DNA of 38,430 nucleotides from Rodentibacter heidelbergensis (GTDB lineage: Bacteria; Pseudomonadota; Gammaproteobacteria; Enterobacterales; Pasteurellaceae). Positions 1 to 38,430 of this stretch are shown in pieces (position 1 is the stretch's first letter; every line of letters starts with the position of its first letter). Under the pieces are notes generated by a model that searched no databases, was not told where the DNA came from, and saw only the letters and a list, made by a program, of their open reading frames with translations. Location: the NCBI RefSeq assembly GCF_002000125.1, contig NZ_MLHH01000022.1, positions 1 through 38,430 of the forward strand, read 5' to 3'. The position numbers and the translations under genes are program-made.

Positions 1-757
1 CAACACCGGTTTGCAGATCAGCTTTTTCTTGGTTATCCGGTAAAGCTTGGATCGCATCGTTCGCTTTCGCTTTAGCGGCTTCTACGGCTTCTTTTAATCC
101 TTGAAGCTTATTCGCCTCTTCCTTGCTAATCACACCATCTTTTTGGGCTGCTTCAAATGCTTTTTTATAGGCTTCGGCAGCTTTTTCTGCAGCAGCTACC
201 GCCTCTTTGGCTTTGTTTATTTCTGCTTTGTTATTTGTTTTAGATGAATTGTTATCATTCGAGGCAGATGAACCACCACTGCCACCACCACTTGCAGCAA
301 GCGCAATCCCCCCTGCTAAAGCAGAAAGACCTAATAACCACCATGGATTAAATGCCCAAAATACAGAAGTTAACTCCGTTCCACCTAATGTTTGCGGGAC
401 AATCGTTTGATCAGCAAGCAAACTAACTGCCTCAGATTGCAAACCTGACTCTGGAACATAAGCATAAATACGACCATTCTCATGCTGTCCTACTAATAGG
501 TTTGTGGTTTCACCCGTTTCATCGGTATAGTAATTTTTGATGATAATATCTTCACTCATATCACCATCATTGAAGTGAATCTTTAAATTTTTTCCATCAC
601 GCTGAGTGATAATATTATCTGGGGCAAAACCTGTTTTATCATCAATTAACTGATAATTTGATTTTGCTCTTGCCTCAATAATCAGTTGTTCAGCTTGATT
701 AATTTTGTGACTTGCCATCACTTTCTTTATGCTTAATACTTTTAGCGTTATTGACAT
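1..757 (-). CDS. Large surface adhesin with BapA-prefix-like N-terminus (partial, 3' end outside window)
   Basis: Reading frame open from an ATG at 757 to the left edge; 252 residues are visible. The start follows a good ribosome site (AAGGAG) 8-9 bases upstream. Residues 1 to about 130 resemble the prefix domain of BapA-type biofilm proteins. Next comes a hydrophobic segment beginning NPWWLLGLSALAGGIALAAS, then a Gly/Ser linker, then an Ala/Lys/Glu-rich helical region with EAVEAAKAKANDAIQALP, as found in repeat modules of type I-secreted adhesins. There is no cleavable signal peptide, which suits type I secretion by a C-terminal signal. Surface attachment or biofilm formation is inferred. 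Total length, repeats and secretion signal lie outside the window. Confidence 0.8.
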   Translation of the reverse strand, partial: MSITLKVLSIKKVMASHKINQAEQLIIEARAKSNYQLIDDKTGFAPDNIITQRDGKNLKIHFNDGDMSEDIIIKNYYTDETGETTNLLVGQHENGRIYAYVPESGLQSEAVSLLADQTIVPQTLGGTELTSVFWAFNPWWLLGLSALAGGIALAASGGGSGGSSASNDNNSSKTNNKAEINKAKEAVAAAEKAAEAYKKAFEAAQKDGVISKEEANKLQGLKEAVEAAKAKANDAIQALPDNQEKADLQTGV

Positions 758-769
758 AACTTAGTCTCC

Positions 770-895
770 TTAATTTCTTTCCACAATCGATATCATTACA
801 ACGTAGTGCATGAACACGGGAAAGTATTTGATTCTCTTTTGGCAACTGGGCCATTTCTTAATACCTATCGCTACGGTTAGAAGAAATTTCTTCAT
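770..895 (-). CDS. Possible 41-codon leader ORF just upstream of the adhesin
   Basis: ATG at 895 preceded by AAAGGAG at a good distance; the product begins MKKFLLTVAIGIKKW and ends at TAA (770-772), whose bases abut the adhesin's own ribosome site. The first 12 residues look like the start of a signal peptide, but the rest is not secretory. It may be a leader peptide giving translational coupling to the adhesin, or the stub of a decayed secreted-protein gene. I do not recognise it. The ribosome site is the main support. Confidence 0.3.
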   Translation of the reverse strand: MKKFLLTVAIGIKKWPSCQKRIKYFPVFMHYVVMISIVERN

Positions 896-942
896 AAAAA
901 CTCCTTTCAAGTAATTAAGAAATTTTTGTTTAAAATATCGCC

Positions 943-971
943 GACCCTATTTTTGAGAAAAAAATAGGGTC
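943..971 (-). repeat. Hairpin competing with the adhesin leader terminator
   Basis: A perfect 12-bp inverted repeat (GACCCTATTTTT / AAAAATAGGGTC) with a 5-base loop. Its outer GACCC (967-971 on the minus transcript) is also the last part of the 3' arm of the terminator stem at 967-1013, so the two stems cannot both form fully. Confidence 0.7.
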
Positions 972-1013
972 AGCCGAGAGGAGGAATAATCTCTTCCCCC
1001 TCTCGGCTGACCC
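955..1013 (-). terminator. Strong intrinsic terminator inside the adhesin leader
   Basis: Perfect 15-bp inverted repeat, GGGTCAGCCGAGAGG (967-981) with its complement at 999-1013, loop 17 bases. On the minus transcript it is followed directly by TATTTTTTTCTC. It lies about 210 bases upstream of the adhesin start and more than 300 bases downstream of the rnpB terminator. It therefore either ends an unrecognised short transcript or acts as an attenuator for the adhesin. Confidence 0.75.
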
Positions 1014-1033
1014 CAAATAAAAAAGTCTTTATC

Positions 1034-1076
1034 TCAGGGATAATCTGTAATCAATATCGGAATTACATCACCCTGA
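1034..1076 (-). repeat. Long imperfect hairpin in the adhesin leader
   Basis: TCAGGG (1034-1039) pairs with CCCTGA (1071-1076), and inside it GTAAT (1047-1051) pairs with ATTAC (1062-1066). On the minus transcript it is followed, after a few bases, by a run ending CTTTTTTATTT, so it may be a second, weaker terminator in series with the one at 967-1013. Confidence 0.5.
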
Positions 1077-1166
1077 ATCATTAAACAAATATCTATATTA
1101 TTTTATTGCTTGCCAAAAAGCTGTGTAATTATCTTTATAAACCCCATTAAAGAAATCCGACCTCAG

Positions 1167-1175
1167 CCCCCCCCC
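1167..1175. repeat. C9/G9 homopolymer in the adhesin leader region
   Basis: Nine consecutive C on the plus strand (G on the minus), the type of tract that slips in Pasteurellaceae phase-variable loci. On the minus strand it lies in a short frame: from a GTG at 1204-1206 the reading shifts at the tract. With eight G the frame would continue through LRSDFFNGVY and end at TAA (1098-1100); with the nine seen here it stops after about 19 codons. A weak promoter-like pair (TTGTAT 1222-1227, AATAAT 1198-1203, minus strand) lies just upstream. Confidence 0.6.
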
Positions 1176-1219
1176 AGTGGTAATACCTGTTTGTTTTATT
1201 ATTCACACTCTCAATTTAG

Positions 1220-1336
1220 GTATACAAAAGAAACGATGAGTTAAATAGCGTAATGATAAATTTCAGATCACTCGTTGAAGATCAAAAGGGGGATTTACTA
1301 GATAGACTGTTAGAGAAATGGCGTCAAAAAATTTGA
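1220..1336 (+). pseudogene. Possible gene remnant (38 codons, no recognised family)
   Basis: A plus-strand frame between the TAG at 1217 and the TGA at 1334, with an internal ATG at 1253 and no clear ribosome site. It ends in a charged, amphipathic stretch, DLLDRLLEKWRQKI, that reads like the C-terminus of a real protein. The stop lies inside the rnpB terminator stem. It could be the tail of a deleted gene or chance. Confidence 0.2.
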
Positions 1337-1359
1337 GCTCTGTACAATACAGAGCTCAA
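1325..1359 (-). terminator. rnpB intrinsic terminator
   Basis: Perfect 12-bp stem TTGAGCTCTGTA (1333-1344) / TACAGAGCTCAA (1348-1359) with a 3-base loop, followed on the minus strand by AATTTTTTT. Confidence 0.9.
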
Positions 1360-1421
1360 TATGTGTGAGCAATTTATGAACGATCCTCGTTGATGAAGAC
1401 CAATCACAAAGTGCAGTTATT

Positions 1422-1798
<377 letters not shown>

Positions 1799-1803
1799 CG
1801 CGT

Positions 1804-1832
1804 AGTATAAATGATACGAACTCCAGGCTCAA
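1804..1832 (-). promoter_or_regulatory. rnpB promoter
   Basis: Minus-strand -35 TTGAGC (1827-1832) and -10 TATACT (1804-1809) with a 17-bp spacer, ending about 6 bases before the predicted RNA 5' end. Confidence 0.8.
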
Positions 1833-1891
1833 TCCAATTTGTCATATTTCACTCCAGTTTATCACTTTAAAAATAAAACTCGGTTACAAAC

Positions 1892-1919
1892 TTTACTTTC
1901 TAGCGCATATCCCTATAAT
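1892..1919 (+). promoter_or_regulatory. azoR promoter
   Basis: -35 TTTACT (1892-1897) and consensus -10 TATAAT (1914-1919), spacer 16 bp, 36 bases before the azoR ATG. It is divergent from the rnpB promoter. Confidence 0.6.
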
Positions 1920-1954
1920 GCCCAGCCACTTTAATCAATTACAAAGGAAATAAA

Positions 1955-2539
1955 ATGAATAATATACTCATCTTAAAATCCAGTATTCTCGCGGATAATT
2001 CTCAAACTAACAAATTGGTAGATCATGCTATTGAAAAACTACAAGGTCATACAATTGTAGTTCGAGATTTAGCCAAAGATCCCCTTCCGCATTTTGATGC
2101 AACAGCGGCAGTTGCCGTGCGTGGCGAACCCAAAACAGAAGAAGAAAAACAACTTCTTGCCCTTTCAGACGAACTGGTTTCCGAACTAAAAAATGCGGAT
2201 ACTTTAATCATTGGTACACCAATGTATAACTTACATATTCCTACTCAATTAAAATCTTATTTTGATTTCATCGCCCGTCCTCGTGTCACCTTTCAATACA
2301 CCGCAAACGGCCCAGAAGGCTTATTAAAAGGCAAAAAAGCAGTGATATTATGTGCTTTTGGTGGCTTATATGATGAAGAAAATCTTGTTACACAATATAT
2401 GAAAGCTATTTTAGGTTTTGTGGGAATCACTGACGTACAGTTTGTGTATGCAAAAGGTATCGGTTTTGGCCCTGAAGCGATTGAAAAAGCACTACAATCT
2501 GCCAAAGTAAAAATTAATGATATTTTGACCGCACTTTAA
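1955..2539 (+). CDS. azoR: FMN-dependent NADH:quinone oxidoreductase / azoreductase
   Basis: 194-residue flavodoxin-like protein of the AzoR (formerly AcpD) family, close to the family's usual length of about 200. Seen: an N-terminal beta strand and phosphate-loop region ([18 protein letters not shown]), the FMN-contacting [18 protein letters not shown] segment near residue 90, and CAFGGLY near 132. The enzyme is a cytosolic FMN homodimer that reduces quinones and azo compounds with NADH and limits thiol and quinone stress. The start follows AAAGGAA. The gene stands alone, with its own promoter and a terminator at 2580-2609. Its last codons contain an uptake sequence (2528-2536). Confidence 0.92.
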
Positions 2540-2579
2540 TTTGATATATCACCTTTTTAAACTTTAAATTTTAAGGTTA

Positions 2580-2609
2580 AAAAGCCCTATTGATGACAAT
2601 AGGGCTTTT
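2580..2609 (+). terminator. azoR intrinsic terminator
   Basis: 13-bp stem AAAAGCCCTATTG / CAATAGGGCTTTT with a 4-base loop and a U-run; A/T tracts on both sides could make it work in both directions. Confidence 0.85.
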
Positions 2610-2645
2610 GACTTTTTAAGTGGTTTTTATCCTTCTGGATAATAC

Positions 2646-2673
2646 TTGTATTACAATAAATACACTCTATAAT
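2646..2673 (+). promoter_or_regulatory. relBE promoter with overlapping palindrome
   Basis: -35 TTGTAT (2646-2651) and -10 TATAAT (2668-2673), spacer 16 bp. The -35 lies in the palindrome TTGTA-T-TACAA (2646-2656), a plausible site for autorepression by the RelB-RelE complex (inferred). Confidence 0.6.
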
Positions 2674-2707
2674 TGCACCAATATAACACACAAAGGGAGA
2701 TTACATT

Positions 2708-2944
2708 ATGGCATTAACAGTCAGATTACCTGACGAACTTCAACAACGTCTAGATCACTTAGCCACACAAACAGGTCGAGCCAAATCTTTCTATGTCAAA
2801 GAAGCACTAGAAGCCTACTTGGAAGATTTGGAAGATTTACTCTTAGCCAATGCAGTTTTAGAGCGAGTTCGTGCAGGTAAAGAAAAAACTTATAGTTTAG
2901 AGGACGTTGAAAATGAGCTCAATTTGGACAGTACAACTCGCTGA
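2708..2944 (+). CDS. RelB-family antitoxin (ribbon-helix-helix)
   Basis: 78 residues. Residues 1-45 (LTVRLPDELQQRLDHLATQT, then SFYVKEALEAYLEDLEDLLL) form the ribbon-helix-helix DNA-binding fold typical of RelB/DinJ-like antitoxins. The acidic C-terminus (SLEDVENELNLD) would wrap and neutralise the toxin. AGGGAGA precedes the ATG. The last 32 bases overlap the toxin gene, so the two are translationally coupled. The protein should also repress its own promoter with the toxin. Confidence 0.88.
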   Translation: MALTVRLPDELQQRLDHLATQTGRAKSFYVKEALEAYLEDLEDLLLANAVLERVRAGKEKTYSLEDVENELNLDSTTR

Positions 2945-3191
2945 TACAGCTAAAAAGCAACTGGAAAAATTAGCGAAGAAAAATCCACAACAAGCCAAAC
3001 GTATTCTTAATTATCTGAAAGAACTTCAAACACTTGAAAACCCAAGAGACAGAGGCAAGGGCTTGGTTGGTGAACTCTCAGGAATGTGGCGTTACCGTGT
3101 CGGTGATTATCGTATTATTTGCCATATTGATAATGGAGAGTTATTAATCACCGCCTTGGAATTAGGACATCGGAGAGAGATTTATCACTAA
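2913..3191 (+). CDS. RelE/ParE-superfamily toxin
   Basis: 92 residues from the ATG at 2913. An in-frame TTG at 2907 was not chosen, because AGAGGA at 2898-2903 is well placed for 2913. The family pattern is clear: an N-terminal helix pair rich in Lys (AKKQLEKLAKKNPQQAKRIL), then the core GMWRYRVGDYRIICHI and the C-terminal HRREIYH. In RelE-type mRNA interferases the Arg and Tyr residues of this core and tail act on ribosome-bound mRNA. A ParE-like gyrase poison cannot be excluded by sequence alone. It pairs with the overlapping antitoxin. Confidence 0.88.
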   Translation: MSSIWTVQLADTAKKQLEKLAKKNPQQAKRILNYLKELQTLENPRDRGKGLVGELSGMWRYRVGDYRIICHIDNGELLITALELGHRREIYH

Positions 3192-3242
3192 TAGCACATT
3201 GGTATGAAATAGTGTTTTAATACCTCACAACTATTATCTCCA

Positions 3243-3344
3243 TATACCATAAAAAGGATAAAAAAAGATTTACCCTCTAAAAAGGATATTTATTGACTTA
3301 TACCCCAAAAGGTATAACATATTCAATATACTTTAAAGGGGATA
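3243..3344 (+). promoter_or_regulatory. HipB operator array: four sites at exact 28-bp spacing
   Basis: Four 18-bp sites fit TAYMC-N8-GKATA, close to the known E. coli HipB operator TATCC-N8-GGATA: 3243-3260 (TATAC/GGATA), 3271-3288 (TACCC/GGATA), 3299-3316 (TATAC/GTATA, perfect palindrome) and 3327-3344 (TATAC/GGATA). Their centres (3251.5, 3279.5, 3307.5, 3335.5) are all exactly 28 bp apart. A -35-like TTGACT lies at 3293-3298, so repressor binding would cover the promoter. The last site ends 4 bases before the hipB ATG. Confidence 0.85.
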
Positions 3345-3348
3345 TATT

Positions 3349-3642
3349 ATGATCGTAACCAGTCCAAAAATGCTTTCTCAAGTTGTTCGTGAATTTCGTT
3401 ATAAAGATAAGCTTTCACAGACCGATATTTCCAAGCAGGCCGGCATCAAACAAGCTACTATTTCCGTTTTTGAAAATACTCCTGAAAGCACAAAAATAGA
3501 AACCTTATTCAAAATTCTGACTGCATTAGAATTAGAATTAGTGGTACAACCTCGTCCCACCTCCACAAAACAAGCACAAAAACAAAACCAAATTGCAGAA
3601 CCTACTGCAATTTATAATAGCGATGATGGAGAAATTTGGTAA
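3349..3642 (+). CDS. hipB: HipB antitoxin (XRE-family repressor)
   Basis: 97 residues, near the 88 of E. coli HipB. Residues about 9-70 form a Cro/C1-type helix-turn-helix (LSQTDISKQAGIKQATISVF), followed by LELELVVQPR. The C-terminal tail is disordered (KQAQKQNQIAEP) and ends in Trp, as in E. coli HipB. It binds the four upstream operators and holds the HipA kinase inactive. The stop codon overlaps the hipA start by one base (TAATG). Confidence 0.93.
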   Translation: MIVTSPKMLSQVVREFRYKDKLSQTDISKQAGIKQATISVFENTPESTKIETLFKILTALELELVVQPRPTSTKQAQKQNQIAEPTAIYNSDDGEIW

Positions 3643-4922
3643 TGGATAATTCACAACTTAATGTGGCAATGAACGGGATTTTAGTGGGGAAATGGCGACG
3701 TTTAAAAAATGGTGCTATGGAATTCCAGTATGATGAAAAATGGCTCTCCTTCTCCCGTTCACGCCCTATTTCTCTTTCACTTCCCCTTTCAACGAAAGTT
3801 TATCGTGGTGATGAAGTCTATAATTTCTTTGATAATTTACTCCCTGATAATGAACAAATTCGTTCACGAATTCAGCAACGTTTCCAAACCAGTACGAAAA
3901 CCCCTTTTGATTTACTTTCAGCAATCGGACAAGACTGCGTAGGAGCAATTCAACTTTATCAGCATAATACACATATCGTAAAAACAGTTTATGCTGAACC
4001 ACTCTCAGCGCAAGACATTGAAAACACGCTAAAAAACTACCGCACTTTTCCACTCGGTATGGCGCAACAAGAAGATTTTCGAATTTCAATTGCAGGGGCA
4101 CAGGAAAAAACCGCATTACTCTACTATGATGGACAATGGAGGCGGCCATTGCACACCACCCCAACCAGCCATATCTTTAAACTACCAATTGGCATAGTAG
4201 GGCAAGGTCAGATGGATCTCTCAAACAGCTGTGAAAACGAGTGGCTTTGCTTGCAAATTATGAAACAACTCGGGCTCAATGTTCCTTTCGCTTGTATTGA
4301 ACATTTTGGTGAAATGAAAGCGTTGATTATTGAACGTTTTGATCGCCGTTGGTCTGAAAACAAAAAATGGCTCATTCGTTTGCCACAAGAAGATATGTGT
4401 CAAGCACTCAATATTGCGCCTGCCAGAAAATACGAATCAGACGGGGGGCCCGGTATTTTATCCATTATGAAATTATTAAATGGTTCGGCAAACCCAAATG
4501 ACGATCGAAAACAATTTTTTAAAGCCCAGATCATATTTTGGTTACTTTGTGCTATTGATGGACATGCCAAAAATTTCAGTCTATTTTTAGAACCACAAGG
4601 ACATTATCGCTTAACCCCTTTTTATGATGTGATTTCAGCCTATCCGCTCATTAAATCAAATAGCTTAGCAAAACAAAAAGTAAAAATGGCGATGGCGTGG
4701 CACGGTGAAAATAAGCACTATTTGTGGGATAAAATTAAGTTACGACATATCTTTACAACAGCGAAATTAGCAGGCTTATCGCAAACCACCGTTGAAGAAA
4801 TTTTACACGAAATAACCAATGGCTTACCAAAAGTTGAGAAAATCAATGTAAGCCATTTACCTAACGAGATTAGCGAACCTATTTTGGATGGTTTAAGAAA
4901 ACAGGCAAAGGAAATTCAATAA
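3642..4922 (+). CDS. hipA: HipA serine/threonine kinase toxin
   Basis: 426 residues from the ATG at 3642 (an in-frame TTG at 3636 lies inside hipB), against 440 in E. coli. Seen: the Gly-rich loop SIAGAQEKTA (149-158), with the Ser that is autophosphorylated in E. coli (S150); FDRRW; LPQEDMCQ; SDGGPG; the catalytic loop IDGHAKNFS near residue 305; and YRLTPFYDV with the metal-binding Asp. In E. coli HipA phosphorylates glutamyl-tRNA synthetase and induces persistence; here all key motifs look intact. A Haemophilus-type uptake sequence lies in the gene (4039-4047), suggesting long residence in or exchange among Pasteurellaceae. Confidence 0.93.
   Translation: MDNSQLNVAMNGILVGKWRRLKNGAMEFQYDEKWLSFSRSRPISLSLPLSTKVYRGDEVYNFFDNLLPDNEQIRSRIQQRFQTSTKTPFDLLSAIGQDCVGAIQLYQHNTHIVKTVYAEPLSAQDIENTLKNYRTFPLGMAQQEDFRISIAGAQEKTALLYYDGQWRRPLHTTPTSHIFKLPIGIVGQGQMDLSNSCENEWLCLQIMKQLGLNVPFACIEHFGEMKALIIERFDRRWSENKKWLIRLPQEDMCQALNIAPARKYESDGGPGILSIMKLLNGSANPNDDRKQFFKAQIIFWLLCAIDGHAKNFSLFLEPQGHYRLTPFYDVISAYPLIKSNSLAKQKVKMAMAWHGENKHYLWDKIKLRHIFTTAKLAGLSQTTVEEILHEITNGLPKVEKINVSHLPNEISEPILDGLRKQAKEIQ
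4039..4047 (-). repeat. Haemophilus-type uptake sequence inside hipA
   Basis: ACCGCACTT, the exact complement of AAGTGCGGT. Another 16 exact copies were found by eye across the window (listed in the findings). Confidence 0.9.
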
Positions 4923-4945
4923 CATAAGATTTTTTCAATCTTCCC

Positions 4946-4981
4946 TTGACTTATTCACCTTGTACTAGTTTAATAGTACAA
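4946..4981 (+). promoter_or_regulatory. trp promoter and TrpR operator
   Basis: -35 TTGACT (4946-4951) and -10 TTTAAT (4969-4974), spacer exactly 17 bp. The -10 lies inside an inverted repeat, TTGTACTA (4960-4967), centre GTTTAA, TAGTACAA (4974-4981), matching the core GTACTAGTT of the enterobacterial TrpR operator. Transcription would start near 4981, only about 22 bases before trpE. Confidence 0.9.
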
Positions 4982-5002
4982 ATTTTTGAAAAGGATTAAA
5001 AA

Positions 5003-6550
5003 ATGCAAAACAAGGCTTTTATTGCGGTAACCACACAACCTGTTTCTTATCATTCAGATACTACCGCCATTTTTAATACATTATGCCATCATCCCAATAC
5101 ATTGCTCCTCGACTCTGCTGAAATTGGCAGTAAAAATAGCTTACAAAGTCTTATATTGATCAATGCGGCAGTTAAGATTACTTGTGTTGGTCACAACGTC
5201 ACATTTAAAGCATTAAATGCTAATGGTAAACAGGTTTTAAAAGGTATTTTTCCTGCTTTAGCTCAGTACAATTCCCTAAGTGCGGTCGATTTTAATGATG
5301 AATTTTCTATTGATTTTTCCCCACTTGATAATCAATTAGATGAAGACAGCAAATTACAATCAGCGACAGTTTTTGATGGGTTACGGGTGATTTCAAATCT
5401 CTACCAACACAGCGATAGCCCCGTTTTTTTAGGTGGTTTATTTGCTTATGATTTAGTCGCTAATTTCATTCCGATGAATGATATCACCTTAAAAGATGAT
5501 GGGATTTCTTGCCCTGATTATCGTTTTTATCTGGCTGAGCATTTGATCACAATTGATCATCAAAGCCAACAGGCCACCTTGAAAAGTTACTGTTTTTCGC
5601 AAGAAGAACAGGTTAATGTCGCCAAAACCGCCCTCGCTATCACACAACAATTAAAAAACATCGATCACATTTTATCCATTAAATCTGCCAGTGATGAGGT
5701 AAAAACGAATTTTGAGGATCCTGAATTTATCAATGTAGTGAGAGACTTAAAACACCATATCAATATTGGGGATGTTTTCCAAATCGTCCCTTCCCGTCGC
5801 TTTTCTCTGGCTTGCCCTAACCCACTGGCAAGCTATGCTCAACTGAAACAAAATAATCCAAGTCCGTATATGTTCTATATGAATGATGAAGAATTTATTT
5901 TGTTTGGTGCCTCACCGGAAAGTGCACTGAAATATACAGCGAAAAGCCGTCAGTTAGAAATTTATCCAATTGCCGGATCTCGTCCGCGTGGGTTTGATGC
6001 ACATGGTAATATTGATCCCGAATTGGACACCCGTTTAGAACTGGAATTACGGTTAGATCACAAAGAGCAAGCAGAACATTTAATGTTAGTAGATTTAGCA
6101 CGCAATGATATTGCCCGAGTTTGTCAAAGTGGTACACGTCAAGTGGCAGAATTGATGCAAGTGGATCGTTATTCGCATATTATGCATTTGGTTTCCCGAG
6201 TGGTGGGCAAACTTCGCCCTGAATTAGATGCCCTTCACGCTTATCAAGCCTGTATGAACATGGGAACGCTCACCGGCGCGCCAAAAATCAAAGCAATGCA
6301 GCTTATTTATCAATATGAACAACAAAAACGCCACAGTTACGGTGGGGCGATAGGTTATCTCACTTCTGATGGTAATTTAGACACTTGTATCGTGATTCGC
6401 TCGGCTTTTGTACAAAACGGCATTGCCCATGTGCAAGCAGGCTGTGGCGAAGTGTTAGATTCCGATCCGCAAATGGAAGCCGATGAAACCCGACACAAAG
6501 CGGCGGCAGTATTAAAAGCAATTCGTCAGATCAACACACAAGCCAAATAA
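5003..6550 (+). CDS. trpE: Anthranilate synthase component I
   Basis: 515 residues, full length. It converts chorismate to anthranilate using ammonia from TrpG, the first committed step to tryptophan. The feedback-inhibition motif is LLLDSAEIGSK (residues 34-44; LLESADI in enterobacteria), with the partner segment NPSPYMFYM near 290. Catalytic chorismate-binding motifs are PIAGSRPRG, LARNDIARV and GTLTGAPKIKAMQ. AAAGGA precedes the ATG. It is the first gene of an operon with trpG (10-bp gap). The short leader leaves no room for a leader peptide and attenuator, so repression by TrpR appears to be the main transcriptional control. Confidence 0.97.
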   Translation: MQNKAFIAVTTQPVSYHSDTTAIFNTLCHHPNTLLLDSAEIGSKNSLQSLILINAAVKITCVGHNVTFKALNANGKQVLKGIFPALAQYNSLSAVDFNDEFSIDFSPLDNQLDEDSKLQSATVFDGLRVISNLYQHSDSPVFLGGLFAYDLVANFIPMNDITLKDDGISCPDYRFYLAEHLITIDHQSQQATLKSYCFSQEEQVNVAKTALAITQQLKNIDHILSIKSASDEVKTNFEDPEFINVVRDLKHHINIGDVFQIVPSRRFSLACPNPLASYAQLKQNNPSPYMFYMNDEEFILFGASPESALKYTAKSRQLEIYPIAGSRPRGFDAHGNIDPELDTRLELELRLDHKEQAEHLMLVDLARNDIARVCQSGTRQVAELMQVDRYSHIMHLVSRVVGKLRPELDALHAYQACMNMGTLTGAPKIKAMQLIYQYEQQKRHSYGGAIGYLTSDGNLDTCIVIRSAFVQNGIAHVQAGCGEVLDSDPQMEADETRHKAAAVLKAIRQINTQAK

Positions 6551-6560
6551 GGAATACGTT

Positions 6561-7142
6561 ATGGCAAATATTCTTTTTTTAGATAACTTTGATTCCTTCA
6601 CCTATAACCTTGTGGATCAATTTCGTGTTCTAGGACATCAAGTTAAAATTTACCGCAACGATTGCGATCTAGAACAACTCGTTGAAACGGCACTCACAAC
6701 GCCAGATACTATCCTTGCCCTCTCCCCCGGCCCCGGTACACCCGCCGAAGCAGGCATTTTGTTGCCGTTAATTGAACGTTTGAAAGACAAAATCCCGATG
6801 ATCGGAATTTGTTTAGGTCATCAAGCCTTAATTCAAGCCTTTGGCGGAAAAGTGGTTCACGCAGGTGAAGTATTACATGGGAAAGTTTCTAAGATCACTC
6901 ATGATAATGAAGCGATGTTTAAAGATCTCATCAACCCGATGCCCGTTGCCCGCTATCATTCTCTTATGGGGCAAGATTTACCGGCAGAATTTGTCGTCAA
7001 TGCAGAATATAACGGTATTATTATGGCAATTCGCCACCGTAACTTGCCAATTTGCGCATTCCAATTCCACCCGGAAAGTATTTTAACAGTACAAGGATCG
7101 CAACTCTTACAACAATCCATTGAATGGTTACTCCAACACTAA
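6561..7142 (+). CDS. trpG: Anthranilate synthase component II (glutamine amidotransferase)
   Basis: 193 residues, a stand-alone class I glutaminase that feeds ammonia to TrpE. Seen: the N-terminal FLDNFDSFTYNLVDQ, oxyanion loop LSPGPGTP, nucleophile elbow GICLGHQALI with catalytic Cys, and FQFHPESILT with the catalytic His-Glu pair. Unlike E. coli, where TrpG is fused to TrpD, the two are separate here, as in H. influenzae. The start follows AAGGAA, 10 bp after trpE. Confidence 0.96.
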   Translation: MANILFLDNFDSFTYNLVDQFRVLGHQVKIYRNDCDLEQLVETALTTPDTILALSPGPGTPAEAGILLPLIERLKDKIPMIGICLGHQALIQAFGGKVVHAGEVLHGKVSKITHDNEAMFKDLINPMPVARYHSLMGQDLPAEFVVNAEYNGIIMAIRHRNLPICAFQFHPESILTVQGSQLLQQSIEWLLQH

Positions 7143-7160
7143 AAACAATAAATCTTATAA

Positions 7161-7556
<396 letters not shown>

Positions 7557-7627
7557 CCGCTTCATTGGCTGAGGTTATAACAAAACCACTTCATGAGGAT
7601 AATCCACAATAGAATAAGGAACAGATA

Positions 7628-8629
7628 ATGCAACACAACCACTTATTAGAACAACTTTACAACGGTTGCCAACTCAGTCAATCAGAAAGCACCACACTTT
7701 TTAACGCTGTCATTCAAGGCAAGCTCTCTAACGAACAAATCGCAGCGATGTTGATTGCATTAAAATTGCGTGGTGCGAACATTGAGGAAATAAGCGGAGC
7801 GGTGGCCGCTTCTCTACAAAATGCCAATGCTTTTCCTCGACCTGATTATCCTTTTGCCGATATTGTCGGTACGGGAGGCGATGGCCAAAACACCATTAAT
7901 ATCTCAACAGCAAGTTGTATTGTGGCAGCAACAATGGGTGCCAAAGTGTCTAAACACGGTAATCGCAGTGTATCTAGCCAATCCGGAGCAAGTGATGTAT
8001 TAACTGCATTAGGCGTTAATATCAATATTTCTGCTCAATCTGCACGTCAAGCACTCGACGAGATTGGGGTTTGTTTTTTATTTGCCCAGCAATATCACCC
8101 CGGCTTTCGCTATGTTGCGCCTATCCGTGCGGCATTAAAAACCCGCACAATATTTAATATTCTCGGCCCACTCATTAACCCTGCCCGACCGAATTACCAC
8201 TTACTGGGTGTTTATACCCCTGAGCTTGTAAAAACCTATGCAGAAACCGCTGTGAGTTTAGGACATGAACATACTTTTATTGTTCATGGTGCCGGTTTAG
8301 ATGAAGTAGCGTTACATGGTGATACCCAAGTGGCCGAGGTAAACAAGGGAAAAATTGACTATTTCACCCTAACCCCTGCTGATTTTGGATTGAAAAATCA
8401 ATCCCTTGAAAGTCTACGAGGCGGCGCCCCACAAGAAAATGCCAAAATATTGACCGCACTTTTACAAGGGAAAGGAAAAGCGGAACACGCCAATGCCGTT
8501 GCCGTCAATACGGCGTTATTACTCAAATTATTCGGCTATGAAAATCTTAAGCAAAATACGCAAAATGTCTTGGAAACCTTAGCCACCGGCAAAGCATTTG
8601 AAACCTTGCAAAAATTAACGCAATATTAA
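7628..8629 (+). CDS. trpD: Anthranilate phosphoribosyltransferase
   Basis: 333 residues, the normal length. It transfers phosphoribose from PRPP to anthranilate. Seen: [20 protein letters not shown] (PRPP-binding loop, near residue 80), [42 protein letters not shown], and [18 protein letters not shown] with the anthranilate-site residues. The start follows AAGGAACAG. An uptake sequence lies near the 3' end (8453-8461). The operon continues into trpCF after 40 bp. Confidence 0.97.
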
Positions 8630-8669
8630 CCCCTAGGTTCACCTAAATTTGTATTTAGTAGAAAATAAA

Positions 8670-10097
8670 ATGATTACTCAAGACTTCTCAAAACCCATTG
8701 CTTCAGCGACTGTACTGCAAAAAATCGTCCTTGATAAAGCCGCCTGGGTGAAAGCCAAAGAGGTGGAATTTCCACTTAGCGAATTTCAACAAAACCTCAC
8801 AAAATCCGACCGCTCTTTTTATAATGCATTATCAAAAGGCTCGCACCAAAAACCGGCCTATATTTTGGAATGTAAAAAAGCCTCCCCTTCGAAAGGGTTA
8901 ATTCGCTCTGAATTTAATTTAGATGAAATCGCCAATGTGTATAAGCATTATGCCTCAGCCGTTTCAGTGCTGACTGATGAAAAATATTTCCAAGGGGATT
9001 TTAAATTTTTACCGCAAGTGCGAAATATAGTGCCACAACCGGTGCTTTGCAAAGATTTTATGATAAGCGAATATCAGGTGTATCTTGCCCGTTATTATCA
9101 AGCAGACGCGATTTTGTTAATGCTTTCCGTGGTTAATGATGATACTTATCAGGTGTTGGCAAACCTTGCTCATTCATTGGGCATGGGGGTATTAACAGAA
9201 ACCAGCAACGAAGAAGAATTTGAACGTGCTTTAACGCTCGGTGCGAAAATTATCGGGGTGAATAATCGCAATTTGCACGATCTCTCGGTGGACTTAAATC
9301 GAGTTGTCCAATTAACAGAGAAATATGCCGATCGTATACCTTCAGAGGTTCGCATTATCAGTGAATCCGGTATTTATGATCACCAGCAAATCCGTCAGCT
9401 ACAAAAAGTGGCAAAGGGATTTTTAATCGGCAGTAGTTTGATGGGAAGTGCAGATTTAAACAATGCCGTTCGTGCGGTGATTTTTGGGGAAAATAAAGTC
9501 TGTGGCTTAACACGCATGCAAGATGTTAAAACCGTTTATGAAAACGGGGCGCTTTATGGCGGACTTATCTTTGCAGAGAAATCAAAACGTTGTATCAGCT
9601 TGCGTCAAGCTCAAGAATTAGTAACGGCGACACCACTTCGCTTTGTTGGTGTATTTCAAAATCAAGACATGGATTTTATTCTTAAAATAGCTCAACAATT
9701 AAGCCTTTATGCCGTCCAGCTACATGGTGCAGAAACACCTGAATTTATCGCTGATCTCCGCCGTAAACTACCTGAGCACTGCCAAATTTGGAAAGCCTTA
9801 TCAATCGACATCCATGAAAAAAGTGCGGTTGATTTTGACGATGATTTCAATGTTGCCCGCTATATCTTCGATAGCCAAACGGCAAACCAGCAAGGGGGAA
9901 TTGGCAAAGCCTTTGATTGGTCGTTAATTCCTGAAAAGCTAAAATATAAAACAATTTTAGCGGGGGGAATTTCAGCGGAAAACGTTGAACAAGCGATAGC
10001 TCAAGGTTGTTTAGGGGTGGATCTGAATTCAGGTGTAGAAAGTATGCCCGGTATAAAAGATGAGGAAAAAGTGCGGTCGGTTTTTGAGAAAATATAA
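8670..10097 (+). CDS. trpCF: Bifunctional indole-3-glycerol phosphate synthase / phosphoribosylanthranilate isomerase
   Basis: 475 residues from the ATG at 8670; an in-frame TTG at 8649 has no support. The N-terminal TrpC domain (about 1-255) shows [40 protein letters not shown] and ISESGI. The C-terminal TrpF domain (about 256-475) shows [33 protein letters not shown] and LAGGIS. Both barrels look catalytically complete. It performs steps 3 and 4 of tryptophan synthesis after anthranilate. No trpBA follow, so the operon is split, as in H. influenzae. Uptake sequences lie at 9821-9829 and 10069-10077. Confidence 0.96.
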
Positions 10098-10179
10098 GAA
10101 AATCGCTGAAAAATAACCGAATTGCCCTCTCTGATGAAAATTGCCAAACCCAATTTCCGTCATCTCTCTTCTGTAATAA

Positions 10180-10256
10180 GTCGGGAGGCGGGGGCAACCC
10201 GACAACATCTTTGACATTTCAACCTAAAAACCTCCTTTACAAGCCAAGCTTGTAAA
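10180..10256. repeat. Two inverted repeats in the trpCF-lutC gap
   Basis: The 234-bp gap holds a 6-bp GC-rich hairpin (GTCGGG 10180-10185 / CCCGAC 10198-10203) and an 8-bp one (TTTACAAG 10236-10243 / CTTGTAAA 10249-10256). No ORF or known RNA was recognised there. A small RNA or decayed terminators are possible. Confidence 0.35.
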
Positions 10257-10295
10257 TTCGCTTCAAACTTTTCATAGAAAAGCCAATACCTCATA

Positions 10296-10322
10296 AAAAA
10301 GCTTACCTAAGGTAAGCTTTTT
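10296..10322. terminator. Bidirectional terminator between trpCF and lutC
   Basis: Perfect 12-bp stem AAAAAGCTTACC / GGTAAGCTTTTT with a 3-base loop, U-run in both orientations; it lies between two convergent operons. Confidence 0.9.
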
Positions 10323-10331
10323 CTGAGAAAT

Positions 10332-11033
10332 TTATAGGTCGTCAATAACTAAATAAATTTTAGAAACCGGCCCGTGTACCCCAACCACTTTGATTAACTC
10401 AATATCTGCGGTTGCACTCGGGCCTGAAATTATATTGACACAAGATGGCATTCTCTCCCCTTGCTTCGCCTTATCATCCAAAATTTTGGCTAATTGTGCG
10501 ACCCTTGGCAATACACGGCTTTTGCGTAGAACAACAATGGATTTTTCCGGCAATAAGCTTACGGAACGACCAAATTGTTTGTCTGAAAACAATACGATAC
10601 CACCGGATTCTGCAAGACCATATTCACCATAAACAATACCAATATTCGCTTTTTCAGCGTATTTGATATTGCTCTCACCTTTGGTTTCATCCCAAATAGA
10701 GTGATCATATTTGCCTTCAATCGCAGAAATCACGCCAAGATCTGCAAGGCGGGGATCATTATTCAAAATAATTTGACCACCGCCGTATTTTTCACAAATT
10801 TCAATGATCGCTTGTTCAATTGCACTTTCTTGTGCCACCATCACATCGGCCATCATCACTTTCGCAAAGTTGATAAACTCATCACATAATTGCTCTTGAG
10901 TGAGATCGGTTAAACGTGTCATCGGATAATTATTTACCAACTTCGGCATAGGTTCAGGTGAAGTTTGCCAAGTTGATTTCCCCATCCGTTTCGCTAATTT
11001 CGTTAAAAATTGTTCACGATTTTGTAAATCCAT
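10332..11033 (-). CDS. lutC: L-lactate utilisation protein LutC (YkgG)
   Basis: 233 residues with a LUD domain (ANIGIVYGEYGLAESGGIVL, then RVLPRVAQLA and CVNIISGPSATADIE). With LutA and LutB it forms the iron-sulfur L-lactate oxidase that turns lactate to pyruvate, independent of the flavin enzyme LldD. It is the last gene of the minus-strand lldP-lutABC operon, 5 bp after lutB, and ends just before the bidirectional terminator. The start follows AGGATAAG. Confidence 0.9.
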   Translation of the reverse strand: MDLQNREQFLTKLAKRMGKSTWQTSPEPMPKLVNNYPMTRLTDLTQEQLCDEFINFAKVMMADVMVAQESAIEQAIIEICEKYGGGQIILNNDPRLADLGVISAIEGKYDHSIWDETKGESNIKYAEKANIGIVYGEYGLAESGGIVLFSDKQFGRSVSLLPEKSIVVLRKSRVLPRVAQLAKILDDKAKQGERMPSCVNIISGPSATADIELIKVVGVHGPVSKIYLVIDDL

Positions 11034-11038
11034 CTTGC

Positions 11039-12445
11039 TTATCCTCTATTTTTAAACCACTCACGGAAACTTTGCCCTTCCGGTGTTGGTAAATCCCGTG
11101 CTTTTGTCCATTCACTCAACGCCCCCATTTGTATTGGTGCTTTGCCATTTTTAATGAATTTTCCTGCAATTTTTGCCCCCATGTTTACACCCACTTTCCA
11201 CACTGTTGGATGGGCATTGGCAAAGGTGAAACCAAAAATAGACAAACGTTCTGTGGCAGGGGTGATCCCCGTTTGTGCCATATGTTCACGATGTTTTAAA
11301 ATAAGCTGTGCAAGTGGAATTTTTACCGGACAAACTGAATTACAAGCCGTACATAAAGAGCAAGCATAAGGCAATTCTTTAAATTCTTCATATCCCCCAA
11401 GCAACGGCGAAATGACAGAACCGATAGGCCCCGGATAAATCGAACCATAACCATGGCCACCAATTTGGCGATATGCCGGACAGGTATTTAAACAAGCACC
11501 GCAACGAATACAACGTAATACTTCTTTAAATTCACTCTCTAGGATCTCAGAACGCCCATTATCAACAATAACCAAATGGAATTCTTCCGGACCATCCGTT
11601 TCTCCCTCTAAGCGAGGGCCTGTCAACCAAGTGTTATAAGCCGTCAATTTGGCACCCACAGCACTACGAGCCAACATGGTAATCAACACATCGACTTCTT
11701 TAAACGTCGGGGCTAATCGCTCCATTCCCATGACAGCAATATGGGTTTTCGGTACGGTTGTAGCTAAACGCAAATTCCCCTCGTTGGTGACCAAACAAAC
11801 CGAGCCGGTTTCTGCTACGGCAAAATTACAGCCACTAATACCAATATCTGCCTCTAAGAAATCTTTACGGATCACCTGACGGATAAACGCCGTCATTTCT
11901 TCCGGTGTTTCAGAACCGTTGTAGCCTAATTGTTCATGTAACTCTTGGCGGATCTTATAGCGATCTTTGTGTATTGCCGGAACAACAATATGAGAGGGTT
12001 TATCCCCCACGATTTGTAACAAATATTCGCCTAAATCCGTTTCAACGACTTTAATGCCTTCTTTCTCTAAAACGCCGTTTAAACCGATTTCTTCTGTCAC
12101 CATTGATTTCGATTTAACAATTTTTTTCGCCTTTTTTTCTAATGCAATTTGACGAATATAAGCCGTGGCTTCCTCTGCGGTTTCTGCAAAATAAACCTTC
12201 CCACCATTTTGTTGGACTTTTTCGCTTAATTGGTAAAGATAGGCATCTAAATTGGCTAAAACATGATTACGGATTTGTTTAGACAAATCACGCCACTCTT
12301 CCCAATGCCCTAGCTCATCCACCATTTTTTGACGGTTCGCACCAATCGTTTCTTGTGCTTTTACAACGGCTTTACGCATCACTTCATTGTGAATTTGATT
12401 ATCCACACGTTTTTTGAACGCAAGATTACTGGTTTTTAATGACAT
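11039..12445 (-). CDS. lutB: L-lactate utilisation iron-sulfur protein LutB (YkgF)
   Basis: 468 residues. The N-terminal LUD domain includes DIGISGCNFAVAETGSVCLV. Two ferredoxin-type 4Fe-4S motifs follow near residues 305-370: CIRCGACLNTCPAYRQIGG and CSLCTACNSVCPVKIPLAQL. It is the electron-carrying subunit of the LutABC lactate oxidase. A strong ribosome site (GGAGGG) lies in the end of lutA; one base separates the lutA stop from this ATG. Length and motifs are normal for the family. Confidence 0.93.
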   Translation of the reverse strand: MSLKTSNLAFKKRVDNQIHNEVMRKAVVKAQETIGANRQKMVDELGHWEEWRDLSKQIRNHVLANLDAYLYQLSEKVQQNGGKVYFAETAEEATAYIRQIALEKKAKKIVKSKSMVTEEIGLNGVLEKEGIKVVETDLGEYLLQIVGDKPSHIVVPAIHKDRYKIRQELHEQLGYNGSETPEEMTAFIRQVIRKDFLEADIGISGCNFAVAETGSVCLVTNEGNLRLATTVPKTHIAVMGMERLAPTFKEVDVLITMLARSAVGAKLTAYNTWLTGPRLEGETDGPEEFHLVIVDNGRSEILESEFKEVLRCIRCGACLNTCPAYRQIGGHGYGSIYPGPIGSVISPLLGGYEEFKELPYACSLCTACNSVCPVKIPLAQLILKHREHMAQTGITPATERLSIFGFTFANAHPTVWKVGVNMGAKIAGKFIKNGKAPIQMGALSEWTKARDLPTPEGQSFREWFKNRG

Positions 12446-12446
12446 A

Positions 12447-13178
12447 CTACTTTCCCTCCTGCATCAACACTTCGGCAATATGCATGACTTTGATATTTTT
12501 CCCTTCTCGGCTTAAACGACCACCAATATTCAGCAAGCAACTGACATCAGCACCGATAAGGTAATCCGGTTCAACGTCCGCAATATGTTCGACTTTTTCC
12601 GTTACCATTTCTCCGGAAATTTCTGCCATTTTTACGGAGAATGTTCCACCAAAACCACAGCAAGTTTGCTGATTTTTAATCGGTAAGAGTTCTAAACCTT
12701 TCACCTTTTCAAGTAAGGCTAAAGGTTCATTCACAATGCCTAATTTACGGAAAAGACTGCAAGAAGGATGATAAACCGCTCTGCCCGGTAAACTTGCACC
12801 GACATCGGTTATTCCTAAGACATTCACAATAAAATCAGTAAGATCATAAAAACGTTTAGCGACATTTTCAGCCCGTTTTGCCCATTGCAATTCACCGCAT
12901 TGTTCAAAATATTCTGCATAATGTTTAATCGCCGATACGCAAGATCCTGCCGGTGCGACAATGGGATAATCATTAACCTCAAAGGTTTCCACTAAATTTT
13001 TCATCCCGGGAAGGGCTTGTTTCGTGTAGCCACTGTTTAATGCGGGTTGTCCACAACAACCTTGTTTTTCTAAAAAAATAACCTGACATCCTAGTTTTTC
13101 CAGTAATAACACGGTGTTTTTCGCAACACCTGCTTTTACCACATCAGCAATACAGGTTACATAAAAATTAACATTCAT
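12447..13178 (-). CDS. lutA: L-lactate utilisation protein LutA (YkgE)
   Basis: 243 residues from the ATG at 13178. A GTG at 13184 is in frame, but its bases are part of the GGAG ribosome site 5 bases before 13178. Two cysteine-rich (CCG) domains are present: CCGQPALNSGY near residue 40 and CCGFGGTFSVK near 170, with HPSC between them. Such domains bind an Fe-S cluster in heterodisulfide reductase-like and glycolate-oxidase-like proteins. It is the first lut gene after lldP, across a 95-bp gap holding a hairpin (13201-13251). Confidence 0.92.
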   Translation of the reverse strand: MNVNFYVTCIADVVKAGVAKNTVLLLEKLGCQVIFLEKQGCCGQPALNSGYTKQALPGMKNLVETFEVNDYPIVAPAGSCVSAIKHYAEYFEQCGELQWAKRAENVAKRFYDLTDFIVNVLGITDVGASLPGRAVYHPSCSLFRKLGIVNEPLALLEKVKGLELLPIKNQQTCCGFGGTFSVKMAEISGEMVTEKVEHIADVEPDYLIGADVSCLLNIGGRLSREGKNIKVMHIAEVLMQEGK

Positions 13179-13195
13179 AATCACTCCGTAAAAAT

Positions 13196-13251
13196 AGAAA
13201 TAAAAACAAGCGGAATGTTCTCAAAGTAAGTCCCAAACAAAACCGCTTGTT
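13196..13251 (-). terminator. Hairpin between lldP and lutA (likely partial terminator)
   Basis: AACAAGCGG (13205-13213) pairs with CCGCTTGTT (13243-13251), loop 29 bases, followed on the minus strand by a T-rich run. ACCGCTTGT within it equals the complement of the Actinobacillus-type uptake core (ACAAGCGGT). Partial termination would give less lutABC than lldP mRNA. Confidence 0.5.
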
Positions 13252-13273
13252 CTTTTAGCCTCGTTAATGACTC

Positions 13274-14869
13274 TTATACCGCATAAAATATTGGGATAAT
13301 AAAGAGTGCAACTAAGGCTGCAATAATACCGTAAACTATCATTGGAACAACGGTTTTCTTAATGATCGTGCCTTCTTGTTTATCAATATTCAATACAGAA
13401 CTCACTGCAACAATATTATTAATACAGACCATATTCCCCATTGCACCACCAACGGATTGTAATGCAAGAATTAAAGAGGCGGAAAGTCCGGTTAGTTCCG
13501 CCGTAGAAAGCTGAACACTTCCGAAGGTTAAATTAGACACGGTATTAGAACCGGAGAAAAATGCGCCCACGGCACCTAAATAAGAGGCAAACAATGTCCA
13601 ATATTCTCCTGTTGCATGGGCAAAACTTTGACCGATAATTTTAACCATAGAATTATCGCCCCCAACCAACATTAAGTTTACCATGACTAATGCCCCAACT
13701 AAGGCAAAAAACGGGTTTTTAGTTTGTTTCAAACTTGTCACAAAAATATCTTTTGTTTTTGACATAGATAAAGCAAATACCGGCACAGCAATAAGCACGG
13801 TGACAACAAATGGAATGAATGCCGGCACATAAAGCAATTTATAACTGGCGTTAATTGATGTACCAAAAATATTTTTTAAACTAAAAATTAAACCATGACT
13901 GACATCAAACAAACCAAGCGAACCTAACTGTGTACTGAACCAAGAGGTCGCATTATTCATCATGGCTTTAAACGGTAATTGTTGGATACGAGTCACGATT
14001 AAAATGGCGATAAGCATCCCGGTTGGAAATAACGCTTTGGCAACCTGAGCAAGAGAAACCGAACTCCCTTCTAAGGTTTTCTCTACTTTAGCCAACCCAA
14101 TTCCTTTATTTGCCACAATCACAGAAACAAATAAGCCAATTGCGCCCCCCACCAAAGAAGGGAATTCATAGTTGACTTGCGCGAGTAACATATAAGGAAC
14201 AACACAAGCAAAGATACTGATATAAATAAAGATAAGGTTTTTACGGATTTCACTCCAGCTGACAATTAAACTTAACGCCATAAGTGGAATGACGAGTGCA
14301 GCAAAACCATGGATCAATGAGGTCATTGAACCGATTTCTAAAATTTGGCTTTCTGCTAATTGTAAAGGTCCAAATCCAAACCAAGTAGGTGTGCCCACCG
14401 CACCAAAGGAAACCGGCACCGAGTTCATCACTAATGCTAACATTGCAACCCGTAACGCAGGAAAGCCTAGGCCCACTAAGATAGGAGCGGCAATAGCAGC
14501 CGGTGTACCAAATCCACTGGCACCCTCAATCATAAAAGCGAATGCCCAACCAATGATCATGATTTGAGCAACCGGATTAGGATTAATGTTACCAAGCCAT
14601 TTACGCAAAATATCTGTTGCACCGGACACTTCTGAGAAACGATTAAATAAAATCGCCCCAAAAATCACGGTGATAGGGGTTTGAACGGCGATCAATGCTG
14701 AGGCAATATTGGCACTTACAATGCTGATATCCGTACCAAAGAAAATTAATTGAATAATTAAAACGACAACCGCAATCCAAGGCAGTGCAAGATAAGAAGG
14801 CAAAGCATTACGCTTCACCATTAAATAGATAAGTAAAACAATTGGAAAAATACTTAAAAATAGAGCCAT
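13274..14869 (-). CDS. lldP: L-lactate permease
   Basis: 531 residues, normal for LctP/LldP. It is a polytopic inner-membrane protein with many hydrophobic segments throughout (for example the first at residues 1-17). Family signatures are WAFAFMIEGASGFGTPAAIAA, PVSFGAVGTPTWFGFG, and FFSGSNTVSNLTFG near residue 445. It imports L-lactate, probably with protons. GAGGAGG precedes the ATG. It heads the lldP-lutABC operon, and a consensus CRP site lies 85-100 bases upstream. Confidence 0.94.
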   Translation of the reverse strand: MALFLSIFPIVLLIYLMVKRNALPSYLALPWIAVVVLIIQLIFFGTDISIVSANIASALIAVQTPITVIFGAILFNRFSEVSGATDILRKWLGNINPNPVAQIMIIGWAFAFMIEGASGFGTPAAIAAPILVGLGFPALRVAMLALVMNSVPVSFGAVGTPTWFGFGPLQLAESQILEIGSMTSLIHGFAALVIPLMALSLIVSWSEIRKNLIFIYISIFACVVPYMLLAQVNYEFPSLVGGAIGLFVSVIVANKGIGLAKVEKTLEGSSVSLAQVAKALFPTGMLIAILIVTRIQQLPFKAMMNNATSWFSTQLGSLGLFDVSHGLIFSLKNIFGTSINASYKLLYVPAFIPFVVTVLIAVPVFALSMSKTKDIFVTSLKQTKNPFFALVGALVMVNLMLVGGDNSMVKIIGQSFAHATGEYWTLFASYLGAVGAFFSGSNTVSNLTFGSVQLSTAELTGLSASLILALQSVGGAMGNMVCINNIVAVSSVLNIDKQEGTIIKKTVVPMIVYGIIAALVALFIIPIFYAV

Positions 14870-14953
14870 AAGCCCTCCTCTAAAATAACAAATAAAAATG
14901 CTGTGCGATTTTAGAGAAAAGTATTAAATAAAAAAAGCCAAATGTTACAACTT

Positions 14954-14969
14954 TGTGAAATTCGTCACA
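14954..14969 (-). promoter_or_regulatory. CRP (cAMP receptor protein) site upstream of lldP
   Basis: TGTGA (14954-14958) - AATTCG - TCACA (14965-14969), both half-sites perfect, flanked by T-rich and A/T-rich bases. It would activate the lactate operon when preferred sugars are scarce. Confidence 0.8.
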
Positions 14970-15072
14970 TTTTTAAATTCTATTTTTCAAATAGAAATAG
15001 GTATTTAACCTCAAAATGACAAAATCTACTCAAAACGAGTGATTAACATCTTCGATACAATTCAGCATGAAA

Positions 15073-15606
15073 TTAAAAACTGGAAGTATCTTGGAATAAC
15101 CCGACTTTCAGATCCGTTGCCGTATAGATCACTCGCCCATCAACCTCAACTTCACCATCAGCCATCCCCATGACTAATTTACGATTAATTACACGTTTCA
15201 TATTAATACGATAAATCACTTTTTTCGCTGTGGGTAAAATTTGACCGGTAAACTTCACCTCACCCACACCGAGCGCACGCCCTTTTCCTTTGCCGCCAGC
15301 CCAACCGAGGAAAAAACCCACCAATTGCCACATGGCATCTAAACCTAAGCAACCCGGCATAACTGGATCACCGATAAAATGACAGCCAAAAAAAGGCAGA
15401 TCCGGATGAATATCCAATTCAGCCTCAATGTAGCCTTTATCAAAAGCGCCGCCTTGTTCTGTCATTTTAACAATACGATCCATCATCAACATGGTTGGTG
15501 CCGGAAGCTGTGGGCCTTCTGCACCGAATAGCTCGCCACGCCCGGAAGCGAGCAAATCTTCATAGGTATAACTTTCCTTTTTATTTGGTGTACACATGTT
15601 TTTCAT
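15073..15606 (-). CDS. fabA: 3-hydroxydecanoyl-ACP dehydratase / isomerase
   Basis: 177 residues. It dehydrates 3-hydroxydecanoyl-ACP and isomerises trans-2 to cis-3-decenoyl-ACP, the branch to unsaturated fatty acids. Catalytic His76 lies in [15 protein letters not shown] and Asp90 in LGLDAMWQ, equivalent to His70 and Asp84 of E. coli. The N-terminus ([18 protein letters not shown]) matches the family from residue 11, so there are 4-6 extra residues at the start. GAGGAAG precedes the chosen ATG; a second ATG three codons in is possible. FabB is not in the window. Confidence 0.96.
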
Positions 15607-15700
15607 TTTTCTTCCTCAAATGGGGTTAAAATTCAGAAAATCACTGATGGTCCTCATTCTAGAATGAATAAACACAATTGTAAATAGAAACAAGTGTTAG

Positions 15701-15713
15701 CTGAACTGTTCAG
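15701..15713. promoter_or_regulatory. Palindrome upstream of fabA (candidate operator)
   Basis: CTGAAC-T-GTTCAG, perfect 6-bp arms, about 95-107 bases before the fabA start. FabR and FadR control fabA in enterobacteria, but I cannot match this site confidently to either consensus. Confidence 0.35.
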
Positions 15714-15745
15714 ATCTGTTTAGAATAAATGAAATTGAGAAAGCG

Positions 15746-15784
15746 CTAAAAAGCATAAGAGCGAACACCTGTTCGCTCTTATGC
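15746..15784 (-). terminator. Terminator of the Lon-like gene
   Basis: Perfect 15-bp inverted repeat (15753-15767 with 15770-15784, only 2 bases between, so the apex must open), followed on the minus strand by TTTTT. Confidence 0.88.
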
Positions 15785-15804
15785 ATTGAAGGAAGAAAGG
15801 AAAG

Positions 15805-17568
15805 CTAAGTTCGAAAAAAACTCAATAAACTTTTCTTGGCAGGCTCTGCACGAAAATCTATTCGTTTTTGGATCAAGCGGGAAATCGGACGTTTGCTTTC
15901 TTCATAAATTTTGTCTTCTTCCAGCAAATCACGCTGAAAAATGAGTTCACAAGTTTGATGAATATCTTCTACCGGAAAAATAAAAAACTCGCCTTTTTTG
16001 ACAGCACTGACCACCTCATCAGAAAGGCTCAGTTGCTGAAGAGTGGTTGCAGGAATAACTACCCCTTGTTTTCCGGTTAAACCACGTCGCTTACAGATCG
16101 CAAAAAAGCCTTCTATTTTGTCATTTACCCCACCAACCGCATGGATCAAACCAAATTGGTCAATCGCACCGGTTATCGCAATAGACTGTGGCAACGGGAG
16201 ATCTGCCAACGCACTCACTAATACACAAAAAATAGCAAGGGAAGCACTATCGCCGTCAATTTCACCATAAGATTGCTCAAACACCAAAGAGGCGGAAAAT
16301 GGCAATTGTGAAGGCAGCTCTAAAATATTGGATAAACAAGCCTGTGCAATCATCATCCCTTTGCTGTGTAAATTACCGGCAAGCTCATTTTTACGTTCCA
16401 CATCCACCACTTCCCCTTCGCCAAATTGCACAATGCAACTAATGCGTGAAGGTTCGCCGAATTTTACCGGGGTGCCGGGGTACTCAATCACCGATAAACC
16501 ATTAATTTGCCCAACGATTTCCCCTTCGGTTTCCACATAAACCTGCTCATTGAGAATATCCGCATAGGTCTGTTCTTTCAAAAACCCTTGTTGTACGCTC
16601 TGCTGCTGAAAAACAGCCTCAAAATCAACCGCACTTAAGGTATTTTTTTGTGAGAATGTTGCCGCATTTAGCAGCATATTGTTTAAGATTCTTGGAGAAA
16701 GATGAATTAAAAAGCGATTTTCACTTTCCCTCACTAAAAGTTGATAAATTTTATTGAAGGAAGAAAGATCGAGGGTTAAAGCATTTTTTTGGGCAAGATG
16801 CTGAACATAACCCGCCCAATTTTTCTGTTCATTCACATCTGCGACAGAAAGATAACTTTCCACTTCAGCATAATCGGCAAGACGATACAAATCCTCTTCT
16901 AATTCACCAAGCGTGGCAATTTCTGTGCGATCACCGAGTATCACCACTTTTACATCAAGAGAATAACCGGGAATTTCACAAGGGAGAGGTTTGAAAGGAT
17001 GGGCGGAATACCAATCAAATCTTTTGGTTTGGAGAATATGTTTTAAACGCTGCCATAAATCAAACTGCGACAATAAAGTGGCTGCATTAAGAATTAATAC
17101 CCCACCATTTGCTCGGTGGATTAGGCCCGGAATAAGCTGAATATCTTGCGAGCTAGGATGAATTTTTATATGACCAAAAAGTTGAAATTGATCGCAATAT
17201 AACGCACTGATGACCTCCCCAGAAGAAGCGAAGTTATCCTCTAAGGATTGTGCCGCTTCCACTTCAATTTTGGGAAATGAAAAAGAGTCCCCCTGTTCAA
17301 TACGATAATTCACACCAAAAATGGACCGCTCTTTTGGTTTCATTTGCTCAATCAATGGTTTTAATAAAGCGGCATAATCGGCTTTATCCTCCGCTTTGAG
17401 CAGCATTAAGGTTTGATTAGGGTGATGTAAAAATAAAGAAATTGCCCGCTGAACATTCATCTGTAATGTCCAAAAATCAACGGGTTGGATAGGATATTCT
17501 GTGAGGGCTAATTGAGGTTGTAAGGCATCCCAAGCCAGAGATTGCTCTTGAAAAAAAGATGAAGTCAC
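15805..17568 (-). CDS. ycbZ: Lon-like (LonB/YcbZ family) protease
   Basis: 587 residues, as in E. coli YcbZ. The N-terminal ATPase-like region is divergent; a Walker B-like segment HRANGGVLILNAATLL is visible near residue 155, but no convincing Walker A. The C-terminal Lon-type proteolytic domain has the Ser of the Ser-Lys dyad in EIDGDSASLAIF and the Lys in VGGVNDKIEGFF. It lies upstream of fabA and divergent from matP, the same order as in E. coli. Substrates are not known to me. Confidence 0.9.
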   Translation of the reverse strand: MTSSFFQEQSLAWDALQPQLALTEYPIQPVDFWTLQMNVQRAISLFLHHPNQTLMLLKAEDKADYAALLKPLIEQMKPKERSIFGVNYRIEQGDSFSFPKIEVEAAQSLEDNFASSGEVISALYCDQFQLFGHIKIHPSSQDIQLIPGLIHRANGGVLILNAATLLSQFDLWQRLKHILQTKRFDWYSAHPFKPLPCEIPGYSLDVKVVILGDRTEIATLGELEEDLYRLADYAEVESYLSVADVNEQKNWAGYVQHLAQKNALTLDLSSFNKIYQLLVRESENRFLIHLSPRILNNMLLNAATFSQKNTLSAVDFEAVFQQQSVQQGFLKEQTYADILNEQVYVETEGEIVGQINGLSVIEYPGTPVKFGEPSRISCIVQFGEGEVVDVERKNELAGNLHSKGMMIAQACLSNILELPSQLPFSASLVFEQSYGEIDGDSASLAIFCVLVSALADLPLPQSIAITGAIDQFGLIHAVGGVNDKIEGFFAICKRRGLTGKQGVVIPATTLQQLSLSDEVVSAVKKGEFFIFPVEDIHQTCELIFQRDLLEEDKIYEESKRPISRLIQKRIDFRAEPAKKSLLSFFRT

Positions 17569-17694
17569 ACTTGCGTTCTCATGAGTAAAATGGGCGACAT
17601 TATCGCATATTTAGACACATTGTAAAAATATGCTGGAAAATTTGTTATAAAAGACGTATATTAGCCGAGTTACAATGTCACTAAATAAGTCACT

Positions 17695-18141
17695 ATGAAA
17701 TATCAAAAATTAGAAAATCAGGAAGCGAATTGGAAATGGCTTTATTTGATTCGTAAATACCGTGAAGGTGAAAATATTACCCGCTACGAAGAAAAAAGCC
17801 GACAAGAATCCGTTGTCGCAACGCTCATTGAAAGCCAAAACTATCCGGAAAAAATTGAGAATTGGATCAAACAGCACCTTTCTTCAACATTGCCAACTAA
17901 ACTGGATCAAGCTATTCGGGCAAGAAGAAAACGCTTTTTCAATGCGGAAAAACAATCTACAAAAAAGAAATCCATTGATTTGGAATATGCAGTTTGGTTA
18001 CGCCTGTCAAAATATTCACGGAAAATGAATATGACACTTTCAGAAACCATTAGTTATATGATTGATGAACGGGAGAGCAAAGCGTTGTATGAAAGCCAAA
18101 TGTCGGCAATGAAAAATAGCCTAAAGAATTTATTAAAATAA
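17695..18141 (+). CDS. matP: Macrodomain Ter protein MatP
   Basis: 148 residues, the usual length. MatP binds 13-bp matS sites and compacts the replication terminus region, linking it to division. Seen: an N-terminal four-helix region starting MKYQKLENQEANWKWLYLIRK, ENWIKQHL, and a C-terminal ribbon-helix-helix plus coiled-coil (DLEYAVWLRLSKYSRKMNMT, ETISYMIDE). It is divergent from ycbZ across 126 bp. Whether this window lies near the terminus cannot be told from it. Confidence 0.94.
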   Translation: MKYQKLENQEANWKWLYLIRKYREGENITRYEEKSRQESVVATLIESQNYPEKIENWIKQHLSSTLPTKLDQAIRARRKRFFNAEKQSTKKKSIDLEYAVWLRLSKYSRKMNMTLSETISYMIDERESKALYESQMSAMKNSLKNLLK

Positions 18142-18170
18142 AAAAGACAGGGTGGTAAATCCTGTCTTTT
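18142..18170. terminator. Terminator between matP and cspD
   Basis: 10-bp stem AAAAGACAGG / CCTGTCTTTT, loop 9 bases, T-run on both strands; it serves two convergent genes. Confidence 0.85.
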
Positions 18171-18219
18171 GCATTAGACTAAATAGAGAAAATTTAAGAA
18201 TACATTTTTATATTCTTGG

Positions 18220-18429
18220 TTATTCCACGACAGGAATAATTTTTGTGGCGTGAGATCCTTTATCACCGTGAATGACTTCAAATTGCACTTTTTGTCCTGC
18301 TTTGAGTGAACGATATCCGTCCATTTCAATCACGGAATAATGTGCGAAAATATCAGCATCCACGCCTTCTGCGGAAATAAAACCAAATCCTTTCGCATTA
18401 TTGAACCACTTAACTACACCAATTTCCAT
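18220..18429 (-). CDS. cspD: Cold-shock-domain protein CspD
   Basis: 69 residues forming one cold-shock domain: GVVKWFNNAKGFGFIS holds RNP1 (KGFGFI) and DIFAHYS corresponds to RNP2. The longer C-terminus and the VDADIFAHYSVIEMDGYRSL pattern fit CspD rather than CspA; in E. coli CspD binds single-stranded DNA and inhibits replication in stationary phase. AGAGG precedes the ATG. A small hairpin (TAGGC/GCCTA, 18443-18455) lies in its leader. Confidence 0.88.
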   Translation of the reverse strand: MEIGVVKWFNNAKGFGFISAEGVDADIFAHYSVIEMDGYRSLKAGQKVQFEVIHGDKGSHATKIIPVVE

Positions 18430-18565
18430 AATAGACCTCTTTTAGGCTTCGCCTATACAATCATAAATCAAATAAGACTAATGCCTTATCACCTTTAATT
18501 GGTGTGCAATATTTAAATATTTTGAGTTCCTATGCAACAAGCAATATTAAAAAATGCTAGGGAGA

Positions 18566-18727
18566 TCACAAAATATCGCTATTTTCCGGCGATTTTGCAT
18601 ATAATTCACGCAATTCTTTTGCCACAATTTGAATCGCTTCCCCGCTATTTACCCCTTGTGCCATCAGCGCCTGGATTTTTTCAACAGCTTTTTGCTGTTC
18701 CTCATGTGTTAATTGAATATCAAACAT
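18566..18727 (-). CDS. yoaH: UPF0181 family small protein (YoaH)
   Basis: 53 residues beginning [20 protein letters not shown] and containing [20 protein letters not shown], which matches E. coli YoaH ([20 protein letters not shown]). The function is unknown; the sequence predicts two or three short helices. The ATG overlaps the end of truC by 8 bases, so it is the third gene of the yqcC-truC-yoaH operon. Confidence 0.88.
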
Positions 18728-19445
18728 TTTCTTCCCACCCTAATAATTTCATTAAATTTTGCCATTGTTCATCAAATGGCGCATCAATTGTTATTCTGTG
18801 TTGCAAAATAGGATGCATAAAACTTAACTGCTCTGCATGTAATAATAAACGTTTACAACCGGTGTTTTCCGTCAATGCCCGATTTTGGTGTAAATCACCA
18901 TATTGAGTGTCGCCCAAAATAGGGTGAAAAATATGTTTACAATGACGGCGTAACTGATGTTTTCTTCCCGTATGAGGAATTAAACGCACCAAAGAATAAC
19001 GTGAAGTTAAATAGCGTCCTGCTGAATAAGGCATTTCTACGGTTTTTAAACCAATATATTCGGTTACTGCCTCTTGTGGTGCTTTGTCTTCCTGTGCAAA
19101 TTTATCTGCAATTTTGTCATACTGAACCTTCAAAGGATAATCAATTCTCGCTTCCCCCTCCAAATAGCCTCGGACAATCGCTAAATAGGATTTTTGTACC
19201 GTTTTTTGTTCAAATTGCTGACACATTAAATTGGCGATTTCACTGTTTAAGGCGAACAATAATACACCGGATGTCGGACGGTCTAAGCGATGAATAGGAA
19301 AAACATGACAACCTATTTGGTCACGCAATGTTTGCATGACAAATTGTGTTTCATGACTATCCAACCAACTACGATGCACTAACATGCCGGCCGGTTTATT
19401 CACCGCAACCAACCATTCATCTTGATATAGGATATCGAGTATCAT
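18720..19445 (-). CDS. truC: tRNA pseudouridine(65) synthase
   Basis: 241 residues of the RluA superfamily. Catalytic motif HRLDRPTSG (residues 52-60) has the essential Asp55; the conserved [11 protein letters not shown] and [11 protein letters not shown] follow near 170-190. In E. coli TruC modifies U65 of tRNA-Ile1 and tRNA-Asp. The start overlaps the yqcC stop by 4 bases (ATGA), giving translational coupling, and the 3' end overlaps yoaH. Confidence 0.93.
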
Positions 19446-19756
19446 TGATTTTGTAGTAATTCTTCTAACGCCACGAGGGGTTTAAGCAACTGCTCTAGAT
19501 CATCAAATTCTTTCAGCGCCTCTTCAACATAAGGGGAAATCGCGATTTTATTCGGTAGCGGCGAATGGTTGTCTAACAAGGCGTGCATACGCGGAATAAA
19601 CACCCATTGCAACCATTCTTCCGGCTCCATCGTATCAAGAAAAAAAGGTTCTTGGCTGAGAAAAGCCTCTTGCGCCGGCGGTACGGTCTGCCATAGGTTC
19701 AAACGTTGCATAGTTTGCCGCAACTGTTCAAGATGAAATTTTGTTTGGTCACGCAT
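19442..19756 (-). CDS. yqcC: YqcC family protein (DUF446)
   Basis: 104 residues, a small acidic helical protein matching YqcC: LEQLRQTMQRLNLWQTVPP, PFFLDTMEPEEWLQWVFIPR, then ALLDNHSPLPNKIAISPYVE. Its function is unknown; a crystal structure of the family shows a helical bundle. It is the first gene of the operon with truC, the same pairing as in E. coli. Confidence 0.9.
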   Translation of the reverse strand: MRDQTKFHLEQLRQTMQRLNLWQTVPPAQEAFLSQEPFFLDTMEPEEWLQWVFIPRMHALLDNHSPLPNKIAISPYVEEALKEFDDLEQLLKPLVALEELLQNQ

Positions 19757-19805
19757 AATCGTCTCTATGTCAAATTCACAAGGTATAAAACCGGCACATT
19801 CTACG

Positions 19806-19833
19806 CAAAATCAGCGCACTTCGCAAAAGTGCG
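19806..19833 (-). terminator. Weak terminator after yccX
   Basis: 7-bp stem CGCACTT (19815-19821) / AAGTGCG (19827-19833) on the minus strand, followed by CTGATTTTG. One arm lies in an uptake sequence (19827-19835). Confidence 0.45.
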
Positions 19834-19840
19834 GTCAGTT

Positions 19841-20110
19841 TTAACGGCGAATTATTGAAAAATGATCCGCAATGATGTCGGTATGCTCATTCACGATCAC
19901 GCGCTCCACTCTCGCGGTTTTCGGCCCCTCCTTTAACCATTGCTCAAATCGCATTAATTGCGCTTCATCACCTTGCGCAATCACTTCCACAGAACCATCT
20001 GCACGATTTCTTACTGTCCCTTTTATCCCTAACTTTTCCGCCTCTTTCCACGTGAAATAGCGAAACCCGACACCTTGCACACGACCATAAATAAAAAATT
20101 GTTTTGTCAT
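19841..20110 (-). CDS. yccX: Acylphosphatase
   Basis: 89 residues, normal length. It hydrolyses acyl phosphates such as carbamoyl or acetyl phosphate. The phosphate-binding loop GRVQGVGFRY (residues 9-18) has the catalytic Arg, and the catalytic Asn lies in GTVRNRADGSVEV. It is monocistronic and divergent from ytfE. Confidence 0.95.
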   Translation of the reverse strand: MTKQFFIYGRVQGVGFRYFTWKEAEKLGIKGTVRNRADGSVEVIAQGDEAQLMRFEQWLKEGPKTARVERVIVNEHTDIIADHFSIIRR

Positions 20111-20140
20111 ACCATCCCCCCTCTAACTCTTACTAAGTAT

Positions 20141-20173
20141 TTTCTTGATTTTGGCGGTCATTTTATCAAGAAA
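20141..20173. promoter_or_regulatory. Long inverted repeat between yccX and ytfE
   Basis: Perfect 9-bp arms TTTCTTGAT (20141-20149) and ATCAAGAAA (20165-20173) around 15 bases, about 90-120 bases upstream of ytfE. The spacing does not fit an FNR box. It is a candidate site for a stress regulator of ytfE. Confidence 0.4.
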
Positions 20174-20259
20174 TGAAATTTCAAGCTTTCCATTTTCCTT
20201 AAAATACCCTACTATTTTTATCGGATTTATTTAACTTAAACATAGATGGAGTGCTTATT

Positions 20260-20925
20260 ATGTCTTTTGCTCAACAAAAACTTAGTGAATTAGCCGTTTC
20301 AATTCCGGGTGCAACAAAAATTTTCCGTGAATATGATCTTGATTTCTGTTGCGGCGGTTCTGTTCTTTTAGGCGTTGCCGCACAACAAAAAAACCTGAAT
20401 CTCACCGAGATTGAAGCGCGCTTAGCCAATTTACAACAGCAAGAAAATACGGAAAAAGATTGGTCCAACGCGCCTTACGATGAATTGATCGCACACATTA
20501 TCGAACGTTTCCATAACCGCCATCGTGACCAATTGCCGGAATTGATTACATTGGCAGAAAAAGTAGAAAGCGTTCACGGTGATCGTGAAGATTGTCCTAT
20601 CGGCTGCGCAGCCCAACTGGAAAAAATTTATGCGGAACTAAGCCAACATATGATGAAAGAAGAAAACATTCTTTTCCCAATGATTAAAATGGGCAACTAT
20701 GCCATGGCTGCGATGCCGATCCGCGTAATGGAGATGGAACATGATGAAGCCGGCCAAGATGTTGAGGTGCTGAAATCTCTCACAAATCAGCTCACCCCGC
20801 CGGAAGAGGCTTGCTTTAGCTGGCGCGCGCTTTATAGCGGCATTAACGCCTTTATTGACGATTTAATGCACCACATTCACCTAGAGAATAACATTTTGTT
20901 CCCACGCGTATTAAACGAGAAATAA
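20260..20925 (+). CDS. ytfE: Iron-sulfur cluster repair di-iron protein (RIC/ScdA)
   Basis: 221 residues from the ATG at 20260; the in-frame GTG at 20251 is part of the GGAG ribosome site. The N-terminal ScdA domain has the hallmark DFCCGGSVLL (residues 28-37). The C-terminal hemerythrin-like domain carries the di-iron ligands: HIIERFHNRHRDQL, ELSQHMMKEENILFPMI, MEMEHDEAGQ and HHIHLENNILFPR. It repairs Fe-S clusters damaged by nitric oxide or peroxide. It stands alone and ends in a terminator built from an uptake-sequence pair (20944-20983). Confidence 0.94.
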   Translation: MSFAQQKLSELAVSIPGATKIFREYDLDFCCGGSVLLGVAAQQKNLNLTEIEARLANLQQQENTEKDWSNAPYDELIAHIIERFHNRHRDQLPELITLAEKVESVHGDREDCPIGCAAQLEKIYAELSQHMMKEENILFPMIKMGNYAMAAMPIRVMEMEHDEAGQDVEVLKSLTNQLTPPEEACFSWRALYSGINAFIDDLMHHIHLENNILFPRVLNEK

Positions 20926-20943
20926 CCTTCGATAAATAAAACG

Positions 20944-20990
20944 AAAGTGCGGTTGAAAACTTTTTCATTTTTAACCGCACTTTTTTATTT
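20944..20990 (+). terminator. Terminator made from an inverted uptake-sequence pair
   Basis: AAAGTGCGGTT (20944-20954) pairs with AACCGCACTTT (20973-20983), followed by a T-run. Each arm holds a full 9-base Haemophilus uptake core (20945-20953 and 20974-20982), a known arrangement in this family. Confidence 0.9.
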
Positions 20991-21057
20991 TCATTTTATA
21001 CAAATTAGCATAGCATAAGCAGCGAATCTTATTTTCGTCACAATAAAAGGAGTAATT

Positions 21058-21732
21058 ATGAAATTACAGGCTGCGGTATTAGGCATCTCAGCGTTATTTG
21101 CCAGCACGGTAAGTTTTGCAGGGATGGTTTCCAGTTCATCAAATATTGATTTTTTAGCCATCGATGGACAAAAAGCAAGTAAATCCCTCTTAAAAGAAAC
21201 CCGTTCATTCAACGTAAACGATACCAATACTCACCAAGTTGTCATTCGTGTCGGTGAAATTGTTGGCAGCGGTTCCAGCCAATCATTATTTGAATCAAGT
21301 CCGATTATTGTCACTTTCCAAGGTTCTGCTGAAGATATGGTGATTTCAGCACCTACACTTCGTACTAAAGCCGATGCCGAAAAATTCAAGGCGGCACCAG
21401 TCATTACAGTTAAAACCACCTCAGGCCAAGAAATTCCGGCAAAAATTGATATTTTAAAACAAGAAGGCTTATTCCCATCAGCCAATGTTGTTAATGACTT
21501 AGCCGGTTATAACGCCTCCGGAGCGGCCGCTGCAGTGCCTGCATTTGCCAGCGCAACGATGCCGGCAGCCCCGATGATGGCCATTGCCCCTGCAGCAAAT
21601 GGTAAAGCCACAAAAGGTCGGGTTGTTGTTCAAGGTGAAAATGTGGCAGAACAACAATTACAATATTGGTTCCAACAAGCGGACAAAGAAACCCAAGCCC
21701 GTTTCTTAAACTGGGCAAAATCCCACAAATAA
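21058..21732 (+). CDS. DUF2057 / UPF0319 family exported protein
   Basis: 224 residues with a clear Sec signal peptide (MKLQAAVLGISALFASTVSFAG, cleavage near residue 21). The mature part has the family core: NIDFLAIDGQKASKSLL, HQVVIRVGEIVG, SSPIIVTFQG, and the C-terminal LQYWFQQADKETQARFLNWA. An Ala/Pro/Met-rich linker (about 150-185) separates the two. The E. coli homologue YccT (CsgI) is periplasmic and inhibits curli assembly; no curli genes are seen here, so the role is open. A terminator follows at 21750. Confidence 0.88.
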   Translation: MKLQAAVLGISALFASTVSFAGMVSSSSNIDFLAIDGQKASKSLLKETRSFNVNDTNTHQVVIRVGEIVGSGSSQSLFESSPIIVTFQGSAEDMVISAPTLRTKADAEKFKAAPVITVKTTSGQEIPAKIDILKQEGLFPSANVVNDLAGYNASGAAAAVPAFASATMPAAPMMAIAPAANGKATKGRVVVQGENVAEQQLQYWFQQADKETQARFLNWAKSHK

Positions 21733-21749
21733 TGACCGCACTTTATACG

Positions 21750-21782
21750 AAAAGTGAGCAATGCGCTCACTTTTCTCTTTTT
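21750..21782 (+). terminator. Terminator after the DUF2057 gene
   Basis: 10-bp stem AAAAGTGAGC / GCTCACTTTT, loop 5 bases, then CTCTTTTTG. It ends only 13 bases before the next ATG. Confidence 0.85.
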
Positions 21783-21795
21783 GCAAGGAATAAAA

Positions 21796-23937
21796 ATGAA
21801 TAACTGGTTAAATGCAAAAGTCATTGCTGCCATTCCAATCTTTATTGCCGTCAACCTTGCCGCTTTCGGGGTTTGGCTTTTTGATATTTCCAGCCAATCT
21901 ATGCCGTTAATTTTAGGGATTATTGCAGGCGGCTTAGTGGATCTCGATAATCGTTTAACCGGTCGCTTAAAAAATATTTTTTACACCTTAATTGCCTTTG
22001 CAATTTCCAGTTTTGTTGTTCAGCTTAATATTGGAAAACCTGTCCAGTACATTGCATTAATGACGCTGTTAACATTCACTTTTACCATGATAGGCGCCAT
22101 AGGACAACGTTATAGCACCATCGCTTTTGGCACCCTTGTCGTCGCTCTTTATACCACCCTGACTTACCACCCTAACACCTCTGGTAATGATTTTATCAAC
22201 CCAGTAATGATTTTACTCGGCACATTACTGTATAGTGTGGTGACCCTTATTGTGCATCTCTTTTTTCCCAACCGCCCCGTGCAGGAAAATGTCGCCAAAG
22301 CCTTTTGTGCCTTGGGAGAATATTTAGATGCGAAATCCATGTTTTTCGATCCTGATGAAATAGAAGATATTGAACAAAAACATCTCAATTTTGCTTTGAA
22401 AAATGCCAATGTGGTCAATGCCTTTAACCTTGCCCGCACCGCATTGTTTTATCGAATTCGAGGGCAACATCGCCACCCTCGCACACAAAAAATGGTGCGC
22501 TATTATTTTGCCGCACAAGAAATTCACGAACGTGCTAACTCAACACATTTTGACTATCATCAAATTGCCGAAAAACTGAAAAATACCGATTTGATTTTCC
22601 GTATTCAACGACTGCTTGAATTACAAGCCCAAGCTTGCCAAGAGGTTGCCCAAAGTTTACGTCAAAACAAACCTTATCATTATCATCAACGCCTAGAAAA
22701 AGCACTCAACGGCACCGTCCAATCCTTTGAGCTTTATCGCCAAAAAGCACAGGCTGATGAAAGCCTTATCCTTGATATTCAAGGTCTGTTAGACAATCTA
22801 CAAAACATCAGCCTACAACTTAACCAGCTGGAGCAAGAATCCAATACCAACGAACCGCTAGCACAAATTCATACGGAACAGGTCACCGGGTTGAAAAATA
22901 TGCTTTCAACCATCGCCGGTCATTTCACCTTTGAATCTCAATTATTTCGCCATGCTGTGCGTTTATCCATTGTGGTATTTCTCTGTTGTACCATTGTCGA
23001 TTTTTTCCAATTTAACCTCGGCTATTGGATCCTTCTCACCGCCATTTTTGTGTGCCAGCCCAATTATTCCGCCACCAAAGCACGCTTACGCCAACGTATT
23101 GTCGGCACAATTTTAGGGGTGATCGTGGGATCACTGCTCCCTTATTTAAACCCAACACTGGAATTAAAATTAGGTCTTATTGTACTCACCTGTACCCTCT
23201 TTTTCTTCTTCCGTAGCAATAATTACAGCTTTTCAACCTTTTTTATTACACTTCAAGTCTTATTAAGTTTTGATGTGATGGGATTCAGCACAGAAGCCGC
23301 TCTACTTCCTCGATTGCTTGATACCCTATTAGGGGCGGCCATTGCTTGGTTTGCGGTTTCCTACTTATGGCCGGATTGGAAATATTTACAATTAGATAAA
23401 GTCAGCCGACTTGCTATTCAAAGCGATGCCCAATATCTGTTACATATCATCGGACAACTCCAATTTGGCAAAACCGATGATTTAAAATATCGCATTGCCC
23501 GCCGCAATGCCCATGAATACAACGCCGCCCTAAGTACCGTTATTTCAAATATAAGTAGCGAACCGGTGAAATATCAAGCCTATTTGCAAGAAGGCTTTAA
23601 TTTACTCAAAATTAATTATTCTTTGCTCAGCTATATTTCTGCTCTTGGCTCATATCGAGATAAAATGCGTCAATTACAACAAACGAAAAGCTTTTTATCC
23701 GGCTTCTATCCCACCGCGAAAAAAATCATTTATACCCTTGAAAACATTGAAAGGCTTTCCCCAGAGATCTTTGCAAAATTGTATGAAAACATTGAAACAA
23801 GCCTAAAAGATATCGCCCAAACAGAAATCTCACCCTCTGAAAACAAGGCATTTATCCTGCCCTTTCAGCAATTAAATCTTATTACACAATTACTGCCACA
23901 AATTTACGATTATTTTCAAAAATATCAGAAAAACTGA
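21796..23937 (+). CDS. yccS: FUSC/YccS-family inner-membrane protein
   Basis: 713 residues from the ATG at 21796 (AAGGAA upstream); an in-frame GTG at 21754 lies inside the preceding terminator. It has two membrane blocks, one N-terminal of about six helices (from IAAIPIFIAVNLAAFGVWLF, including PLILGIIAGGLVDLDNRLTG) and one at about 385-530 (from SIVVFLCCTIVDF). Each is followed by a long soluble helical region, as in YccS/YhfK and aromatic-acid exporters. FQFNLGYWILLTAIFVCQPN is a signature of the second block. Transport substrate unknown. The 3' end meets an uptake sequence. Confidence 0.88.
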   Translation: MNNWLNAKVIAAIPIFIAVNLAAFGVWLFDISSQSMPLILGIIAGGLVDLDNRLTGRLKNIFYTLIAFAISSFVVQLNIGKPVQYIALMTLLTFTFTMIGAIGQRYSTIAFGTLVVALYTTLTYHPNTSGNDFINPVMILLGTLLYSVVTLIVHLFFPNRPVQENVAKAFCALGEYLDAKSMFFDPDEIEDIEQKHLNFALKNANVVNAFNLARTALFYRIRGQHRHPRTQKMVRYYFAAQEIHERANSTHFDYHQIAEKLKNTDLIFRIQRLLELQAQACQEVAQSLRQNKPYHYHQRLEKALNGTVQSFELYRQKAQADESLILDIQGLLDNLQNISLQLNQLEQESNTNEPLAQIHTEQVTGLKNMLSTIAGHFTFESQLFRHAVRLSIVVFLCCTIVDFFQFNLGYWILLTAIFVCQPNYSATKARLRQRIVGTILGVIVGSLLPYLNPTLELKLGLIVLTCTLFFFFRSNNYSFSTFFITLQVLLSFDVMGFSTEAALLPRLLDTLLGAAIAWFAVSYLWPDWKYLQLDKVSRLAIQSDAQYLLHIIGQLQFGKTDDLKYRIARRNAHEYNAALSTVISNISSEPVKYQAYLQEGFNLLKINYSLLSYISALGSYRDKMRQLQQTKSFLSGFYPTAKKIIYTLENIERLSPEIFAKLYENIETSLKDIAQTEISPSENKAFILPFQQLNLITQLLPQIYDYFQKYQKN

Positions 23938-23965
23938 CCGCACTTATTCCATTTACTAATAAATA

Positions 23966-23993
23966 TTGCGCAAAAATATAGATATCGTAGAAT
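23966..23993 (+). promoter_or_regulatory. hsd operon promoter
   Basis: -35 TTGCGC (23966-23971), -10 TAGAAT (23988-23993), spacer 16 bp, 31 bases before hsdM. Confidence 0.55.
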
Positions 23994-24024
23994 CTCACGA
24001 AAATGAATATTATAAGGGAAAATT

Positions 24025-25572
24025 ATGGTTTCAATTCAACAACGAGCCGAACTTCAACGCAGAATTTGGCAAATCGCCAATGATGTACGAGGTTCAGTCG
24101 ATGGCTGGGATTTTAAACAATATGTACTAGGCACATTATTTTATCGTTTTATCAGTGAAAATTTTACCAATTATATTGAAGCAGGCGATGAAAGTATAAA
24201 CTATGCAGAGTTGCCTGATGATGTAATTACGGCTGAAATTAAAACAGATGCAATAAAAACTAAAGGCTACTTCATTTATCCAAGTCAACTTTTTAAAAAT
24301 GTAGTTGCTAATGCAGCTAGCAATCCTGATCTCAATACCAATTTAAAACAAATTTTTACAGATATTGAAAGCTCAGCTACAGGATTCCCTTCGGAGGATG
24401 ATATCAAAGGGTTGTTTGCTGATTTTGACACAACAAGTAATCGTCTAGGTAACACTGTTAAAGATAAAAATGACCGCTTAACTGCCGTATTAAAAGGGGT
24501 TGCCGAACTGGATTTTGGTAAATTTGAAGACAATCATATTGACTTATTTGGTGATGCCTACGAATATCTCATTTCTAACTATGCCGCCAATGCAGGTAAA
24601 TCAGGTGGAGAATTTTTCACCCCACAAAACGTTTCAAAACTTATCGCCAAACTTGCCTTACACGGGCAAGACAAAGTGAATAAAATCTATGACCCCGCTG
24701 CAGGTTCAGGCTCCTTGCTTCTACAAGCAAAAAAACAATTTGATGAGCACATTATTGAAGATGGCTTTTTCGGGCAGGAAATTAATCACACCACTTATAA
24801 TCTTGCTCGTATGAATATGTTTTTACATAACATCAACTACGACAAGTTTGATATTGCTTTAGGTAACACCTTGCTTAAACCACAGTTTGGTGATGACAAA
24901 CCTTTTGATGCCATCGTTTCTAACCCACCTTATTCGGTTAAATGGATTGGCTCAGACGATCCAACTCTTATTAACGACGAACGTTTCGCACCGGCAGGCG
25001 TACTTGCACCAAAATCGAAAGCCGATTTTGCTTTTATTTTGCACGCATTAAGTTATCTTTCAGCAAAAGGCAGAGCGGCAATTGTCTCATTCCCAGGAAT
25101 TTTTTATCGTGGCGGTGCCGAGCAAAAAATCCGTCAATATCTAGTCGATAACAATTTTGTGGAAACCGTTATTGCTCTTGCTCCTAATTTATTTTTCGGC
25201 ACCAGCATTGCGGTGAATATTTTGGTACTTTCCAAACACAAAACCGACACGCAAACACAATTTATCGATGCAAGTAGTCTTTTTAAATCCGTTACCAATA
25301 ACAACATTCTAGAAGACGAACATATTGAACAAATCCTAAAATTGTTCGCCGATAAAGAAGACGTTCCCCATTTAGCAAAATCCGTTAGCAATGATGAAAT
25401 AGCAAATGATAAGAATAATTACAATCTTTCTGTCAGTTCTTATGTAGAACAAAAAGACACTCGCGAAATAATCAACATTGATGAATTAAACGAAGAAATT
25501 CGTAAAACCGTCGCCAATATTGACCGCTTGCGTGCCGAGATTGATAAAATTATGGCGGAGATTGAGGGATAA
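24025..25572 (+). CDS. hsdM: Type I restriction-modification methyltransferase subunit (type IC)
   Basis: 515 residues, the size of EcoR124I HsdM (520). After a helical N-terminal domain comes [17 protein letters not shown] (194-210), S-adenosylmethionine motif [12 protein letters not shown] (223-233), and the N6-adenine catalytic motif IV NPPY (300-303). The C-terminus ([25 protein letters not shown]) is a coiled coil. With HsdS it methylates adenine in both half-sites. AAGGGA precedes the start. It is the first gene of the hsdM-hsdS-prrC-rhuM-hsdR operon, which is tightly packed throughout. Confidence 0.96.
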
Positions 25573-25579
25573 AAACACC

Positions 25580-26812
25580 ATGAAAAACAACCGCACTTTT
25601 TTAGATAAATTATTAGATGGGGCTGAGGTTGAGTGGAGAACACTTGATGAAATCTCTTCAATCTACGGTGGACTAACTGGGAAAAATAAATCTGACTTTG
25701 AAAATGGAAATGTATTCTATGTTCCTTATAAGAACATCTTTAACAATATAGAAGTTGATTTTGATAATCTTGAATTAGTCAATGTATCAGATGATGAAAA
25801 GCAATATGAAATCCAATATGGAGATGTTTTATTTACTGGTTCTTCTGAAACAGCTGAAGAAGCAGGAATGTCTTCTGCAGTAACAACAAAAATAAATCAA
25901 AAAATCTATCTGAATAGTTTTTCATTTGGGCTTAGATTTAATGATGATATAAAAATATTGCCTGAATTTTCAAAATTTTTATTTAGAACTCACTCTATAA
26001 GAACTGAAATAGCAAAATCGGCAAGTGGAGTAACGAGATTCAATATTTCTAAAGCTCGTTTTAAGAAAATTAAAATCCCCATCCCCCCGCTCTCCGTCCA
26101 AACCGAAATCGTGCGAATTTTGGACGCATTGACAGCGCTTACCAGCGAGCTTACCAGCGAGCTTACCAGCGAGCTTATACTACGCCAGAAGCAATATGAA
26201 TACTATCGAGAAAAATTATTATCTTTTGATAGTTTAGAGCGATTGAATAAGGGGGGGGTGAAGAAGAAACTTATTGATGTTTCTGATATTCAATGGCTAC
26301 CTCTAAATAAAATATATAAATTTCAATATGGCGTAGGTAATAAAATACCGACTATTGGAGGGAAATATCCTGTTTATGGAAGTAATGGAATTGTGGGTAC
26401 CCATAATGAATATAACAGTGAAAACTCACCTGTCATTGGACATATAGGCGCCTATGCAGGAATAGTAAATTGGGCTGAGGGTAAACATTTTGTAACCTAT
26501 AATGGCATTATTTGCAAAAAAATTAATGATAATGTAAATGAACGGTATGCATACCATCTTCTACTCTTGCAAAACTTTATTGATAAAGCTAATAAAGCAT
26601 CACAGCCATTTATATCTTACGATATTTTAAATAAATGCATTGTTCCTATCCCCTCACTCGAAGAACAAAACCGCATAGTTTCAATCTTAGACAAATTTGA
26701 AACTTTAACCAATTCCATCACCGAAGGCTTGCCTTTAGCGATCGAACAAAGCCAAAAGCGGTATGAGTATTACAGAGAGCTTCTGCTAAGCTTTCCAAAG
26801 TTAGATAATTAA
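25580..26812 (+). CDS. hsdS: Type I restriction-modification specificity subunit with two repeat tracts
   Basis: 410 residues from the ATG at 25580; an in-frame TTG at 25520 lies inside hsdM. The layout is TRD1 (about 15-170), a central conserved region (PPLSVQTEIVRILDALTALT, then RQKQYEYYREKLLSF), TRD2 (about 233-365), and a second conserved region (PSLEEQNRIVSILDKFETL, then SQKRYEYYRELLLSFPK). The TSEL motif is repeated three times at residues 188-199, and a G8 tract encodes Lys224-Gly-Gly-Val. It sets target sequence for methylation and cleavage. Unusually for a foreign-looking gene, it carries an uptake sequence in its first codons (25590-25598). Confidence 0.95.
   Translation: MKNNRTFLDKLLDGAEVEWRTLDEISSIYGGLTGKNKSDFENGNVFYVPYKNIFNNIEVDFDNLELVNVSDDEKQYEIQYGDVLFTGSSETAEEAGMSSAVTTKINQKIYLNSFSFGLRFNDDIKILPEFSKFLFRTHSIRTEIAKSASGVTRFNISKARFKKIKIPIPPLSVQTEIVRILDALTALTSELTSELTSELILRQKQYEYYREKLLSFDSLERLNKGGVKKKLIDVSDIQWLPLNKIYKFQYGVGNKIPTIGGKYPVYGSNGIVGTHNEYNSENSPVIGHIGAYAGIVNWAEGKHFVTYNGIICKKINDNVNERYAYHLLLLQNFIDKANKASQPFISYDILNKCIVPIPSLEEQNRIVSILDKFETLTNSITEGLPLAIEQSQKRYEYYRELLLSFPKLDN
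26138..26173 (+). repeat. Three tandem 12-bp repeats in hsdS (TSEL)
   Basis: CTTACCAGCGAG three times in perfect tandem (26138-26149, 26150-26161, 26162-26173), then a partial fourth (CTTA). Each unit adds Leu-Thr-Ser-Glu and keeps frame. It sits in the spacer helix, where EcoR124I and its variant differ by two or three TAEL units. Confidence 0.95.
26251..26258 (+). repeat. G8 homopolymer in hsdS
   Basis: Eight G after AATAA. With eight the frame runs on into TRD2. With seven it reads AAG GGG GGG TGA and stops at once; with nine it stops seven codons after the tract. Both give an S protein of about 226-232 residues. Confidence 0.93.
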
Positions 26813-26813
26813 T

Positions 26814-27938
26814 ATGAACCAACAATTAAACGATATTGCTCAAGCGTTAAAAAGCACCAATAAAAAAGTTCAACTGATCTACGCCTTTAACGGGACAGGC
26901 AAAACCAGATTATCAAAAGAATTCAAAGAATTGATTTCACCGAAAAATAATGAAAATGAAGAATTATCAAGAAAGAAAATTCTTTATTTTAATGCTTTTA
27001 CGGAGGACTTATTTTACTGGGATAATGATTCGGAACCAAAACTGAAGATCCAGCCAAATTCTTTTATTAATTGGTTGATTGAAGATCAAGGGGATGAAGA
27101 TAAAATAATTAGTAAATTTCATCATTATTGTGATGAAAAACTTATGCCTAAATTTGATATTAAAAATAACCAAATCACATTTAGTTTTGCGCGCGGAAAT
27201 GATGAACCTGAAGATAATATTAAACTTTCAAAAGGTGAAGAAAGCAATTTTATCTGGAGTATTTTTCATACATTTATTGAGCAAGCTATATCAGAACTCA
27301 ATATTCCTGAAGCGGATGAACGTTCAACAGATAAATTTGATGAGCTAGAATATATTTTTATTGACGATCCAGTAAGTTCATTAGATGAAAATCACCTCAT
27401 TCAGTTAGCTGTAGATTTGGCAAAACTTATTAAAGATACCCAATCTGAAATTAAATTTATCATTACCACTCATAATCCTTTATTTTATAACGTGTTATAT
27501 AATGAAATTGGAAATAAAGCGTGTTACATGCTGAGAAGAAACGAAGATGAGACATTTAAGCTTGAAGAGAAAAATGGTAGTTCCAACAAGAGTTTCTCTT
27601 ATCACCTCTTTCTGAAAAAACTATTGGAAGATATTGAAGCTAAGGATATTCAAAAATACCACTTTATGTTGTTACGTAACTTATATGAAAAAACAGCGAA
27701 TTTTCTTGGTTACGATGGCTGGTCAAATTTATTACCTAATGATGATGCCAAACAAAACTATTACACCCGTATTATTAATTTTACCAGCCACTCTACTTTG
27801 TCTAATGAGGTGATCTCTGAACCCACAGATGCTGAAAAAAATATTATTAAATATTTACTTGCACATCTAATTAAGAATTACGGTTTCTATATAGAAAAAA
27901 ATATTGAAGAATCACAAATTGATAATACAGCAGAGTAA
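26814..27938 (+). CDS. prrC: PrrC anticodon nuclease
   Basis: 374 residues (E. coli PrrC 396). The N-terminal ABC-type ATPase has Walker A YAFNGTGKTRLS (23-34), signature LSKGEESNF (138-146), Walker B YIFIDDPVSSLD (180-191) and switch His220 (FIITTHNPLF). The C-terminal nuclease domain has LRNLYEKTANFLG and INFTSHSTLSNE, placing the Arg288-Glu292-His326 triad, equivalent to Arg320-Glu324-His356 of E. coli PrrC. PrrC cleaves tRNA-Lys at the anticodon when a phage disables the associated type I enzyme. It starts 2 bases after hsdS. Somewhat shorter at the N-terminus; no damage seen. Confidence 0.93.
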   Translation: MNQQLNDIAQALKSTNKKVQLIYAFNGTGKTRLSKEFKELISPKNNENEELSRKKILYFNAFTEDLFYWDNDSEPKLKIQPNSFINWLIEDQGDEDKIISKFHHYCDEKLMPKFDIKNNQITFSFARGNDEPEDNIKLSKGEESNFIWSIFHTFIEQAISELNIPEADERSTDKFDELEYIFIDDPVSSLDENHLIQLAVDLAKLIKDTQSEIKFIITTHNPLFYNVLYNEIGNKACYMLRRNEDETFKLEEKNGSSNKSFSYHLFLKKLLEDIEAKDIQKYHFMLLRNLYEKTANFLGYDGWSNLLPNDDAKQNYYTRIINFTSHSTLSNEVISEPTDAEKNIIKYLLAHLIKNYGFYIEKNIEESQIDNTAE

Positions 27939-27942
27939 AAAT

Positions 27943-28932
27943 ATGAATGACTTAATCATCTACAACACCGATGACGGAAAATCTCACGTTGCTTTATTAG
28001 TTGTCGAAAATGAGGCTTGGTTGAGCCAAAATCAGCTTGCAGAACTTTTCGACACCTCTGTACAAAATATAGCCACTCATATAAAAAATATATTAGAAGA
28101 CAATGAATTAGACAAAAATTCAGTTATCAAGGATTACTTGATAACTGCCCAAGATGGTAAACAATATCAAGTAAAACATTATTCCCTTGATATGATTCTG
28201 GCAATCGGATTTCGTGTGCGTAGCCCACGTGGTGTACAGTTTCGTCGCTGGGCGAATACACAATTACGTACTTATCTAGATAAAGGTTTTCTATTAGATA
28301 AAGAACGATTGAAAAACCCGCAAGGTCGATTTGACCATTTTGATGAATTACTGGAACAAATTCGTGAAATTCGAGTCAGTGAGTTGCGGTTTTATCAAAA
28401 AGTACGGGAATTATTTAAATTATCCAGTGACTACGATAAAACGGACAAGGTCACTCAAATGTTTTTTGCCGAAACACAAAATAAGTTGATCTATGCTATT
28501 ACACAACAAACTGCAGCAGAACTCATTTGTATGCGTGCCAATGCCGAATTACCTAATATGGGTCTAACCTCTTGGAAAGGTACTGTTGTGCGTAAAGGCG
28601 ATATTATTACCGCTAAAAACTATTTGACTCATGATGAATTAGATTCTTTGAATCGTTTAGTGATGATCTTTTTAGAAAGTGCCGAATTACGTGTTAAAAA
28701 CCGTCAAGATCTGACATTAAATTTCTGGCGTAATAATGTAGATAATTTAATTGAATTTAATGGTTTTCCGCTACTCATCAGAAATGGAACCCGAACTGTG
28801 AAACAAATGGAAGCCTTTACCAAAGAACAATATGCCTTATTTGATCAAACCAGAAAACAGCACAAACGTATACAAGCAGATAGTGAAGATTTACAAATTT
28901 TAGAAAAATGGCAAAAAGATCTGAAAAAGTAA
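27943..28932 (+). CDS. RhuM-family protein
   Basis: 329 residues from the ATG at 27943. An upstream in-frame start at 27904 lies inside prrC. The N-terminal part has a helix-turn-helix-like LSQNQLAELFDTSVQNIATH (about 28-47), then YLITAQDGKQYQVKHYSLDM and IGFRVRSPRGVQFRRWANTQ, the RhuM/KilA-N-like core. The C-terminal half is helical (LTHDELDSLNRLVMIFLES). The family (named for a Salmonella virulence-island gene) has no settled biochemical function and is often found near type I restriction genes and phage loci. It lies 4 bp after prrC and 25 bp before hsdR, so it is probably co-transcribed. Confidence 0.88.
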   Translation: MNDLIIYNTDDGKSHVALLVVENEAWLSQNQLAELFDTSVQNIATHIKNILEDNELDKNSVIKDYLITAQDGKQYQVKHYSLDMILAIGFRVRSPRGVQFRRWANTQLRTYLDKGFLLDKERLKNPQGRFDHFDELLEQIREIRVSELRFYQKVRELFKLSSDYDKTDKVTQMFFAETQNKLIYAITQQTAAELICMRANAELPNMGLTSWKGTVVRKGDIITAKNYLTHDELDSLNRLVMIFLESAELRVKNRQDLTLNFWRNNVDNLIEFNGFPLLIRNGTRTVKQMEAFTKEQYALFDQTRKQHKRIQADSEDLQILEKWQKDLKK

Positions 28933-28957
28933 AAGAATCAATAAGTAAGGAACACTA

Positions 28958-31900
28958 ATGACCCAATACAAAACCATCGCCGAATCCAATAATTTTATCG
29001 TTCTGGATCAATACACAAAATGCGTGGAAGAACCACGGGCAGGCTATCAAACGGAAGATAGTTTAGAACGTGAATTTATCCGAGATTTACAAGGTCAGGG
29101 TTATCAGTATTTACCTGAAATCAATAACCACGAAAAACTACTGATAAACCTACGCCATCAGTTACAACATCTCAACAATGTTATCTTTTCTGATGCTGAA
29201 TGGACGCGATTTTTAGAAGAATATTTGGATAAACCTGCTGATAATCTCATTGATAAAACCCGTAAGATTCATGATGATTATATTTATGATTTTGTATTTG
29301 ATAACGGGCGAATTCAAAATATTTATTTGCTGGATAAGAAAAATATTACCAATAATAAATTACAAGTGATTAATCAATTTGAGCAAACCGGTAATTATGA
29401 TAATCGCTATGATGTCACTGTTTTGGTAAACGGTTTGCCCCTTGTTCATATTGAACTTAAAAAACGTGGGGTAGCCATTCGGGAAGCCTTTAATCAAATT
29501 CATCGTTATAGTAAAGAAAGTTTTAATAAAAACAATTCTCTTTTTAAATATATTCAAATTTTTGTCATTTCCAACGGCACGGACACTCGCTATTTTGCCA
29601 ATACCACCAAACGCGATAAAAACAGCTACGATTTCACAATGAATTGGGCAACGGCAAAAAATATCGCCATTCGTGATTTAAAGGATTTTACGGAGACATT
29701 TTTCCAAAAAAACACCTTATTAAAAATCTTGGTGGATTATTGTGTGTTTGATACGTCTGATACGCTACTGATTATGCGTCCTTATCAAATCGCTGCAACC
29801 GAACGGATTTTATGGAAAATTAACAGTTCTTATCAATCGAAAAAGTGGCGTAATCAAGAAAGTGGCGGTTATATTTGGCACACCACAGGTTCAGGCAAAA
29901 CCTTAACCAGTTTTAAAGCGGCTCGCCTTGCGACGGGGCTAGACTTTATTGATAAAGTGTTTTTTGTGGTGGATCGTAAAGATCTGGACTATCAAACCAT
30001 GAAAGAATATCAGCGCTTTTCACCTGACAGCGTCAATGGTTCAGAAAGCACAGCGGGGCTAAAACGCAACATTGAAAAAGAAGATAACAAAATTATTGTT
30101 ACCACCATTCAAAAACTCAATAACCTGATGAAATCAGAAGATAAGCTACCGGTTTATGATAAACAGGTAGTTTTTATTTTTGATGAATGTCATCGTTCAC
30201 AATTTGGTGAAGCACAAAAAAACTTAAAGAAAAAATTTAAAAAATTCTACCAATTTGGTTTTACCGGCACGCCAATTTTTGGCGATGATATTGTTGATGG
30301 AAAACTTATCCGTAAAGGCAACGCATTAGGCGCTGAAACCACAGAAAGTGTTTTTGGCATTCAGCTACATTCCTACATTATTACCGATGCCATTCGTGAT
30401 GAAAAAGTGCTCAAGTTTAAAGTAGATTACAATGATGTTCGTCCACAATTTAAAAGCATCGAAACGGAAAAAAATCTTGAAAAACTGACCACACTTGAAC
30501 AAAAAGCAGCTTTTTTACAGCCCAAACGCATTGAAGAAATCACACAATACATCTTGAATAATTTCAAACAAAAGACACATCGTTTTAACGCCAGTAATCA
30601 AGGCTTTAATGCGATGTTTGCAGTGAGTAGCGTGGAGGCGGCAAAATTTTATTATGAAGCGTTTAAAAAGCAACAAAGTGCGGTAGAAAATCCGCTTAAA
30701 ATTGCTACCATTTTTTCTTTTGCTGCTAATGAAGAACAAGACGCGGTAGGAGATATTGCCGATGAAAGTTTTGAAGTTGAAGCCATGAATTCGAGCGCCA
30801 AAGAATTCTTAAAATCTGCTATTGATGACTACAACAATTATTTTACAACCAACTATGGTGTAGATGGAAAATCCTTCCAAAATTATTATCGAGATTTGGC
30901 AAAACGGGTAAAAAATAAAGAAGTTGACCTGCTTATTGTTGTCGGTATGTTTTTAACCGGTTTTGATGCGCCGACACTAAACACCTTATTTGTCGATAAA
31001 AACCTACGTTATCACGGATTAATTCAAGCCTTTTCCCGCACCAATCGAATTTATAACGCCACCAAAACCTTTGGCAATATCGTTACCTTCCGCGATTTGG
31101 AACAAAACACCATTGATGCCATTACGCTTTTTGGCAACGCCAATACGCGTAACGTAGTACTGGAAAAAAGCTATCAAGAATATATGGAAGGCTATACCGA
31201 CGCGGGTATCGATCGCCGTGGCTATTTAGACGTCATTAGCGAACTCAGTGATCGTTTTCCTGATCCGACTGAAATTGAAACGGAAAAAGATAAAAAAGCC
31301 TTTGTTAAATTATTCGGTGAATATTTACGCGTTGAAAATATCCTGCAAAATTATGATGAATTTGCCGCTTTACAAGCATTTCAATCCGTTGATAAAACTG
31401 ATGAACAAGCAATACAAGCCTTTAAAGAAAAGTATTATCTCAGCGATGAAACCCTTGCTGAAATGCAAAAAATTGATATACCAAGCGAACGCTCTATTCA
31501 AAATTACCGTTCTACTTATAATGACATTCGTGATTGGCTTCGTCGGCAAAAAGATGGCGAAGAAAAAGGAAAATCAACCATTGATTGGGATGATGTAGTC
31601 TTTGAGGTGGATTTATTAAAATCCCAAGAAATCAATCTGGATTATATTTTAGAGCTAATTTTTGAGCACAATAAAAAAACCAAAGACAAAGAGACCTTGG
31701 TTGAAGAAATTCGTTCAATTATCCGCTCAAGTTTAGGAAACCGTGCCAAAGAAAGTTTGATCATTGATTTTATGCATCAAACAGATTTAGATGCTATTGC
31801 TGACAAGGCAAGTATCATTGAAGCGTTCTTTAAATTTGCTCAAACGGAGCAACAAAAAGAAGCTGATGAACTCATTGCTTCGGAAAACTTAAACATAGAA

Positions 31901-32089
31901 GCGGCTAAACGTTATATTAATGTTTCATTAAAGCGTGAATACGCCAGTGAAAATGGTACAGATTTAAACGATACTCTCCCGAAAATGAGCCCTCTTAATC
32001 CACAATATTTGACGAAAAAACAAACCATTTTCCGGAAACTTTCTGCATTTGTGGAAAAATTCAAAGGAATTGGAGGGCTTTTGTCATAA
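28958..32089 (+). CDS. hsdR: Type I restriction endonuclease subunit (type IC)
   Basis: 1043 residues, close to EcoR124I HsdR (1038). The PD-(D/E)xK nuclease has Asp152 (RYDVTV), Glu166 and Lys168 (HIELKKRG), one off the EcoR124I residues. The SF2 motor follows: Walker [12 protein letters not shown], the DEAD-like box [17 protein letters not shown] and [12 protein letters not shown] helical C-terminal domain ([20 protein letters not shown]) binds the methylase core. It translocates DNA and cuts far from unmethylated sites. AAGGAACAC precedes the start. An uptake sequence lies at 30676-30684. It is the last gene of the island. Confidence 0.96.
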
Positions 32090-32133
32090 AAACTCCGTAA
32101 AAACCTTACACCTATTTTTCGTAGGAAATAGAG

Positions 32134-32150
32134 AGGGGGAAATTCCCCCT
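32134..32150. terminator. Palindrome between convergent hsdR and folC
   Basis: AGGGGGAA-A-TTCCCCCT, perfect 8-bp arms. No good T-run follows on the plus strand, and only CTCTCTATTTCC on the minus, so termination is likely but not certain. Confidence 0.45.
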
Positions 32151-32165
32151 AATTTATCATTGCCC

Positions 32166-33482
32166 TTAATTTATCTTTTCCCACAATTCCGTAACGGTAT
32201 GAAATGAGCCGAAAATTAAAACAATGTCATTTTTCATTGCAGTTTTTAATGCCCTTTCCGCACCTGATATGACGGAATTCGCTGCGAAGGCGTTGGCATT
32301 AGGAGAAAATAGGGTGAGCTTTGCCAATAAATCTTCACCGGATTGTCCCCGATCGCCTGCTAAGGTGACACAATGCCATTCATCCACAAGGGGGATAAGA
32401 TGAGTGAAAACACCTGTGGCATCTTTATCTTTCAACATACCGCACACGGCGATAATCCGCCGCTGTTGTTGGTTTTTAAGTGCGGTTAATTTTTCTGCTA
32501 AATAAGCGGCAGCATGAGGATTATGCCCCACATCAAGAATGACTGTCGGTAAATCATGAGGTGATTTATCAGATAACTTCGCCAATTTTTCCCTTTTATC
32601 GGCATGAAGTGTTTGAAACCGCCCCACTAATTCCACATTTTGTAAAGCATGACGAATTGTTTCTTCACTAATATTGAAAGGTAATTGCTCCACCACCGCT
32701 AATGCGGTAGCCGCATTCATAAGAGGAATTTGGCAAAATGGGAGATTTTCTAACCGCACTTTTTGGCTTTGCCATTGCCAACCTTCAGAATGAGATTGGA
32801 ATGACCAATCCACACCTCGGCGTGATACCGGACAACCTAAACTCACCGCCTGCTCCAACATTGAATTTGGCACATTAGGCTCACCAATCACCACCGGGGC
32901 ATTTTTACGGAAAATCCCTGCTTTTTCAAAGGCGATCGCCTCTCGGGTATTGCCTAGAAAATCCGTATGATCAATATCAATACTGGTAATCACCGATAAA
33001 TGACTATCCACGATATTTGTGGCATCCAATCGCCCGCCAAGCCCGACTTCTAAAATCACCACATCTAAATTCGCTTGTTTAAACAGGTGTAGTGCTGAAA
33101 GGGTGCTAAATTCGAAATAGGTTAGAGATTCCGTCCGATGTGCTTCAATAAATGCAAAAGAAGCGGTGTGTGCCTCATCGCTCAAATCTTGGTTTTGAAT
33201 ACGAACACGTTCGTTATAACGTAATAAATGTGGGGAAGAATAAACACCGACACGCAATCCGTGATCGAGCAAAAGGGTTTCTAGCAAGCGGCAAGTGGTG
33301 CCTTTGCCATTGGTTCCTCCCACCGTGATCACATAGGGGGCCGGATTTAACAGATCTAACTTTTCTGCCACAGATTTAATGCGTTCTAAGCCGAGATCGA
33401 TGGCTTTAAAATGGCTATTTTCCAAATAAGAAAGCCACTCGGCGAGTGGCGAAGTGGCTTTTAAATGCAGATTACGCTTCAT
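32166..33482 (-). CDS. folC: Dihydrofolate synthase / folylpolyglutamate synthase
   Basis: 438 residues from the ATG at 33482; an in-frame TTG at 33488 was not chosen. A Mur-ligase-type enzyme that adds glutamate to dihydropteroate and to folates. P-loop [11 protein letters not shown] (53-63), then [28 protein letters not shown] and [13 protein letters not shown]. The C-terminal domain has [11 protein letters not shown] and CGMLKDKD. The start overlaps the accD end by 11 bases, the classical accD-folC pair. Uptake sequences at 32478-32486 and 32753-32761. Confidence 0.96.
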
Positions 33483-34362
33483 CTTCAATAAGTTCAGGTT
33501 CGCTAAAAGGAGAAGGTTGATGAGTTAATTTACTTAATACACTTGCAAGGGTATGGCGCATATCGCCCCGTTTAACAATCATATCAATCGCCCCTTTTTC
33601 CAATAAAAATTCACTGCGTTGGAAACCTTCAGGCAATTTTTCACGAACGGTCTGCTCGATCACTCGAGGACCGGCAAACCCGATTAAGGCTTTAGGTTCT
33701 GCAATGTTTAAATCACCTAACATGGCAAAACTTGCAGAAACCCCACCCAAAGTCGGATCAGTCAACACAGAAATAAAAGGCACGCCTTTTTCACGCATTT
33801 TGGCAAGCACCGCACTGGTTTTTGCCATCTGCATAAGTGAAAATAGCGCTTCTTGCATACGCGCCCCACCACTGGCTGAAAAGCAAACGAAAGGACAATT
33901 AAGTTCTATCGCTTTTTCAGCCGCTTTAACAAATTTCGCGCCAACAACCGATCCCATTGAACCGCCCATAAAAGCAAAATTTGAGGCAGCGACTACAATC
34001 GGCATATTATAAAGTGTCCCGGTCATGGTAATCAGTGCATCTTTTTCACCGGTTTCTTTTTGAGCCGCGGTAATACGATCTTTATATTTCTTTAAATCTT
34101 TGAATTTTAAGATGTCTTTTGGCTCTAATTCTGCCGCAATTTCATGGCTTGAGCCTTCATCCAATAAACGTAAAAGACGCTCACGGGCATCAATACGCAT
34201 ATGGTGATCACACTTTGGACAAACATAAAGATTACGTTTTAACTCTTCGCTATAAAGCACTTGTTCACAGGAAGTACATTTTGTCCAAACCCCTTCCGGC
34301 ACATTGGCTTTGCGTGTTGAAGGAGGGGGGCTTTTGCTAAAAATTCGGTTAATCCAGCTCAT
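33472..34362 (-). CDS. accD: Acetyl-CoA carboxylase carboxyltransferase beta subunit
   Basis: 296 residues, normal length. With AccA it transfers the carboxyl from biotin to acetyl-CoA to form malonyl-CoA. The N-terminal C4 zinc ribbon uses Cys29, Cys32, Cys48 and Cys51 (KCTSCEQ ... VCPKCDH). The crotonase-like core has [39 protein letters not shown] and [18 protein letters not shown]. Its 3' end overlaps folC. Confidence 0.97.
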
Positions 34363-34445
34363 TATATTTACCTATTTATCCACTAGAAAATCCTGCGTAT
34401 TAAACCATAATTTGCCCGGCCTTGCTAGTCAGACAACGTGAGCTT

Positions 34446-35240
34446 TTAAATAAGCCTGTCTTCAAGAAAAAGTGGGCCTAACTTATTTTGCGGAATGGCA
34501 AATTTTTCAGGGTAGATCACTTTCACTAAATAAAGTCCGTCCGGTTTGGCGGTGGGGGCGGCCAATTTCCGATCTCGTTGTTCTAACAACCATTTCATCC
34601 ACTCAATGGGCTGATGCCCTGTGCCAACCTCAATTAAACTCCCGACAATATTTCTCACCATATGATGCACAAAGGCATTAGCCTGAATATCAACAATAAT
34701 ATATTCCCCTTTCTGCACAACATGAAGATGATGAACATTTCGCCAAGGTGTATTGGATTGACATTGTGCGGCACGGAAGGAAGAAAAATCATGTTCACCC
34801 AATAAAAACTGCCCTGCTTGGTGCATTCTTTCTGCATCCAATGGCAAATGGCAATGGGTTATCCCCGCCGGTAAAATGGCTGAACGTAATTTATTAGAAT
34901 AGAGAAGATAACGGTAGCGACGTGCTGTGGCAGAAAAACGTGCGTGAAATTCATCATCCACTGTCTTTGCCCACTTCACCGCAATATCATCGGGCAAATT
35001 GGCATTGGTACCGAACGCCCAGGCTTTTTCAGGACGAATAGCCTGGGTTTCAAAATGAACCACTTGCCCTGTTCCATGTACGCCGGAATCCGTTCGACCG
35101 GCACAAAATACTTCAATTTTTTCGTTCGCGACAAAAGATAACGCATTTTCCAGTGCTTCTTGTACGCTGCGCACCTTTTCTTGTCGCTGCCAACCAAAAT
35201 AATGTTGCCCGTTATATTCAACACCTAAGGCAATTTTCAT
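34446..35240 (-). CDS. truA: tRNA pseudouridine(38-40) synthase
   Basis: 264 residues, normal length. It modifies positions 38-40 of the anticodon stem-loop. Catalytic Asp51 lies in [20 protein letters not shown]; other family motifs are [20 protein letters not shown] and [26 protein letters not shown] precedes the ATG. It is upstream of accD with an 83-bp gap, possibly the same transcript. It is divergent from the rsx operon. Confidence 0.96.
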
Positions 35241-35384
35241 TTTTTTCCTCTATTTCTAGAAACAATAAAATTATGCGGATAGTATCAAATGGTTAAACAA
35301 AGTCATAGCGCACTTTTCCTATAAGCCCAAAAACAACACCAAAAACGACCGCACTTTTCCCCCGAGGCTAACCAAAATTTCTTA

Positions 35385-36020
<636 letters not shown>

Positions 36021-36033
36021 TATTGTTCATCCT

Positions 36034-36117
36034 ATGATTTATCTTTTAATGGCGATTACCGTACTGATTTTATTTATCGGGCTTTATCAAAAATTTTCAG
36101 GAAAAAGAAAGAAATAA
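36034..36117 (+). CDS. 27-codon membrane mini-gene between rsxA and rsxB
   Basis: ATG at 36034 to TAA at 36115-36117; the stop overlaps the rsxB ATG by one base (TAATG). The peptide is one hydrophobic helix (from [18 protein letters not shown]) followed by a basic tail (SGKRKK), an N-out/C-in single-span shape. Its upstream ribosome site is weak (TTGTTCATCCT). The exact overlap with rsxB suggests translational coupling. Rnf/Rsx operons have no such subunit that I know of. Confidence 0.5.
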
Positions 36118-36698
36118 TGACTACGCTACTTATCGTCATCAGCCTACTCGCCTTGATTTTTGGTGCGATTTTAGGCATCGCTTCCTTAAAATTAAAGGTG
36201 GAAGCCGATCCTGTCGTAGAAAAAATTGATGCCATATTGCCCCAAAGCCAATGCGGTCAGTGCGGTTACCCCGGCTGTAAACCCTACGCCGAGGCAATCT
36301 GTAACGGTGATGTGATCACAAAATGTATTCCGGGTGGACAGCCTACCGTGGTAAAAATTGCAGAAATTTTAGGTGTCGATGTGCCAGCAATGGACGGCGT
36401 TGAAGAGCCTATCGAAATGGTGGCGATCATTGATGAAAATATGTGTATTGGTTGCACCAAATGTATCCAAGCCTGTCCGGTGGATGCCATTATTGGGACA
36501 AATAAAGCCATGCATACCGTTATTCCTGATCTTTGCACAGGTTGTGAACTTTGTGTCGCCCCCTGCCCAACGGATTGTATTTCGATGATTCCGGTAAAAA
36601 AAGATCTTAACAGTTGGGATTGGAAATTTGATGCAAAATTAGTCATTCCGGTCATGAATGTGAACGGTAGTGAAAAAAAATGGGTTGTGGGGGAATAA
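36117..36698 (+). CDS. rsxB: Rsx/Rnf electron transport complex subunit B
   Basis: 193 residues. An N-terminal membrane anchor (about 1-25) is followed by the RnfB 4Fe-4S motif [16 protein letters not shown] (46-61) and two ferredoxin-type clusters, [16 protein letters not shown] and [16 protein letters not shown] (about 112-160). It links soluble donors to the membrane complex. It begins on the last base of the mini-gene stop, with AGGAAAAAG upstream, and rsxC follows directly. Confidence 0.96.
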
Positions 36699-38430
36699 AT
36701 GGCGGACGTATTATCTCGTTTTAATTCCGGTAAGATTTGGGATTTCAAAGGGGGAATTCATCCACCTGAAATGAAAGATCAATCTAATCATCAACCGCTT
36801 CAATCGCTTCCTTTAAGTTCGGATTTTTATATTCCGCTCAAACAGCACGCCGGACTTGCCGGCAATGTATTAGTGAGCGTTGGCGATTATGTTTTAAAAG
36901 GCCAGCCCTTAACACAAGGTGACGGTCTACGCATTCTGCCGGTTCATGCGCCCACTTCCGGTACGATTAAAGCCATTAGCCCTTATGTTGCAGCTCACCC
37001 CTCAGGATTGGATGAACCGACTATTCATTTACAAGCCGATGGACTGGATCAAGCTATTAAATCCCACCCCATTGAGGACTTTCTGACACTCACTCCGGAG
37101 CAATTGATTGAAAAAATTTACCTTGCCGGGATCGCAGGTTTAGGGGGTGCCGTCTTCCCTACTGCGGCAAAAATTCAATCTGCCGAGAAAAAAGTGAAAC
37201 TGCTCATCATTAATGGTGCAGAATGTGAACCCTATATCACCTGTGATGATCGCCTGATGCGAGAACGTGCCGATGAAATTATTGAAGGGGTGCGTATTTT
37301 ACGTTATATCCTCCGCCCTGAGAAAGTGGTGATCGCCATTGAAGACAATAAACCTGAAGCGATCGACGCCATCAATAACGCACTGCATGGCGCTAATGAT
37401 ATTGAAGTGCGTGTTATTCCAACAAAATATCCCTCAGGTGCAGCTAAACAACTCATTTATTTGCTCACCGGTATGGAAGTCCCAAGTGGTGAACGTTCCT
37501 CCAGTATTGGTGTGTTAATGCACAACATTGGCACCGTATTTGCCATAAAAAGAGCGGTCATCAATGACGAGCCGTTAATTGAACGAGTGGTTACCCTCAC
37601 GGGTAATAAAATCCAACAAAAAGGCAATTATTGGGTACGCCTTGGCACACCTATTCATCACGCACTTCGTCACACCGGTTATCAACTTGATGAGCGTTTT
37701 CCTGTTTTTGCAGGTGGGCCAATGATGGGACTGGCATTGCCTAATCTCAATGCACCGGTTACCAAAATCGTCAATTGCCTACTCGCCCCGGATTATTTTG
37801 AATATGCCGAACCCGAAGCGGAGCAAGCCTGTATCCGTTGTTCCAGTTGTTCTGATGCCTGCCCGGTTAACCTTATGCCACAGCAACTTTATTGGTTTGC
37901 ACGCAGTGAAGATCATAAGAAATCGGAAGAATATGCCTTAAAAGATTGCATTGAATGTGGGGTTTGTGCTTATGTTTGCCCAAGTCACATTCCACTTATT
38001 CAATATTTCCGCCAAGAAAAAGCCAAAATTTGGCAACTGAAAGAAAAACAAAAGAAATCCGATGAAGCCAAAATTCGCTTTGAAGCCAAACAAGCCCGTA
38101 TGGCACGGGAAGAACAAGAGCGCAAAGCCCGTTCACAACGTGCAGCCCAAGCCCGCCGTGAAGAATTAGCCAAAACCCAAGGTGAAGATCCGGTGAAAGC
38201 GGCACTTGAACGTTTAAAAGCGAAAAAAGCAACGGCCACAGAAACGACACAAGTTAAAACCATCAACACGGAAAAAGGGGAAATTTTACCGGATAACACC
38301 GATATGATGGCATTGCGTAAAGCCCGCCGTCTGGCTCGTCAGCAAAAGGAAGAAAGTGAAAATCACTCAATTGAGCAAGAAACTTCATCACAAAAAACGC
38401 AAGAAAATTTAACCGCACTTGATCCGAAAA
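36699..38430 (+). CDS. rsxC: Rsx/Rnf electron transport complex subunit C (partial)
   Basis: 577 residues visible, cut by the right edge. It has the RnfC N-terminal domain (GGIHPPEMK), [12 protein letters not shown] (glycine-rich NADH-binding loop) and [15 protein letters not shown] (FMN site). Two 4Fe-4S motifs follow, [17 protein letters not shown] and [17 protein letters not shown] (about 375-430). After that the chain becomes Lys/Arg/Glu/Ala-rich, as in the long repetitive tails of gamma-proteobacterial RsxC. An uptake sequence lies in the tail (38412-38420). Confidence 0.95.

Follow-up and report, generated by a model that had tools for sequence, protein, structure and literature searches.

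A poly-G tract in the hsdS linker of a Type IC-like operon of Rodentibacter heidelbergensis, a probable site of specificity switching

In NgoAV, a Type IC restriction-modification system of Neisseria gonorrhoeae, the hsdS gene carries a poly-G tract past the first TRD and its helix, and a change of one base in this tract fuses or splits the gene (PMC9577141). The motif recognized by NgoAV is set both by the tract and by a LEAT repeat (PMC6789123). Half-subunits are active in EcoR124I, EcoDXXI and NgoAV, and the similarity between the two conserved helices, D1 and D2, has been offered as a possible reason for working Type IC halves (PMC3874165). In E. coli, PrrC stays latent in the restriction-modification complex until restriction is inhibited (PMC3874165). 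Furthermore, restriction-modification genes of Haemophilus parasuis contain homopolymers of five or more bases (PMC6211672), and hsdS2 of Haemophilus influenzae contains the 12-mer CTTACCAGCGAG (identical to the TSEL unit described below), one copy of which differs between paired isogenic isolates from a single patient (PMC6646836).

The DNA analyzed here (the window) is a stretch of 38,430 nucleotides from R. heidelbergensis (contig NZ_MLHH01000022.1). Its hsdS gene contains a run of eight G (26251..26258, + strand), which we consider probably to be a slipped-strand contingency site that switches Type IC specificity in the manner of NgoAV; slippage in the strain itself is what we infer. The concept of such a switch is already established in NgoAV. 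Among the literature matches listed, no paper describes a poly-G hsdS switch in Pasteurellaceae; such loci may be listed in a 2020 FASEB J survey of the repeats present in genes of Type I systems, according to which several percent of hsdS genes reportedly have them.

The hsd operon and the position of the tract

Five genes follow one another on the + strand in the order hsdM-hsdS-prrC-rhuM-hsdR, as judged from ORFs, Pfam and PADLOC. hsdM (24025..25572) encodes a methyltransferase subunit of 515 aa (Pfam N6_Mtase and HsdM_N; PADLOC MTase_I), and hsdS (25580..26812) a specificity subunit, which has 410 aa at full length with G8 (an ORF with Pfam Methylase_S and PADLOC Specificity_I). Next come prrC (26814..27938), an anticodon nuclease-like gene with an open frame of 374 aa (PADLOC PrrC, 457 bits), a rhuM family gene (27943..28932; Pfam Virulence_RhuM), whose ATG lies inside the ORF 27904-28932, and hsdR (28958..32089), encoding a restriction subunit of 1043 aa (Pfam HSDR_N and EcoR124_C). 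Whole or short matches to the rhuM family gene, which stands here between prrC and hsdR, are present in many related hsd loci.

The system is putatively assigned to Type IC (as Type IC-like) because HsdR has an EcoR124_C domain and EcoR124 is the best sequence match of HsdS among solved structures. Further features of Type IC were found as well: hsdM, hsdS and hsdR stand together, the C terminus of HsdR is of the EcoR124 type, the D1 and D2 helices of the window HsdS are similar (about 43% identity), and a TAEL-like unit is present, TSEL of D1 aligning to the TAEL stretch of EcoR124. The location of prrC inside the hsd operon is an EcoprrI-like feature.

The tract consists of exactly eight G within the codons AAT AAG GGG GGG GTG AAG. 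With G8, the computed hsdS product has 410 aa, with G7 226 aa (immediate TGA) and with G9 232 aa; larger slips give 231 aa (G6), 227 aa (G10) and again the full length (G5 and G11), the frame being kept on a change of three G. In an AlphaFold2 model of HsdS (on 40 sequences; mean pLDDT 82.8, pTM 0.63), which among solved structures most resembles S subunits, the central conserved helix D1 comprises residues 171-215 (26090..26224, + strand) and the distal conserved helix D2 residues 360-402 (26657..26785, + strand), and TRD2 has its first strand from residue 238 on. The tract corresponds to residues 224-227. The stretch that it encodes, residues 223-228, is the sole internal one of at least three residues with pLDDT below 50. 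As the tract encodes a disordered loop between D1 and TRD2, a break at this place would, according to the model, leave a whole TRD1 plus D1.

The preliminary description had placed a G8 run just past the central region of hsdS, with an immediate TGA after the loss of one G, a later stop after the gain of one, and truncated products holding TRD1 and one conserved region. The exact run and both frame outcomes were recovered, and the modeled D1 boundary puts the tract in the linker after this helix, in keeping with the proposed content of the products. That description omitted prrC in the operon and also an array in the central helix, where three 12-bp units encode TSEL (26141..26176, + strand). 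Relatives with TSEL-type units have 1 to 10 of them; ten units stand in the central helix of an S gene of Haemophilus haemolyticus (L090), versus 1 to 4 in the others.

These data are consistent with the following mechanism. At G8, the single chain TRD1-D1-TRD2-D2 would read an asymmetric two-part target. A slip by one or two bases would end the chain just past D1, giving TRD1 plus D1 with 226-232 residues. Two such halves could then pair via D1, and their target would be a palindrome built from the TRD1 half-site. If EcoDXXI is a guide, the gap would change from N7 to N8 with three TSEL units. The spacer would also be altered, independently of the tract, whenever a 12-bp TSEL unit is gained or lost. 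The target, and with it the methylome, would thus differ between the states, and effects on gene expression, as in a phasevarion, may follow.

Linker tracts in related hsdS genes

Of 140 genomes of the family searched with the central region, 50 gave a match, counting that of the window; stretches were taken from the other 49. A central-distal helix pair was found in 47 of the 50 loci (46 relatives and the window), giving 47 hsdS genes; L114, L118 and L119 were left out for want of such a pair, and if a locus had several pairs, the first was used for the linker count. In these genes (57,249 bp), 18 of the 20 G/C runs of at least 7 fall within a 60-nt linker past the central helix, that is, within about 5% of the length, with linker limits that were fixed only once the run positions had been seen. 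The two runs outside lie at +48 nt, just beyond the limits (L087), and at +300 nt (L080), and G6 runs (L099, L100, L107) are not part of the 18. Across the loci as a whole (561,992 bp), there are only 21 G/C runs of at least 7. A repeat scan of the relatives revealed a single A8 in hsdM (L115) and nothing in hsdR.

The tract length in the 18 genes is 7 (two genes), 8 (seven), 9 (five), 10 (two), 13 (one) or 20 (one). At least four kinds of linker are involved, with the sequences FDSLE-LN/KKKLID, SLELS/QWIKLID (a stretch), PQDLDR/YNE and GELI/NQCEW before/after the tract. Eleven of the genes are full-length and seven are split. Named relatives with a full-length gene include Haemophilus haemolyticus M19501 with G10, H. 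parainfluenzae C2004002729 with G8, H. quentini K068 with G13, H. aegyptius NCTC8502 with G20 and Aggregatibacter kilianii PN_528 with G8; a split gene is seen in H. haemolyticus M19187 with G8, H. seminalis SZY H1 with G8 and A. segnis ATCC 33393 with G9.

This distribution bears on the chief rival explanation, a plain ON/OFF switch, in which the tract slips, the half is inactive or unstable, and methylation and restriction cease until the frame is restored. The majority of the known repeat-switched methyltransferases do work as ON/OFF switches (PMC7394358), 43 of 92 gonococcal ngoAV-like loci were judged to be without active enzyme (PMC9577141), and full-length tract genes outnumber split ones here (11 versus 7). 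An off switch would be possible at any early site of hsdM or hsdS, but 18 of the 20 runs are in the linker, sparing TRD1 and D1. Besides, truncated halves of comparable Type IC enzymes are active (PMC3874165), which bears out for those enzymes the earlier statement that half-size HsdS proteins can form working subunits. The location of the tracts thus disfavors the ON/OFF switch, and we regard it as unlikely.

The integrity of the operon was checked in 21 loci with a run of at least 6. hsdM has no stop or shift where it is covered (in 5 of the 21 loci it is cut by the end of the stretch). An open hsdR is present in 17 of the 21; of the other four, L076, L090 and L107 have a stop in this gene, and in L088 it is frameshifted. 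In view of these four broken genes, some of these systems may be decaying. Among the seven split loci with at least 7 G, hsdR is open in six. prrC is present in six of the 21 loci, three of which are split (L079, L109 and L111).

Outside the family, 3 of 68 further S genes (from the best 80 loci) have linker G runs of at least 7. Campylobacter concisus H32O-S2 and Neisseria wadsworthii 9715 both have G9 and a full-length gene, and in a Cellvibrionales MAG long G runs flank an assembly gap in the linker. The six runs elsewhere in these 68 genes are C runs. Genomes of the class (368) and of the phylum (398) were scanned for helix codons with G8 behind them, in two codon spellings. Matches were obtained in 10 class and 2 phylum genomes, the window's own being in the phylum set, a rate similar to that of the reversed control, for which 5 and 3 genomes were listed. 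Among the 9 of 14 scan loci that were translated, no further hsdS was found, and the sole HsdS was that of the window (L213); L202, L203, L205, L208 and L210, which gave no match in a simpler repeat search, stood outside this reading. Note that the scans can miss further hsdS genes, as they used only two codon spellings.

Repeats of other kinds were seen close to S genes. In L098 (G030), a full-length S gene is connected with a third TRD unit through a 95-nt (GCAAC) array at oriented position 3834; a slip of this pentanucleotide could add or remove a TRD, in an arrangement distinct from the linker G tracts. In L085 (Haemophilus aegyptius NCTC8502), a 77-nt array of the 7-bp unit ATTATGA is located downstream of hsdS (oriented position 8005). 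AGAGT repeats past the apparent distal helix of a full S gene precede a further S-like frame in L167 (Streptococcus oralis) and L173 (S. parasanguinis).

Length and state of the tract in related genes

Genes were regarded as flank-matched if the 5 nt before and the 6 nt after the tract were identical. The set AATAT/CGAAGA includes two full genes, both G8, and a split gene with G9; CTATC/TAGTCC a full gene with G20 and a split one with G7; AGATA/TATAAC a full gene with G8 and a split one with G9. The genes of the AATTC/AAGAAG set (G10, G10 and G13) are all full. Both length and state differ therefore in three flank-matched sets, although related genes are non-independent events and a homopolymer that differs by a single base may be an assembly error where the genome is a draft. 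L101 and L110, which match each other at 98% in TRD1 and 100% in TRD2, have G8 and G5, respectively, and are both full. Only three of the seven split genes have a flank-matched full counterpart with a different G number, which we count against the switch. As to the other four split genes, L111 has G9 like its relative L117, from which a neighboring A sets it apart, L088 has an interrupted run, and L074 and L083 have other flanks. All seven split genes have one or more TRDs in common with a full-length gene, the best match being at 91-100%, so the same half occurs both fused and free. Judged by these sequences, the tract appears to vary between related species at a place that would yield half-subunits, as in gonococcal NgoAV. 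The variation in tract length foreseen in the preliminary description was hence found between related species, with fused and split genes on identical flanks, in a comparison in which this species was represented by one genome.

A second rival explanation is that the run is inert: G8 would have arisen by chance in a glycine-tolerant linker, slips would be rare, and the differences between genomes would be slow indels or sequencing errors. G7 runs are unremarkable across the window (5 overlapping matches versus 2.07 expected; at least 5 in 6 of 100 shuffles). In hsdS, shuffling of the codon order produced a run of at least 8 in 115 of 20,000 cases, and synonymous resampling in 74 of 20,000. The whole genome (2,031,496 bases) contains six distinct G/C runs of at least 8 (10 overlapping matches), and three of the five others are located inside housekeeping-type ORFs (thioesterase, AMP-binding and TsaD domains). 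The G8 run alone is hence weak evidence, and the three runs speak against the switch and for inertness. The latter is also favored by GGG being no rare codon (37 of the 228 codons for glycine in 13 genes of the window) and by the homopolymer errors of draft genomes. The departure from chance lies in the runs recurring at one place in hsdS of relatives. Recurrence in at least four linker types with lengths up to G20, split and full states on identical flanks, and the frequent extension of the run beyond the glycine codons, through a G at the end or start of adjoining codons, all argue against an inert run, which we find improbable.

Homopolymers can in general slip. Slippage of RNA polymerase or ribosome on the G run, by which every cell would make full and half products together with no genetic switch, is compatible with G8 alone, but the genetic length differences between relatives already explain both states, and we give this explanation very little chance.

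Two runs upstream of other genes may be mentioned here. An ORF on the - strand of the window (2-757), which runs off the contig and looks by eye like a large surface protein, has a C9 run (1167-1175; G9 on the strand of the ORF) ~410 nt upstream of its start; the run could be a promoter tract. In L037, G11 at 1501-1511 (G000:C33:100342-100352) is found roughly 130 nt upstream of an ORF, perhaps for an adhesin, which has weak coiled-coil Pfam matches only.

Switching of Type IC specificity by slippage of the G tract is thus the interpretation that we prefer, and the reading given in the preliminary description is largely plausible and partly supported. A wider proposal is possible but doubtful in our view. 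It holds that the tract in the linker evolved repeatedly as a means of splitting the subunit and is no off switch. Together with the TSEL array, one gene would then read the asymmetric target at several spacers, the TRD1 palindrome, and also a TRD2 palindrome if translation restarts within the tract, while the half-subunit would keep PrrC silent. A candidate for such a restart of the TRD2 half is the GTG codon that begins with the last G of the tract (26258..26260, + strand). Its anti-SD pairing is -11.8 kcal/mol versus -6.1 kcal/mol for hsdS, with a short spacing; in the five split tract loci scored, the first in-frame start is +29 to +38 nt away and no start is shared. Restart at this GTG is a conjecture. 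If a half-subunit still silenced the nuclease in operons with prrC, specificity could switch without loss of the guard.

Comparison with known systems

The Haemophilus influenzae systems with hsdM3 and hsdS2 are also of Type I and from the same bacterial family, and hsdS2 shares the 12-mer with the window gene. Unlike the window, hsdM3 is switched ON/OFF by a pentanucleotide, and the excerpts of PMC6646836 make no mention of poly-G in hsdS. EcoprrI (the prr locus of E. coli) resembles the window in having prrC embedded in a Type IC operon (PMC3874165); it differs in that in the window rhuM follows prrC, and poly-G in EcoprrI hsdS is not mentioned in the excerpts of PMC3874165. The operon with prrC is a setting in which one can ask whether a half-subunit keeps the nuclease silent.

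EcoR124I and EcoDXXI are close to the window system as well: among solved S chains, none matches the window HsdS better in sequence than EcoR124, and TSEL (three units in the window) sits where EcoR124 has TAEL. The truncated forms of EcoR124I and EcoDXXI act on palindromes (PMC3874165). In contrast to the window tract, these truncations are mutants (one caused by Tn5) and no sites of repeat slippage. The natural genes found here, which share TRDs in fused and split form, are material for methylome tests. They also raise the testable question of whether repeats at this position are selected for a change of specificity rather than for loss of methylation.

The parallel with NgoAV, already drawn in the preliminary description, is supported: the tract type and its place are the same (PMC9577141, PMC6789123). 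In both systems a G tract follows TRD1-D1 and its length sets whether the frame is fused or split, and a short helix repeat varies (LEAT in NgoAV, TSEL in the window and relatives). The differences are that the gene of N. gonorrhoeae FA1090 is usually split with an inactive hsdS2, whereas the window gene is fused at G8 with a second half open to the end, and that the window operon also contains prrC and rhuM. If the tract acts as we propose, the switch characterized in one gonococcal system would extend to Pasteurellaceae, with the position of the repeat being kept and not merely its presence.
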